Below, one piece after another: positions 1-64,000 of a stretch of DNA of 64,000 nt. The DNA comes from Candidatus Faecicola pullistercoris (GTDB lineage: Bacteria; Bacillota; Clostridia; Christensenellales; CAG-917). The position numbers were made by a program, and so were the translations under genes. Positions within the stretch are counted from its first letter, which is position 1. The number at the start of each line of letters is the position of its first letter. Under the pieces are notes generated by a model. That model worked only from the letters and a program-made list of their open reading frames with translations, made no database searches and was not told the DNA's origin. Where the stretch lies: contig DVNW01000024.1 of assembly GCA_018714105.1 (NCBI GenBank), positions 1 to 64,000 on the forward strand, in the 5' to 3' direction.

Positions 1-1
1 C

Positions 2-1498
2 ATTAATTTCGGAATAAAACAGAAGTTCGGAGGCACGTGCAACCTGCGTTTCGACGATACCAACCCCGCCAAGGAGGACGTCGAATACGTCAACTCAATA
101 AAAGAGGACATACGGTGGCTGGGGTTCGAATGGGATAACGAATATTATGCCAGCGATTATTTCGATAAGATGTACGAGTGCGCGGTAGGTCTCATAAAAA
201 AGGGGCTTGCATACGTGTGCGATTTGTCTGCCGACGAAATCAGAAACACGAGGGGCACGCTTACCGAGCCGGGCAAGGAAAGCCCTTACCGCAACCGCAC
301 GCCGGAGGAGAATCTCAGGCTTTTCACCGAAATGAGGGAGGGGAAATACGCCGACGGAGAAAAGGTCCTACGCGCGAAAATCGATATGGCGTCCAACAAT
401 ATCAACATGCGCGACCCCGTAATATACCGCATAGTCCGCGCCACGCATCACCGCCAGGGAAACAAGTGGATAATATATCCCATGTACGATTTCGCGCATC
501 CCATAGAGGACGCCGTCGAAGGCATAACTCACAGCTGTTGCAGCCTTGAATTCGAAGATCACCGTCCGTTATACGACTGGGTGACGCTTAACTGCGGCTT
601 CGATCCCAGGCCCAGGCAGATAGAATTTGCCAGGCTCAACATGAATCACACGATAATGAGTAAGCGCTATCTCAAAAAGCTCGTGGACGAAGGCGTGGTA
701 GAGGGGTGGGACGATCCCAGAATGTCCACTCTCAGCGGGATGAGGGAGCGCGGTTATCCCGCGGAGGCTATAAAAGATTTCTGTTCAAGGATAGGCGTTG
801 CCAAGTCCAACTCCGAGGTAGACATAACTCTTTTGGAGCACTGCGTCAGGGAAAATCTCAACGTCAACGCCCGAAGGGTTATGGTAGTAAGCCGTCCGCT
901 GAAACTTATAATCGAAAATTATCCCGAGGGACAAACGGAGTACCTTGAGGTTGAAAACAATCCCAACAAGCCCGAAGAAGGTACCCGCAAGGTAAGTTTT
1001 TCGCGGCAGCTGTATATCGAAGAAAGCGATTTCGAACTCGATCCTCCGCCCAAGTATCACAGGTTAAAGCCGGGCGGCGCAGTAAGGCTGAAAGGCGCAT
1101 ACATTCTGGAGTATTCGAGATGCGAAACCGACGCCGACGGAAAGGTAACGACGGTATATTGCAACTACGTTCCCGACAGCAAAAGCGGCGGCGCCAATGC
1201 CGGCATGAAGGTTAAGGGCGTAATTCACTGGGTAAACGCCGAGGACGCTCTGCCCGTTACGCTGAGAGAGTACGATTATCTGCTTCTCGACGGAGAGGGA
1301 GATTTTTCCGAGCGTATTAATCCTGAATCTTTGAAAATCAATACCGGCGCGCTTGCCGAAAGCTATCTCAAAGACGCGGGCGGATACGAGCGCTTTCAGT
1401 TTATGCGCCGCGGATATTATATGACGAGAGGGGATTACGGCGAAGGCAAGCGCGAATTCGTTTCGATCGTCGGCCTCAAAGACAGTTACAACAAATAA
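2..1498 (+). CDS. glnS: Glutaminyl-tRNA synthetase (5' end outside the window)
   Basis: Open frame continues to the left edge (NLRFDDTNPAKE, WLGFEWD; then RPRQIEFARLNMNHTIMSKRYLKKLV, the class I GlnRS MSK motif). Confidence 0.95.
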   Translation: MNFGIKQKFGGTCNLRFDDTNPAKEDVEYVNSIKEDIRWLGFEWDNEYYASDYFDKMYECAVGLIKKGLAYVCDLSADEIRNTRGTLTEPGKESPYRNRTPEENLRLFTEMREGKYADGEKVLRAKIDMASNNINMRDPVIYRIVRATHHRQGNKWIIYPMYDFAHPIEDAVEGITHSCCSLEFEDHRPLYDWVTLNCGFDPRPRQIEFARLNMNHTIMSKRYLKKLVDEGVVEGWDDPRMSTLSGMRERGYPAEAIKDFCSRIGVAKSNSEVDITLLEHCVRENLNVNARRVMVVSRPLKLIIENYPEGQTEYLEVENNPNKPEEGTRKVSFSRQLYIEESDFELDPPPKYHRLKPGGAVRLKGAYILEYSRCETDADGKVTTVYCNYVPDSKSGGANAGMKVKGVIHWVNAEDALPVTLREYDYLLLDGEGDFSERINPESLKINTGALAESYLKDAGGYERFQFMRRGYYMTRGDYGEGKREFVSIVGLKDSYNK

Positions 1499-1570
1499 TG
1501 GTAAAATCATGCGCAAAATCACGATTTTTTCAAAAAACGAAATAAAATTATTAAATATATATTAAAAAAG

Positions 1571-1599
1571 TTGATAAGTGCGCGTAAATGTTATATAAT
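1571..1599 (+). promoter_or_regulatory. Sigma-70-type promoter TTGATA-N17-TATAAT
   Basis: Hexamers at 1571-1576 and 1594-1599, upstream of an AAGGAGG RBS and ATG at 1647. Confidence 0.7.
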
Positions 1600-1646
1600 A
1601 AGCAAGTACTATACTAAAATTATCCTTTCGAAGGAGGCTGACTCAA

Positions 1647-2567
1647 ATGGCTATTTGCACAAATTGCGGTTCGGAAATTAAGGACGGCGCCACTTTTTGT
1701 CCTCAGTGCGGCAAAGTACTTCTGCAAAAAGAGAAAACGGCGATATGTCCCGTATGCGGTTCCGAAAACGATGTTAACGCACTTTACTGTGCGGTATGCG
1801 GGGCTGAGATGCCCGCCGAGAAAAACGAAAATTTCGAAAGCGAGTCCGTAAGCAAACTCAAAGGCCTCATACCCAAAATCAAAGCGATAAGCGCAACGTT
1901 CGGCGATCCTTATGCCGGCGCAAGCGAGGAGGAAATCGAGGCTATGACTTACGTATGTCCCGTATGCGGGAAGCGCAACAGTTTAAATTCGCAAAAGTGC
2001 GAGAGATGCGGTCGCGACAGGAAGAGGAGCGCCGCGCTTGTAGCCAAAAACAAATTCAAGAAAATCAGCGGCGAAGTGCCCGACAGGAAGTTCCGTCCCG
2101 AGCTTGAAATAGCTCAGCCCGCCGACGAGGCCGTCGAGGAAGCCGTTGCGGCGGAAGAGGCGGTATATTCGCCTTCGGAAGAAGAAATAGCCGAGCAGAT
2201 AACCGCAGACGCGGTTGAAGAAGCGGCCGAGGCTCCCGCCGAGGAAGAAATCGTGGCGGAAGAAGCCGCCGAGGAGGAAGTTCTGTCCGCGGTCGAGGAA
2301 GAGAAGACCGAGGCTCAGCCTAAGGAAGAACCTGCCGCTCAGGAGACGAATCCTTATTATTATCCCTACGGATATCCTTATCCCCCTCAGGACGGAGCGT
2401 TTGCACAGCCTTACGCTTATCCTTTCGGAGGTCAGCTGCCTCCCATCATACAGCCCATAGCGTTCGTACCCTACGTATCGCAGGACCAGCCCTTGTGGCA
2501 AGCGGCGTCCGCAGACGAAGTAGCGGGTATAACTCTGAAAAATTTAGGCAATTCTCAAAACAAATAG
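1647..2567 (+). CDS. Multi zinc-ribbon protein with acidic low-complexity linker and Pro/Tyr-rich C-terminus
   Basis: Three CxxC...CxxC ribbons (CTNCGSEIKDGATFCPQCG, CPVCGSENDVNALYCAVCG, CPVCGKRNSLNSQKCERCG); good RBS. Confidence 0.85.
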   Translation: MAICTNCGSEIKDGATFCPQCGKVLLQKEKTAICPVCGSENDVNALYCAVCGAEMPAEKNENFESESVSKLKGLIPKIKAISATFGDPYAGASEEEIEAMTYVCPVCGKRNSLNSQKCERCGRDRKRSAALVAKNKFKKISGEVPDRKFRPELEIAQPADEAVEEAVAAEEAVYSPSEEEIAEQITADAVEEAAEAPAEEEIVAEEAAEEEVLSAVEEEKTEAQPKEEPAAQETNPYYYPYGYPYPPQDGAFAQPYAYPFGGQLPPIIQPIAFVPYVSQDQPLWQAASADEVAGITLKNLGNSQNK

Positions 2568-2591
2568 CCGAAGTCCGGTAAGGAGTTAATT

Positions 2592-3410
2592 ATGGAAGAA
2601 AAAATTATCATTGACGGAAGAGAAGCGGTAATAGAAAAGCTGCCCGTCAGTAAGCCCGTTCCCATAGAAAAGCCTACTAAGATCACGCAGTTACAGCCCA
2701 TAGTTCAACCTGTAGCGGTAGTGCCTTTCGTCTCTTTCGACGATAACGCATGCGCGGTGGAAAGCCAGGTACAGGCGGTACCCGAAGTTTCGCAGCAGGC
2801 TATTCCCGCCGCTCCCGAAGCGTACCAGGCTCCCGCAGAGAGTTACGCTCAACCCGGTTATTATGCGTCGCAGGATTACGCTGCCGATAACCAGGTAAGA
2901 AAGTACGGCGAATATTCCGGCAGGAAGGCAAAAAGAGGCCCTCGCGTAGGCGGATTCTTATGCATGTTATTCTCTTTACTCGCGGTAGCGCCTTTTGCGG
3001 TTGCATATTTTCTCGAACCGACCGGAGCAGCATGGGAAATTTCCGTATTCAGCGTACCCAACCTTATTTATTCCATAATGGACGTTATCAAGAATATGGA
3101 CTTTACCGATATCGCGCTTCTGGTAACGTCGGCAGGTATTCTGATAGCCGTACTCAATTTCCTTATGGGACTTATAGGTCTGCTGTTCGGTAAGCGCATG
3201 ATATTCACGGTGCTCGGTATACTGTCCTTCCTGCTTCTGACCGCGGGGCAGATTATAAGGATAACCGATATGTTCAACGACTTTGAAACCATCAAAACTT
3301 TCTGGAACGACAATCAGTTCCTGACGGTTGTGGCGATAGGCTTGATTTACTGCATACTCACCATAATAGCAACCGCAGTAAGCACGAGAAACAGGTATAT
3401 TGAAGAATAA
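2592..3410 (+). CDS. Membrane protein, disordered N-terminus plus about 4 TM helices
   Basis: Pro/Gln/Ala-rich N-terminus, basic patch GRKAKRGPRVGG, then hydrophobic helices; shares a QLxPIVxPVAxVPFxS motif with its neighbours. Confidence 0.75.
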   Translation: MEEKIIIDGREAVIEKLPVSKPVPIEKPTKITQLQPIVQPVAVVPFVSFDDNACAVESQVQAVPEVSQQAIPAAPEAYQAPAESYAQPGYYASQDYAADNQVRKYGEYSGRKAKRGPRVGGFLCMLFSLLAVAPFAVAYFLEPTGAAWEISVFSVPNLIYSIMDVIKNMDFTDIALLVTSAGILIAVLNFLMGLIGLLFGKRMIFTVLGILSFLLLTAGQIIRITDMFNDFETIKTFWNDNQFLTVVAIGLIYCILTIIATAVSTRNRYIEE

Positions 3411-3434
3411 TTACACAAATTCGGAGGTTATGTT

Positions 3435-4592
3435 ATGAATTACAATGAAGAGCAAGCTCTCGGACAGGATAACGTTTATCCCGTTGAAGAGCAGGATGTA
3501 ATCCTGACGCCGGCGGAAGAAACCGTAGCCGAGGCGCCCGCAGAGGAAAAGAAGTCTCCTTTCGACGCTTACGTTGCTAACGAAAAGGCAGCCAGGCAGG
3601 CTGCGGCCGCGCAGGTTACCGCGGCACAGGCGGGGATGTACAGCCCCATGATAATAAACGGCGGAGTGTTCAAACCTTTGCCTGCGGTAAAACCGGTAAT
3701 AGCTCCCGCATCTCACGTACAGCTGACGCCCATCGTGGTACCCGTGGCTATGGTGCCTTTCGCGTCGCAGAATCAGCCCGTGCTTCAATATAAGGACGAG
3801 CCCGAACCCGTTCAGCAGACCGTAGAACAGGCTCCCGCTCAGGAAGAAGTTTACGCCGCTCCCGCGGAAGAACCCGTATATTACGAAGAACCCGCCGATC
3901 AGATTTACTACGACGAATCTTACACAAACGACGGCGTAGCCGCAGCAGACGGAAATTACGAGGTTTCTTCCTATGAAGCCGCCGGCGGCAAGAAGGTCAA
4001 AAAAGGCAGCAGAGTTCGTTCCCTCATAATGTTCTTTGCGGGATTGTTCTATCTCGTACCCTTCATTATGTGCTATCTCAATGCCAACACCGATATAATC
4101 AGCAGTCTGGGCATCGACTATATCACCGACCTCAGCAAGGGTATTCTTAAAGAGGATATAATCGGATCTTTCATAGCGGCAATTTCGGGCGGCGACGTAA
4201 CCTCGTTCTTCTCGCTTGACAATCTGGGCAATCTGTTCCTGTTTGCCAGCATAGTCGTTACCTTGCTGTCCATGATAGTATTCTTAATCGGAATAATAGT
4301 AAGGTTTAAGATCAGCTATTGGGCTTACGGTTTCGTACTCGTACTGCTCAACGTTGCGTTCGTTGCATACGAAATGATTAACCTTATGATAGTAGACGGC
4401 AGCTTCAAGTTCGAACTTTCGGGCATTGTAGGCGGTCTTATGAACAACCTGCCCGTAATAATCCACCTGCTCGTACCCGCAATCGTAATTCTTATTCTCG
4501 GCTCTATACTGAGAATCAGGAAAGACGGCGGCAAAAAGCAGAAGAAGTCCAAAAAGAGCAAAGCCGGCAAAACTGCTCCCGCACTTGCATAA
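3435..4592 (+). CDS. Membrane protein, disordered N-terminus plus about 4 TM helices (distant paralogue of preceding gene)
   Basis: Same layout as the previous CDS, including QLTPIVVPVAMVPFAS and GGKKVKKGSRVRS before the TM segments; RBS gaggttatgttATG. Confidence 0.75.
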   Translation: MNYNEEQALGQDNVYPVEEQDVILTPAEETVAEAPAEEKKSPFDAYVANEKAARQAAAAQVTAAQAGMYSPMIINGGVFKPLPAVKPVIAPASHVQLTPIVVPVAMVPFASQNQPVLQYKDEPEPVQQTVEQAPAQEEVYAAPAEEPVYYEEPADQIYYDESYTNDGVAAADGNYEVSSYEAAGGKKVKKGSRVRSLIMFFAGLFYLVPFIMCYLNANTDIISSLGIDYITDLSKGILKEDIIGSFIAAISGGDVTSFFSLDNLGNLFLFASIVVTLLSMIVFLIGIIVRFKISYWAYGFVLVLLNVAFVAYEMINLMIVDGSFKFELSGIVGGLMNNLPVIIHLLVPAIVILILGSILRIRKDGGKKQKKSKKSKAGKTAPALA

Positions 4593-4612
4593 CAGAAAAC
4601 CTTGAAATAATA

Positions 4613-4638
4613 AAAAGGACGGCGTCTGCCGTCCTTTT
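4613..4638. terminator. Bidirectional intrinsic terminator
   Basis: aaaaggacggc-gtct-gccgtcctttt between convergent genes. Confidence 0.8.
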
Positions 4639-4675
4639 GAATTTATAAAGAAATACGCACAATCAATAAATACAG

Positions 4676-5194
4676 TCAATAAATACTCTTTCCCGAGGAA
4701 TCTACTGCCACAACGGCCTTGAAATCCTCTACCGTAAGTTTATAAACGCCCTCCGTTCCGAGGTCGCCGAAGCAAACGCACTCCGTTTTTCTGACGGCGT
4801 CGCTGTAATACGCTCCTGCGCCGCCTATGGCGACAAAATACACTGCTTTATTATTTTTGAAACTGTTTTTCACTTCCTCGCTTCTCTTGCCTTTACCTAT
4901 AACGGCGGCCAGGCCTTTGTCGAGCAATTCGGGAGTAAAAGGGTCCATTCTGGCCGAAGTGGTAGGTCCGCAACTGCCGATAACCTGACCCGATACGGCA
5001 GGGCAGGGGCCCGTATAATACAGAGCCTGTCCGCATATATCGAAAGGCAGGGGCAAGCCTTTTTCAATCAGCTCGCTGAAACGCTTATGCGCGGCGTCGC
5101 GCGCCGTGTAAAGCGTTCCGCTTATGCTTACTATATCGCCCGCGTTCAGAGCGGCAAGCGTTTTCTTGTCTGACGGAAACTTTATTTTTATCAT
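4676..5194 (-). CDS. Class I fumarate hydratase, beta/C-terminal subunit
   Basis: YYTGPCPAVSGQVIGSCGPTTSARMDPFTPELLDKGLAAVIGKG is characteristic. Confidence 0.92.
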   Translation of the reverse strand: MIKIKFPSDKKTLAALNAGDIVSISGTLYTARDAAHKRFSELIEKGLPLPFDICGQALYYTGPCPAVSGQVIGSCGPTTSARMDPFTPELLDKGLAAVIGKGKRSEEVKNSFKNNKAVYFVAIGGAGAYYSDAVRKTECVCFGDLGTEGVYKLTVEDFKAVVAVDSSGKSIY

Positions 5195-6033
5195 TTTTCA
5201 CCTTTAATTACCGTAACGGAATGTCTGCTAGCGTGGCACTGTACCGTAACGGCCACTGGAAGTCCCGCTATGTGAGTGGGATAGCTTTCGGCAAAAACGG
5301 CCAGCGCGGTTGTCGGGCCGCCTAAACCCTGCGCGCCTATCCCCAAAGCGTTCACGCTTTTAAGAATATGCGCTTCAAGCTCTGCAAGTTTTGCGTCGTT
5401 GTTTAGCGAGCCGAGAGTTCTGAAAAGGGCGTGTTTGCTCATGAGCGCGGCTTTTTCCATGGTTCCGCCTATGCCCACGCCCAGTATAACGGGCGGACAG
5501 GGACAGCTTCTCGCGTCTTTCATACACTGCGTAACGCACCTGACAATCCCGTCAGTTCCGTCGGCGGGAGTAAGCATAAACACCCTGCTCATATTTTCGC
5601 TGCCGAAGCCCTTGGCCATACAGCTTACGGTAACGCTGTCTCCTTCTACTATGCGGGTATGGATAACGGCGGGAGTATTGTCCTCGGTATTTAAGCGTTC
5701 CAGCGGCGACAGAACGGATTTTCTCAGATTGACGTAAGCCTCCCTTACGCCCTTGTTGACGGCGTCCTCGACGTATTCGCCCGTAAGCACGACGTCCTGT
5801 CCTATGTCGAGAAAAACCACGGCCATACCGGTATCCTGGCATAGAGGAAAGCCTTTGGTACGGGCGATTTCGGCATTTTTTGTCATTATACCGAAGGCAA
5901 ATTTTTCCAGGCCTTCCGATTTATCGGCAAGTTCGGAAAGCTTTTGTTCGACATCGTCGTCCATGCGCAGGCATATCCTGAAAAAGGCTTCTTTTACCGC
6001 GTCTTTTATTCTATCCGTATTTAAAGTAACCAT
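5191..6033 (-). CDS. Class I fumarate hydratase, alpha subunit
   Basis: PLCQDTGMAVVFLDIGQDV, CPCPPVILGVGIGGTMEKAALMSKHALFR, GIGAQGLGGPTTALAV. Start moved to the ATG at 6033 (MVTLNTDR) because the promoter lies at 6047-6075. Confidence 0.92.
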   Translation of the reverse strand: MVTLNTDRIKDAVKEAFFRICLRMDDDVEQKLSELADKSEGLEKFAFGIMTKNAEIARTKGFPLCQDTGMAVVFLDIGQDVVLTGEYVEDAVNKGVREAYVNLRKSVLSPLERLNTEDNTPAVIHTRIVEGDSVTVSCMAKGFGSENMSRVFMLTPADGTDGIVRCVTQCMKDARSCPCPPVILGVGIGGTMEKAALMSKHALFRTLGSLNNDAKLAELEAHILKSVNALGIGAQGLGGPTTALAVFAESYPTHIAGLPVAVTVQCHASRHSVTVIKGEK

Positions 6034-6046
6034 AGCTGACCTCGCT

Positions 6047-6075
6047 AATATATTATACAATGCTTTTGTTGTCAA
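6047..6075 (-). promoter_or_regulatory. Promoter for fumarase genes, TTGACA-N17-TATATT
   Basis: Reverse complement hexamers at 6070-6075 and 6047-6052. Confidence 0.7.
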
Positions 6076-6098
6076 TTCAAGTTAAAATATGGTATAAT
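6069..6098 (+). promoter_or_regulatory. Promoter for MBL-fold gene, TTGTCA-N18-TATAAT
   Basis: Hexamers at 6069-6074 and 6093-6098. Confidence 0.7.
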
Positions 6099-6126
6099 AC
6101 AAGCAATAATCTTTCAGGGCGGCAAA

Positions 6127-6903
6127 ATGTTAAGAATATGTTCGCTGACGTCGGGCAGCAAAGGAAACTGCATATATATTTCCGACGGAAGCAGTATAAT
6201 ACTGATAGACGCCGGCGTTCCGTACAGTCAGATTAAAAATTCGCTTAAAGCGATAGGCGCGGACGTGTCCGACGTAGAGGGAATAATCGTCACGCACGAG
6301 CATCACGACCACATAGCAGGGCTTGCGCGCGCGGCGTCGGAAGGCATAAAAATATACGCTCATCCGCTGGCTCAACGCGCAATCGAGGCGCGGACGGGGC
6401 TAATAAAGTTCGAGCAGGTTGACTTTTACGACAGCGGATTTTATGTAGGCGGCGTCAGGGTAAATCCTTTCAGGGTCCCTCACGACGCGGCATATCCTCT
6501 TGGATACACGCTGACTTCGGGCGGCGATAAAATCGGAGTGGTTACCGATGCCGGGCATATTACCGACGGGATTGTCAACAACCTTACGGGAAGCAGGACG
6601 GTATTTCTTGAAGCTAATCACGACAGGGAAATGTTACTGGGCGGCAGTTACGCCAAGCAGCTTAAAAAGAGGATTGACGGAGCCAACGGACATCTCAACA
6701 ACGGCAACGCGGGCGAAATCGCTTGCAAAGTAGCCGGGGCGAAACTCGAAAGAATAATTCTCGGGCATCTCAGCGAGGAAAACAACACCCCCGAACTCGC
6801 TTTCAGCACGGTGGTGGAAGCGCTTTACGCTAAAGGCGTGCGCGAAGGCAGGGACGTAGAAGTCGAAGTCGCCCTGCAAAACAAAACGACCGATATATTT
6901 TAG
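6127..6903 (+). CDS. MBL-fold metallohydrolase, WalJ/YycJ type
   Basis: CSLTSGSKGNCIYISDG, THEHHDHIAG, HLSEENNTPELA motifs. Confidence 0.9.
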   Translation: MLRICSLTSGSKGNCIYISDGSSIILIDAGVPYSQIKNSLKAIGADVSDVEGIIVTHEHHDHIAGLARAASEGIKIYAHPLAQRAIEARTGLIKFEQVDFYDSGFYVGGVRVNPFRVPHDAAYPLGYTLTSGGDKIGVVTDAGHITDGIVNNLTGSRTVFLEANHDREMLLGGSYAKQLKKRIDGANGHLNNGNAGEIACKVAGAKLERIILGHLSEENNTPELAFSTVVEALYAKGVREGRDVEVEVALQNKTTDIF

Positions 6904-6912
6904 GAGAAGGGT

Positions 6913-7968
6913 ATGAACAAACTCGGACTTAAAGACGGAGGAAACATATTCATATATTCTTACGGCGCGATGTTGCTCATGCAGGTAGCCGTAAGCGTGT
7001 ACGCCATAGTAAAAGCGGTTTACGCAGGGCAGACGGACGCCGCCGAAATAAGCCTCAACACAATGCTGATAGTGATACTCAATCAGGTCATATACATGTT
7101 TGTGCCATACCTGTACGGACGCAGCCGCAAGATATATATGAGTGCGGAAACGGGGCTGTTCGGCCGTGCGGGAATCAAGGAATATCTTTTGACAGCGGCA
7201 ATTTCGCCGTTATGCATAATGGCTTTTCTGCCTCTCGCACTGGTATTTGTGTATGTTTTCTCGCTTTTGGGTTACAGCGGCAGCGACATCGGCGTTGACG
7301 GCAGTTTTCTGACGCTCACGATTACCCTGTGCGTACTTCCCGCCCTCGGCGAAGAAACGCTGTTCAGAGGTTCGCTTGCAGGCAGCCTCAGGCATAAGGG
7401 ATACGGCTACGCCATAATTATGAGCGCGCTGATATTTTCTCTGGCACACGGCAGTCCGTCGCAGACGGTGCATCAGTTCTGCCTGGGGGCGGTGCTTGCG
7501 TATATCTTTTTTGTAACAAACGACATAAAGCCCGCAATGCTGCTTCATTTTCTGAACAACTTCATTTCCATAATTCTGGACAGTGTCAACGTGCCCTTCC
7601 TGAATATGGAAATAACCCCCCTGTACATTCTGGTTTCGCTGTGCGTGTCGCTGGTGGCCGGAATAATTTTAGGCGCAGCGCTCAAACTGCTTAAAGCGCA
7701 GTCGTTAAAGCGCGCGGGAAGCAAAACGGCCGGCGGGTCATACCTGGCCGACAGCATTAAAGACTTTTGCAATATGTTCAGAAAGGGCGGTTTAAAAGCG
7801 CAAATCAAAAGATTAAATGCCGAAATAAACATAATTCGTCCGGGCGAACAAGTTGATTTTTGTCCTGTCGACGAAAACGGGCAGAAGATAAAAACTCCTG
7901 CGAATATTATTTTCGCGATAGTGCTTTTACTGTTGATGTATATAGGCAACACTGTTTTAAGTATGTAG
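6913..7968 (+). CDS. CPBP-family intramembrane metalloprotease with C-terminal extension
   Basis: EETLFRGSL, FSLAHGS, LHFLNN motifs; multiple TM segments. Confidence 0.85.
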   Translation: MNKLGLKDGGNIFIYSYGAMLLMQVAVSVYAIVKAVYAGQTDAAEISLNTMLIVILNQVIYMFVPYLYGRSRKIYMSAETGLFGRAGIKEYLLTAAISPLCIMAFLPLALVFVYVFSLLGYSGSDIGVDGSFLTLTITLCVLPALGEETLFRGSLAGSLRHKGYGYAIIMSALIFSLAHGSPSQTVHQFCLGAVLAYIFFVTNDIKPAMLLHFLNNFISIILDSVNVPFLNMEITPLYILVSLCVSLVAGIILGAALKLLKAQSLKRAGSKTAGGSYLADSIKDFCNMFRKGGLKAQIKRLNAEINIIRPGEQVDFCPVDENGQKIKTPANIIFAIVLLLLMYIGNTVLSM

Positions 7969-7969
7969 C

Positions 7970-8998
7970 ATGAAAAAGTCCGAGCGCTTTTATATAGGTC
8001 TTATTTATTTTACTTCCATGGTATCCGTGCTTGCAGTAAGGATACTTTTCGCCTACGACGCTCTGGCTCCTTTGGAAGCGCTTATCGGAAGCGACAATCT
8101 GTTTACGCTGCTTACCCAGGTGATCTGTATGGGCGCGATACCCGGGCTGATGTATCTGTGTCTCAAACGCAGGCAGGGTATAGGGGTAGGGCGCGCGCTC
8201 AGACAGATAGGCTTTTACAAGCCGCGCAGGGAAGTATGGAAATACGTAGTTGTCATATCGCTGTTTTCTACTTTCATAACCACTTTCGTTTCGCTGATGT
8301 GGTCGGGAGTGCTCAGTCTGTGCGGATACAAATACCTGTCTTCGTCGGGCGACGACGAGGTTTACAATCTGTTTACCGTAATAGGCATGACAGTAATGAC
8401 GGCAGGGCTTCCCGCGGTATTCGAGGAGTTTTCTCACCGAGGTCTGTTACGCAGGGCTTATCCCTTAAAGAAGGACGCCTATACCTATATACTGGTATCC
8501 GCTTTGCTGTTCGGGTTGATGCACCAGAACATAACTCAGACGGTATACACCTTCTGCGGAGGGCTGGTAATGGCCGGGCTGGTATACGTAACGGGCAGCA
8601 TATATCCGTCGGTGTTATATCATTTCCTCAACAATTTCATAGCCGTTCTGTTGCAGGCGGGGGCTCGCGGAAACGTGCTGGGCATACTGCCGGCCGCGCT
8701 TTACGGGCTGTTGCTGGGGACTACCGCAGGGCAGACGGTCTCGCTGATAATAGTAATAATAATGATACCCCTGATATACAGGCTGTTCGTGAAGCTCAGG
8801 GCGGCGGCCAATCCGCCCCGCCCGGTAAAGATATACGATACTTATATATACGCCACGCGTCTTGACGATTTAAGCGTTTACGGCAAGCCCGAGCAGAGCA
8901 AGAAGCCGTCGCGGGGAGAAAAGGCCTTCTTCGCAGGGGTAATAGTAATGAATACGCTTGCCACCGCAATGAGTTTCGTGTGGGGGGTATTAAGATGA
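7970..8998 (+). CDS. CPBP-family intramembrane metalloprotease (tandem paralogue)
   Basis: FEEFSHRGLL, FGLMHQN, YHFLNNFIA motifs. Confidence 0.85.
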   Translation: MKKSERFYIGLIYFTSMVSVLAVRILFAYDALAPLEALIGSDNLFTLLTQVICMGAIPGLMYLCLKRRQGIGVGRALRQIGFYKPRREVWKYVVVISLFSTFITTFVSLMWSGVLSLCGYKYLSSSGDDEVYNLFTVIGMTVMTAGLPAVFEEFSHRGLLRRAYPLKKDAYTYILVSALLFGLMHQNITQTVYTFCGGLVMAGLVYVTGSIYPSVLYHFLNNFIAVLLQAGARGNVLGILPAALYGLLLGTTAGQTVSLIIVIIMIPLIYRLFVKLRAAANPPRPVKIYDTYIYATRLDDLSVYGKPEQSKKPSRGEKAFFAGVIVMNTLATAMSFVWGVLR

Positions 8999-9459
8999 AG
9001 GTAAAAATCGTGGCGGTAGGCAAAATAAAGGAAAGCTATTACCGCGAAGCTCTTGCCGAATACGTCAAAAGGACGGGCAGGTTTTCGCGCACGGAGGTAG
9101 TGGAAACGGCCGAATATCCGCCGTCGGACGCGGGCGAAATTCCCAGGAGCGTGAAAAAGGAAGGGGAAGAGTTGCTTAAACAGGCAAGCGGCTACGTGAT
9201 TGCTCTGGATAAAGGCGGCGTGCAGCTCGACAGCCGCGGGTTTTCCGCACTGCTGGGAAACCTGATGGTGGAAGGCAGGTCCGAAGTAAGTTTTCTGATA
9301 GGCGGTTCGGACGGGCTTGACGAAGACGTTCTAAGACGCGCCGACAAGGTACTTTCGTTCGGAAAAGTAACCTATCCGCACCAGCTGATGCGCGTGATAC
9401 TTGCCGAACAGATATACCGTGCGTTTACCATACTGAACAAAATGCCCTATCACAAGTAA
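8995..9459 (+). CDS. rlmH: 23S rRNA (pseudouridine1915-N3)-methyltransferase RlmH
   Basis: MKVKIVAVGKIKESYYREALAEYVKR, FLIGGSDGLDEDVL, LSFGKVTYPHQLMRVILAEQIYRAFTI; ATGA overlap with the preceding gene. Confidence 0.95.
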   Translation: MKVKIVAVGKIKESYYREALAEYVKRTGRFSRTEVVETAEYPPSDAGEIPRSVKKEGEELLKQASGYVIALDKGGVQLDSRGFSALLGNLMVEGRSEVSFLIGGSDGLDEDVLRRADKVLSFGKVTYPHQLMRVILAEQIYRAFTILNKMPYHK

Positions 9460-9484
9460 AACTTTTCCGCGCATATAATGCAGT

Positions 9485-10282
9485 ATGTACGGATACGGAG
9501 ACCTCATTAAAACAACGGAATACGCCCTCAGGCTCGGACAGCGCGTAATAACGGCGGGGCACAGCGTATGCGGCAGGCGAATACCCGCGATTATCGCGGG
9601 CGAGGGCAGGCCGCAGGGCATTATATTCGGCGGCATACACGCCAGAGAGCACGTAACTTGCCGTCTTGTGGCGCGACTCGCGCTCGAACACAGGGGCAAG
9701 GCGTTGATATTCGTGCCCATGGTAAACGCGGACGGCGTGGAGCTTTGCCGGATCGGAGCGGAAAGTCTGCCGCCCGAGTACCGCGAAAACGCGCTGAGGA
9801 TAAACGGCGGCAAGGATTTTTCGATGTGGAAAGCCAACGCGCGTGGCGTGGACATCAACGTCAATTTCGACGCCGACTGGGGCAAGGGCAAAACCAACAA
9901 GAGGTATCCGTCTCCGTCGGATTATATCGGCGCCTATCCCGAAAGCGAGCCCGAAACCAGAGTGCTTACCGACCTTGTCAGGCGTTACGGGATAACAAAA
10001 GGTCTGGCATATCACGCCAAGGGCGAGGTAATATTTTACGGCTACGGCAACGGAGAAGAGCATTTTGCGGCCGCGCGGCGGTTCTCTGCGCTTACGGGCT
10101 ATCCCTGCATGCACAGCGAGGGCAGCTGCGGAGGATTCAAGGACTGGATGGTAGGAAAGGGGCTGTTCGCGCTCACCGTCGAAGTGGGCAGCGAAAATCT
10201 CTCTTACGACGAGCTCTACGGCGAATTCGAAAAAATATACCTTGAAAACAAAGGAGCGGCCGAGCTGCTCACGGAGATATAA
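9485..10282 (+). CDS. M14-family zinc metallopeptidase
   Basis: GGIHAREHVTCRL (HxxE), VPMVNADGVEL, RGVDINVNFDADWG. Confidence 0.85.
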   Translation: MYGYGDLIKTTEYALRLGQRVITAGHSVCGRRIPAIIAGEGRPQGIIFGGIHAREHVTCRLVARLALEHRGKALIFVPMVNADGVELCRIGAESLPPEYRENALRINGGKDFSMWKANARGVDINVNFDADWGKGKTNKRYPSPSDYIGAYPESEPETRVLTDLVRRYGITKGLAYHAKGEVIFYGYGNGEEHFAAARRFSALTGYPCMHSEGSCGGFKDWMVGKGLFALTVEVGSENLSYDELYGEFEKIYLENKGAAELLTEI

Positions 10283-10741
10283 ATGGAAACAAAGTTTATG
10301 AAAACGGCGCTGCGTTTGGCAAAAAAAGCGGCGGCGGCGGACGAGGTACCCGTAGGCGCGGTTATAGTGCGCGACGGCAGGATAATAGCGACGGGATACA
10401 ACAGAAAGGAAAAGACGGGCAACGCCCTGAAACACGCCGAGATGATAGCTATAGAAAGAGCGATAAAAAAAATCGGGGACTGGCGGCTTAACGACTGCGA
10501 GATGTACGTGACTCTGGAGCCGTGCGCCATGTGCGCGGGGGCCATGGTCAACAGCAGGATAGGCAGGCTGTACTTCGGCGCGTACGATCCCAAAGGCGGG
10601 TGTTGCGGCAGCCTGTACGATATTCCGTCGGACGCGCGCCTCAATCACCGTTTCGAGGCAACGGGCGGCATCATGGAAGAAGAGTGCGGCAGAGTGCTCA
10701 GCGAGTTTTTCAGAAAAAAGCGCAGGGAAAAGGCGGAGTAA
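10283..10741 (+). CDS. tadA: tRNA-specific adenosine-34 deaminase
   Basis: HAEMIAIE and EPCAMCAGAMV zinc-deaminase motifs; VPVGAVIV. Confidence 0.93.
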   Translation: METKFMKTALRLAKKAAAADEVPVGAVIVRDGRIIATGYNRKEKTGNALKHAEMIAIERAIKKIGDWRLNDCEMYVTLEPCAMCAGAMVNSRIGRLYFGAYDPKGGCCGSLYDIPSDARLNHRFEATGGIMEEECGRVLSEFFRKKRREKAE

Positions 10742-10797
10742 TCTCCGTCTTTAATAATAATTAAATCCCGTTCAGTAAACGGCGTCTGCCGCATATA

Positions 10798-11469
10798 ATG
10801 GTAAATATGGAAAACGGGATAAAGATTTATGTTATAGACAGGCCTTTTTATATGGCCGAAGAAAGAGTTCTGGGGCTTGCCCTCAGACGTCACGTGTTGC
10901 GCAATCTAGAAGGAACGGATTACGTTCTGGCAGACTGCGAGGAACAGGCGGAGGGCGACGACGTATGCGTTATTTACACGGATATGCCGCTGGTAACGGC
11001 CGAAAGCATACAAAAAGCAGTAAAAACGGTAACGGCGCAAAGACTCGGGCGCATCGGCCTGGGCAGAGGTTACGTGAAAATGGGCGGATATACGGAAAAA
11101 CAGAAATATTGCGTCAAAGAACGTGAATTTTTGTCGGTAAGTAATGCAAACCTTTTAAAAATAGTGTATAATGAAGCGGTAAGGCGCCGTAACGAGGAAC
11201 TGCGTCTTAACGGAGTAATAATAACGGGCCGCGCCGAAATCGATTTTGCGGCGGCAGCGGAGCGCGGCGCGCGTATCGAAGGTTGCAGCAGAATACGCGG
11301 AGCAAGCACGGTAAAAAGCGGCGCGCTTATCGACAATTCGGACTTGACCGACAGCCTTATAGAAAGCGGGGCCGGAATAGTCCGCAGCGTGGTGGAAAAC
11401 AGCACGGTGGGCGCAGGCGTACGAATAGGCCCGTACATACATTTGAAAAACAACGTAAGGATAAATTAA
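10798..11469 (+). CDS. GlmU-like protein, reduced (no nucleotidyltransferase signature, truncated left-handed beta-helix)
   Basis: VCVIYTDMPLVTAESI and LSVSNANLLKIVYNEAVRRRNEELRLNGVII resemble GlmU; hexapeptide repeats end at VGAGVRIGPYIHLKNNVRIN; sits just before pth-mfd. Confidence 0.7.
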   Translation: MVNMENGIKIYVIDRPFYMAEERVLGLALRRHVLRNLEGTDYVLADCEEQAEGDDVCVIYTDMPLVTAESIQKAVKTVTAQRLGRIGLGRGYVKMGGYTEKQKYCVKEREFLSVSNANLLKIVYNEAVRRRNEELRLNGVIITGRAEIDFAAAAERGARIEGCSRIRGASTVKSGALIDNSDLTDSLIESGAGIVRSVVENSTVGAGVRIGPYIHLKNNVRIN

Positions 11470-11470
11470 A

Positions 11471-12052
11471 ATGAAACTTGTAATAGGGCTGGGCAACCCC
11501 GGCCTCAAATACGAAAACACCTATCACAATATGGGGTTTAAAGCGGTAAAGAAAGCCGCAGAGTTGCTTAACACGAGGTTTAACTGTACGGAATGTAAGG
11601 CTAAAACCGCGACTTTGTATATAAACGGCGAAAAAATCGTATTAGCTCTTCCGCAGACTTATATGAATTTGTCGGGCGACAGCGTCAAGGAGCTTATGGG
11701 AAAATACAAGGTCGCCGCCGAGGATACCGTAATAGTTTACGACGACGTCGACTTGCCCACGGGCACGCTCAGGCTAAGAGAGGGCGGCAGCGGCGGCACT
11801 CACAACGGCATGAAAAACATAATCGAGCGCGCGGGGACAAACGCTTTCAAACGCATACGGCTGGGTATCGGCGGCGATCGCGGCGAACTCGCGCTTGCCG
11901 ATTTCGTGCTCATGAAGGTAAAAAAGGAAAGCAGACAGGCCGCAGAGGATATGCAAAAGAGGGCGGCCGAGGCTTTAACAGAGTATATACGCACGGCCGA
12001 TTTCCAAAAAATCATGCGCGTTTACAATGCAAAAGCGGAATGTACGGATTAG
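11471..12052 (+). CDS. pth: Peptidyl-tRNA hydrolase
   Basis: MKLVIGLGNPGLKYENTYHNMGF, KPQTYMNLSG-like segment, GGSGGTHNGMKNI. Confidence 0.96.
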   Translation: MKLVIGLGNPGLKYENTYHNMGFKAVKKAAELLNTRFNCTECKAKTATLYINGEKIVLALPQTYMNLSGDSVKELMGKYKVAAEDTVIVYDDVDLPTGTLRLREGGSGGTHNGMKNIIERAGTNAFKRIRLGIGGDRGELALADFVLMKVKKESRQAAEDMQKRAAEALTEYIRTADFQKIMRVYNAKAECTD

Positions 12053-15000
12053 AACTTGAAAAACTGGGCGGCGATTTCAAATCGCTGTATTACACTGTCA
12101 AAAGCGGTCGTTCGGCGGCTGTTTTTTCATTGAACACCGGCGCCAAGGCGCACGTGATATCCGAGCTGGACGGAAAAGTTTTGCTTATTGCGCCGGACAG
12201 GCTGTCGGCGGAGGAGCATACAAGGCATATCAACGCATATCTGGGCGAGGGGCAGGCGGTGTATCTGCCGCCCAAGGACGACGTGCTTCTGAACCGCAAG
12301 GCAAGTTCGTCCGAACAGCTCTCGCTCAGGACGAAGGCCCTTCTCAGCATAGCCGAAGGCCGGAACAAGGTAACGGTAATACCCGCGGAGGGGCTTTTGC
12401 AGTACTATCCCGACGCAAAAGCGTTCAGGGAAAGCGTGATACGGGTAAAAGAGGGTGAAATACTGTCGCCGTCCGAGGCCGTGCATAAGCTGATATCGGG
12501 CGGATACGTCCGCGTAGAGGATATAGGCGAACGGGGCGAATTCACTCAGAAGGGAGACGTTATCGAGGTATGGCCGCTCAGCGGCAATGCCGTCAGGATA
12601 TCCTTTTTCGACGAACTTGTCGAGGAGATACGCGAGCGCGACGTAGAACAGGGCGAATCCGGAAACAGGCTGACCGAGGCGGTGCTTGCCCCCGTGAGCG
12701 ATTTTCTGATAAGGGACAAAGCGGCCGTTTTGAAAAAGCTGGGCACGGCCGCCCTGCAGGGGCGCGCTGACGAGATCCGCAAGGAAGTGGCGTTCAGATT
12801 AGAGCTTAATCCCTGCGATCCGTCGCTGATATGGGCTTTGCCTTTCGCAACCGGGCAGATGTCCTCGATACTCGAATACTTCGGCGACGTAACCGTGGTG
12901 TTCGACGAGGTAAAAATACTTTACGACAAACTGTGTCTTACCGAAACCGAGCACAAAAGCAGGGTAAAAAGCCTTACCGAGGCGGGCGAGAGCACGTCCG
13001 CGCATCTGCAATCCCTGCGCGGCGCGGAGCGGGCGCTGTCCGAATGCCGAACCAAAAAAATGCTTGCCTTCATGCAGCTTTCCTCCGTCAATCCGATATT
13101 CGCTCCGCAGGCGCTGTTTAACATCAGATGCAATCCCGTAACAAGATATTATCTCGATTACAACGGGCTTTTTTCCGACGTGCGCAATTATTTTCTGAAC
13201 GGGTATAAAGTTATCGTATGCTGCAAGGACAAGGAGCACCTGGTAAACATTCGCCACAATTTCAAGGATAACGAAGTTCCCTTGTCGGACGGGTACGATT
13301 TAACCAAACCGGGGGTATTTCTGACACAGGCGCAGATGCTTACAGGCTTTAATTATTACGCGCCCAAGATAGTGGTGATAGGGGCGGAAGACCTTTTCGG
13401 AAAAAGCAAAAAACGGGTTTTATATAAGCAAAAACGCAACTTTATTATGCCGAAAGAGGGCGATTACGTCGTTCACGAGGTACACGGCATAGGCATATAT
13501 CAGGGTGTGGAAAAGCTGCGGGTGCAGGATGCGGACAAGGATTATTTGAAAATACTGTACCGCGACGGCGACGTCCTGTATATCCCCGTGGATCAGATGG
13601 AACTTCTGTCCGTTTATTCGGGCGGAAACGCGCCTAAGCTCAATAAACTCGGGGGCAAGGACTTTTCCAAAACCAAGGAAAAGGTAAAAAAGTCGGTTAA
13701 AAAGATAGCCATAGACCTTTTGAGACTGTACAACGAGCGCGAAAACCGCAAGGGATACGTCTACTCCGAGGATACGCCGTTTCAGAAAGAATTCGAGGAT
13801 TCGTTCGAGTTCGACGAGACCGAAGACCAGCTTTCGGCCGTGCGCGACATCAAGGAAGACATGGAAAAAGGCCGTCTGATGGACAGGCTCATATGCGGCG
13901 ACGTGGGTTTCGGCAAGACGGAGGTGGCCTTCCGCGCCATATTCAAAACGGTTATGGACGACAAGCAGGCCGCAATACTCGCGCCTACCACGATTCTGGC
14001 CAAACAGCACTACAATACGTTTATGGCCAGGGTAAAGGACTGGGGTATACCGTGCGCGTTGCTTACAAGGTTGCAGACGGGCGAGCAGACCAAAAAAATT
14101 CTGTCGGGGCTTGAAAGCGGGCAGATAAGCGTGGTAATAGGTACTCACAGGCTGCTCAGTTCGGACGTAAGGTTCAGAGACCTCGGGCTTTTGGTGCTCG
14201 ACGAGGAACAGCGTTTCGGAGTGGAGCACAAGGAAAAGCTCAAACTCATAAAAAAGGACGTAAACATACTTACGCTTTCTGCAACGCCCATACCGCGCAC
14301 TCTAAGCATGGCGCTTAACGGGATAAGGGACATAAGCCTTCTCGAAACGCCGCCCGTAAACAGGCTTCCCGTTCAGACCTACGTAACCGAATACAGCGAA
14401 GGGCTTATAAAGGACGCCGTAACGCGCGAACTCGAAAGGGGCGGGCAGGTGCTGCTGCTTTACAACAAGGTAGAAAGCATCGATTCTTTCGCGGCGTCCG
14501 TGCAACGGCTTATAGGCGACGCTGGCAGAGTAACCGTGGCTCACGGACAGATGAGCGGAAATCTTCTCGACGAACGGATAACGGGCTTTTATCAGAAGGA
14601 AGCGGACGTGCTTGTGGCAAGCACGATAATAGAAAACGGCATCGATCTGCCCGACGCCAACACGCTGATAGTCATCGAGGCGGACAAGTTCGGTCTGGCC
14701 CAGCTTTATCAGCTGAGGGGGCGCGTAGGGCGGAGCGGCATGCTGGCGCACGCGTACTTTACGGTAAGCGCGGGTAAGGTGATAAGCGACGAAGGCATGA
14801 AAAGGCTTACCGCGCTTATGAATTATACCGAGCTGGGCAGCGGATTCAAAATCGCCATGCGCGATCTCGAGATACGCGGCGCGGGCAATCTGCTGGGTGC
14901 CGAGCAGCACGGGCACATAGCCAGCGTGGGATACGAAATGTATATGAAACTGCTCAGGGAAGCGGTGGACGAAATCAAAAACGTCAGGACTCCGTCGGGC

Positions 15001-15462
15001 AGGGAGATAGAGATGAAGATAGCGTGCGACGCCTGCGTGGACAATTCGTACGTAAGCGGCACGGACAAGTACAGGATATACCGCAAGATATCCGAAGTAA
15101 AAAGCAAGGCGGACCGCGACGAGCTGATTGCCGAGCTTACCGATACTTACGGCGCGCCGGCGCGCGGGCTGAAAAACCTTATAAACGTATCGTTGCTCAA
15201 AAATCTGGTAGCGGGCTTCGAGGCGGTATCGGTAATAATAAACGCGAGAGGGGCGGCCGTGCGTTTTGCCGACGCCGACGCGTTCAGAGACGAGGCTCTC
15301 ATCACCGAAGTCAACCGGAACCGCAAGAGCGTCGTGCTTACCGTAAGTCCCGTACAGCTGCTGTTCGATAGTAAAAATTTGAACGCAGAAGGAGCAATGG
15401 AGTTAATAATAGACTTTTTCTCCTCGGCGGCGGGCATAAAAGAGGGAAAAATGGGCAAATAA
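12040..15462 (+). CDS. mfd: Transcription-repair coupling factor
   Basis: GDYVVHEVHGIGIYQGVEKL, CGDVGFGKTEVAFRA, DEEQRFGV, RGRVGRS, GAEQHGHIASVGYEMYMKLL. Confidence 0.97.
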   Translation: MYGLELEKLGGDFKSLYYTVKSGRSAAVFSLNTGAKAHVISELDGKVLLIAPDRLSAEEHTRHINAYLGEGQAVYLPPKDDVLLNRKASSSEQLSLRTKALLSIAEGRNKVTVIPAEGLLQYYPDAKAFRESVIRVKEGEILSPSEAVHKLISGGYVRVEDIGERGEFTQKGDVIEVWPLSGNAVRISFFDELVEEIRERDVEQGESGNRLTEAVLAPVSDFLIRDKAAVLKKLGTAALQGRADEIRKEVAFRLELNPCDPSLIWALPFATGQMSSILEYFGDVTVVFDEVKILYDKLCLTETEHKSRVKSLTEAGESTSAHLQSLRGAERALSECRTKKMLAFMQLSSVNPIFAPQALFNIRCNPVTRYYLDYNGLFSDVRNYFLNGYKVIVCCKDKEHLVNIRHNFKDNEVPLSDGYDLTKPGVFLTQAQMLTGFNYYAPKIVVIGAEDLFGKSKKRVLYKQKRNFIMPKEGDYVVHEVHGIGIYQGVEKLRVQDADKDYLKILYRDGDVLYIPVDQMELLSVYSGGNAPKLNKLGGKDFSKTKEKVKKSVKKIAIDLLRLYNERENRKGYVYSEDTPFQKEFEDSFEFDETEDQLSAVRDIKEDMEKGRLMDRLICGDVGFGKTEVAFRAIFKTVMDDKQAAILAPTTILAKQHYNTFMARVKDWGIPCALLTRLQTGEQTKKILSGLESGQISVVIGTHRLLSSDVRFRDLGLLVLDEEQRFGVEHKEKLKLIKKDVNILTLSATPIPRTLSMALNGIRDISLLETPPVNRLPVQTYVTEYSEGLIKDAVTRELERGGQVLLLYNKVESIDSFAASVQRLIGDAGRVTVAHGQMSGNLLDERITGFYQKEADVLVASTIIENGIDLPDANTLIVIEADKFGLAQLYQLRGRVGRSGMLAHAYFTVSAGKVISDEGMKRLTALMNYTELGSGFKIAMRDLEIRGAGNLLGAEQHGHIASVGYEMYMKLLREAVDEIKNVRTPSGREIEMKIACDACVDNSYVSGTDKYRIYRKISEVKSKADRDELIAELTDTYGAPARGLKNLINVSLLKNLVAGFEAVSVIINARGAAVRFADADAFRDEALITEVNRNRKSVVLTVSPVQLLFDSKNLNAEGAMELIIDFFSSAAGIKEGKMGK

Positions 15463-15486
15463 AGTAGTATAAGTGCGAAAAAAGAT

Positions 15487-15515
15487 TTGCCTATATTGCT
15501 TTATTTATGTATAAT
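15487..15515 (+). promoter_or_regulatory. Promoter TTGCCT-N17-TATAAT
   Basis: Hexamers at 15487-15492 and 15510-15515 upstream of the lipoprotein gene. Confidence 0.6.
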
Positions 15516-15559
15516 AATTAAGTACAATTTCTAAATATCTGAAATCAGGAGTAGAAAGT

Positions 15560-17779
15560 ATGAAGAAAAAAGTGCTTGCCCTGTTGCTTGTTGCGGCGAT
15601 ATTCGCAACCGTACTGGCAGGGTGCAACGTAATAACCAAAAACGAAGAGCGCGACTATAAACAGGTAGTATCCACCGTAACATACAACGGGCACAGCGCC
15701 ACCGTAACCAAGCAGGACGTGGTAACCGTATTCAATTCCTACGGCTACTATTACGTATATTATTACGGTTACACCTACGAGGAGGCCTGCAAGACCATAC
15801 TCGAATCGCTTACCCAGCGCAAGTTACTGATACTTTACGCGAAGGATTATTTCGCGCCGGACGGATACGCTGACGGCATAGCCGGGCTTGAAGCCATACT
15901 CAGCGCCCGCGAGAAAAAGATAGCCATAGAAAACGTGAATGCCGACATGGAAGACGCCCTCAAAACCCTTATCGAGGATCTTGAAAAGGAAGAGGCTTCC
16001 AACAGCGGCAGCAACATAACCGAAAGCAAAGATATCGAGATAGTCGCCAAGGAAGAGGTTACTTACAAGGCGGGAGACGAATTCGACCTCGATAATTACG
16101 AACTTTCCGTAAAGACGGACGACGGCACCGAAAGCGTGGAAATCACTACAGATATGGTGGAAGGCAGTCTGCCCGACATGAGCGTGCCCGGTGTTAAAGT
16201 ACTGAAAGTCAGATACAACGACAAGGTATACGAATACGAATTCGAGGTTGCTTCGGCGGCCGAGGCAAGGCCTGTACGCCCGTCCGACGGCGAGGTTGCC
16301 GAGGATCCCGACGAGGAATACACCGGCGAGCTGCCCAAGAAGTTTACCGAGCAGGGATACGTATCCGAGCAGGCGTCCAGCCCTTATTACGAGCAGGCCG
16401 TAAAGACGCTTAACTCCAACCTTGCTTCCAATTATACGGGTTACGACGAGTATTACGAGGAAGAACTCGAAACCATGCTTCTTGCCAAACTTCAGCGCAA
16501 ACTCGCTTCCGCGGAGCTTACCCCCGAAAAGATTGAAAAAGAGCTCAGCGAAAAGGCCGCCGTTACCGTAGCCGCCAACAAGGAGACCTTCTCCAAATCG
16601 GACAGCGCGTATTCGAGCGCGCTCACAAGCGGCGTAACGGGCATAGGCTATCATCAGAAAGCGGGATACGGGTTCGTATACAACATACTTCTTCAATTCT
16701 CCGACGAACAGACCGCCATGCTTAAAAAATACGCGGAGGGCGGCGTTTACTATCAGGGAGACGAAATCTATAAACAGATACGCGACGGCGAAGCTCAGAA
16801 GATAACCGTTAATATCGCCAATCTCGAATACGATCCCGAATACGAGTGCGAAGACCACGATTGCGGGCTTGAAAACTGCACGGGCGACTGTGACAAACAC
16901 ACCTGCGGCAACGCACAATGCCCCTCCAACGCCTATATAGCGTATGACGTAGACGTTCAAACCGTACTCGGCTGGATAAAGGCCGACCTGGACAAGGCCG
17001 CCGCCATTGCCGATAAGTACGAACGTCAGATGGCCATACTCGAAGTAGCTGCGCAGTGGACGTACAGGGTTAACGAGGACAGCGGCATGTTTGCGTCATC
17101 GGAAACCGCAGAGAAGGCCATAACCAACAACGGCCTCGGCTATCTCGTAACGCCCGAGGGCGAGGAAAGCACCTACGTCGAGGAATTTACCGAGCAGGGC
17201 CGTGCCTTAATCAAAAAAGGTATAGGCAGCTATATGACGGGCGATACTCTCGAATCCATGTACTGCGTGACCGATTACGGCATACACATTCTCGTGGTAA
17301 GCTATATTCCTTACGATTTCAACGCCTTCGGTCTTGACGGCGAAAGCATCTTCGCGTCGCAGGAAGAATACGACAAAATGGAAACTCCCATGGATTATAT
17401 AGTCAGCTTCGGCAGGCTTACCGATTGCAACGGCACTCTGGATTATACCGAAGCGGCCGACGGTAAATACGTTAAAACCGCCGACGGCAAATACGTGCTT
17501 TACGACGCTTCCGACGAAACCCACGCCTCGCTCGTAAGATACGACCTCACATACGTATCGCCCGAGTTTTACGGCGAGGACGGCGAGCTTAAAGAAAGCA
17601 AGGCTACGCCTTCCAAGACCTATGCCGATATAATCAGGGATACTATCGAAAGCAATACCACTACCGACGTATACAACGCTTTCGTCAAAAAGCTCACCGC
17701 CGACAATCTCGACAAGGCTACCGACAACAACGATAAACTCCTCAAAAAGATAGCCTCTCAGCTCGAAAGCGCGTCGTGA
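15560..17779 (+). CDS. PrsA/SurA-like extracytoplasmic lipoprotein with Ig-like segment and Cys/His-rich insert
   Basis: Lipobox LAGC; SurA_N-like start (KQDVVTVFNSYG...LTQRKLLILYAKDYF); position downstream of mfd is common for SurA/PrsA-type genes in Clostridia (general knowledge). Confidence 0.6.
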   Translation: MKKKVLALLLVAAIFATVLAGCNVITKNEERDYKQVVSTVTYNGHSATVTKQDVVTVFNSYGYYYVYYYGYTYEEACKTILESLTQRKLLILYAKDYFAPDGYADGIAGLEAILSAREKKIAIENVNADMEDALKTLIEDLEKEEASNSGSNITESKDIEIVAKEEVTYKAGDEFDLDNYELSVKTDDGTESVEITTDMVEGSLPDMSVPGVKVLKVRYNDKVYEYEFEVASAAEARPVRPSDGEVAEDPDEEYTGELPKKFTEQGYVSEQASSPYYEQAVKTLNSNLASNYTGYDEYYEEELETMLLAKLQRKLASAELTPEKIEKELSEKAAVTVAANKETFSKSDSAYSSALTSGVTGIGYHQKAGYGFVYNILLQFSDEQTAMLKKYAEGGVYYQGDEIYKQIRDGEAQKITVNIANLEYDPEYECEDHDCGLENCTGDCDKHTCGNAQCPSNAYIAYDVDVQTVLGWIKADLDKAAAIADKYERQMAILEVAAQWTYRVNEDSGMFASSETAEKAITNNGLGYLVTPEGEESTYVEEFTEQGRALIKKGIGSYMTGDTLESMYCVTDYGIHILVVSYIPYDFNAFGLDGESIFASQEEYDKMETPMDYIVSFGRLTDCNGTLDYTEAADGKYVKTADGKYVLYDASDETHASLVRYDLTYVSPEFYGEDGELKESKATPSKTYADIIRDTIESNTTTDVYNAFVKKLTADNLDKATDNNDKLLKKIASQLESAS

Positions 17780-17800
17780 CGCTCATAACGGTTTAAAAGA

Positions 17801-17826
17801 AGCCCCTTGCGGGGCTTTTTTTATAT
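17801..17826 (+). terminator. Intrinsic terminator 1
   Basis: agccccttgcggggct followed by T-run. Confidence 0.85.
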
Positions 17827-17831
17827 ATTCC

Positions 17832-17853
17832 GCCGCCCGTCGGGCGGCTTTTT
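17832..17853 (+). terminator. Intrinsic terminator 2 (tandem)
   Basis: gccgcccg-t-cgggcggc followed by ttttt. Confidence 0.75.
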
Positions 17854-17900
17854 ATGTATAAAAATTTTTGCCGCTGTCAATAATTGAACAGAGGTATTTT

Positions 17901-18428
17901 ATGAAAAAGTTTATTCTTATAGTTATTGCAACTGTATTTGCGGCAAGTCTTGCCGCGTGCAACACCGCTTCACCCGCCGACGACGTCATACGCATACATA
18001 TCCGCGCAAACAGCAACAGCGCGGAAGATCAGGCCGTAAAAACCGAGGTAGTCAAGGAAGTAACGGACTATCTCACGCCCGTGCTTGCCGAATGCGACAG
18101 CAAAGCCGAGGCGATAGAGGCCATAAAGAGCAATCTTCGCGAAATCGAGCGGACTGCGGACAACAAACTTGCCGAATGCGGCAAGACGTACGCAAGCACG
18201 GCAAAAGCGGTACGGGAGGAATTTCCCGCGCGGCAGTACGGCGGCTACGTATTCGACCGGGGCGAATACGACGCGCTTATAATAGAGCTGGGCAGCGGCG
18301 AAGGGGATAATTGGTGGTGCGTGGCTTTTCCTCCGCTGTGCTTTGTCCCCTCGGGCGACGGCGAAAATTTCAGATACAAATCCAAAATAGTCGAAATCAT
18401 AGAAAAATTTTTCAAGGAGGAAAGATGA
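17901..18428 (+). CDS. spoIIR: Stage II sporulation protein R
   Basis: IRIHIRANSNSAEDQAVK, GEGDNWWCVAFPPLCF; signal/lipobox N-terminus. ATG at 17901. Confidence 0.9.
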   Translation: MKKFILIVIATVFAASLAACNTASPADDVIRIHIRANSNSAEDQAVKTEVVKEVTDYLTPVLAECDSKAEAIEAIKSNLREIERTADNKLAECGKTYASTAKAVREEFPARQYGGYVFDRGEYDALIIELGSGEGDNWWCVAFPPLCFVPSGDGENFRYKSKIVEIIEKFFKEER

Positions 18429-19114
18429 ATTCCGTAATATTGAAAACGGCGGCGGTAATCTGTATGGTACTCACCGTGATAACGGGGCTTACGGTATTTC
18501 CCGCCGAGGGAGAAGCAGAGGAAACGGTAGTGCTCAAACAGGGCAGTACGGGCAGTCAGGTAAAGACGATGCAGACCAAGCTTAAAAACTGGGGCTATTA
18601 CAACGGAAATATAGACGGCATATTCGGCAGTCAGACGACGGCGGCGGTCAAGTATTTTCAGCGGGTCAACGGACTTGCGGTAGACGGCATAGTGGGCGCA
18701 AAAACGGCGGCGGCACTGGGAATGACGCTTTCGTCGGGTTCGTCCTCCAACAGCGGATACAGCAGTTCGGATTTATACCTGCTTGCCAAATGCGTATACG
18801 CCGAAGCGCGAGGCGAACCCTACGTCGGGCAGGTGGCCATAGCGGCCGTAGTGCTTAACAGGGTAAAAAGCAGCAGTTTTCCCAATACGATAGCGGGCGT
18901 GATTTATCAGCCTTACGCCTTCACGGCGGTAGCGGACGGGCAGATAAATCTCGAACCGGACGCCACTGCAAGAAGCGCGGCTCAGGACGCCCTCAACGGA
19001 TGGGATCCCACTTACGGCTGTCTGTATTACTATAATCCCGCAACGGCCACGAGCGCCTGGATATGGTCGCGGGAAGTACGTCTTACCATAGGCAGACACA
19101 ATTTCGCGGTATAA
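18425..19114 (+). CDS. sleB: Spore cortex-lytic enzyme SleB (PG-binding domain plus hydrolase_2)
   Basis: LKQGSTGSQVKTMQTKLKNWGYYNGNIDGIFGSQT and LLAKCVYAEARGEPYVGQVAIAAVVLNRV. Start at ATG 18425, ATGA overlap with spoIIR. Confidence 0.93.
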   Translation: MNSVILKTAAVICMVLTVITGLTVFPAEGEAEETVVLKQGSTGSQVKTMQTKLKNWGYYNGNIDGIFGSQTTAAVKYFQRVNGLAVDGIVGAKTAAALGMTLSSGSSSNSGYSSSDLYLLAKCVYAEARGEPYVGQVAIAAVVLNRVKSSSFPNTIAGVIYQPYAFTAVADGQINLEPDATARSAAQDALNGWDPTYGCLYYYNPATATSAWIWSREVRLTIGRHNFAV

Positions 19115-19123
19115 GGAGAAAGT

Positions 19124-20458
19124 ATGGAACGGAATAAAAAACAACGCGTAATAATATGGATAACGGCATTCGTATTTGTGCTGACGGTTACCGGGCTGTC
19201 GGTATGGATTGCCGCCGAGCGCAAAAAGAACCAAAGTTACGGTTCCACGCTTGAGGGCAGATACCAACAGGCTTATTACGAGCTGATAACGCAGACCAAC
19301 GATATGGAAATCAAAATGGCCAAACTTGCCGTAAGTCAGTCGTCGGACACCAGACGCCGGCTTTTTTACGAAATATGGAAAGGTTGCGAAGTATGCGGCA
19401 GCTGTTTTTCCACGCTGTCCGCAAAAGACGGAAGCGTAAACGAAGCCGCCGACTTTATCAACAAAACGGGCGACTATTGTTTCTATTTGGCCGTGCGTGC
19501 CGACGAGGAAGAGGTAGTCGACAAGGCGCTTCCTACGCTTGAAACAATGCGCCGGATACTAAAAAAACTGGGCGAAGAACTGGCCGAAGTTCAAACGGCA
19601 ATAAGCGACGGCTGGTTGTTTCTTGACAATCTAGGCGGCGAAAACGACATTTTATCCGACGCTTTTAACAATTTAAGCGGCGATTCGGTAGAATATCCTC
19701 AACTTATATACGACGGGCCTTTCAGCGACGCCTTAAAGGACAAGGAGGCGCTTTATCTGAAAGGCAAGGCCGAAATATCCGGCGAACAGGCAAAAAGCGC
19801 GATAAACTCCCTGTTGCAAGGCTATACGGTGGAAAACGTAACCGATCTCGGGGAATGGCAAACAGATCTCGACACTTTTAATTTCAGCGTTAAGGTAAAG
19901 GAACTCGCTTCCGAGATAACCGTTCAGATTACCCGTTACGGAGGCGTTCCGCTGTCGCTGAGCTCGCACCGCGAAGTTACCGATCCCTCGCTGTCGGGCG
20001 AGGAATGTGCCGAACTGGGCAGGCAGTATCTCGAAAAGATAGGTTTCGAGGGCATGGAGGCCGTGTGGATATCCGACGTAAACAGCAACGTATACGTCAA
20101 TTACGCGCCCGTGAAGAACGGCGTCATATATTATCCCGACCTGATAAAATTAAAAATGGCAACGGACAACGGCCAGATTCTGGGTATGGAGGCAAACAAC
20201 TATATTTACAATCATACCGAAAGAGAATTTCCCGATCCCGTACTGACCGAGGCTCAGGCGAAGGAGTTCGTAAGTCCGTCGCTCAGTCCCGAGGGCGGCA
20301 GGCTGACGCTGATACCCAAGGGCGAAAAAGAGCTGCTGTGCTACGAGTTCACGGGCAACCTCGAAGGGGAATATTACGTCTATATCGACGCCGTAACGGG
20401 TAACGAGGCCAATATTCTGTACGTTATAGAAACCGATAACGGGCAACTTATCATGTAG
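19124..20458 (+). CDS. ypeB: Germination protein YpeB
   Basis: Directly downstream of sleB; N-terminal TM and C-terminal PepSY-like segments (YLEKIGFEGMEAVWIS, YEFTGNLEGEYYVYIDAVTGNEANIL). Confidence 0.88.
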   Translation: MERNKKQRVIIWITAFVFVLTVTGLSVWIAAERKKNQSYGSTLEGRYQQAYYELITQTNDMEIKMAKLAVSQSSDTRRRLFYEIWKGCEVCGSCFSTLSAKDGSVNEAADFINKTGDYCFYLAVRADEEEVVDKALPTLETMRRILKKLGEELAEVQTAISDGWLFLDNLGGENDILSDAFNNLSGDSVEYPQLIYDGPFSDALKDKEALYLKGKAEISGEQAKSAINSLLQGYTVENVTDLGEWQTDLDTFNFSVKVKELASEITVQITRYGGVPLSLSSHREVTDPSLSGEECAELGRQYLEKIGFEGMEAVWISDVNSNVYVNYAPVKNGVIYYPDLIKLKMATDNGQILGMEANNYIYNHTEREFPDPVLTEAQAKEFVSPSLSPEGGRLTLIPKGEKELLCYEFTGNLEGEYYVYIDAVTGNEANILYVIETDNGQLIM

Positions 20459-20532
20459 CGGTTGAAAAAAGAAAGAAAGGATAGTATAATATAAAGGCGG
20501 CCTGAAAGGTCGCTTTTATAAAGGAGGAAAAC

Positions 20533-21426
20533 ATGTACGACGTAATAATTATAGGCGGCGGTCCCGCAGGCATGTCGGCGGCGATTTACGCAGGTCGCGG
20601 CGGCAAGAAGACGGCGGTAATCGAGGGCGAAGTTTACGGCGGTCAGATAGCGCTCACGCACGAGCTTGAAAACTATCCGGGCATAAAAAAGATAAACGGC
20701 TTCGATTTAGGTATGATACTTGCCGAGCAGGCGCAGTCGTTCGGGGCGGAGATAATAGCGGACAGAGTGGTCGAAATAGAGGCCGCGGGAGATATAAAAC
20801 GTGTAAAATGCGCGGCAACAGGCACACTCGAGGGTCGCACTCTCATATTATGTATGGGCGCCGCCGCCAGGATGCTGGGTGCCGAGGGCGAAAAGGAAAA
20901 CGTCGGACGGGGAGTATCGTACTGCGCCACGTGCGACGGCAATTTTTATAAAGGCAAGGAAGTAGTCGTGGTCGGCGGCGGAAACACGGCGCTGGAAGAG
21001 GCTGTTTATCTTTCGGGTATAGCGGCAAAAGTAACGCTTATTCACCGCAGAAAGGGATTCCGCGCGGACGCCGCCTCGTTAAAGAGAGCGCAAACCGCGG
21101 GCGTAAACTTCCTGCTCGAACGCACCGTAAAAAGAATAGAAAAGGCCGAAAAAGGGCTTACGCTCACGCTGGACGACGGCCGAATAATCAATACCGACGG
21201 GCTTTTCGTGGCCATAGGCAGAAATCCCGATACCGCCGTGCTGCAAGGAAGCGGCATAGAGCTTGACGAGGCGGGATATATAATCACGGACAGGGATATG
21301 CGTACATCTGTAGGGGGAGTGTACGCGGCCGGCGACGTAACGGCCAAAAAGCTTAGGCAGGCGGTAACTGCTGCGGCTGACGGCGCTATAGCGGGAAGCA
21401 TGGCCGTGGAATATCTGGAAAAATAA
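20533..21426 (+). CDS. trxB: Thioredoxin-disulfide reductase
   Basis: IIGGGPAGMSAAIYAGR, CATCDGNFYKGKEVVVVGGGNTALEEA, VYAAGDVTAKKLRQAVTAAADGAIAG. Confidence 0.94.
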   Translation: MYDVIIIGGGPAGMSAAIYAGRGGKKTAVIEGEVYGGQIALTHELENYPGIKKINGFDLGMILAEQAQSFGAEIIADRVVEIEAAGDIKRVKCAATGTLEGRTLILCMGAAARMLGAEGEKENVGRGVSYCATCDGNFYKGKEVVVVGGGNTALEEAVYLSGIAAKVTLIHRRKGFRADAASLKRAQTAGVNFLLERTVKRIEKAEKGLTLTLDDGRIINTDGLFVAIGRNPDTAVLQGSGIELDEAGYIITDRDMRTSVGGVYAAGDVTAKKLRQAVTAAADGAIAGSMAVEYLEK

Positions 21427-21434
21427 CAAAACGT

Positions 21435-21459
21435 CCCCCTTCACAGGGGGTGTTTTTTT
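21435..21459 (+). terminator. Terminator-like hairpin overlapping the next RBS/start
   Basis: CCCCCT-tcac-AGGGGG followed by a 7-T run. Confidence 0.65.
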
Positions 21460-22687
21460 GTCCTGCGGGGAAATAGTATCGGGAATCAACTCAAATCAAA
21501 GCGAGAATTACGTACGGGCCTTGGGTAATGCGCTTACGGGCACGGGCCTCAGATATTTCGTGATAGGCCGGGACGGGCGAGAAAGCGGCGGACGGCTTGC
21601 CGAATATCTTGCCGAGGGAATATACACCGGCGGAGGAAAGGTAATCAATGCGGGCATATTTCCCGAGGGCGGAATAAATCATATAGGCAGCCTTTACGAA
21701 AGTGGCGCGGGAATAACTATAAGCGGCGGCGAGGGCGACAAGACCGTAAACGGAATAAGGATAACCGTGGGCGGCAGGAGACCGGACAGGGCCTTCGAGC
21801 GGGAGCTGTATTCCCAGCTTAAAAAGGGATTGTCCGTGCGTTCCGGCGGAAAGATTCTTTCCGCTGAAAACAGCATAAACAGATACTTAAAGTTTGTAAA
21901 ACACAAAGTAAACTTTGATTTTTGCAATTCAGAGATTGTTTTCGATTGCGGTCACGGCAGTATGCAGAAAATAATAGGGCCGCTGTGCGCCGAGCTTAAT
22001 ATAAAGCCCGGGCTGCTGGCGGCGGATTACGAGCCCGACCTCGTCAACGAATACAGCGGCATGCAGTTTCCCGAGTATATCGAGGGCAACGCGTTTTCGG
22101 ATGCGGGCATATCGTTCAGCCAGGCGGGCGACGGTTTTGCCGCGCTTGACGGTGGAAGAGTGGCGGGAGCCGACGTCGTGGCTTACCGTCTTTCTGTAAG
22201 GGACGGAGGAGACACGGTAATCACAGAGGGAATTAACGGAGCGTTGAAGGCGCGGCTGGACGAAGAAAACAGGGGTTGTTTCGTGGTAGAGGAAAACCGT
22301 CTGGTAATGGAACGCGCATTCGAAGTCAGAAAGGCCGCGCTCGCCGTAAGCGAAAGCGGACTTGTGTTGCAAAGAGAGGGCGACGCGGTTACCGCGGCGC
22401 TGTGTTATCTTGCGGAGGCCGCCAAAGGGCCTTGCGAATACCGCCCGTTCGCCAGACGGAGTCTTATTCTCGAAAACACGCAGGCGGCGGGGTTGGGAGA
22501 GGAGTTTTTCGCGTGCCTGAAACGAATCAGCGGTCTGCTGAAAGGAATGGGCAGACTTCTGCTGTTCGAGGACAGGACTCTGCGACGGGTAAAGATAATA
22601 GCCGAGTCCTCGTCCGAATTCACCGCAGTTGCCGCCGTGAAAGAGATAGAGAGGACCTTTCCCGAAAAATTTTTTAAAAAATTTTAA
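21458..22687 (+). CDS. Degenerate phosphohexomutase (PMM/PGM/GlmM superfamily) lacking active-site motifs
   Basis: Collinear with the superfamily (VIGRDGRESGGRLAEYLAEGI; GAGITISGGEGDKTVNGIRI; IVFDCGHGSMQ) but TASHNP-type Ser and DGDADR are not conserved. Confidence 0.75.
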   Translation: MSCGEIVSGINSNQSENYVRALGNALTGTGLRYFVIGRDGRESGGRLAEYLAEGIYTGGGKVINAGIFPEGGINHIGSLYESGAGITISGGEGDKTVNGIRITVGGRRPDRAFERELYSQLKKGLSVRSGGKILSAENSINRYLKFVKHKVNFDFCNSEIVFDCGHGSMQKIIGPLCAELNIKPGLLAADYEPDLVNEYSGMQFPEYIEGNAFSDAGISFSQAGDGFAALDGGRVAGADVVAYRLSVRDGGDTVITEGINGALKARLDEENRGCFVVEENRLVMERAFEVRKAALAVSESGLVLQREGDAVTAALCYLAEAAKGPCEYRPFARRSLILENTQAAGLGEEFFACLKRISGLLKGMGRLLLFEDRTLRRVKIIAESSSEFTAVAAVKEIERTFPEKFFKKF

Positions 22688-22705
22688 AAAACATTGTAAA
22701 AACAG

Positions 22706-22734
22706 TTGACAAACTTTAAGTTGTCATATATAAT
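22706..22734 (+). promoter_or_regulatory. Perfect-consensus sigma-70 promoter TTGACA-N17-TATAAT
   Basis: Hexamers at 22706-22711 and 22729-22734. Confidence 0.8.
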
Positions 22735-22784
22735 GCAGGTGATTTAAAAAACAGCTCATAATTTTCCCCCTTATCATATAATTG

Positions 22785-22830
22785 GCAAACGGTTCGGATA
22801 TTCCGAGCCGTTTTGCTTTTGCTTCGCTTT
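22785..22830 (+). terminator. Hairpin with T-rich tail (possible terminator/attenuator)
   Basis: gcaaacggttcgga-tat-tccgagccgttttgc then tttt gcttcgctttt. Confidence 0.5.
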
Positions 22831-23033
22831 TACGGGCGACTATGCTTTTGTCAAAAAAAGGCAAAAACCTGCAAGAGTTTTCCCGTTGCCCTCACGTTGT
22901 TAAAATAATATTAAAAAACCGCATTATATTAGTTGCGGTAAAATTAAAAATTTAGTATAATCTCAATATAGTATTTCCGATTTATATTATTATAGATTAT
23001 ATACTATATTATCACGTAAGACGGCAGGCGGAC

Positions 23034-23606
23034 ATGCAGCTTCTCGAACAGACCATTTTGAAATACGGCAAGGTTTATGCGGGCGACGTTTTAAAGGTGG
23101 ACAGTTTTCTGAACCATCAGGTGGACGTAGCCCTTTTAAATAAAATGGGGGCCGAACTCGCCGGGCGGTTCGCAGGCGAGGGCATCACCAAGGTTCTCAC
23201 GCTGGAAGCGTCAGGCATAGCCGTCGCCATAATGGCGGCGCTTTCTCTCGGCGTAAAGATGGTATTTGCCAAAAAGGCCAAGACGTCCAATTCGTCGTCC
23301 GACGTATACACTGGGCGCGTGCACAGTTATACGCGCGGCAAGGATTTCGAGATAGTGGTATCCAAGGAATATCTCGGCAAGGACGACAACGTGCTTATCG
23401 TAGACGATTTTCTGGCGACGGGCAGCGCGCTGTACGGCATGATTGACATAATAAACCAGGCCGGGGCGCGGCTCAAAGGCGTAGGTATAGCCATAGAAAA
23501 GGGCTATCAGGGCGGCGGAGACAAGCTCCGCGGCGAAGGCGTGAGGGTTGAATCGCTCGCGATAATCGATAAAATGAGCGAGGACGGCATCGTATTTCGC
23601 GGTTAA
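23034..23606 (+). CDS. xpt: Xanthine phosphoribosyltransferase
   Basis: MQLLEQTILKYGKVYAGDVLKVDSFLNHQVDV, NVLIVDDFLATGSAL. Confidence 0.95.
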   Translation: MQLLEQTILKYGKVYAGDVLKVDSFLNHQVDVALLNKMGAELAGRFAGEGITKVLTLEASGIAVAIMAALSLGVKMVFAKKAKTSNSSSDVYTGRVHSYTRGKDFEIVVSKEYLGKDDNVLIVDDFLATGSALYGMIDIINQAGARLKGVGIAIEKGYQGGGDKLRGEGVRVESLAIIDKMSEDGIVFRG

Positions 23607-23646
23607 AGGAAAAAAGCCGAAAGGCTAAAAATATACGGAGGTACCT

Positions 23647-24873
23647 ATGAAGAAAAAGATCCTGATACTTGTGCTTGTAGTAGCGCTTGTAGCATCGATG
23701 GCGGTTGCTTTTGCCGGTTGCAACAAAGATAAGGACCGGTTTACGTTCGGTCTTATCTGTTTGCACGACGAAAACAGCACGTATGACAAAAACTTTATCG
23801 ATGCGGCCAAGGCCGTAGCCGAGGAGCTTAACGTCAAACTCGTTATCAAAACCAATATTGAAGAAAGCAGTGCTTGTTACGATGCTGCGGTTGACCTGGT
23901 AGACCAGGGCGCGGACGTAATATTCGCCGACAGTTTCGGTCATGAAGATCACATGATAAGAGCTGCTAAAGAGTTTGCCGACGTACAGTTTGCGCACGCG
24001 ACGGGTACCAAGGCTCACACCGAAGAATTAGCCAACTACCACAATGCGTTCGCTTCCATTTACGAAGGCCGCTATCTTGCGGGCGTAGCCGCGGGCATGA
24101 AACTGCTTGAAATGTATCCCGACGCAACTGCTTACAAAATGGGCTACGTAGGCGCTTTCCCCTATGCCGAAGTAGTATCCGGTTACACCTCGTTCTACCT
24201 TGGCGCAAAATCCGTTATGCCGGCAGGCAAGAGCATCACCATGGAAGTACAATATACCAGCAGCTGGTATGATCCCGATAAAGAAGGTACCGCCGCACTC
24301 GCACTTATAAACAACGGCGCGCAACTCATCAGTCAGCATGCCGACAGCATGGGCGCTCCCAACGTATGCGAAGAAAAAGGTATTCCCAACGTTACTTACA
24401 ATATCAGCACGAAAGCTACCTGTGAAGATACCTATCTTATCGGCAGCAAAATCAACTGGGCTCCTTACTTCAAGTATTTGATTGAAAAGACGCAAAAAGG
24501 CGAAGCTGTGGAAAAAGACTGGACCGGCACTCTTACCAATGACGCCGTACAGGTTCTCGAATTCGGCGCAGGCGTTTCCGACGCTATAAAGAATGCTGTA
24601 GCCGAAGCTAAAGCCGAAATTCTCAGCGGCGAACGCAAAGTATTCGATACCGCCACTTTCACCGTAACCAAAACCGACAGCCTCAACACTGCTGCCACGG
24701 TAGATGCAACCGGTAAACTTACCGCTTACCAGGCGGACGTACACACCGATCCCAACTTCCAGATCATTCCCGATACTCAGGTTGTCGAAAACGGAATTTT
24801 CATGGAATCCAAATTCCGTTCGGCTCCTTACTTCGATGTACGCATTGACGGTATTACCGAAATCAACAACTAA
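23647..24873 (+). CDS. BMP-family ABC transporter substrate-binding lipoprotein
   Basis: Lipobox AFAGC; GADVIFADSFGHEDHM, YLAGVAAGMKL, GYVGAFPYAEVVSGYTSFYLGAKSV. Confidence 0.9.
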   Translation: MKKKILILVLVVALVASMAVAFAGCNKDKDRFTFGLICLHDENSTYDKNFIDAAKAVAEELNVKLVIKTNIEESSACYDAAVDLVDQGADVIFADSFGHEDHMIRAAKEFADVQFAHATGTKAHTEELANYHNAFASIYEGRYLAGVAAGMKLLEMYPDATAYKMGYVGAFPYAEVVSGYTSFYLGAKSVMPAGKSITMEVQYTSSWYDPDKEGTAALALINNGAQLISQHADSMGAPNVCEEKGIPNVTYNISTKATCEDTYLIGSKINWAPYFKYLIEKTQKGEAVEKDWTGTLTNDAVQVLEFGAGVSDAIKNAVAEAKAEILSGERKVFDTATFTVTKTDSLNTAATVDATGKLTAYQADVHTDPNFQIIPDTQVVENGIFMESKFRSAPYFDVRIDGITEINN

Positions 24874-24894
24874 TAACAGATAACAGCGGTAACA

Positions 24895-24914
24895 GGCGGA
24901 GCAAAAGCTCCGCC
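24895..24914 (+). other. Intergenic stem-loop between SBP and ATPase genes
   Basis: Perfect GGCGGAGC-aaaa-GCTCCGCC. Confidence 0.6.
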
Positions 24915-24978
24915 TTATCCGCTTTATTTAACCGATAGTCTGACTTTTATTACAGGCAATTCTACACGGAGGAAACGA

Positions 24979-26721
24979 ATGGCAAAACCAATCGCTGTCC
25001 AATTAAAAGGAATTTCCAAGTTTTTCGGCGACGTAGTGGCCAATAAAGAAGTGAATCTTACCGTATACCGCGGCGAGATTCTTTCCGTACTCGGCGAAAA
25101 CGGTTGCGGAAAAACCACTCTTATGAATATGCTGGCGGGCATTTATTATCCCGACGCCGGCCAGATTTATGTAGACGGCGAACCCGTGGTAATACGTTCG
25201 CCCAGGGACGCGTATAAGCACAGAATAGGAATGGTGCACCAGCATTTCAAACTGGTTGATGTCTTTTCGGCTACGGATAATATAATACTCGGCGAAAAAG
25301 GGCCGGAATATTCAATATCCGAAAGGTGGAAAGAATATAAAAAACAAGCCAAACGGCCGCAGTTTGTGATAGACGCGGAGGATACGTCCGCTCCCGTCAA
25401 AGCGATTGACGGCACAAGCACGTTAAAAGGGCGGGCAAAGCTGTTTTTCAAGCTGGCCGGAGTTCCTTTTGAAAAACTCAAAATAAAAGGGCGTTTCAAC
25501 TGGCTTTCGTCCGATCGCGGTGCGGGAGTAAAGGATATAGCGTCCAGATACGGATTCGAAATCGATTTAAACAAGAAAATATACGATATGTCTGTCAGCG
25601 AAAAGCAGACTGTCGAAATCATAAAAGTACTTTACAGAGGAGCGGACATTCTTATCCTCGACGAACCCACGGCCGTACTTACGCCTCAGGAAACGCGCAA
25701 CCTTTTCAAGGTTATCAAAAAGATGCGTGCCGACGGCAAATCCATCATAATAATTACGCATAAACTCAACGAAGTTATGGAGGTAAGCGACCGCGTTGCC
25801 GTACTCAGAAGGGGCGAACACGTGGCCACGGTCAACACTGCCGAAACCACCATAAGCGAGCTTACCGAAATGATGGTAGGACGCAAAACCGATCTTAACA
25901 TACACAGAGCCGTCCCCGTCAACGTACAGAAGCGACTCGAAGTCAAGAACCTGTCGCTTACCAACGCCGAAGGCGTTAACGTGCTTAAAGATATATCGTT
26001 TGAAGCGAATTCGGGCGAGATTCTGGGCATAGCGGGCATAGCGGGCAGCGGTCAGCGCGAGCTTCTGGAAACCATAGCGGGGCTGATACGTCCCGATACG
26101 GGCAGCATAAACTACAACAATCCCAAGACGGGCAAAAACGAAAATCTGGTGCGTAAAACGCCCTCTCAGATACGCGAACTCGGCGTAAGGCTGTCATTCG
26201 TTCCCGAGGACAGACTCGGCATGGGCCTTGTAGGCAATATGGATATTATAGACAACATGATGCTCAGAAGCTACAAGCGCGGAAAAATGCCCTTCCTGGA
26301 CAGGAAAAATCCCAAAAAACTGGCCGATACCATAATACACGACCTCGAAGTGGTAACTCCGAGCTCTCACACTCCCGTAAGACGGCTTTCGGGCGGCAAC
26401 ATACAGAAGGTTCTCGTCGGGCGCGAAATAGCCTCGGCTCCCACCGTGCTGATGGCGGCCTATCCCGTAAGAGGCCTCGACATCAACAGTTCTTACACTA
26501 TATACAATTTGCTTAATAACCAAAAGGAGAACGGCGTAGCCGTAATATTCGTAGGCGAGGACCTCGACGTGCTTTTGGAACTTTGCGACAGAATCATAGT
26601 AATTTGCGCCGGTAAAGTCACCGGCATTGTAGACGGCAGAAGCATCACAAAAGAAGAAATCGGTTTGTTGATGACCGATTCAGCAGCGACGCCTGCCGGA
26701 AAGGAGGAAAAGCATGCATAA
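24979..26721 (+). CDS. ABC transporter ATP-binding protein, double NBD (BMP/nucleoside type)
   Basis: GENGCGKTTLMNMLAGIYYPD, DEPTAVLTPQE, second domain LSGGNIQKVLVGREI, PVRGLD. Confidence 0.93.
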   Translation: MAKPIAVQLKGISKFFGDVVANKEVNLTVYRGEILSVLGENGCGKTTLMNMLAGIYYPDAGQIYVDGEPVVIRSPRDAYKHRIGMVHQHFKLVDVFSATDNIILGEKGPEYSISERWKEYKKQAKRPQFVIDAEDTSAPVKAIDGTSTLKGRAKLFFKLAGVPFEKLKIKGRFNWLSSDRGAGVKDIASRYGFEIDLNKKIYDMSVSEKQTVEIIKVLYRGADILILDEPTAVLTPQETRNLFKVIKKMRADGKSIIIITHKLNEVMEVSDRVAVLRRGEHVATVNTAETTISELTEMMVGRKTDLNIHRAVPVNVQKRLEVKNLSLTNAEGVNVLKDISFEANSGEILGIAGIAGSGQRELLETIAGLIRPDTGSINYNNPKTGKNENLVRKTPSQIRELGVRLSFVPEDRLGMGLVGNMDIIDNMMLRSYKRGKMPFLDRKNPKKLADTIIHDLEVVTPSSHTPVRRLSGGNIQKVLVGREIASAPTVLMAAYPVRGLDINSSYTIYNLLNNQKENGVAVIFVGEDLDVLLELCDRIIVICAGKVTGIVDGRSITKEEIGLLMTDSAATPAGKEEKHA

Positions 26722-27895
26722 CGGCAGTAAACAGCGCGAACCCTTCTTCCACATCGCGAAACGGACGAATTTGCAGCCGTGGAAAGCATTTGCTATAAGA
26801 GCGGCAGCCGTTGTAGCGGCGTTGCTCGTAAGTTCCGTGGTCAGCAGCATAATAACGGACGGAGAAGGAATAGGAGAGTTTTTTGCAAATTTATTCGACG
26901 GCGTATTCGGTACCGAGCGCAGAATACTCAACCTCTTCCAGAACACCGCCATCTTATTGTGTCTTGCTCTTGCGGTTACTTTTGCGTTTAAAATGAAATT
27001 CTGGAATATCGGCGCCGAAGGCCAGACACTCGCAGGCGGCCTTGCCTGTGTGGCATGCATACAGTATATGGGCGGCAAGGTACCGGAAGGCATCCTGATA
27101 TTGATAATGGCCGTATGCAGTGTGGCTGCAAGTATTATATGGGCGGTCATACCCGCTATATTCAAAGCGAAATGGAACACTAACGAAACGCTGTTCACGC
27201 TGATGATGAACTATATAGCAATGCAGCTGGTAGCATGTTGCATATTCGTATGGGTGCCCAGCGGTTCGGGCGTGCTGGGCGTACTCAATCACGGGCATTT
27301 TCCCCAAATCGGCGGATATAATTATATACTTAACATAATAATAGTGGCGCTACTTACGGTTTTATCGTATATTTATTTCCGTTACAGCAAGCACGGATAC
27401 GAGCTGTCCGTAGTCGGCGAAAGCGAAAATACGGCCAAATACATAGGCATAAACGTCAAAAAAGTTATAATACGCACAATGATAATATCGGGTGCGTTCT
27501 GCGGAATAGCAGGTTTATTGCTTGTTGCGGGAACCGATCACTCGCTCAACACAAACACTGTTGCCGGAAGAGGTTTTACGGGGATACTCGTAGCCTGGCT
27601 GGGTAAATTCAATCCTTTCTTCATGTGCGGCACCGCGATGTTATACGTTTTTATCGATCAGGGTGCAAGGCAGGTAGCCACGGCGTTCGGAATGGGAGGG
27701 TCTTTCTCGTCCTTGATTACGGGAATATTCTTCTTTTTCGTAATCGGGTGCGAGTTTTTCGTCAACTACAAGGTAAAGTTTTCAAGTTCCCGCAAATTCA
27801 GGATACGACAAAACGGCACACAATTTCCGCAAGGAGGCGTTCCGGCTGCTCAGGAGACCGAATCCGCAGAAAAAGTTAAGGAGGTAAACGCCTGA
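26714..27895 (+). CDS. ABC transporter permease (nucleoside/BMP type)
   Basis: FWNIGAEGQTLAGGL, NETLFTLMMNYIA, TVAGRGFTGILVAWLGKFNP. Confidence 0.92.
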   Translation: MHNGSKQREPFFHIAKRTNLQPWKAFAIRAAAVVAALLVSSVVSSIITDGEGIGEFFANLFDGVFGTERRILNLFQNTAILLCLALAVTFAFKMKFWNIGAEGQTLAGGLACVACIQYMGGKVPEGILILIMAVCSVAASIIWAVIPAIFKAKWNTNETLFTLMMNYIAMQLVACCIFVWVPSGSGVLGVLNHGHFPQIGGYNYILNIIIVALLTVLSYIYFRYSKHGYELSVVGESENTAKYIGINVKKVIIRTMIISGAFCGIAGLLLVAGTDHSLNTNTVAGRGFTGILVAWLGKFNPFFMCGTAMLYVFIDQGARQVATAFGMGGSFSSLITGIFFFFVIGCEFFVNYKVKFSSSRKFRIRQNGTQFPQGGVPAAQETESAEKVKEVNA

Positions 27896-28860
27896 TGATA
27901 GTATCTTTTCTTCAAAGCGTAATACGGTTCAGCACGGTTTTTCTTTACGGAGCGGTAGGTGAAACCATTACCGAAAAATCGGGCAACCTCAACCTGGGCA
28001 TACCGGGAATAATGTGTATGGGCGGCGCAGGCGGCGTAATAGGCGGCGTAATGTATATAAATTCCCTTCCCGACCCCGAAGTCATGACTTGGGCGGGAGC
28101 CATACTCGTGCCTGTATTTATGTCGATGTTTTTTGCATTGCTGGGCGGACTTATATATTCTTTCCTTACCGTCACTTTAAGATGTAACCAGAACGTAACG
28201 GGCCTGGCGCTTACTACGTTCGGCATAGGATTTCTGGCCTTTGTAGGAAGTAAATTCGGCACGACGTACAGCAGGGGAATGAGTTTAATAAGCAGATATT
28301 TCAGACAGTCCTTTTCCTTTGCGGCAGATCTGGAAGCCTTCGGACAATTGTTCTTCTCGTACGGAATTTTAGTTTATTCGGCAATAATTATAGCAATAAT
28401 AACCGCCGTAATAATCAAAAAAACCAGAACAGGGCTTAATCTCAGGGCGGTAGGCGAAAATCCCGCAACCGCCGACGCGGCAGGCATAAGCGTAACCAAA
28501 TACAAATACGGCGCCACTCTTATAGGCAGTATGATTGCGGGGCTGGGCGGATTATTTTATATAATCGACAAAAGCGCGGGTAATATAGAATATACCATCG
28601 ACACGTACGGCTGGATGGCGGTTGCGCTGGTAATCTTTACCATCTGGCGCACAAACTGGGCAATACTGGGCTCATTAATATTTGCGATGCTATATTTGCT
28701 GCCGACGTTCGTAGCGGTTTCGTTTGCTCAGATGGAACTGATAAAAATGGTACCTTATCTAGTAACCATAATAGTGCTTATCATAACAAGTATCAGAAAC
28801 GGAAAAGAGAAACAACCGCCCGCTTCGCTGGGTACGACGTATTTCAGGGAAGAGCGGTAG
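27895..28860 (+). CDS. ABC transporter permease (nucleoside/BMP type)
   Basis: GETITEKSGNLNLGIPGIMCMGGAGG, TGLNLRAVGENPATADAAGISVTKYKY. Confidence 0.92.
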   Translation: MIVSFLQSVIRFSTVFLYGAVGETITEKSGNLNLGIPGIMCMGGAGGVIGGVMYINSLPDPEVMTWAGAILVPVFMSMFFALLGGLIYSFLTVTLRCNQNVTGLALTTFGIGFLAFVGSKFGTTYSRGMSLISRYFRQSFSFAADLEAFGQLFFSYGILVYSAIIIAIITAVIIKKTRTGLNLRAVGENPATADAAGISVTKYKYGATLIGSMIAGLGGLFYIIDKSAGNIEYTIDTYGWMAVALVIFTIWRTNWAILGSLIFAMLYLLPTFVAVSFAQMELIKMVPYLVTIIVLIITSIRNGKEKQPPASLGTTYFREER

Positions 28861-28877
28861 CTCTCTCAGTCGCAATG

Positions 28878-28902
28878 AAAAAGCCCTCGCAAGAGGGCTT
28901 TT
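28878..28902. terminator. Bidirectional intrinsic terminator
   Basis: aaaagccctc-gcaa-gagggctttt between convergent genes. Confidence 0.8.
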
Positions 28903-28904
28903 GT

Positions 28905-30365
28905 TTATGCTCCGGCGGCGTAGACCTTGTCGTCGAGCCAGTTGTCGATGATGGTAGCGGCGCCCGGTTTCCCGGTCTCGAAGCAGGCCTTTATATCGTC
29001 TGGCGCGGCGATTTTTCCGTTATAGCTTCGGAAGTAGTCGCCGAGCGCGGCAAGAAAGGCCTTTTCGCCCATTGCAAGGTACAGCGAGTTGAACATAAGC
29101 ATGCCTCTGTCGTAGGTTGAAACGACGTAAATATCCGAACTGTCGAACTCATAGCTTTTAAGACGCATCGAGCCGAAGGTAAGACCTTGCTTTTCGGCCT
29201 CGGAGCGGGCGGAGGAGTAGGAGTTCATGGCAGAGGAAATAACGGCGTCGAAAGCCGCTGCGTTTCCGTTCAGTTTATAAAACAGTGCGGTGCAGAATTC
29301 GGTCAGGCCCTCGTCCTGCCACGGATTGGCAACGGGGTCGCTGCCCACGGCTCCGTACCACCACTGATGGGCTATTTCGTGTACTATGGTATATCGGTAG
29401 GCGGCGTCCTTCTGGAACGAAGATATGTACACCAGACCAGGATATTCCATTCCGCCGTGTATGAAATCGGTCTGAACGACGTTGAGGTCGGACAGGGTAT
29501 AGTCGCCGAAATACTCGCCGAAAGTCTGCACGGCTTCGACGGCGGTTTGCAGCGAAAGTTCGGGAGAGGGGTCGTTAAAGTATACGTAATTGACGTCGGT
29601 AGCGCCTACCCGCTGAGTAATTACCGTGCCGTTATCTATAAGACATACGGCCAAATCTCTTACGTTACGGGCTTCTGCCTGATAATAGTACTTGCCGTCC
29701 TGAACAAAACTGTCCGTAAGTTCGCCCGTTGAAGCGAAAGCCGTATCGGAAGTTGTTGAAAACTCCAAAAAGTAGTCGGCACACTCGCTGTAAAAGGGGT
29801 CGCCGTTCTGATAATAAGGATATTCCGAAAACGCTCCGTTTTCAAAAACGCACAGTTGAGGATAAAAATTAGCAAGATTAACACCGTTTTCGGTTATTCC
29901 AAACCTTGAATTGGTTTTTGGCACGGTTACGGTATACTGAAATCCGATATATATTTCCTCGCCCTTTCCGAGCGGCTTGTCAAGGGGTACAGACAATATC
30001 TGCATATTTTCCGAAAGGGTGTAATCCGATGCTGTGCCGTCGGCAAAACATTTTTCAATATCTATTCCGCCCGTGTCGAACCCGTCGTAGTAGCAGAGGG
30101 AGTCTTCCGGGTCGCAGGCGGGGAAAGAGGCGTCTTCACGATACGCATTCGGGTACAGGTGAAATTTTATCTCGGCGAGCTCCGAGCCCGTCGAATTGAA
30201 AAAGCGCACTTCCTGACTTGCCGACAGCGTATTGCCGTCGAGCGACAGGCATAAATCGTAGCGTGTCGTGCTGTCTTCGGGCGCGGCCGGCTTTGTGCAT
30301 GAAACGCACATAACGGTAAGGCAAAGCAAAGTGGCAAAGAACAGAATAAATTTAATTTTTTTCAT
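28905..30365 (-). CDS. M1-family metallopeptidase lipoprotein
   Basis: HEIAHQWWYGAVGSDPVANPWQDEGLTEF (HExxH-x18-E); GGMEYPGLVYIS; lipobox MCVSC. Confidence 0.9.
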   Translation of the reverse strand: MKKIKFILFFATLLCLTVMCVSCTKPAAPEDSTTRYDLCLSLDGNTLSASQEVRFFNSTGSELAEIKFHLYPNAYREDASFPACDPEDSLCYYDGFDTGGIDIEKCFADGTASDYTLSENMQILSVPLDKPLGKGEEIYIGFQYTVTVPKTNSRFGITENGVNLANFYPQLCVFENGAFSEYPYYQNGDPFYSECADYFLEFSTTSDTAFASTGELTDSFVQDGKYYYQAEARNVRDLAVCLIDNGTVITQRVGATDVNYVYFNDPSPELSLQTAVEAVQTFGEYFGDYTLSDLNVVQTDFIHGGMEYPGLVYISSFQKDAAYRYTIVHEIAHQWWYGAVGSDPVANPWQDEGLTEFCTALFYKLNGNAAAFDAVISSAMNSYSSARSEAEKQGLTFGSMRLKSYEFDSSDIYVVSTYDRGMLMFNSLYLAMGEKAFLAALGDYFRSYNGKIAAPDDIKACFETGKPGAATIIDNWLDDKVYAAGA

Positions 30366-30377
30366 GGTAAACCTCTG

Positions 30378-31214
30378 TTAACATCTGGAATTTAAGGTAA
30401 GTTCCACAAGGCGGCCGTATTTGCGCGCCTTATTCACTGTTTTGGCGGTAATTACGTCGCCTTTGGGAATAATTACTTTCTTGTTGGAGTCGGTAATATC
30501 CGAAACAATCAGTCTGCCAAGCAGAAAGCGGTAGTCGCTTATCAGGCGCATCGGGGTGTGTTCGTCCTTGTAAATTTCGTCGGAATCGGTTTCGGAAAGC
30601 TCCTCGCCGTCCGGCAGGACAGGGGCAGGCCCGTCAGGCGCAATCGGAACGGACGGCGGAGCATCGGAGCTGCGCGTATTTTCCCGTTTTTGTTCGGAGC
30701 GGTGTTTTCGGGGCGCGGAGAGCAGAGATACTTTATAGTTTTCGTCGGCCGAAAAGCGCGCTTTTTTACGTTTGAACGGCTTGCATTCACATATAACGGC
30801 AAGTTCGGCCGACATCGAGGACAGGTCTTTGGGGGAGTAAACGGTATTACCCGCGGTAATATTCGTTACGCAAAAGTTTTCGTCGGTTTCGATTTCGGAA
30901 AGAAAGCCCGCGTGTTTTCCGTTGTCAAGGTATACGGGACAGAAGGGCGACGCCCTGAAAAAGGCGTCCGAATCAATCTCCTCGCAGGGCAATGCGTCGG
31001 CGGCGGAGGCGGTTACCAAACAGTCAAAACCGAAGTCCTTTACCTTTTTAAGTGGCACTGCAGCCGTAAAAGAAGGCACGCTTTCGCTTCGGAACAGAAT
31101 ATATGCCGTTTTGAAACCCGATTTTCTGATAAGGAATCCGCAGCACGTACCCAGAAATTTGCCTTCGCAAACGGCGATGATTTTTTTATTGAACAGATAT
31201 GAAAGTTTAGGCAT
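30378..31214 (-). CDS. PRC-barrel-like domain protein
   Basis: N-terminus MPKLSYLFNKKIIAVCEGKFLGTCCGFLI and C-terminal GRLIVSDITDSNKKVIIPKGDVITAKTVNKARKYGRLVELTL resemble PRC-barrel proteins. Confidence 0.5.
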   Translation of the reverse strand: MPKLSYLFNKKIIAVCEGKFLGTCCGFLIRKSGFKTAYILFRSESVPSFTAAVPLKKVKDFGFDCLVTASAADALPCEEIDSDAFFRASPFCPVYLDNGKHAGFLSEIETDENFCVTNITAGNTVYSPKDLSSMSAELAVICECKPFKRKKARFSADENYKVSLLSAPRKHRSEQKRENTRSSDAPPSVPIAPDGPAPVLPDGEELSETDSDEIYKDEHTPMRLISDYRFLLGRLIVSDITDSNKKVIIPKGDVITAKTVNKARKYGRLVELTLNSRC

Positions 31215-31647
31215 AGCGACCTCCTCGGACGTTCATATAAAAACTATATTACGGAAAGCGGAATAATATGCCCGTCCGTTTACGGCGCGGGCGGCGGAGG
31301 TCGGGATTATGCATAAAAGTATATGTACGAAAAATACATCAAAAGTAAAAAAGCGCGTTATATAATTAACGTAATATTTTGTATCGTCGCCTGCGCGAAA
31401 AAGCTGCTCAACCAGGCAAAAAAGCGGCTGAAAACAGGCAAAATCCGACAAAAAACGCGATGCGCCTGAAAATTATAAAAATTTTCCCGTATCCGCACCT
31501 GAAAAGACTTCCGAAAAGGGCTGAAAACGCAAATGCGCGCTTAAAGCGACAAAACGGAAACATATATGCTCAAAAATGTGCAAACACGACAAAAAAAACC
31601 GCTGAATCCGCTGTCATAAAGGAGGGCTGCACGGCATAATTTAGCCT

Positions 31648-31739
31648 TGTGGACAAAGGCCGGTTTGTCCCGAATAATACTTAAAAAAGGGCGTCTTATC
31701 CACATTAAGGGGCTCTTTTGGGGATAACTCTGTGGATAA
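31648..31739. promoter_or_regulatory. Cluster of four DnaA-box-like 9-mers (two perfect)
   Basis: TGTGGACAA 31648-31656 (-, 1 mismatch); TTATCCACA 31696-31704 (+, perfect); TGGGGATAA 31719-31727 (-, 1 mismatch); TGTGGATAA 31731-31739 (-, perfect). Confidence 0.65.
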
Positions 31740-31800
31740 CCGGGCATTTTTATGCAGATTTTGTATAAAATTGTAAATCAAATAAAAAGGAGCGAAAACG

Positions 31801-32556
31801 GTGAAATCGGTCGTTATCAAACTCAGAAAGAGGAGCTTGGCGGTAATTATGGCGGCAGTGCTTACGGTGTGCCTGACAACTGCCGGAATATGCGTAAAAA
31901 GAGTATGGGCTAGGCCTCTTGCCACCGTAGTGATAGACGCGGGACACGGCGGCGGCGACGGAGGCGTGGTCGGGCTGGAAACGGGGGTAACCGAAAGCGA
32001 TTTGAACTTAAAGATAGCTCTCGCGCTCAAACAGCAGTTCGAAAGCAGGCAGGTAAAGGTAATTCTTACCCGAAAGGACGGCGGCGCGCTGGCGGACGGA
32101 GCCGATTTCAAGCGCAAGGATTTCGAAGCGCGGTGCGAAATAATACGGAAAAGCGGCGCCGACGCCGTTATAAGTATTCATCAGAATTCCTTTCCCGCAC
32201 AGCGCAGCAGGCGCGGTAGTCAGGTATTTTATAACGCAGGGGATCAGAGTTCCAGACTTTTAGCGGAATACATGCAGCGGACGCTGAACGAAAACGTGAA
32301 CAAGATTCACAGCGGCCGCGGTTACGACGCGCTTGCGGGGGATTACTACATAATAAACTGCAGCGAAATTCCCTCGGTGATAGTGGAGTGCGGATTTTTA
32401 TCGAACGCGCAGGACGAAAGACTGCTGCAGTCCGAAAAATACATATCCGAGCTGGCTTTTCAGATATGTTCGGGCGCGCTCGGATATATGATAGACAAAC
32501 AGGTGATAAACTTTTCCGACAAGGTCAGCTACGGGGAGCAAAGCATAGGCGTTTGA
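31801..32556 (+). CDS. N-acetylmuramoyl-L-alanine amidase, CwlD/amidase_3 type
   Basis: VVIDAGHGGGDGGVVG, DAVISIHQNSF, SEIPSVIVECGFLSNAQDERLL. Confidence 0.9.
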   Translation: MKSVVIKLRKRSLAVIMAAVLTVCLTTAGICVKRVWARPLATVVIDAGHGGGDGGVVGLETGVTESDLNLKIALALKQQFESRQVKVILTRKDGGALADGADFKRKDFEARCEIIRKSGADAVISIHQNSFPAQRSRRGSQVFYNAGDQSSRLLAEYMQRTLNENVNKIHSGRGYDALAGDYYIINCSEIPSVIVECGFLSNAQDERLLQSEKYISELAFQICSGALGYMIDKQVINFSDKVSYGEQSIGV

Positions 32557-33823
32557 CGGCCTCGTAATATATATCGTAAATAAGCTTCAAATCGTCGACG
32601 GAAACGCACTCGTCGGGCATATGAATCGTAGACGGCCTTCCCGGAAGTTCGGGGCCGAAAGCGCAGCCCTTTTTCAGAGCGCGCGCGTAAGTTCCTCCGC
32701 CTATGGTAACGGGCTTGGCTTCTGAACCGGTAACGCAGGCGTAAGCGTCGCACAACTCACGGATTAAGTCGTCGTTTTCGTCGATAAACAGCGGTTTTTG
32801 AATTTGGTCCGTTCTGAGAGTGAATTCGGGAAAATTCTTTGCGACAAGTTCGAGCACGTAATCGGCGTCATACGAAACGGGATAACGTATATCCATATCG
32901 GCCGAAAACTTTCCGTTTTCTATGTTTATGACGCCCGTATTGACGGTAAGTTTTCCGCTTTTACCGTCCTCCAAAGCTATACCCGCCGCGCTTCCGTCGG
33001 AGGCGGACAGACGGGAGGCAAATTCCTTTATCGGAGAAAACGGCAGAGCGGACAGCAGTTTGATTACGGCGTTCCGGCCCTGTTCGGGGTGAGCCGCGTG
33101 AGAGGATACGCCTTTTGCGTATACCAGAAGTCTGTCGTCCGAAATGCTGAGTTCCAGGTCGCGTCCGTCAAGAGCGGAGTATAATTCGGCCGTATAAGGC
33201 AGGCTTGCGAAACATTCGTTGGGCACGATGTTGGCGCGATCGCCGCCCTTTACGGTGATGCCTTCGACGGTTTCGGCAGACATATTGAAGTGCAGTATGC
33301 CTTTTTCGCCGTTGATTACGGGGAAATTCGCGTCAGGCGAGAAACCTACGTCGGGCATGACTTCGGTGCGGTTATAGCGGTCAATACAGGCCCAGCCGCT
33401 TTCCTCGTTACAGCCCAGAATAAAACGTATTTTGCGTTTAGGAACGAATCCTTCGTCGATAAGCCGTTTGACCGCGTACAAGCAGCAGAGCACGGGGCCT
33501 TTGTCGTCCATTACGCCGCGGCCGTAAATAACGCCGTCTTTGATTTCTCCCCCGGGATTTGCCGTCCAGCCCTTTCCGACGGGCACTACGTCGAGGTGAC
33601 CTAAAATACCGAAAACGGGGCCATTGCCTATATCGGCAATTCCGCAGTAACCGTCCAGGTTTTCAGTCCGGAAACCCATAGAGGAAGCCAGTTCCAGCGT
33701 AAAATCGAGGGCCTTTTTCACTTCCGCGCCGAAGGGGGCGCCGGGCAGAGGTTTATCCTGCACGCTGAGGAAAGACAGGCACTTGACAAGAGAGGGAATG
33801 AGATTGTCGTCAAAAGAGTTCAT
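32525..33823 (-). CDS. M20-family dipeptidase, PepV-like
   Basis: GILGHLDVVPVGKGWTANPGG, GVMDDKGPVLCCLYAVK, LGCNEESGW, GGGTYARALKKGCAFGPELPG. Confidence 0.9.
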   Translation of the reverse strand: MNSFDDNLIPSLVKCLSFLSVQDKPLPGAPFGAEVKKALDFTLELASSMGFRTENLDGYCGIADIGNGPVFGILGHLDVVPVGKGWTANPGGEIKDGVIYGRGVMDDKGPVLCCLYAVKRLIDEGFVPKRKIRFILGCNEESGWACIDRYNRTEVMPDVGFSPDANFPVINGEKGILHFNMSAETVEGITVKGGDRANIVPNECFASLPYTAELYSALDGRDLELSISDDRLLVYAKGVSSHAAHPEQGRNAVIKLLSALPFSPIKEFASRLSASDGSAAGIALEDGKSGKLTVNTGVINIENGKFSADMDIRYPVSYDADYVLELVAKNFPEFTLRTDQIQKPLFIDENDDLIRELCDAYACVTGSEAKPVTIGGGTYARALKKGCAFGPELPGRPSTIHMPDECVSVDDLKLIYDIYYEAVKRLCFAPRS

Positions 33824-33910
33824 AAAACCGCCTTAAAGCCGTAAAAACGCTTGTAATTTAAAAATTTATAATTTATTATATATTTAACTGTTAACATTAT
33901 ATACCGAAGG

Positions 33911-33929
33911 TTGCTTAAATGTTAAGCAA
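33911..33929. promoter_or_regulatory. Perfect 8-bp dyad (operator-like or RBS-proximal hairpin)
   Basis: TTGCTTAA-ATG-TTAAGCAA immediately 5' of the radC RBS. Confidence 0.55.
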
Positions 33930-33941
33930 ATGGAGAGAAAT

Positions 33942-34658
33942 ATGCATACAGGGCACAGGGACAGGGTTAAGGATAAGATAATAAAAGGCGGTCTCAGCAT
34001 ACTCAGTCCGCACGAGGTGCTTGAATTTCTGTTATTTTACGCGATACCCCGCAAGGACACCAACGGGCTGGGGCACAGACTTATTGAAGAATTCGGCAGT
34101 CTGAGCGGAGTGCTGAACGCCTCTTACGAAGAGCTTATGAATACCGAAGGTATGACCAAATCGGCGGCCGTGCTGCTTACGTCCTTTCCCGAACTGTTCA
34201 GGCAGTACAACCTTGACCTTCTCAAAATAAAAACGCGTTTGCCCACTCCGGCCAGCACGCTAAACTATCTGATAAATCTGTTCAACGGCGAGAAAGAGGA
34301 GAAGGTATATCTGATTTGTCTTGACAACAGCCTTAACATAATAAACTGCTGCCTTATCAACAGCGGCACCGCCAACAGCGTAAACGTAATGGTACGGCAG
34401 ATAAGCGAAGCGGCGCTGAAAAACAAGGCGGTAAGCGTGATACTCGCGCACAACCATCCGTCGGGGAACGTACGTCCCAGCCGAAACGACGTGGAATTCA
34501 CCAGATTCGTAATGCTGTCGCTGAGCGTGCTCGAAATAAACTTTTACGACCATTACATAATATCGGGCAAGGATTATTTTTCGTTCAGGCTTGAAAACGT
34601 TCTCGACAACATAGACACAAAGGTAAACAATTTTTTAAACGATAAAATACGCTATTAA
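33942..34658 (+). CDS. radC: RadC family (JAB/MPN) protein
   Basis: HRDRVKDKIIKGGLSILSPHEVLEFLLFYAIPRKDTN; AHNHPSGNVRPSRND. Start at ATG 33942 after ggagag. Confidence 0.9.
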   Translation: MHTGHRDRVKDKIIKGGLSILSPHEVLEFLLFYAIPRKDTNGLGHRLIEEFGSLSGVLNASYEELMNTEGMTKSAAVLLTSFPELFRQYNLDLLKIKTRLPTPASTLNYLINLFNGEKEEKVYLICLDNSLNIINCCLINSGTANSVNVMVRQISEAALKNKAVSVILAHNHPSGNVRPSRNDVEFTRFVMLSLSVLEINFYDHYIISGKDYFSFRLENVLDNIDTKVNNFLNDKIRY

Positions 34659-34667
34659 GGAGAATAT

Positions 34668-36107
34668 ATGGAAATAAGAACAAGATTCGCGCCCAGTCCC
34701 ACGGGATTCATGCACATAGGCAATTTGAGGACGGCGCTGTATGCATATCTGTACGCAAGGCATTCGGGCGGCAAGTTCATACTCAGGATAGAAGATACCG
34801 ACCGCGAGAGATACGTAGACGGGGCGGTAGAGGTAATATACAACACTCTCCGCACGGCGGGTATAGAGCACGACGAAGGCCCGGACAAGGACGGCGGCTG
34901 CGGCCCTTACGTTCAGAGCGAAAGGAAGGAGATATACAAAAAGTACGCCGAACGGCTTGTGGAGCTGGGAGGGGCATACTACTGTTTCTGCACAAAGGAA
35001 AGGCTGGAAAGCCTGACGGACGCCAACGGCGTCAGAAAGTACGACAAGCACTGTCTCAATCTCGGCAAGGAAGAAGTCGCCGCCAGGATAGCTGCGGGCG
35101 AGCCCTACGTGATAAGGCAGAACATACCGGCAACGGGCAAGGGCAGCTACACCGATCTCGTATACGGCGAAATAACCGTGGATTACGAGGATCTTGAGGA
35201 CAACGTGCTTTTAAAAAGCGACGGCATGCCCACCTACAATTTCGCCAACGTGGTAGACGACCATTTAATGGGAATAACGCACGTGATAAGAGGCACGGAA
35301 TATCTTTCAAGCACGCCCAAGTACAACCTTATATACGATTCGTTCGGCTGGAAGCGTCCGCAGTACATGCATCTTCCCCCCATAATGAAGGACGAAAAGA
35401 GAAAGCTCAGCAAGCGGTACGGGGACGCAAATTTCGAGGATTTCGTCAAAAAAGGCTATCTGCCCGAGGCCATAGTCAATTTTATAGCTCTTCTGGGGTG
35501 GAGTCCGAAGAACAACACCGAAAAGATGAACATGGCCGAGCTCATAAACAGTTTCGGCATAGAGGGCATAAGCAAAAGCAGCAGTATATTCGACGAAGTC
35601 AAAATGCGGTGGCTCAACTGTCAGTACGTAAAAGAGCTCGACCTCCAAACTTTCAACCGCTATGCCGTACCCTATTACGAAAAGAGCAAGGTAAAGGGCA
35701 AGTACGATTACATGAAGCTCAGCAGAATACTCAGCGGCCGCACGGAGATATTCGGGGACATACCCGACCATGTAAATTTCCTCGAAGAGTACGGGCCGTT
35801 CGACGTCGCGCTTTTTGAGCACCAGAAGACAAAGACCACGCGGGAAATCGCGCTTAAAGCGATAGACGGAGCGCTTTCCGCGCTTTCGGGCCTCGAAGAA
35901 TGGACCAACGACGGCATATACGCCCTGTTAGGCGGGCTGTGCGAAGGGCTCGGTATCAAGAAAGGGCAGATGTTCTGGGCGGTCAGGATAGCCGTATCGG
36001 GCAGGGAGGTCACACCCGGCGGAGCGACGGAACTTGCCGAAATACTGGGCAAGGAGGAAACTTTGAGGCGGCTTGAATTTGCAAAGGAGCTTCTGAGCAA
36101 CCGTTAA
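34668..36107 (+). CDS. gltX: Glutamyl-tRNA synthetase
   Basis: RFAPSPTGFMHIGNLRTALYAYLYAR, KLSKRYGDANFEDFVKKGYLPEA. Confidence 0.96.
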   Translation: MEIRTRFAPSPTGFMHIGNLRTALYAYLYARHSGGKFILRIEDTDRERYVDGAVEVIYNTLRTAGIEHDEGPDKDGGCGPYVQSERKEIYKKYAERLVELGGAYYCFCTKERLESLTDANGVRKYDKHCLNLGKEEVAARIAAGEPYVIRQNIPATGKGSYTDLVYGEITVDYEDLEDNVLLKSDGMPTYNFANVVDDHLMGITHVIRGTEYLSSTPKYNLIYDSFGWKRPQYMHLPPIMKDEKRKLSKRYGDANFEDFVKKGYLPEAIVNFIALLGWSPKNNTEKMNMAELINSFGIEGISKSSSIFDEVKMRWLNCQYVKELDLQTFNRYAVPYYEKSKVKGKYDYMKLSRILSGRTEIFGDIPDHVNFLEEYGPFDVALFEHQKTKTTREIALKAIDGALSALSGLEEWTNDGIYALLGGLCEGLGIKKGQMFWAVRIAVSGREVTPGGATELAEILGKEETLRRLEFAKELLSNR

Positions 36108-36115
36108 ATTGCAAG

Positions 36116-36149
36116 AAAAAACCCCGACGTAAAAACGTCGGGGTTTTTT
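36116..36149. terminator. Intrinsic terminator (bidirectional)
   Basis: aaaaaccccgacgt-aaaa-acgtcggggtttttt. Confidence 0.85.
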
Positions 36150-36222
36150 GGCAGGAGTAGTAGGAATTGAACCTACACCATGGGAGTCAGAGGCCCATGT
36201 GCTGCCACTACACCATACTCCA
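36149..36222 (-). tRNA. tRNA-Gln (anticodon CTG), CCA encoded
   Basis: Reverse complement TGGAGTATGGTGTAGTGGCAGCACATGGGCCTCTGACTCCCATGGTGTAGGTTCAATTCCTACTACTCCTGCCA; acceptor pairs 2-7, T-arm GTAGG-TTCAATT-CCTAC, G73. Confidence 0.93.
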
Positions 36223-36390
36223 TCGATTGACTTAATGTATTATAATATAAAATAAACGAAATAGCAAATATTTTTACCGAAAATATGGGATAAAGTAAAA
36301 ATAAATTGCAATTTCGGTTGAATAAAGGCTTTTACGGGGCGTAAAGCCTCAACAAATATCGACAAAATCCGATAAAATATTACAAACGGA

Positions 36391-36419
36391 TTGCCATACC
36401 CGCGCGTATTGTGTATAAT
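36391..36419 (+). promoter_or_regulatory. Promoter TTGCCA-N17-TATAAT
   Basis: Hexamers at 36391-36396 and 36414-36419. Confidence 0.65.
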
Positions 36420-36442
36420 ATAAATGAATTGAGGGTATTGGA

Positions 36443-37912
36443 ATGAAAACGAAGGTATTATCGGTGGCAGCGTTGATAATAGCCTGTTTTGGGGTATTGT
36501 CGGGGTGCCTTATAAAAAGCAGAACATCGGGTTTTGAGGTAACGGGGCACGTATACGCTTACGGAGAAGGGCTTGCCGACGTCAAAATTTACGCTAACGG
36601 AGAGTTTGTTTGCGCCAGCGGAGCGGACGGCTCTTTTTCTATATCGGCGGTAACGGCGGATGCCGAGCTTACATTCAAAAAAGAAGGATATTTAATAGAC
36701 GCGGTCAAGGTAACTTCGGACGGCGAGATAACCGTAACCGCCCGCAAAAGCGTAATAGTAGAGCTGACGGCAACGGACGGCGGCACAGCGAGCGGCGGCG
36801 GACTTTACGAAAAGAACGAAATAATAACTCTGGCTGCGCAAGCCTTTCCCGACTATGTTTTCGCGGGATATTATTCGGGCGGCAGTTTGATATCGGACAA
36901 GCCCGAGTATTCTTTCGCGGCGGTTGCCGACGCGGAGATTACGGCGGTATTCGAAAAGATAAAGGTAACTGTAACAGTACAAGGCGACAACGCGGACTTC
37001 GTAACGGGCGCGGGCGAATACGGAAAAGGCGACGAAGTAATTCTTACTGTGGAAAAACGGACGGGTTACCGTTTTATCGGCTGGAAGATAAACGGCGAAA
37101 CGGTATCGACGGAGGAAACCTATTCGTTCACCGCGACCGAAAGCGTAACGGTAACGGCCGAATACAGGGAAATTCCCGTAATTACCGACCTTTCGTTCGA
37201 CGGCGACGCAATAAGCTGGCGGGGCGACTGCGACCTTTATGAGCTGTATTTCGAAGGCGCGCTTATTCTTAAAACCTCTGAAGTAAGCGTTGAAGCAAGC
37301 GAATTGTTCACGGTCAGTACGTCGGGCATCGTAGAGATAAGGGGATATCGCGGCGGCGAAAGCTCTCTTCCCTTATATCTGACGGTCGATTATAAAACGA
37401 GGTTACCCGTACCCGAGGCGGCAGGGATAACCCGAACTGCCGAGGGAATAATTTATTCGTTCGGCGCGGTAAACGCGGCGTGCGATTATACGGTATATAT
37501 CGACGGCGAGCCTTTGGCTGTCAGCGAGCACGCCGATAAAGTCGTAGACAACAAGGACAGTCTGGCGTTTAACGTAACGGATTTTCTCACCGCGGGACGC
37601 GAGCATCGGCTATGGGTGGTCGCAGTCGCAGACGGTACAAGGAGGGACTCCGTGGCGAGCGCCGAGACGTCCTTTTTGTATTACGGCAGCCTTGACCGTC
37701 CCGAAATCACGTTGCGGGACGGCATTCTGGAATGGACCGCGGTAGAAAACGCGGCCGTTTACCTACTCAGCATAAACGGCGTAACTGTGTACGAAGGAAG
37801 CGGACTTTATGCCGAAGTAGGGTTGATCGGGGGCCGTACCTATACCGTGCGTTTACAGGTGAGCGCGGAGGGATATGTCCCGTCGTATATTGAAAAATCA
37901 ATAACCGTTTAA
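36443..37912 (+). CDS. Surface lipoprotein with InlB B-repeat-like and Ig/Fn3-like segments
   Basis: Lipobox LSGC; GGTASGGGLYEKNEIITLAAQAFPDYVFAGYYSGG and GYRFIGWKINGETVSTEETYSFTATESVTVTAEY are B-repeat-like. Confidence 0.7.
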   Translation: MKTKVLSVAALIIACFGVLSGCLIKSRTSGFEVTGHVYAYGEGLADVKIYANGEFVCASGADGSFSISAVTADAELTFKKEGYLIDAVKVTSDGEITVTARKSVIVELTATDGGTASGGGLYEKNEIITLAAQAFPDYVFAGYYSGGSLISDKPEYSFAAVADAEITAVFEKIKVTVTVQGDNADFVTGAGEYGKGDEVILTVEKRTGYRFIGWKINGETVSTEETYSFTATESVTVTAEYREIPVITDLSFDGDAISWRGDCDLYELYFEGALILKTSEVSVEASELFTVSTSGIVEIRGYRGGESSLPLYLTVDYKTRLPVPEAAGITRTAEGIIYSFGAVNAACDYTVYIDGEPLAVSEHADKVVDNKDSLAFNVTDFLTAGREHRLWVVAVADGTRRDSVASAETSFLYYGSLDRPEITLRDGILEWTAVENAAVYLLSINGVTVYEGSGLYAEVGLIGGRTYTVRLQVSAEGYVPSYIEKSITV

Positions 37913-37925
37913 ATAGGGAGTGCGT

Positions 37926-39929
37926 ATGAAAAAAACAATTCTGATTATTGCGGCAATAAGCGCGGTGCTGATATGCGTGTTCGGGGCGGAAATGTATGCC
38001 TTGGCGCAGGGTCAGCCTCTAAACGTAACCGTAGTTAAGTTGCAAGGCGAAATCGAAGCCCGCTGGACGGACGTGGAAGAAGGAGACATTTACTCCGTCA
38101 AGGTCAACGGCGCGGCGGCGGGAGAGACGGTACGCGGGGTACAGCGCATGAGCCTGGAAGGACTGGTAAGCGAAGCCGGCAGATACGAAGTAGAGGTAAC
38201 CGCCTCCAAATCCGACGGCGAGGTCGTTGCCAACGAAACAATGGTCTACGAGCATTACGTCCGGTATGAAAGACCTGTAATCACGGGGGTGGATAACGGT
38301 ATTCTCAGATGGAGCGACGGCAACGAACCGGCCTGTTACACGATAGTAGTAAACGGCTTTATACTTGCCCGAAACGTAGCGGGAAAGGAATACGACGTAT
38401 CGGACACGCTTACGGGAGCTTACGATTACGAAATATGCGTGCAGGCAGAGCAGAACGGATACCGTACGCAGAGCGAGTTTTCGGCCGTGTATATATACAG
38501 TAATATCGTAACGCTGGCCGAGCCGGACAATCTGAGCGTGTACAAGAGCGGACAGAGCTACATATTGTCGTGGAGCGCGGTACCGTACGCGACGGGTTAT
38601 GAGATAAGCGTTTCCGAAACCGACGCGGCGGTTGTGTCGGCTGAAGTAGCGGGATACAGCACTACCAAAACTTTTTACGATATCAGTTCGCTGATAACCG
38701 AGGCCGCCGATTACGGGATAACGGTCAGCGCGATCGCGGACGGAAATTTCAAAGAGTCCGAAGCGGCGACAATAAAGTACAGCGTTTTTAAAAAACTCGA
38801 CGCGCCCGTCCCGACCGCAGACGGGAAAACGATAAGCTGGGAGCCTATCGAGAACGCCCGCAGCTATTCTGTGTCGGTGAACGGCAAATCTATAGCGTCC
38901 GAGCTGACGTCTGCTCAGATCGATTTATCAAGCGAACTCACGCTGCCGGGATACTATATAATAAGGGTACAGGCGGAAGGCGGCGATAACTACACGGCGT
39001 CCGACATAGGCGAAACCTGTATAACCGTTTATGAGAAAGCGCAGACTCCCTCTGTTACCGTCACGGGGAGCACGGCAAACTGGAACGACGTGCCCGCCGC
39101 GCTTAACTATACGGTAAAAGTCAACGGGGCTATTGTCAGCAACGTATATGAAGCGACGGATATTGACCTGTCGCCCTACACCGCCGGTGCGGGCAAGTAC
39201 GTTATAAGCGTAATAGCCAACGGAACGGGATATTACCTTGCGTCCGAAGAGGGTACGGCCGTTTACGAAAAATACGTCAGGCTTCAGAATCCCAACGTTT
39301 ATATCGAGGACGGCGTTATACGTTGGCAATCCGTCGCGGGTGCGAGCGGATACGTGATAGAAGCGTTGCCGTTCAAAGCGGAAACGGTTGCGGCCGAATA
39401 CGATCTTAATTCGGCGGGGCTGCCGCACGGAACGGAAGTAAGCGTATACGCCAAGGGCAGCGGATACTTTACCGACAGCGAAAGAACAACGGTAATTTAT
39501 CTTCAACCGACTTCGCAGGCCGACAGAACGGTAATAACGGACAGCGGAATCGTCGAAATAGCCGACGTCGCGCACGACGTGTACGAAATTACTGAGGGCC
39601 AAGCCGTGCTTACGGGGCTTACAGTTAATAAAAACGGCGATATTTCGGGCGATTACGCGATGAATGCCGATAAACTTTACGTTATAATACAGCGCGATCC
39701 CGCCGAAAGCGCAAACGCAATATATGCTGGCGCACTTGAAAAACGGCCCGAAGGGTGGTATATGTACGAATACGTTACGTCCGACGTAAATCCCGCGGAG
39801 CAGGAAACGGCGGGCAGGATTTACGCTTTCCAGGCGGAAGGACGCACATACTATGCGGCCGGCGCCCAAATATGGCTTCCTGCCGGAGCGGAGGGCACGT
39901 TAACCGCAATCGCCGTAATAAGTAATTGA
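37926..39929 (+). CDS. Secreted/surface protein with tandem Fn3-like repeats
   Basis: Signal-type N-terminus; repeated W-x-x-V/I-x-x-A-x-x-Y-x-V-x-VNG units. Confidence 0.7.
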   Translation: MKKTILIIAAISAVLICVFGAEMYALAQGQPLNVTVVKLQGEIEARWTDVEEGDIYSVKVNGAAAGETVRGVQRMSLEGLVSEAGRYEVEVTASKSDGEVVANETMVYEHYVRYERPVITGVDNGILRWSDGNEPACYTIVVNGFILARNVAGKEYDVSDTLTGAYDYEICVQAEQNGYRTQSEFSAVYIYSNIVTLAEPDNLSVYKSGQSYILSWSAVPYATGYEISVSETDAAVVSAEVAGYSTTKTFYDISSLITEAADYGITVSAIADGNFKESEAATIKYSVFKKLDAPVPTADGKTISWEPIENARSYSVSVNGKSIASELTSAQIDLSSELTLPGYYIIRVQAEGGDNYTASDIGETCITVYEKAQTPSVTVTGSTANWNDVPAALNYTVKVNGAIVSNVYEATDIDLSPYTAGAGKYVISVIANGTGYYLASEEGTAVYEKYVRLQNPNVYIEDGVIRWQSVAGASGYVIEALPFKAETVAAEYDLNSAGLPHGTEVSVYAKGSGYFTDSERTTVIYLQPTSQADRTVITDSGIVEIADVAHDVYEITEGQAVLTGLTVNKNGDISGDYAMNADKLYVIIQRDPAESANAIYAGALEKRPEGWYMYEYVTSDVNPAEQETAGRIYAFQAEGRTYYAAGAQIWLPAGAEGTLTAIAVISN

Positions 39930-39980
39930 CAAACAGGGCCTTGCGGTATTAATATTAAATAAAAAAAGCGAGGTCGTGAA

Positions 39981-40544
39981 ATGGCAACCAACAAAGAAAT
40001 AGCCGAAAGATTAAAAGGCTTGCGCGAAATGGAAGAAATCGGCCCGGAAGAAATGGCCGAAGTTGCGGGAGTAAGTTTAAAGGAATATAAGGAATACGAA
40101 AGCGGCGACAGGGACTTCAATTTTACCCTGTTGTACAAATGCGCCGCAAGACTCAACATCGATTTTACCGAGCTGGTAACGGGCATAACGCCCAGTCTGT
40201 CAGGATACAGCGTGGTAAAAAAGGGTGAAGGCATGCCCATCAGACGAAGGGAAGGGTTCGAGTATCTTCACCTAGCCAGATACCTTAAAGACAGAATCGC
40301 CGAGCCTTTCATGGTAACCGCGCCCTACATAGCCGAGCAGCAGGACAAACCCATACGTCTCAGCACGCACGAAGGGCAGGAAATGGATTTTGTCCTCGAA
40401 GGCAGCATGAAAGTGCAGATAGAGGACAAGACCGAAATACTCAACGCAGGCGATACTATATATTACGACAGTTCCAGACCTCACGGCATGATAGCCGTCG
40501 GAGGCAGCCGCTGCGTCTTTTTGGCAATAGTAATGAAAAGGTGA
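39981..40544 (+). CDS. XRE-family HTH regulator with C-terminal cupin domain
   Basis: N-terminal HTH (LKGLREMEEIGPEEMAEVAGVSLKEYKEYESG) and cupin EGQEMDFVLEGSMKVQIEDKTEILNAGDTIYYDSSRPHGM. Confidence 0.9.
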   Translation: MATNKEIAERLKGLREMEEIGPEEMAEVAGVSLKEYKEYESGDRDFNFTLLYKCAARLNIDFTELVTGITPSLSGYSVVKKGEGMPIRRREGFEYLHLARYLKDRIAEPFMVTAPYIAEQQDKPIRLSTHEGQEMDFVLEGSMKVQIEDKTEILNAGDTIYYDSSRPHGMIAVGGSRCVFLAIVMKR

Positions 40545-40557
40545 GTAAACAAAAAAT

Positions 40558-40581
40558 AAAACCGCCGAAAGGCGGTTTTTT
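40558..40581. terminator. Intrinsic terminator
   Basis: aaaccgcc-gaaa-ggcggttttttt. Confidence 0.8.
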
Positions 40582-40586
40582 TATTT

Positions 40587-42416
40587 TCAGTCGGTTGCCT
40601 GCGCCTTGAATCTGGCTTTCAGACGCAATTCTTTGTTGAGTATGGATTTTCTTATTCTGAGCGATTTGGGCGTAACTTCCAAAAGTTCGTCGTCGGCGAT
40701 AAATTCCAGACATTCTTCCAGGCTGAAAACGCGGGGCGATATAAGTCTTAATGCGTCGTCGCTTCCGCTTGCCCTGGTATTGGTCAGGTGTTTTTTCTTG
40801 CACACGTTCACGGCAATATCGCCGAGTTTGGGCGAGTAGCCCACAACCATGCCTTCGTAAACCTGAGTTCCCGGAGTAATAAACAGCACGCCTCTTTCCT
40901 GTGCGTTAAACAGGCCGTAAGTAACGGCTTCGCCCGTTTCGAAAGCCACCAGCGAGCCCGTGGTTCGGCGCGGTATTTCGCCTTTATAGGGCTGATACTC
41001 GAAGAATATCGAGCTCATAATGCCTTCGCCCTTGGTTTCGGTGAGAAACTCGTTTTTATACCCGAACAGACCTCTGGACGGTATATTGAATTCCAGACGC
41101 ATGCGGTTACCCATGGGCTGCATATGCACGAGGTCGCCTTTGCGTTGTCCCATCTGGCTCATAATGCCGCCCACGCAGTCCGAAGGGACGTCCACTACAA
41201 GTTTGTCCACGGGTTCCATAATGGTTTCGCCCTGTTTTTTGTAAAGGACTCTGGGCGTGCTTACGGCAAATTCGTAACCCTCGCGGCGCATGGTTTCGAT
41301 AAGAATGGAAAGATGCATTTCTCCTCTGCCGCAAACTTTGAAACTGTCGGTCGAGTCTGTATCTTCCACCCTCAGCGATACGTCTTTCAAAAGTTCCCTG
41401 TAAAGGCGGTCTTTCAATTGACGAGTAGTAACAAATTTGCCTTCTTTTCCCGCAAACGGGCTGTCATTGACCGAAAACGTCATTTCAACCGTGGGTTCCG
41501 ATATTTTAACGAAGGGCAGCGGTTCGGGAGAAAGGGGAGAGGAAACGGTATTTCCTATATTTATATCCTCTATGCCCGAAATGCAAACGATATCGCCCAC
41601 ACTCGCTTTTTCTACGGGTACGCGTTTAAGGCCTTCTATCTGATACAGGTTTACCAGCTTGCTTTTATGCTGCGCCACACGGCCGAAATAGTCCGAAACC
41701 ACAATTTCGGTATTTGGAGCCGCAAAGCCGCTTTCTATTCTTCCGATGCCTATTCTGCCGACGTAGTCGTTGTAGTCGATTGAGGAAACAATCATCTTAA
41801 AGGGTGCGTTTTCGTCGCCTTCGGGCGGGTCGATATAGTTTACGACGGTATCGAAAAGGGGTACGAGGTCCTTGCCCGGAGTATCGAGGTTAAGTGTGGA
41901 AGTTCCCTGTCTGCCGCTGCAATATACGATGGGGCTGTCGAGCTGTTCCTCGTTGGCGTTAAGGTCCAAAAGAAGTTCGAGTATTTCGTCAACCACTTCT
42001 TTCGAGCGCGCGTCGGGGCGGTCGATTTTATTTACGCAAATAATGATTTTCAGGCCCAGATCCAAAGCCTTGCCCAGAACGAAGCGGGTCTGAGGCATAG
42101 GCCCTTCGACGGAGTCCACGAGAAGCAACACGCCGCTGACCATTTTAAGTACTCTTTCTACTTCGCCGCCGAAGTCGGCGTGGCCGGGAGTGTCGATAAT
42201 ATTTATTTTCACGTCGCGGTAGTGGACGGCGGTATTCTTGGCGAGAATGGTAATGCCCCTTTCTCTTTCGAGGTCGTTGCTGTCCATAACTCTTTCTTCG
42301 ACCTGTTGGTTGGCTCTGAAAGTACCGCTTTGTTTAAGCATTTCGTCGACGAGCGTGGTTTTGCCGTGGTCGACGTGAGCGATTATGGCTATATTCCTGA
42401 GGTCTTTTCTTATCAA
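40587..42416 (-). CDS. typA: Ribosome-associated GTPase TypA/BipA
   Basis: [47 protein letters not shown]. Start uncertain; TTG at 42416 downstream of ggag preferred over 42449. Confidence 0.95.
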
Positions 42417-42552
42417 AACAAACAATCTCCGTAACTCGGTATTTCGCAAGTATTATATATTTATTATTTAATAAAATCAAATAAATGAAGGGGGATAAGG
42501 CGAAAAAAATAAAAAAACGCCCGACTTTTGCGGGCGCGCGCGGGCATTTAAC

Positions 42553-43491
42553 TCAAAGGGAGCCCGAAAAAAGTTTATCCGCGAAATCGGCAACCTGTTT
42601 CATGGCGAATTCGGCTTCCGGAATCAGCTTGCCGAACAGGGCGTATACGTGGAACATTCCTTCGCCCACCACGAGCGAGCAGTCCACGCCCGCTTTTTTC
42701 ATCTTTTCGTAAACGGTAAGGGAATCGGAATAAAGCAGTTCGTGCGAGCCGACGGTTATGATGGAGGGAGGGAAGCCTTCGTAGTCGCCGAAAACGGGCG
42801 ATACGTACGGACTCATTCTGTCGGCGTCAAGGCAGAAAGCATACACGCCGAACGACTGAAAAGCCCTTATCTGGTCGCCCGACAGTGCGGAATCGCCGCC
42901 GAACATGGGGTCAAGATTGAAATTGGTTTCGTAAGAAGAACCCGAACCCGTCATATCGGTCCAGGGCGAAAAGAGCATGAGACCGCGCGGAAGTTCGCGT
43001 CCCGAATCTTTCAGTTTGAGGCACATCGCGAGAGCCAGGTTTCCGCCGGCGGAATCGCCTCCGACGAGAATATTTTCGGGTAGATATCCCTCGTCGATAA
43101 GTTTCTGCCAGCCGTCGAGGGCGTCTTCGAGGGCGGAGGGAAACACGTATTCGGGGGCGAGGCGGTAATCGAGCAGCGCCACGTCGGCATTATGCGCTAT
43201 GCGGCTGTATTTACGTATTCTCAGACGGTATAAATCGGACAGATTTTGTATGTAGGCTCCGCCGTGAAGATAATATACGAGAAATTTGTTTTGGTTTTTT
43301 TTGCATTCGTACATTTCTATTGCGGCGTTTTCGAGAGGAATAACCCGCTTGTTGAATCCTTTCGGGCCGCCGTACACCGAATTTTTGTTGAGGCGTTGCA
43401 ATTTTGCAACGGGGTCTTTACAGACCTCGGGGTTGATACTGAAATATTTTTTAATAACCGAAGTAAAAAACCGTCCTCTTAATGATGCCAT
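42553..43491 (-). CDS. Alpha/beta hydrolase (HSL-type esterase)
   Basis: YYLHGGAYIQN (HGG), GGDSAGGNLALAM (GDSAG), DYRLAPEY. Confidence 0.9.
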   Translation of the reverse strand: MASLRGRFFTSVIKKYFSINPEVCKDPVAKLQRLNKNSVYGGPKGFNKRVIPLENAAIEMYECKKNQNKFLVYYLHGGAYIQNLSDLYRLRIRKYSRIAHNADVALLDYRLAPEYVFPSALEDALDGWQKLIDEGYLPENILVGGDSAGGNLALAMCLKLKDSGRELPRGLMLFSPWTDMTGSGSSYETNFNLDPMFGGDSALSGDQIRAFQSFGVYAFCLDADRMSPYVSPVFGDYEGFPPSIITVGSHELLYSDSLTVYEKMKKAGVDCSLVVGEGMFHVYALFGKLIPEAEFAMKQVADFADKLFSGSL

Positions 43492-43500
43492 ACCGTTACC

Positions 43501-43803
43501 TCATTTAATAAATACGCAAAGCCAAACGGTAGAATCTGCCGTTTGTTTAACTCTGTGCAAAGTACCTTTTTCTATTAACAAACAATCGCCTTCGTTCAGC
43601 GAAACGGAGGAGCCGTCCTGAAATTCCAGAACGCCTGCGCCTTTAAGAACGGACACCCATTCGTCCTCGTCCTGAGTCATAAACGGAGTATCGTTGCCGG
43701 GCGAAAAAATTTTTTCGATTCTGACGTTTGCGCGGCTTAAAACGAGTTCGGAAACTTCATAATCCGCACGCGGAAATTCAAACAGATTTTTCATATCTAA
43801 TAT
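43501..43803 (-). CDS. Small cupin-domain protein
   Basis: GVLEFQDGSSVSLNEGDCLLIEKGTLHRV; exact start uncertain (43803 or thereabouts; ORF extends to 43830). Confidence 0.75.
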   Translation of the reverse strand: MLDMKNLFEFPRADYEVSELVLSRANVRIEKIFSPGNDTPFMTQDEDEWVSVLKGAGVLEFQDGSSVSLNEGDCLLIEKGTLHRVKQTADSTVWLCVFIK

Positions 43804-43985
43804 GATACTACAAAATCGGCTTGAATACAACCAAAAGAATTATTTTAAATAAGAAGACAAAATCTGACAATTTTATGGCAAGAACGAACAATATTTTTTA
43901 AAACGGAGGGATTTAATGCCCAAATTAATTGTGGATAATAAAAAAATATGGTATATTTTTATTATTAAGTTTAAGAGGACGATAT

Positions 43986-45590
43986 ATGACCGACAGCAAG
44001 AAGTATTTGAACACGCCCTTAAAAACCGGCGAAATAGTTACCTATTCGCTGGGTTCGCTGGGCAGAGAAATCAGCAACAACTGTATCAACGTATTCTTTT
44101 TGGTATACCTAAACATCTACGTCGGACTGAACGCGATAGTGCTCACGGTGGCGTTTGTGCTTGCTAAGTTATGGGACACGATCAACGACCCGATGCTTGC
44201 GACTCTTATAAACAATACCAAAAGCGGCAAATGGGGGCGTTTCCGTCCCTGGATGGCGGTAGGCGCGTTGCTCAACACGGTATCGCTGATATTGATGTTC
44301 ACGCCGCTCGGGGCTGACGCGTCCACGGCAGGAAAATATTTTTATTACATATTCATGTACGTGGTATGGGGCATGACCTTCACTATGGTAGACGTACCGT
44401 TCTGGTCCATGATACCCACCATAGCCAACACCACGGACGAGCGCAACAAGGTAAGTTCTTTGTCCAAGCTGGTAGGCGGATTCGGCGGATTCGTAATCTC
44501 GTCGATAGGCACGTCGCTTATTCTGCCCGGGTTCGAGTCGTACGAAAAGGGCTATCTGGTACTCGGTATCAGCGCGGGCGCCATGATGTTCTGCTTCATG
44601 TCGGTAACGATACTGTGCAATCGCGAGAAATACGAAATACCCAACGAAAAAGTAGGCCTCAAAGCCATTTTCGAAATGTTCAAAAGCAACGATCAGCTCG
44701 TGGCATACGCCATATCCTACGTGCTGTTCGTATCCGCAACCACGATAGCGCTGTTCCAGATACTGTATCTGTTCGTATACTGCTATCCCAACGGCTTCAA
44801 CTATTTCAGCAACGAGTTCAGTTACACTGTATTTACCGTAGTGGCTTGTACGGGGCAGGGCATAGCGATGTTCTTCTACAGTCTGCTGACCAAAAAGATT
44901 CCCAGGGAAAAGATATACGGAGCCAACTATTTCATGGCCGTTGTGGGAATGGCGGGACTGTTCTTAATCTTCTTTATTCTGCAACCCGGCAATTATTGGC
45001 TTAACACGGTAATCGTGGCGTTGGCCGGTGCCTTCCTTATGACGGCAAACGGGCTTAACCAGATAGGTTCTACCGTTATGATAGCCGACGTAGTCGATTA
45101 CGGCGAGTGGAAGACGGGCAGGCGCGGAGACAGCGTAGTATTCAGCGTACAGACACTGCTCACCAAATTCGCCGGGACGATAGCGATGCTCATACTCGGT
45201 ATAGGTATCGAGGTAGCCGGGCTTCCTAAGGTATCCGAAAGATACGATACCGAACTCGGCAAGGTAATTCAGGAATTTGTCGACAACAACGGTCACGTGG
45301 TAGATTTTACGGCGGGGACGGGAGCTCTTACCGTACTGCGGGTATTCATGTTCCTCGTACCCATTCCGCTTTGTATAGCCGGGTACATAGTTTATAAAAA
45401 GAAATATGATCTTTACGGCGCCAAATACGACAATATCAAAGCCGAAATCGAACAGCGCAGGCTTGCGTGCGACGCAGTAGGCGCGGGCGAAGAAATAAGC
45501 GCCGAGGAAGCTTCCGACGCGATAACCGAAAGCGCGGCCGCAGAGGTTCAAACCGAAGAAAAAGCCGCCGGGGAAGCTGCCGACAAATAA
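43986..45590 (+). CDS. MFS sugar transporter, GPH (glycoside-pentoside-hexuronide) family
   Basis: YSLGSLGREISNNCINVFFLVYLN, KLWDTINDPMLATLINNTKSGKWGRFRPWM; ATG at 43986 after agagga. Confidence 0.9.
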   Translation: MTDSKKYLNTPLKTGEIVTYSLGSLGREISNNCINVFFLVYLNIYVGLNAIVLTVAFVLAKLWDTINDPMLATLINNTKSGKWGRFRPWMAVGALLNTVSLILMFTPLGADASTAGKYFYYIFMYVVWGMTFTMVDVPFWSMIPTIANTTDERNKVSSLSKLVGGFGGFVISSIGTSLILPGFESYEKGYLVLGISAGAMMFCFMSVTILCNREKYEIPNEKVGLKAIFEMFKSNDQLVAYAISYVLFVSATTIALFQILYLFVYCYPNGFNYFSNEFSYTVFTVVACTGQGIAMFFYSLLTKKIPREKIYGANYFMAVVGMAGLFLIFFILQPGNYWLNTVIVALAGAFLMTANGLNQIGSTVMIADVVDYGEWKTGRRGDSVVFSVQTLLTKFAGTIAMLILGIGIEVAGLPKVSERYDTELGKVIQEFVDNNGHVVDFTAGTGALTVLRVFMFLVPIPLCIAGYIVYKKKYDLYGAKYDNIKAEIEQRRLACDAVGAGEEISAEEASDAITESAAAEVQTEEKAAGEAADK

Positions 45591-45602
45591 GTACAGCGTT
45601 GC

Positions 45603-45626
45603 AAACCGCCCCGCATGGGGCGGTTT
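45603..45626 (+). terminator. Hairpin between the two GPH genes
   Basis: aaccgcccc-gcat-ggggcggtttt. Confidence 0.7.
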
Positions 45627-45643
45627 TGATATACGGAGAAATT

Positions 45644-47086
45644 ATGCAAAAACTCAGATTTGCCGAAAAATTCAATTACGGTCTGGGAGACCTGTCGGCC
45701 AACATAATGTTTTCGGCCATAAACTTTTATCTTTTATATTTCTTTGTAAACGTTGGCGGCCTCAACGCGGGACTTGCGGGAGTGATATTTATAATTGCGC
45801 GCGTGTGGGACGCCGTAACCGACTATTTTATGGGGCGCATATCGGATAAGACGGTAAGCAAATACGGCAAGCGCAGGGTATATATGCTGTTCGGAGCGGT
45901 GCCGTACGGCCTGAGTTTCGTACTGTTGTGGCTTACTCCTTTCGGAGAGAACATGCAGGCCGCAAAATTCGTTTACTACACTCTTGCCTATATGCTTTAC
46001 AACACGACTTGGACGGTGGTATATATTCCTTACAGCGCGCTGACGGCCAACATAACTGACAATTACGACGAGCGCACCTCTTTAAACGGCGTGAAAATAG
46101 CGCTTGCCAACGTGGGAATAATTCTCGGCGCGGCATTGTTTTCTCTGTTTGCAGAGGGCACGGGAAGCCTGTTTTACGCAGCGCTCGGCAGCGTTAAAAA
46201 GGCGTATGCGCTTGCCGGCGCGGTATTCGGCGCGGTAGCCCTGATAATAATGTTTATATGCGCTTACAACGTAAAAGAGCGGTTTGAAAGCAGCGAAACT
46301 AACGATAAACCCTTTTTTAAGACGCTTAAAGAGTTTTTTAAACTTAAAGAATTCCGTAATACGATGGCGTATTATCTGCTGAGCATGGTAGGGTTTGACA
46401 TTATAATGGCGGTATTTATGTTCTTTATAAACTACTCGCTCAATTTCGGCGCTAATCCCGACAGCCTTATGGGTATGATATTTGTCGCGATACCTCTCGT
46501 AATGGCGATATTGACGGCGGCGCTCTGGGTAAAACTCAGCAAAAAATTCCAAAAGCACAAGGTATATCTTGCAGCATGCGTGTATATGTTCGTCGTGTTG
46601 CTGTTCGCGGTAATAGTTCCCGCGGAAAACGTGCTGACGACGGTGTTGCTGTGCGTGTTTGCGGGTGCGGGGATGTCGGCCATACAGATATTGCCTTATG
46701 CCAGCGTACCCGACGTGGTCGAAGTGGACGAATACGTCAACGGAGTAAGGCGGGAAGGCGCTTATTATGGAATAACTCAGTTTATGTATAAAATCGCTTC
46801 GGGCGTTTCGGTGGCCCTTGTCAGTCTTATTCTTGAACTGTGCGGCTATGTGGAAAGCGACACGGGCGAGTTTATACAGCAGATTCCTTCCGCGCTGACC
46901 GCCATAAGAATCGTACTCGGCGTTATACCCGGCGTAATCTTTCTGGTATCTGTAATCTTTGCGTATCGGGCCAACATGAACAGGGACCGTTACGAAAAGA
47001 TACTGGCCGAGCTGGAAGCGCGCAAAGCGGAAAACGCCGCCGCAACGGACACCGAATCAACCGGCAGCACGGCCGAACTTCGGTAA
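45644..47086 (+). CDS. MFS sugar transporter, GPH family (second copy)
   Basis: FAEKFNYGLGDLSANIMFSAINFYLLYFFVNVGG, RVWDAVTDYFMGRISDKTVSKYGKRR; ATG at 45644 after acggag. Confidence 0.9.
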   Translation: MQKLRFAEKFNYGLGDLSANIMFSAINFYLLYFFVNVGGLNAGLAGVIFIIARVWDAVTDYFMGRISDKTVSKYGKRRVYMLFGAVPYGLSFVLLWLTPFGENMQAAKFVYYTLAYMLYNTTWTVVYIPYSALTANITDNYDERTSLNGVKIALANVGIILGAALFSLFAEGTGSLFYAALGSVKKAYALAGAVFGAVALIIMFICAYNVKERFESSETNDKPFFKTLKEFFKLKEFRNTMAYYLLSMVGFDIIMAVFMFFINYSLNFGANPDSLMGMIFVAIPLVMAILTAALWVKLSKKFQKHKVYLAACVYMFVVLLFAVIVPAENVLTTVLLCVFAGAGMSAIQILPYASVPDVVEVDEYVNGVRREGAYYGITQFMYKIASGVSVALVSLILELCGYVESDTGEFIQQIPSALTAIRIVLGVIPGVIFLVSVIFAYRANMNRDRYEKILAELEARKAENAAATDTESTGSTAELR

Positions 47087-47103
47087 AAACGGTAAAAAAG
47101 CGA

Positions 47104-47133
47104 AAAAAAAGCCCCGCGCCGCGGGGCTTTTAA
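47104..47133. terminator. Bidirectional intrinsic terminator
   Basis: aaaagccccgc-gcc-gcggggctttt. Confidence 0.8.
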
Positions 47134-47144
47134 TTTATCTGTTA

Positions 47145-48683
47145 TTACAGAACGTCGTCTTTGTATTCTTCATAAATCTCGGGAAGAAAAGAGGCCAGAT
47201 TAGCGTATTCCATCATGCAGTGAACGCCTGTCGCTTTGGCCTGTCTTTTACTGAAGAACAGGGATTTTACGGGTTTCAAATTTATAAATTTACCAATAGC
47301 GTTATCGTTTGTGATATCCTTGCCTACCCAGAATCTGCTTGCCAGCACAAGCCCGTTGTCCGTCTGTTTGGCAAAATGAATCATATACGTATGATTGAGT
47401 TTTCCTTTCAGTATACCCACTCTGGCAAAGACGGCCCAAACCACGCCTTTACCGAACATATCCTCGCAGTCGAAGCCGAGTTTGTCGCCCGGAAGGAAAT
47501 TAATGGCCAGTCGTGTTTTTATGCCGACTTTTTCTACGGGATAATGCACGCTCTCGTCCATATTCGTGCTTATGGAGAAGTGTTCGTCAGGGAACCATAT
47601 TTTATAGCGCAAATCGGCTTTCGGGTGCCATTTGAACCACCATTCCAGCATTTGCGGCGTAACGTCGGGCATAGGTGTAAAATTAGCCACGAAGTAACCG
47701 CCGTCCGGCAGTTTTGCAAAGCCTCTGAGCCCGATACTCCGTTCGTCGTAAACGGATTCGGGGTTGCCAAGGTCGCAGGCAAGCTCGGCAGGCAGCTCGC
47801 GCATGGCGTCGGCGGCCGTTTTTTTATAAACGGGCATGGGCCTGTCGTAATATTTGGAATACGGAATTTTCCGTTCTTGTTCGGTAAGCGGCATAAAAGG
47901 CAAAACGTCTCCTTTCAGTTTATTGTATCTTAGCTTAAACAGCAGTCTTGGCACGAGGTAATAAACGCACCACAGGAATACGGCAAACAGTATTACGTAA
48001 TCCAGCAGATAATGTATGTGCGTTATTTCAAACGGCAATTCGCTTTCGTGAAGGAAAAACGCGTTTTTGCCGGGCACTATAAACAGATTTCCTATTTCGG
48101 CATACGTGAGCAGCAAGGCGAACCCGCCCAGAAACAGCTTGACGTTTTTGGGCACGATTTTGAAGTATCCCGAAGCGATATGCCATACCGAGCCGACGAA
48201 CAGACAGCCGTGCATGTAAATACTTGCCCACACTTCCGTATTGCCCGAAACCACGGCGTCGGCATAGTACGGAGCGGAAGCAAACTTTTCGGCATAAAAA
48301 TCCAGCCACATATCGGGGAACAACAGGCACGAACAGGTCATTACCGTACCCGCCATAAGGCCCAGCACGTAGGCGGTATCTTTAAAGGATTTTATGTTAA
48401 AAAGTGCAACTAACGGCAAAACGTAATAGCTTATGGAAGAAGGATTCCACGGAATTATCCAGCGCAGCTCGGAGTGGTCGTAAAAAATCTGAATGGAAAA
48501 GATATTTAGCTGATACAGCAATAAAATTCCCAAAACAATTTTCCCCGCAATAACGCCGGCTTTTTTGTTTTTTCTGAAAATAACAGCGCCGCCTACGGCA
48601 AGCAAAACGAGCAGAAAAAACGAAAGTATAACCGTAACTTTGTTGACGGGAATACCTCCGGGAAGATACTTAAAAAAAAGCAT
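47145..48683 (-). CDS. Membrane protein (YwaF/TIGR02206-like) fused to a C-terminal DAPG-hydrolase (PhlG)-like domain
   Basis: N-terminal about 240 aa polytopic; C-terminal NFTPMPDVTPQMLEWWFKWHPKADLRYKIWFPDEHFS and HTYMIHFAKQTDNGLVLASRFWVG are PhlG-like by eye. Confidence 0.6.
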   Translation of the reverse strand: MLFFKYLPGGIPVNKVTVILSFFLLVLLAVGGAVIFRKNKKAGVIAGKIVLGILLLYQLNIFSIQIFYDHSELRWIIPWNPSSISYYVLPLVALFNIKSFKDTAYVLGLMAGTVMTCSCLLFPDMWLDFYAEKFASAPYYADAVVSGNTEVWASIYMHGCLFVGSVWHIASGYFKIVPKNVKLFLGGFALLLTYAEIGNLFIVPGKNAFFLHESELPFEITHIHYLLDYVILFAVFLWCVYYLVPRLLFKLRYNKLKGDVLPFMPLTEQERKIPYSKYYDRPMPVYKKTAADAMRELPAELACDLGNPESVYDERSIGLRGFAKLPDGGYFVANFTPMPDVTPQMLEWWFKWHPKADLRYKIWFPDEHFSISTNMDESVHYPVEKVGIKTRLAINFLPGDKLGFDCEDMFGKGVVWAVFARVGILKGKLNHTYMIHFAKQTDNGLVLASRFWVGKDITNDNAIGKFINLKPVKSLFFSKRQAKATGVHCMMEYANLASFLPEIYEEYKDDVL

Positions 48684-48813
48684 ATAAATCCTCCTGACTA
48701 ACGTACCTCTTTTTAAATTATAGCATAATTAAAATAAAAAACAATCATTATCGGCATATATAAATTAAAAGCGCCTCCGAGGGCGCTTTTAATTAAAGGA
48801 AATAGGTTTAAAA

Positions 48814-50211
48814 TCATTCTTTTGCGTTTTCCGCCGCAAAGTCTGATGTATTCGCGGCTTTTTTCGCGCGCCTCGCTGCGAAAATGCCGCGGGCTATTAT
48901 ACCGGCTATAATACCTGCGATAACAAACAGCGCGAACAACAAGAGCCAGGGAGTGGAAGATGTGGAAATCATAGCCGCCGCATTAGACACCGAAATCGCC
49001 CTTGTGCCTTCCGCGCTGTTATATTGCAGCATGGCGTTGTTTGCCCGCGCAAGAGCGGACGAAGCAGAGGCAATGAGCGAGGTAAGAGAGTTTTCGACGT
49101 ATTCTGTCTTTTCGGGTTCTACGGACGCCGTGGACGCGATAATGTTAAGAAGGTTGGTATAATTCGTATTCTGCGCCGACAGCTGCTCTATTTCGCCGCT
49201 TAGCGCGGACGCCTGCTTAAACATATCGTTGTATATTTCAGAAGTGGCGATAGTTACGGTGGTATTTATGCCCGTGTTTACGGTAGGATATTTATACGCG
49301 TCGATGAGCGCCTGCAGGGTGGAAAGAGTTTCTTTTTTGGAAGCAATCTGTGCGGTAAGATTATCCAGACGGTATTGCAGGAAATCCTTCGTGGCGTCTA
49401 TGTCCTTCAGAACGCCGTTGGAGGCTATATAGGACGAGAGTTTGTCGCAGTTATCCTGCAGTACGGCAAAGCTCGAAGCCAGTACCGAGAAAGAGAAGTT
49501 TTCGGACGAAATAAAGTCGGGTGCCTTTGCGGCATATTTAGTAATGGCGGAACGCGCGGCCGAAAGCTGTAACGATAATGAATCGGCCATTTCGAGATAA
49601 TCGGCGTCGTAGTCCGAAATATCCGAAGGTAAAGCAATATCGAAAGCGGTAGTTCCGAAGTAAGCGGTTTTAAACGAAGAAATAAAGGCTTTGGCGATAT
49701 TGTCGGCGATAAGCAAAGCGTCGTTCTCGCTTATTTTTGCGCAATCCACAACCACGTTGAACCGGGTAGGAACAAATTTAATGGCGTTAAACTGTTCCAG
49801 CGTAAGCTCGCTGTTTTCGGAAACCGAATTGAGGACCTTCTGTATCGAAGAGGGAACCACGGCCTTGACGGAAACGGCGTCAGCCACGTCTGCAACGGAG
49901 TACTTTTCGTTCAGGCGGGAATTTTTCAGTGCGTCGGTGATATTCGAAAAGCTCACGATGGACTGCGAGTCAAAAGCCGAGCCGTCGGGATTTTTGCCGT
50001 TTTCCGCACCGGAGTATTCCAGCGAAACCGTGCTTACAGCATAAGACTGCTTGGTCGACGTTTCCCATATCGTACCGAATATAGCGGCGATGATGGCAAA
50101 TACTATGACGCCTGCCGCCACGAAGGGAAGATACTTTTTTACTATATCCCATATTTTTCTGAAAGTTATAATTTCTACCTGTTGAGCGCTTTGAGAGTTG
50201 TTTTCGTTCAT
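48814..50211 (-). CDS. Wzz/chain-length-determinant-like membrane protein
   Basis: Two terminal TM segments flanking a long extracytoplasmic coiled-coil-like region; start ATG 50211 with aaggaga RBS. Confidence 0.6.
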   Translation of the reverse strand: MNENNSQSAQQVEIITFRKIWDIVKKYLPFVAAGVIVFAIIAAIFGTIWETSTKQSYAVSTVSLEYSGAENGKNPDGSAFDSQSIVSFSNITDALKNSRLNEKYSVADVADAVSVKAVVPSSIQKVLNSVSENSELTLEQFNAIKFVPTRFNVVVDCAKISENDALLIADNIAKAFISSFKTAYFGTTAFDIALPSDISDYDADYLEMADSLSLQLSAARSAITKYAAKAPDFISSENFSFSVLASSFAVLQDNCDKLSSYIASNGVLKDIDATKDFLQYRLDNLTAQIASKKETLSTLQALIDAYKYPTVNTGINTTVTIATSEIYNDMFKQASALSGEIEQLSAQNTNYTNLLNIIASTASVEPEKTEYVENSLTSLIASASSALARANNAMLQYNSAEGTRAISVSNAAAMISTSSTPWLLLFALFVIAGIIAGIIARGIFAARRAKKAANTSDFAAENAKE

Positions 50212-50252
50212 ATCGTTCTCCTTGATAGTTGCAAATTCCGACCGTGCGGAAA

Positions 50253-50960
50253 TTATAAATTTATTTCTTCATGTTCGGCCTCGGCTTCCCGCTCGTTTTC
50301 CGCAGCGTCTTTCTGTTCGGGCATGGAAACGTCCGGGCTTTGCGAAGGCGTAATTTCTGCGGCGCGCCTGCGTTTTTTTATCAGCTTCAATATCACGGGG
50401 ACGGCTATCGACAGCAAAATCAGCACCGCAAAGCCTATCATTATGTAATCGGTATAGGGTTTGGCGAAAACCATAATAAGCGACAAAATCCCTGCGGCGA
50501 CGAAATTTCCGCCGATAATGGCGGCGGCGGCCTTTGATACGGGCATTTCCAGGAAAACGGCAATTCCCGAACCCGTCCACACTCCCGTAAGGGGAAGCGG
50601 CACGGCAACGAACGACGCAAGCGCCCAGAAGACCTTGTTGTTATATTTATGCGAGGCCGTTTTTCTTACCATATCGGCTTTGTCGGCAAACAGGTTTTCG
50701 AAAAAGACGATCAGCTTATAAAAAGGCTTGAATTTTTTAAGCTGATTGAAAATCGGCTTTAAAAGAAATATAAGAGGCAGACACACAATGGCCGAACCCG
50801 AGCCGCAAACCAGAAAAGCAAGAAACGGATTTACGTTCATTGAGGCGGAAAGTATCACCGCGCCTCTCATTTCCACCAGGGGAAACAGGGAAATAACAAA
50901 AAGAAGCAGGTAGTCGTTTCCGATAAATCCTCTGAAAAACTCGATAATCGCTTCGCTCAT
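50253..50960 (-). CDS. COG2426-type (small multidrug export-like) membrane protein
   Basis: LFPLVEMRGAVILSASMNVNPFLAFLVC and FVAVPLPLTGVWTGSGIAVFLEM are typical. Confidence 0.8.
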   Translation of the reverse strand: MSEAIIEFFRGFIGNDYLLLFVISLFPLVEMRGAVILSASMNVNPFLAFLVCGSGSAIVCLPLIFLLKPIFNQLKKFKPFYKLIVFFENLFADKADMVRKTASHKYNNKVFWALASFVAVPLPLTGVWTGSGIAVFLEMPVSKAAAAIIGGNFVAAGILSLIMVFAKPYTDYIMIGFAVLILLSIAVPVILKLIKKRRRAAEITPSQSPDVSMPEQKDAAENEREAEAEHEEINL

Positions 50961-51086
50961 ACGAAATTCCTTAACACTATTAATAAGTGTATTATAAAGG
51001 AAAACCGATTAAAAGACAACTAAATCAGACCTTTACGGGCAAAATACAAGCCGCCGCGAAAAAGGCGGCGGCAATTGCGGGCGGGA

Positions 51087-51809
51087 TTAAAGCAGCGAGC
51101 AGGCGTCCTCGTCGGCAATCAGAACGGCGTCGGGATGACGTCTGAGAATGCTTGCAGGGCAGGACTCCGAAACGGGTCCCTTCACCATATCGAACACGGC
51201 TTTGGCCTTATTTTTGCCGTTGGCAAGTATAAGAATTTTTTTCGCATTCATAATTTCCGTTATGCCCATCGTAATAGCGTATTTGGGCACCTGTTCGATG
51301 TCGTCGAAGAACCTTGAATTGTCCTGAATCGTTTTATCCGTAAGTTTAACCTTGTGAGTTGTGCTTGTAAAGGGCGTATTCGGTTCATTAAAGCCGATAT
51401 GCCCGTTTGCGCCTATGCCGAGAATCTGCAAATCGATACTGGAAGAAGCAAGCAGTGCGGAATATCTTTTACATTCCTTTTCTATATCGGGAGCAATTCC
51501 GTTGGGTATGTTTATGTTTTTGGGATTTACGTCGATATGGTCGAACAGGTTGTGCTTCATAAAGTAGATATAGCTCTGGTCGCTCGACACGTCCAGTCCG
51601 ACGTATTCGTCCAGATTAAAAGTTGTCATATCTTTGTAACTCGCGCCGTTTTTTATATAATCGTAGCAGATAAGCTCGTAAAGTCCCACGGGGCTCGAAC
51701 CGGTCGCAAATCCTATAACCGGGGCGGAAGAAGCCGATATAACGGATTTGAACAGGGAAAAAGCCTCTTCGGAAAGAGCCTTATAATCTTTGACTTTTAC
51801 GATATTCAT
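51087..51809 (-). CDS. nagB: Glucosamine-6-phosphate deaminase
   Basis: GFATGSSPVGLYELICYDY, TFNLDEYVGLDVSSDQSYIYFMKHNLFDHID, GIGANGHIGFNEPNTPF. Confidence 0.95.
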   Translation of the reverse strand: MNIVKVKDYKALSEEAFSLFKSVISASSAPVIGFATGSSPVGLYELICYDYIKNGASYKDMTTFNLDEYVGLDVSSDQSYIYFMKHNLFDHIDVNPKNINIPNGIAPDIEKECKRYSALLASSSIDLQILGIGANGHIGFNEPNTPFTSTTHKVKLTDKTIQDNSRFFDDIEQVPKYAITMGITEIMNAKKILILANGKNKAKAVFDMVKGPVSESCPASILRRHPDAVLIADEDACSLL

Positions 51810-52035
51810 AATACACCTCATAAAAACATTATTAACTAAATTTTACTATAAACATTACGGGAAAGTCAATAGCAAAAGCAAAACATAGCGCATAATATGA
51901 AAGGGAAATGGCTTGGAGCGGCATAATCGCGCAAGTATTTGACATAGCGTTAAAAAAATGGTAAAGTATAAAAAATATTATATATAATAATAAAGTGGCG
52001 CAAAGGCGCAAACAATATTAAAAGAAGCGGTAAAT

Positions 52036-52986
52036 ATGGAAATTGTATATATAACTTTATGCGGCAAGCCCTATTTCGGCGGCACGGGCGAAGGAGCCTC
52101 TCCCGAGGAATTCCGCGCGGCCTGCGTCAAAGGCAAGGCCGTAATAGCGGTTTACGCTCATATCAGGCTTAAAGACGCCTCCCGGGCGGAGGAATACGCC
52201 CTTACGGACGGCGCGGTTTCCTGTTACGGAGATTTCGGTTATATCGTAATCGACGGTCAGCAAGCGCTTATCCGCCGCGAAGAGGAGTTTTTCGATTTGT
52301 CCACGGCCCGCGGGTACGGGGATTATACCGCGTACGTACGTCTTGACGAAATAGAAAAGCGCATGAAAGACGGCGTTATTTTCGAGGGTGTCAACGGTAC
52401 GGTAATTTCTTCCGAAGCAAAAATCGCCGCCGGCGCCGTTATAGGCGAAAACGTGACCGTAAGCGGTGCAAGCGTGATAGGCGGCGGAGCGTTTATAGGA
52501 AGCGGCAGCAGAATAGAAAACTCCGAAATAGGCGAAAACGCGAAAATCACCCACAGCCGCGTGGAAAGCAGCAGTATCGGAGCGGGCACGACGGTAGGTC
52601 CTTATGCGAACGTTCACACGCACAGCAAAATCGGAGCGGGTTGCCGTATAGGCAACTTCGTGGAAGTAAAAAACAGTACTTTGGGCGACGAAAGCAAGGC
52701 GGCGCATCTAGCGTATGTAGGCGACGCCGACGTAGGCAGAAAATGCAATATAGGTTGCGGCGCCATATTCGTGAATTACGACGGAGAAAAGAAGTGCAGA
52801 AGCAAGGTTGGCGACGGCGCTTTCATAGGCAGCAATTGCAACGTAATAGCTCCCGTCGAGGTATCGGACGGGGCTTATCTTGCGGCGGGATCCACGCTCA
52901 CGGTAAATCTGCCCGCGCGCGCACTCTGTATCGCGCGCAGCAGGGAGGTTATCAAAGAAGGCCGCAGCAAATACAAAAAAATCTGA
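52036..52986 (+). CDS. GlmU-type glucosamine-1-phosphate acetyltransferase domain without an intact uridyltransferase domain
   Basis: Complete left-handed beta-helix: GNFVEVKNSTLGDESKAAHLAYVGDADVG, NYDGEKKCRSKVGDGAFIGSNCNVIAPV; N-terminal about 115 aa lacks LxAGxGTRM. Confidence 0.85.
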   Translation: MEIVYITLCGKPYFGGTGEGASPEEFRAACVKGKAVIAVYAHIRLKDASRAEEYALTDGAVSCYGDFGYIVIDGQQALIRREEEFFDLSTARGYGDYTAYVRLDEIEKRMKDGVIFEGVNGTVISSEAKIAAGAVIGENVTVSGASVIGGGAFIGSGSRIENSEIGENAKITHSRVESSSIGAGTTVGPYANVHTHSKIGAGCRIGNFVEVKNSTLGDESKAAHLAYVGDADVGRKCNIGCGAIFVNYDGEKKCRSKVGDGAFIGSNCNVIAPVEVSDGAYLAAGSTLTVNLPARALCIARSREVIKEGRSKYKKI

Positions 52987-52995
52987 GGAGCATTT

Positions 52996-54318
52996 ATGTC
53001 AAAAAACAAAAAATATTTCGGCACGGACGGCATACGGGGTAAGTACGGCGAAAAACTTACGGACGAGCTTGCGTATAAATGCGGCAACGTGCTCGGCAAG
53101 CGCGCCGCGGGCGGCAAAATAATACTGGGACGCGACACGCGCGAAAGCGGCGAAGCGCTGGTAAAAGGCATAAAAGCAGGCGTAAAAGACGCGGGCGGTA
53201 CCGTAATAGACCTGGGAATAGTTTCCACTCCCGCGGTAGCCTACGTCACCGAAGTCGAAGGCGCGAAATATGGTATAGTTATATCGGCTTCGCACAATCC
53301 CAAGGAATATAACGGCATCAAACTTTTCAACGGAGAAGGGCGCAAACTTACCGACGACGAGGAGCTTGCCGTCGAAAAGGATATCGACGGGGGGCTTTAT
53401 TTCGGTTCGGAAGGCAAGGAAAAGCACGGCGCCGCCGAACTCGAACAGTACTACGGCCTTCTTAAAAAAGTAGGAGGCGATTTAAGCGGAATAAAAGTCG
53501 GGCTGGACTGCGCAAACGGCGCGGCAAGCATGAGCGCGGCGCGCATATTTGCCGAGCTCGGCGCCGAAGTAACGGCGATAAACGCCGAAGGCGACGGAAA
53601 GCGTATCAACGAACATTCGGGCGCGCTTTATCCCGAAGTGATATGCCGAGTCGTAGCCGATAAAAAGCTTGATATAGGTTTCAGCTTCGACGGCGACGCC
53701 GATCGCGTTCTGTGTTCGGACGAAAACGGCAGACTTGTGGACGGCGACGCCATAATATATATTATCGCGGTAAAACTTAAAAACGAAGGCCGCCTGAACG
53801 GTAATTTGGCCGTAGGAACGCACCATACCAACATGGGAGTGGAGCAAAGTCTGGCCGAAAAGGGCATTCGTCTCGAACGCACGGACATAGGCGACCACTA
53901 CGTTGCCGAAAGAATGCGCGAAAAAGATTCGCTTGTGGGCGGGGAACAGAGCGGGCACATAATACTTCGCGAGTTTTCCGGCACGGGCGACGGACTTTTA
54001 ACCGCGCTGTATCTTACGTCCGTACTGAAAAACAGCGGCAAAAGGATAAGCGAACTTGCCGACAACAAGGTATTTCCGCAGGTAAACCTCACCATAGAGT
54101 GCGCGGACAACAAAAAAGTCGTTGCCGACGCGGACGTTCAGGAAGCCGCGCGACAGGTAAGCAAGAGGCTCGAAGGCAAGGGAAGACTGCTGCTCAGGGC
54201 CAGCGGTACCGAACCCAAAATCCGTATAATGACCGAGTGCGACAGCTACGAAACAGGTAAAGCCGAAGCCGAATGGCTCAAATCCTTTATCGAACAGAAA
54301 CTCGGTTTAAAGAAATAA
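52996..54318 (+). CDS. glmM: Phosphoglucosamine mutase
   Basis: YFGTDGIRGKYGEKLTDELAYKCGNVLG, ISASHNPKEYNGIKLF, FSFDGDADRVLCSDENG, LLRASGTEPKIRIMTE. Confidence 0.96.
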   Translation: MSKNKKYFGTDGIRGKYGEKLTDELAYKCGNVLGKRAAGGKIILGRDTRESGEALVKGIKAGVKDAGGTVIDLGIVSTPAVAYVTEVEGAKYGIVISASHNPKEYNGIKLFNGEGRKLTDDEELAVEKDIDGGLYFGSEGKEKHGAAELEQYYGLLKKVGGDLSGIKVGLDCANGAASMSAARIFAELGAEVTAINAEGDGKRINEHSGALYPEVICRVVADKKLDIGFSFDGDADRVLCSDENGRLVDGDAIIYIIAVKLKNEGRLNGNLAVGTHHTNMGVEQSLAEKGIRLERTDIGDHYVAERMREKDSLVGGEQSGHIILREFSGTGDGLLTALYLTSVLKNSGKRISELADNKVFPQVNLTIECADNKKVVADADVQEAARQVSKRLEGKGRLLLRASGTEPKIRIMTECDSYETGKAEAEWLKSFIEQKLGLKK

Positions 54319-54352
54319 AATTAGCATATAAAGTATTGAAACGGTAACGAAA

Positions 54353-56278
54353 ATGAAAAACGTTCAGAAGATAAAATTTGTAAAACGCCGAATGCTGCTG
54401 ATACTTTACGACAGCTTAGTGGCCGTTATATCCGGTTTGATAACGGCTATTATGGCGGAATGGATTTACGTTGATATCGACAGGACCTATCTGTTTCTTA
54501 CGATAGCGGGCGTCAGCGTGGTAGAGCAATTCGTTTGTCTGTTCTCGGTAAGGATATACAGGGCTATCGTGAGGTTTCTGGACAGTTATCAGAATTTCAG
54601 GCTGGTAATGGCGTTTTTACTGTTGTTCGTGGTGGAGGGCGCGACTTTTTCTCTCATATATTCAATATGGAGCGGTTCTCCGTCTTACGGTTTCAAGGCG
54701 GGAATGCTTATTGCGTGCATGCAGGTAAGTATATCTTTCGTGGGCGTAATCATAGGCCGTTTCACCTATCAGTTTTTATTCAGCAAACATTTCCAGGTCA
54801 GGTATCTTCACAACAGCGCGCATCACGGTAAGATGACGGCGTCAGGGTGGCAGCCTGCCGAAAAGCCCAAACGCGTTATGGTAATAGGCGCAGGGTGGAC
54901 GGGAAAAAGAGTTATATCCGACTTAAAGCGTGAAGAGCGATACCAACCCGTCTGTCTTCTGGACGACGATGCGGACAAGCAAGGCCGCGAAATCGAGGAC
55001 GTACCCGTAGTGGGCGGTCTCGACAAAATTCCCGAGATGGTCAAGGAGCACGAAATCGACGCCATAATATTTGCCATACCGACCATGGAAAGCTCGGCCA
55101 AAAAGAAGGTAATAAACCAATGCGTAAAGGTCTGCAAGGAAGTCAGTGTTTTGCCCAACCTTGCGGATTTGGTTTACAGGGCGGATATGATGTCGCTGCT
55201 CAGGAAGGTAAACATCGACGACCTTCTGGGGCGGGAGGTAATCAAGTTCGACGTCAGAAGCGTATCGGAATTCATTAACGGCAAAGTAGTGCTTATTACG
55301 GGTGCGGGCGGTTCGATAGGCACGGAGCTTTCCAGGCAGATAGCCTCATACGCGCCTAAAAAGCTCATACTGCTCGACGTATACGAAAACGGTATATTCG
55401 AGGTTGACAGGGAGCTTAAAGCCACCTACGGACAGAAGCTTAATCTGAGTACGGAAATCATGTCGATAACGGATGCGGGCGCGATGGACAAGCTGTTCAG
55501 GGAAAACGGTATAGAACTGATCTTCCACGCTGCGGCGCACAAACACGTTCCGCTCATGGAGCACAATCCCGAGGAAAGCGTCAAGAACAACGTCGTGGGA
55601 ACATATATACTTGCTTCCACCGCAATGAAGTACAAAGCGCGTAAGATGGTAATGATATCCACCGACAAGGCCGTAAATCCCACCAACGTAATGGGCGCGA
55701 CCAAGCGTTTCTGCGAGAAGACGGTAAATCACTTCAACGCCCTGACGGAGGATACGCAGTACTGCGCGGTAAGGTTCGGCAACGTACTTGGCTCCAACGG
55801 TTCGGTAATACACATATTCAACAAGCAGATAGCGGCGGGCGGGCCGGTAACGGTTACTCACCCCGATATAATAAGGTATTTCATGACAATACCCGAGGCG
55901 GTATCTCTTGTCTTGCAGGCGGGCACCTACGCGGCGGGCGGCGAAGTATTCATACTCGATATTGGCGAGCCCGTCAGAATAGTTAATCTGGCCGAGAACC
56001 TCATCCGGCTTGCCGGGCTTGAACCTTACAAGGACATAGACATCGTATTTTCGGGGTTGAGGCCGGGGGAAAAGCTGTTCGAGGAGCTGCTGATGAACGA
56101 AGAAGGCATCAAAAAAACCGACAACCGCAAGATTTTCATAGGCAATCAGTCTTACGAGAACGACGAGAACTTCCGGACGCAGTATAAAGAGCTTGTCGCG
56201 GCGGCTGAAAGCAACGACAGGCAGAAGACCATAGAAGCGCTCAAAAAGGCCGTGCCCACCTATAAACCCAAGGAATAA
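54353..56278 (+). CDS. CapD/FlaA1-type membrane nucleoside-diphosphate-sugar epimerase/dehydratase
   Basis: N-terminal TM region, VMVIGAGWTGKRV, second Rossmann VVLITGAGGSIGTELSRQIASY, HAAAHKHVPLMEHNPEESVKNNVVGT. Confidence 0.93.
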   Translation: MKNVQKIKFVKRRMLLILYDSLVAVISGLITAIMAEWIYVDIDRTYLFLTIAGVSVVEQFVCLFSVRIYRAIVRFLDSYQNFRLVMAFLLLFVVEGATFSLIYSIWSGSPSYGFKAGMLIACMQVSISFVGVIIGRFTYQFLFSKHFQVRYLHNSAHHGKMTASGWQPAEKPKRVMVIGAGWTGKRVISDLKREERYQPVCLLDDDADKQGREIEDVPVVGGLDKIPEMVKEHEIDAIIFAIPTMESSAKKKVINQCVKVCKEVSVLPNLADLVYRADMMSLLRKVNIDDLLGREVIKFDVRSVSEFINGKVVLITGAGGSIGTELSRQIASYAPKKLILLDVYENGIFEVDRELKATYGQKLNLSTEIMSITDAGAMDKLFRENGIELIFHAAAHKHVPLMEHNPEESVKNNVVGTYILASTAMKYKARKMVMISTDKAVNPTNVMGATKRFCEKTVNHFNALTEDTQYCAVRFGNVLGSNGSVIHIFNKQIAAGGPVTVTHPDIIRYFMTIPEAVSLVLQAGTYAAGGEVFILDIGEPVRIVNLAENLIRLAGLEPYKDIDIVFSGLRPGEKLFEELLMNEEGIKKTDNRKIFIGNQSYENDENFRTQYKELVAAAESNDRQKTIEALKKAVPTYKPKE

Positions 56279-56370
56279 AGCATATAAAACGGACTTCGGT
56301 CCGTTTTTTTATTTCTGTCGTTGACCGCCGAGGCGGCAATGTGTTAAACTAAATAAAAAAGGGGGTAAAA

Positions 56371-56883
56371 ATGGAAAAAGCCAAAATACTAAAACGTTTT
56401 TCCAGGTACGGCAAGGCGGAATCGGCAATAACCGTATTCGCCGTAGCCTGTTGTCTGGTTTCGTTCGGATTGTTTTTCACGGGAGGCGTAGGCAATCCCG
56501 GAGGCGACAGTCTGCCGTCGTTCAAAATCGCGTTCGACGTCAGAGCGGACGGTCTGCATTTCAACGCGGCGGCGTTTTTCGCCCATCTTTTGCCCCTTAT
56601 ATGCGGAGCGGTAATGTTATTGCCTCTGAAAGAGCGGAAATGGTTTATAATACCTGCGGGCGTCCTTTTGGTATCCGCCGTAATACAGTTCAGCATGCTT
56701 GACGTGTTTCTTCTTAAATATTCCGAAGACGTTGCGGCCATGTATCTCAAAGGCGGCACCGCAATAAGGGGGGAAACGCAGGTAGCGGGCGTATTCAGCA
56801 TATTGGCGGCCACACTGGCGGCAGTTAAGTGCATATATCCCTGGATTGCGGGATACGCAAAGAAGCAGGAGGTGGGCAAATGA
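56371..56883 (+). CDS. Small 4-TM membrane protein, unknown function
   Basis: Hydrophobic profile; ATGA overlap with the following gene. Confidence 0.65.
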   Translation: MEKAKILKRFSRYGKAESAITVFAVACCLVSFGLFFTGGVGNPGGDSLPSFKIAFDVRADGLHFNAAAFFAHLLPLICGAVMLLPLKERKWFIIPAGVLLVSAVIQFSMLDVFLLKYSEDVAAMYLKGGTAIRGETQVAGVFSILAATLAAVKCIYPWIAGYAKKQEVGK

Positions 56884-58412
56884 AAAAATCACTGCTGGCG
56901 TTTATTATTACGGTAACCGCATGTACTTTATGCCTGACGGGTTGCGGCAGCAAAGGACCTTACAGACTCGAACTTGACGAAAGCAGGACCTATCAGACGA
57001 TGAGCGGGTGGGGTACGTCCATGGCATGGTGGGCGCAGACCGTACCCGAGGACAGTGCGGCTTCTGCAGAGCTGGCCCGCAAACTTTACAGCGACGAGGG
57101 GATAGGCCTTACGATATTCCGTTACAACGTACCCGCGGGTTCGTGGGATCTCGAACTGTATAACAACGATGCAGACGGCCGGAAAGTTCCCAACGAGCGC
57201 AATACGGATTCGGCCTTTATAGCCGAGCTGTACGACGAAAGCAAAACCGCGGCGCAGAATTTTGCCGACGACAGCAAATATGACTTTGCCGGCTCAGACG
57301 TCAACGCGGTAAAGTTTATGCTTGAATGCATAAACCAGGAAGGTTCCACGGTGGAAAAGGTAATACTGTTTTCCAATTCGCCGCACTATCTGCTTACCGC
57401 TTCCGGGATGACGCACGGAGCCGTCGAGTATCAGAGTAACCTCCCCGCCGAGAATTACGAGGCGTTCAGCGAGTATCTCATCAAATACGTCGAGTATTTC
57501 CGCAGTTTGGGGATACCCGTCTATTCGGTAAGCGCCATCAACGAACCTCAGCACCGCTGGGGCGGCGAAGATAACGCTTCGCAGGAGGGCTGCCATTACG
57601 AACCCGAGGAAGTAGCCGCATTTTATAACGAATTCGACAAACATCTTACGGCCTACAACGAGGCTAACGGCTGCAACGTTAAGATGGACCCCTTCGAAAG
57701 CGGCAATTACGACGTATACAAGGCCAAGGGCAGGGTAATGGAATATATTTACGAGCTCAGCAAATACGACTATTTCGATAAACTCGACTCTTTATCCGTT
57801 CACTCTTACGGTTCGCCCTTGTCTGACGAAGCGCGCAATTCCTTCAGATATATGCTGGAAAAAATTTACGGCGACAAGTTCAGCGTCGACATGAGCGAGA
57901 TATGCCAGATGGAGTGGGGGCTTGACGCTAGCATGGATTCGGGCCTGTGGCTTGCCGAGGTAATATATAAAGATATGCGTTATCTCGAAGCGAGCAGTTG
58001 GAGTTGGTGGCTGGGAGCCAGCGGTTACGACTATAACGACGGTCTCCTCACCTGGATATGGGGCAGTTCGGAAGGCGGCATATCGGCAACAAAGCGCTAC
58101 GACGTGCTGGGGCAGTATTCGGGCTTTATCAAAAGCGGATATACACGTATAGAAAGCGGCATAACGGACGGCAAGGGCAATACTGACGACAACCTTCTTG
58201 TAACCGCCTATAAAGGCGAGGGCAAAACCGTGGTCGTAATAACCAACCTAGGCGACTCTGCGGCGGAAATCGGGCTTCCCTCGGGCTATACGGGCGTAAC
58301 GGCCGTGGTAACCGACTACGAAAAGAGCCGCGCCGAAACTTACAGCGGTTCGGTACCCGACAAAATGTCCCTTACTGCCGGAAGCGTAACCACGCTTGTT
58401 TTTGAAAAATAG
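56880..58412 (+). CDS. GH30-like glycoside hydrolase lipoprotein
   Basis: Lipobox LTGC; TMSGWGTSMAWW, VYSVSAINEPQHRWGG (acid/base), DMSEICQMEWG (nucleophile region). ATG at 56880. Confidence 0.8.
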   Translation: MKKSLLAFIITVTACTLCLTGCGSKGPYRLELDESRTYQTMSGWGTSMAWWAQTVPEDSAASAELARKLYSDEGIGLTIFRYNVPAGSWDLELYNNDADGRKVPNERNTDSAFIAELYDESKTAAQNFADDSKYDFAGSDVNAVKFMLECINQEGSTVEKVILFSNSPHYLLTASGMTHGAVEYQSNLPAENYEAFSEYLIKYVEYFRSLGIPVYSVSAINEPQHRWGGEDNASQEGCHYEPEEVAAFYNEFDKHLTAYNEANGCNVKMDPFESGNYDVYKAKGRVMEYIYELSKYDYFDKLDSLSVHSYGSPLSDEARNSFRYMLEKIYGDKFSVDMSEICQMEWGLDASMDSGLWLAEVIYKDMRYLEASSWSWWLGASGYDYNDGLLTWIWGSSEGGISATKRYDVLGQYSGFIKSGYTRIESGITDGKGNTDDNLLVTAYKGEGKTVVVITNLGDSAAEIGLPSGYTGVTAVVTDYEKSRAETYSGSVPDKMSLTAGSVTTLVFEK

Positions 58413-58652
58413 CAAAGTACGGCCTTTATATAAACAAAAAAGCGGCATAAAGCCGCTTTTTTGTCATAAAATAAATAACCGCAAGTTAAACTTATGCCGC
58501 AAGAAAAGTTGCCCTTAAACAGCGCGCAAAGCCCGTATGCCGCCGCTTACCGGCTGCCGATATCGCACGGCCGAATCTTGTTTCGCACCCGTTCTTCCGC
58601 ACAATCAAATCGTCCGCGCGAAAATAATAGGAAACAGGAGTTTCAAAATTCG

Positions 58653-58681
58653 TTGACAAAGCCCCCGCTTTATGGTATTAT
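58653..58681 (+). promoter_or_regulatory. Promoter of tRNA-Ser, TTGACA-N17-TATTAT
   Basis: Hexamers at 58653-58658 and 58676-58681. Confidence 0.8.
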
Positions 58682-58697
58682 GTGAAAGCATCGGTCT

Positions 58698-58789
58698 GGA
58701 GGAATACCCAAGTGGCTGAAGGGGCTCCCCTGCTAAGGGAGTAGTACGTGAGAAGCGTAGCCCGGGTTCAAATCCCGGTTCCTCCGCCA
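58698..58789 (+). tRNA. tRNA-Ser (anticodon GCT), long variable arm, CCA encoded
   Basis: GGAGGAATACCCAAGTGGCTGAAGGGGCTCCCCTGCTAAGGGAG...CCCGGGTTCAAATCCCGGTTCCTCCGCCA. Confidence 0.97.
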
Positions 58790-58792
58790 AAC

Positions 58793-58833
58793 AAATCCTA
58801 AACCGAACACCTGAGTTCGGTTTAGGATTTTTT
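58793..58833 (+). terminator. Strong terminator after tRNA-Ser
   Basis: Perfect 16-bp stem aaatcctaaaccgaac-acctga-gttcggtttaggattt then T-run. Confidence 0.9.
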
Positions 58834-58903
58834 AATATTTGAATTATATATTTATTTTGATTTTTAGCGCTTTGCGCAGATAAAAACAAAAATATATAGC
58901 CGT

Positions 58904-59566
58904 TTAAACGATTTTTCCGTCCGAAAGGGTAACGACTCTGTCGCAAGCCGCGGCGATATCCTTATCGTGGGTAATAATGATTACGGTAGCGCCCGCAGAA
59001 TTTATTTCTTTAAATAACGAAATTATGTTATTGCTGTTTTCGCTGTCGAGGCTACCCGTGGGCTCGTCTGCCAAAATGAGGTTATGATCGTTCAAAAGCG
59101 CGCGTGCGATAGCTACGCGTTTTTTTTCGCCGCCCGAGAGATGAGCCACTTTACAGTCGAATTTTTTATTGAGTTTAACTTTTTTGATTGCCTGAGCGAC
59201 GGCGCGTTCTCTTTCCGTGCGGGATAATTTTTTGTTAACCGCCGCCAGAAGCAGATTATCTCTTATCGAACATTCCTCTATGAGGTAGTCGTCCTGGAAT
59301 ATCAGACCGATTTTACGCTGACGGAATTTACATTTTTCTATTTCCGTCATAGAGGCCATATCGGCGTTTTCCACTATACAAACGCCTTGATAATTGCTAA
59401 TCAATCCGGCCATTACCATTAAGAGGGTAGATTTACCCGCGCCGGATTTACCGGTAACGGCAATCATTTCCCCGTCTTTGACGGTGAGACATACGTTATC
59501 TAGGGCGAGACATTCGCTTTCTTTACCGCTGTTGTAAGCGACGGTCAGATTCTTAATTTCAATCAT
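58904..59566 (-). CDS. ABC transporter ATP-binding protein (LolD/MacB-like)
   Basis: GKSGAGKSTLLMVMAGLI, HLSGGEKKRVAIARALL, LADEPTGSLDSENS. Confidence 0.93.
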   Translation of the reverse strand: MIEIKNLTVAYNSGKESECLALDNVCLTVKDGEMIAVTGKSGAGKSTLLMVMAGLISNYQGVCIVENADMASMTEIEKCKFRQRKIGLIFQDDYLIEECSIRDNLLLAAVNKKLSRTERERAVAQAIKKVKLNKKFDCKVAHLSGGEKKRVAIARALLNDHNLILADEPTGSLDSENSNNIISLFKEINSAGATVIIITHDKDIAAACDRVVTLSDGKIV

Positions 59567-59951
59567 AGTGTTTTTCCTTTTTGATAAGGTAGATTAAATA
59601 GTTAGTAATGCAAGTGCCTATCAGCGCGTAAACGATTCCCACATAGCTGTCAAGAGGCACTACCAGGTAACTGAGCAATGCAAAAAGAACGTAAGAAACC
59701 GAATATAAAAACCGTTCGTATTTATTTATCCGGCCCTTTTTCATAGCGGTAAAAGCGGTATAATTGTAAAGGGCGTTCCACATGACGAATAAAATATGAA
59801 ATCCGCCGCCGAGGGTAAGATTAACTATAAAATTTTCCCGCGTATACGCTGTAAAGGTAGATAACAGATAGGGTATATCCGTGATAACGTGATGAAGCGC
59901 AATATTGATCAAGGTAAATAAAATAACGGTAAGCAACAGTTTATTTTTCAT
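59559..59951 (-). CDS. Small 4-TM membrane protein in ABC operon
   Basis: Hydrophobic; overlaps both neighbours by 8-11 bp. Confidence 0.7.
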   Translation of the reverse strand: MKNKLLLTVILFTLINIALHHVITDIPYLLSTFTAYTRENFIVNLTLGGGFHILFVMWNALYNYTAFTAMKKGRINKYERFLYSVSYVLFALLSYLVVPLDSYVGIVYALIGTCITNYLIYLIKKEKHYD

Positions 59952-61125
59952 AAGTCACCTCTTCGGCCGAATAAATCTCGGCAAGTTTGGATTTACCGCG
60001 GGCGCGGAAACAAAGGCAAACCGCGGTCAGAGTGAAGGCGGCGTCGAAAGCAAGAGGATAAATTATGAAGCTGCCGTAGGAGAGCAAACCGTAACCGCAT
60101 CCGAAACGAATTATTGCAAATATAACCGAGCACACGGCAAAAAAGGCAACTGACGCGACGGCAACCGACGGCAAAGACACCTTCGTTTTTCTCAGTAAAA
60201 TCAGGGGTGCCGCGACGCAGCAGGCGACGCAGGCCAGTATGAGAACGAGATAGTAAATCTGCCCCGTGTACAGGGCTCCGGACAACAGGGTTATTTTAGT
60301 CAGAGCAAAGGAAAAATAGACCGAGGAAACGGACATCGCATCATAGTTGGTTTTGGGCAATTCGGGGTAACCGCGTTCGGTAAACAGTTCCGTAACGCCG
60401 GCAAACTCGTGGTCGTCAGGACGTGAGACGCCTTCGACGTTCACTATGCGGACGAGAAAACGGTTTTCGTACTCGAGCCCGAGCGCATATTTGACTTCCT
60501 GCGGAAGAATTACCAGGCTGTCCTGCTGTAAATAATAAGAGGAAGGGGAGAAACGGGTATCGGCGGGCAGGGGCACGGACGCTTCGATTTTACCCGCAAC
60601 GGTACAATCTATTTCGAAAGAGTTGTTTTTTTCGTCGTAAACGGTAACGGAAATACTGTCGCCGACTGCGATGTTGTTATGTTTGCTTCCGCCTACAAGC
60701 ACCCGAACTGCCCGGTCGTCGCAGGCAACGTTATTACCTTCGGTTATGTAATTTTCGAGGTAAGAAACCGCGTTGCCGTCGGCAAAATAACAGACGGAGC
60801 TATTTCCGTCCGCAGAAGCGTCGAAGAGGTTGACCGCGTCGTAAGCCCGGAATTTACGGTACTCGTCCGAAATTTCCGAGCAGACGCCGTTCAGAGCGTC
60901 GATATCGTCGCCCGTAGTCAGATAGGAATACGAGCCGAGCAGAGTATAATACGGTGCGTAAGGCGGCAGTTCGGCGTAAAAGCCTTTGCCGTTTTCGGAC
61001 GGATAAAACACAATCGGTTCGCAGTAGTTTTTCATATAAGAATTCCAAAGTCCCGAAAAACACGCAACCGTCGCGATTGCCGTCATGCACAGACTCAAAG
61101 CGGCGATTTTCATCTTTTTACTCAT
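59941..61125 (-). CDS. FtsX/MacB-like permease subunit
   Basis: One N-terminal TM, large extracytoplasmic domain, about 3 C-terminal TM helices; good RBS. Confidence 0.65.
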   Translation of the reverse strand: MSKKMKIAALSLCMTAIATVACFSGLWNSYMKNYCEPIVFYPSENGKGFYAELPPYAPYYTLLGSYSYLTTGDDIDALNGVCSEISDEYRKFRAYDAVNLFDASADGNSSVCYFADGNAVSYLENYITEGNNVACDDRAVRVLVGGSKHNNIAVGDSISVTVYDEKNNSFEIDCTVAGKIEASVPLPADTRFSPSSYYLQQDSLVILPQEVKYALGLEYENRFLVRIVNVEGVSRPDDHEFAGVTELFTERGYPELPKTNYDAMSVSSVYFSFALTKITLLSGALYTGQIYYLVLILACVACCVAAPLILLRKTKVSLPSVAVASVAFFAVCSVIFAIIRFGCGYGLLSYGSFIIYPLAFDAAFTLTAVCLCFRARGKSKLAEIYSAEEVTYEK

Positions 61126-61138
61126 AATCTTTCTCCTT

Positions 61139-62188
61139 TTATGAGGAATAATTCAAATGGCTGTTTTTAACGGCGAACGACAGGGTAAACGAGAGATAAA
61201 ACAGCACGGCAATCGCAATATCGACGGCGGCGGTAATCGTGACGGCAAAAGAATTGAGCGCTCTGTCGCCGGACAGCAGGAAGGCCGTAAAAGCCAAAGC
61301 CGCAGCTGTAATAATCAGCACGGATAAATAGGCGACGCCGCAGAAATAACCTTTGCGCAAGCTTCCTCCGTATAGCGCGAAAACAGTAAAGAGTTTCCGG
61401 TTCTTTTCAACCATGATGCCCGATATTACCGTTATCGCCAAAGCGGCAAGCACGGCCGACATCACCGCCAGCGGCAAAAGAACTCTGTTATTATAAGTTG
61501 CGAATTGCTCTGAATTAATGTACAGCGCGGAAACGCTCACGAACTCGGTATCGTCAAAAAGTTCGAGGCTGTCCGCAGGCGCGTCCGTAATTATAACGTA
61601 ATGGGTTGGATTTTGTATCGCGTCGCTTTCCGCCGACACTATAATGTTAGGTATTTCGGACGCATTAGTCCACAAAAGCGAGAGGTTATTTGACGGATTT
61701 GACTTATAAACATTGATTACAGGAAAATACTCGCCGTCGTTGATTTTTCCCGCAACCTTGTAAATTTGTCCGTCCACAGTCAGATTTTCGCCCACGGAAA
61801 CGTCCATGTTTACGGTAACGCACTGTCCGTCAGCGCCTTTAAACCATCGGCCTTTGTTTACGCCTGCGTCAAGCATGGCGAGGTATCTGCCGTCAAAAAA
61901 CTGCACCGTTACCGGCCTGTCTTCCAACATACAGATAACCGATTTGTATCTGAAAACCGATATGATGTGCTCGTCTTCGAAATCGATTGCGGCGTCCGAG
62001 GCTTTCACGATTATCGCATTGCTTCGGGCAAGTTCGGCATAGCACGACAATTCGCCCGACGAAAGGGCGTATTCGCGCGTCAGCATACTTGCCAGAAAAA
62101 GCACGGCCGCCATTAATACCGTCAGGAAAATATTGCCGAACGGGAATTTTGACAGTAGCAGTTTTACGATGATAGCCGTGTTACGCAT
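61139..62188 (-). CDS. FtsX/MacB-like permease subunit
   Basis: Same layout: N-terminal TM, extracytoplasmic domain, about 3 TM helices including GIMVEKNRKLFTVFALYGGSLRKGYF. Confidence 0.7.
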   Translation of the reverse strand: MRNTAIIVKLLLSKFPFGNIFLTVLMAAVLFLASMLTREYALSSGELSCYAELARSNAIIVKASDAAIDFEDEHIISVFRYKSVICMLEDRPVTVQFFDGRYLAMLDAGVNKGRWFKGADGQCVTVNMDVSVGENLTVDGQIYKVAGKINDGEYFPVINVYKSNPSNNLSLLWTNASEIPNIIVSAESDAIQNPTHYVIITDAPADSLELFDDTEFVSVSALYINSEQFATYNNRVLLPLAVMSAVLAALAITVISGIMVEKNRKLFTVFALYGGSLRKGYFCGVAYLSVLIITAAALAFTAFLLSGDRALNSFAVTITAAVDIAIAVLFYLSFTLSFAVKNSHLNYSS

Positions 62189-63161
62189 AAGACGTCACCG
62201 CCTTTGACTGTCCGATTAACGCGGCAACCGCAACCATCGATATTTCCGCTATCGCCGTAAGCGGGTAATCCGCCAAATAAAACGGACCTATGAAAAACAC
62301 GTTGTCCGACATGCAGAACAGAAGATAAAACAAAGCCGTACCCGTTGCGGACAGGAGCAGCGCGGCTATAAAACAAATACAGGTCATGGGCAAATATCTT
62401 TCCGCGCGGCCGTAACCCAGCAGATAAAGCGTTTTGTAGTAGGTGCGGGATTTTATATTAATCCAATAAACGGCAAACGAAACGACAACTACGGTTAAAG
62501 CAAAAAACGCCACGTTCAATACGATAAAGGATTCTCCTTTAAGCGAGGGTTTACGGGCAGGGGTGCCGATTGTGAGATATCCGTCCGGCCCGTCGGCAGC
62601 GAAAACCGCGTTAAGAGCGTCGCATTCCTCTACGGTCAGCGGACGGTAAAACCTTATCGCGACGCGCTCGACCGAGGTATTTTGCGGCAGGGACGAAACG
62701 TCGATCTGAACGATATCGGTTTCAAGCGTTTTTCCTACCGTCAACGCCTTAGGCATACCCGCAACCGAGTCGCCTTTTTCATACGAATTTTCGGGCGAAA
62801 CCGCTGCGGCATTGCCGAAATCTCTGAATACGGAATTGTGATAATACTCCGGCATCAGATATACGGGGTTTCCGAAGGAGTCTTCGCCGTAATAGGCCAG
62901 CAGAACGAAATCGTCTTTATCGCAGCATTTCAAGGCTGCGTCGTTAATCGCCGGAAGGTCGGCCAGCGTCATATCGTTCTTCACGACGGTATAGCAGAAA
63001 TCGGCCGATTCAAGCGAGCAGTCGTAAGCCAGGTACCTGTAAAAAGTCAGTGTATACTGCAAAAATGCCGTGCCGACTACCATCAGTACCGCCGGCACAA
63101 TCCACATTATATAATTGTTTTTGAAAACGGCGCGTAAACCCGTTTTGAACAAAACATACAT
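62181..63161 (-). CDS. FtsX/MacB-like permease subunit
   Basis: Same layout; INIKSRTYYKTLYLLGYGRAERYLPM before the TM segments; TGATG coupling to the upstream gene. Confidence 0.7.
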   Translation of the reverse strand: MYVLFKTGLRAVFKNNYIMWIVPAVLMVVGTAFLQYTLTFYRYLAYDCSLESADFCYTVVKNDMTLADLPAINDAALKCCDKDDFVLLAYYGEDSFGNPVYLMPEYYHNSVFRDFGNAAAVSPENSYEKGDSVAGMPKALTVGKTLETDIVQIDVSSLPQNTSVERVAIRFYRPLTVEECDALNAVFAADGPDGYLTIGTPARKPSLKGESFIVLNVAFFALTVVVVSFAVYWINIKSRTYYKTLYLLGYGRAERYLPMTCICFIAALLLSATGTALFYLLFCMSDNVFFIGPFYLADYPLTAIAEISMVAVAALIGQSKAVTSYA

Positions 63162-63687
63162 CAGTAATAATTATAGGTAAACAGATGCAGGTGATTTTCT
63201 CTCCCGCCGTAACGGTCGTAACGGTATGAGGTATCGCAATCAAAATATTCGGCGCACATCATTGTCGGTTGTCTGTTGACTGAGGAGTACGAGGCCGTTA
63301 CTTCAATATGAGTTATGTAATTAAAATTTGCGATTTTAATATCATAATTTTGGGCATTACCCTTACTTTCAAAAGCTGTTACGCCCATTAGGTTATTACC
63401 GGAGTAACCTTTATCCGCCCTGACGTCTAATTTTCTGCACAGGAGATAGTTTTTTCGGTATTGAATTTCAAAATTGACCGTATCGAAAGAAACGCCTTCA
63501 TAACGAATATCCAAAGTAAGATTATCCGTAAAATCAGTATCTCCGCTCCAATTATTTGTTCCCGAGGTAACGTCCTGACTGACATTATTTGTATTATTTA
63601 GTACAAATTCAGACGCAAGCGCACCGCTTTTTGCGAAAAAAAGCATGCCAATCAATATTAAAACGGAAATAAAAAAAGTTTTTTCAT
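63161..63687 (-). CDS. Small secreted protein; ATG plus RBS at 63687 is out of frame with the body (frame break in a 7-nt homopolymer)
   Basis: Body ORF 63161-63655; one extra T in the run at 63671-63677 would give MKKLFFISVLILIGMLFFAKSGALASEF, a normal signal peptide. Confidence 0.6.
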
Positions 63688-63736
63688 AATCCCTCCTTAT
63701 GCGTTCGGTTTAAAAACCTCACGCGTTTATACGATA

Positions 63737-63765
63737 ATTATACGACGGTTGTTTTCGGTTGTCAA
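63737..63765 (-). promoter_or_regulatory. Perfect-consensus promoter TTGACA-N17-TATAAT for the ABC operon
   Basis: Reverse complement hexamers at 63760-63765 and 63737-63742. Confidence 0.8.
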
Positions 63766-63950
63766 TATATTAAAAATGTTCGTATTTGCCAGCGGCAAAT
63801 GTTCGGTAAGCGTCTGACTGATACAAGACGTTATCCGATTGCCCCATACGGATCACAGCACAGATACCCGGGCCGAAGAGTTTTACGCGAACGCCGGCTA
63901 AAACACCGTAATCAAATTGTTTTTTAATTGATACTGCATTGCAAAGCAAA

Positions 63951-63976
63951 AAAACCGCGGCTGAAGCCGCGGTTTT
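63951..63976. terminator. Terminator-like hairpin
   Basis: aaaaccgcggc-tgaa-gccgcggtttt. Confidence 0.65.
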
Positions 63977-64000
63977 CAATATGGTTCGATGCGTATCAGG

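Follow-up and report, generated by a model that had tools for sequence, protein, structure and literature searches.

An IHF site between essential DnaA boxes defines the datA locus. A head-to-head pair of boxes is, according to reviews, functionally essential for DARS, and its spacing is identical in both Escherichia coli copies (PMC5742627). DARS1 lies upstream of uvrB, a gene reported to be under DnaA and LexA (Wurihan 2018, cited in PMC11317965), and double boxes with a gap of 2–3 bp are the best predictor of DnaA occupancy in E. coli (PMC11317965). Deletion of six DnaA-box clusters (DBCs) in Bacillus subtilis advances initiation (PMC5295017; PMC13220808); details of these clusters used below are drawn from PMC5295017, PMC13220808 and PMC4447404. 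According to a 2026 review, B. subtilis lacks both datA and DARS, and it is not known whether this species has a regulator that keeps ATP-DnaA and ADP-DnaA in balance (PMC13220808).

Here we describe a compact group of DnaA boxes in 64,000 nucleotides of DNA from Candidatus Faecicola pullistercoris, referred to as the window. Judged from its sequence, the site would be a stand-alone, origin-proximal DnaA-binding control locus outside oriC, acting by titration or on the nucleotide state of DnaA, a reading to which we assign a probability of about 0.6. It is probably a separate replication control switch, distinct from the origin.

A DnaA-box module in a long intergenic interval

The non-coding interval at 31215–31800 (586 bp) lies between ORFs at 30378–31214 (minus strand) and 31801–32556 (plus strand). 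The first of these had been called PRC-barrel-like in a preliminary description of this DNA, but it matches no Pfam or NCBIfam family, so that these libraries lend the label no support. The second encodes a CwlD-like N-acetylmuramoyl-L-alanine amidase (Amidase_3, E 1.7e-40; TIGR02883 at 161 bits, below the cut-off of 221.55) and is the downstream neighbour of the boxes, though not needed for their retention. Further along the window, two long ORFs at 36443–39926 gave no NCBIfam match; the first contains InlB-type repeats (Flg_new_2) and the second has sub-threshold Pfam matches only.

The length of the interval, its AT-rich tract and the positions and strands of its four boxes (starting at 31648, 31696, 31719 and 31731) all agree with what had been described before. 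Three of the four form a module that reads TTATCCACA-N14-TGNNGATAA-N3-TGTGGATAA on the forward strand. Box 1 (31696–31704, plus strand; TTATCCACA, perfect) keeps its position in relatives and stands head-to-head with box 2 (31719–31727, minus strand; TTATCCCCA, one mismatch), which is frequently perfect in relatives. The 14-bp spacer between them (31705–31718) is kept in length and free in sequence in the family of the window, and it holds a LexA-like operator in several other families. Box 3 (31731–31739, minus strand) is again a perfect TTATCCACA, and its 3-bp gap to box 2 makes the two a “double DnaA box.” The remaining box (31648–31656, minus strand; TTGTCCACA, one mismatch) lies outside the conserved module and its membership is doubtful.

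Among members of the window's family, the consensus tGcATTTTTATrC comes a few base pairs after the core, a TGMATA...TGAAAC...TATGCA segment comes next, and a fourth box often lies 12 bp before box 1. The window itself has the AT-rich element at 31744–31755 (GCATTTTTATGC, including the ATTTTTAT part at 31746–31753), a few base pairs past box 3, and a poor match at the position of the subsequent segment (31756–31785); the fourth box before box 1 is absent at its module. The AT-rich element probably has an accessory role, as a site of DNA bending or of complex architecture, and by its sequence the TGMATA...TATGCA segment might be a sporulation-type promoter.

The boxes are real and far above chance. 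At up to one mismatch the window contains 23 of them against 10.2 expected, a number reached by 0 of 100 shuffles, and a first-order Markov model predicts 0.28 perfect boxes per 64 kb. For exact three-box modules the same type of model predicts a count of about 1e-9 in a genome of 1.6 Mb, where two were found, and the whole genome has 18 perfect copies of TTATCCACA against 3 of the reversed word. The second exact module (G000:C26:8015–8058, G000 being the window's genome; L003 5016–5059) sits about 20 bp upstream of where a phosphoglucomutase-like gene starts and does not have the conserved AT-rich flank. A mobile repeat was considered and rejected, as there are just two copies in the genome, which have the boxes in common and differ in spacer and flanks.

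Conservation of the module in relatives

The module geometry, allowing up to two mismatches, was found in 44 of 150 relatives from several families, against 0 for a reversed-pattern control, and mostly occurs once per genome. A scan of 85,462 species genomes for the exact module returned 40 stretches, chiefly from records titled Clostridia or Christensenellaceae. Anchoring on cwlD is a better test of conservation than anchoring on the module, but the 36 genomes searched for cwlD were partly picked for carrying the module, so that the resulting figures are partly circular and give no unbiased frequency: at least one box lies upstream of all 30 cwlD orthologues (background density, 0.137 boxes per 720 bp), the head-to-head gap is 14 bp in 28 of 30 (exceptions being G018 with 13 and G004 with 4), and the gap between boxes 2 and 3 is 3 bp in 28 of 30. 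For the window's genome the script favoured the two perfect boxes and the 14-bp pair was counted by hand. Nine genomes without a strict module match (G003, G004, G007, G011, G014, G018, G020, G023, and G025) still have boxes, six of them in a head-to-head pair with no more than one mismatch per box. A pair with a 4-bp gap was rejected as a family rule, being present in only 5 of 43 genomes.

The boxes are thus strongly conserved, where the preliminary description had named a lack of conservation in relatives as the result that would speak against it. Information content is near 2 bits in the box columns and at most 0.7 in the spacer columns, a contrast that is partly built in because the aligned set was selected on box matches. 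A spacer of fixed length and free sequence points to DNA phasing rather than to an RNA loop, which bears on the idea that the inverted boxes form an RNA hairpin or terminator. Boxes 1–2 and 1–3 are indeed complementary and the folding z-score is −2.0, but there are no compensatory changes among relatives, and the uncompensated, one-sided changes in boxes 1 and 2 leave an RNA stem unsupported. A terminator search at the site found none and an Rfam search gave no match; hairpin, terminator and riboswitch were therefore rejected, and we regard an RNA element here as exceedingly improbable.

Position relative to dnaA and the origin

The site is not oriC, one of three options put forward earlier, because the GC skew flips at dnaA in G008, G027 and on contig C8 of the window's own genome and not at the module. 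Skew was computed contig by contig (C8, C21, G008:C2, and G027:C1). Contig C8 carries dnaA, dnaN and gyrB, together with recF, parB, rnpA and yidC as named from sequence, and its skew changes sign near dnaA. At a distance of about 8 kb from dnaA it also has two perfect boxes and a parS-like TGTTTCACGTGAAACA. The flip lies near 118 kb, at dnaA, on G008:C2 with the module at 59.7 kb, and near 431 kb, again at dnaA, on G027:C1 with the module at 485.7 kb. On C21, the contig of the window, skew stays positive to the left and to the right of the module, and neither a skew minimum nor adjacent dnaA and dnaN mark the site.

Linkage to dnaA is visible only on long contigs, and in most genomes, including that of the window, the two are on separate contigs. 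Where a contig is shared, in eight genomes, the module (or cwlD) is 5–112 kb from dnaA: 5 kb in G033, 14 kb in G002, G010 and G015, 54 kb in G027, 58 kb in G008, 73 kb in G007 (by the position of cwlD) and 112 kb in G019. In the window's genome the module can be no closer than about 57 kb to the candidate oriC, which is 25.6 kb from the nearer end of C8, with another 31.7 kb on C21.

The same geometry occurs at replication loci elsewhere, namely at rnpA/dnaA in Lachnospiraceae, after parB and upstream of dnaB. Its presence at oriC or beside parB in other bacteria would fit a displaced oriC subcluster or a secondary origin, which is nevertheless very unlikely here in view of the skew flips at dnaA and the positive skew on both sides of the module on C21.

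Some of these other loci are described here in their own right. The module follows parB by about 140 bp in L043 (6370–6413) and L061 (1891–1934), with a further perfect box 75 bp before the module. Three Ktedonobacter genomes have the exact module (L038, L050, and L055), that of L038 being upstream of a gene with a DnaB-helicase-like start and adjoined by more boxes. Agitococcus lubricus has six perfect DnaA boxes in about 105 bp near its dnaA region (L045 584–627), a run that sits within an MnmE-like open frame.

Relation to cwlD and sporulation

The earlier suggestion that DnaA controls the amidase gene can be widened to a DnaA operator for the cwlD-like gene, the divergent gene or both, which would tie sporulation or wall turnover to replication. 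Boxes do lie upstream of every one of the 30 cwlD orthologues, mostly 70–170 bp from the start with box 3 on the gene side, the module has one orientation to cwlD in most genomes, the sporulation-promoter-like TGMATA...TATGCA segment follows it and the spacer includes a LexA-like operator in some families; nearby matches to sigma-70-type promoters, on the other hand, are weak and near shuffled expectation. The module also persists in five genomes in which both cwlD and Spo0A, our proxy for sporulation, were undetected (G002, G010, G015, G034, and G042), an absence that is less sure in G034 and G042, which are 87% and 62% complete. The AT-rich downstream element is likewise retained there, clearly in four of the five and weakly in G034. 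In G010 and G015 the module is located between lysS (plus strand) and a 138-residue gene (minus strand) that converge on it, as they do in G002 (module at 1103–1146); these are three species of one genus and count as one event.

A further group shows the module holding its own locus while cwlD is elsewhere. In G150, G151 and G153, which are near relatives of one another (MAGs), the module is beside other genes (L058, L065, and L067), and no box, even with one mismatch allowed, was found upstream of cwlD in the 700 bp searched in G151 and G153 or the 94 bp searched in G150. G152 gave the same outcome, weakened by a short locus and an uncertain start. The module is thus not exclusive to cwlD-adjacent sites and is more than a plain cwlD operator, and its retention where cwlD is absent or elsewhere weakens amidase control, which we now consider improbable. 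A transcriptional role is nonetheless conceivable and counts against a stand-alone locus, as most modules are 70–170 bp upstream of cwlD in one orientation and have the promoter-like segment. Our literature search found no title or abstract about a link between cwlD and DnaA.

Separately, a perfect palindromic pair, TTATCCACA-N4-TGTGGATAA, was observed upstream of a spoIIGA-sigE-sigG-like operon in the window's genome (G000:C1:63747–63768; L004 5748–5769), and may connect DnaA directly to sporulation.

A LexA-like operator in the spacer of other families

At 22 module loci, many of them from near relatives, the 14-bp spacer matches the Gram-positive LexA consensus CGAACRNNYGTTYG with a score of 10–11 out of 12, and the others score at most 6; random 14-mers reach 10 at a frequency of 3.5e-4. 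A similar sequence also precedes some lexA genes in other families. In the window's family (f1, 43 genomes) only 5 genomes have a LexA above the curated cut-off, and none was found in the window's genome; the module exists independently of LexA. The link between LexA and spacer is not strict, as G078, G108 and G126 have LexA without a LexA-like spacer, and G087 has such a spacer without a LexA_DNA_bind match. The families with the LexA-like spacer, set against the window's family with no convincing LexA in most genomes and the spacer free, represent a natural experiment on the coupling of the SOS response to replication.

Comparison with known DnaA loci

An additional DnaA cluster of the DARS, datA or DBC kind is the best-fitting of the three options first proposed. 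For such a control locus we infer that DnaA would cooperatively occupy the double box (boxes 2–3) and the facing box 1, and that the resulting small complex outside oriC would alter the pool of active DnaA free to fire oriC and so affect initiation. This could happen by titration, as with the B. subtilis clusters, or by a change in the bound nucleotide, through hydrolysis as at datA or reactivation as at DARS of E. coli. The finding is in any case more interesting than a promoter site. A compact element of DARS-like topology, shared by several Clostridia families and retained where the neighbouring gene has been lost, provides concrete DNA to test.

The module could function in the manner of a DARS. 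Measured on NC_000913, the boxes of both DARS1 and DARS2 start at 0 (>), +14 (<) and +26 (<), whereas those of the module start at 0 (>), +23 (<) and +35 (<). Order and the 3-bp gap between boxes II and III are therefore shared, both E. coli loci are intergenic, and DARS1, which has a flank that stimulates it, spans about 100 bp, as does the module with its conserved flank (PMC5742627); the gap between boxes I and II, however, is 5 bp in both E. coli loci and 14 bp in the module. A true DARS homologue, in which DnaA would sit head-to-head on boxes 1–2, aided by box 3, and ADP release would regenerate ATP-DnaA, is a narrower form of our preferred explanation. The wider first gap, the mid-replichore position of the E. 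coli loci as opposed to the probably origin-proximal module and the fact that no DARS is known in B. subtilis (PMC13220808) make this form unlikely. Less likely still is a Gram-positive DARS counterpart with a head-to-head pair about one helical turn wider that would reset the nucleotide state of DnaA and be gated by LexA in the LexA-bearing families; if true, DNA damage would change replication initiation.

E. coli datA is, like the module, an intergenic DnaA-box locus, and it is origin-proximal, as the module is in the genomes where it is linked to dnaA, but it differs in box order and spacing. Promoters under DnaA control, among them B. subtilis sda and E. coli uvrB, the latter with DnaA and LexA, also have boxes upstream of a gene, and the LexA-like operator inside the module in some families is a further likeness; the module differs from these in that it is retained without the gene. 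The module is, like the B. subtilis clusters, a group of DnaA boxes outside oriC. Several of those are origin-proximal, as the module is in the eight genomes with linkage to dnaA, and one is between convergent 3′ ends (gcp-ydiF), as the module is in one genus. A point against our preferred reading is that the module has only three to four boxes, a smaller number than in most clusters of B. subtilis. B. subtilis has six DBCs outside oriC, most with more sites, whereas the module is compact, has a fixed geometry and usually occurs once per genome.
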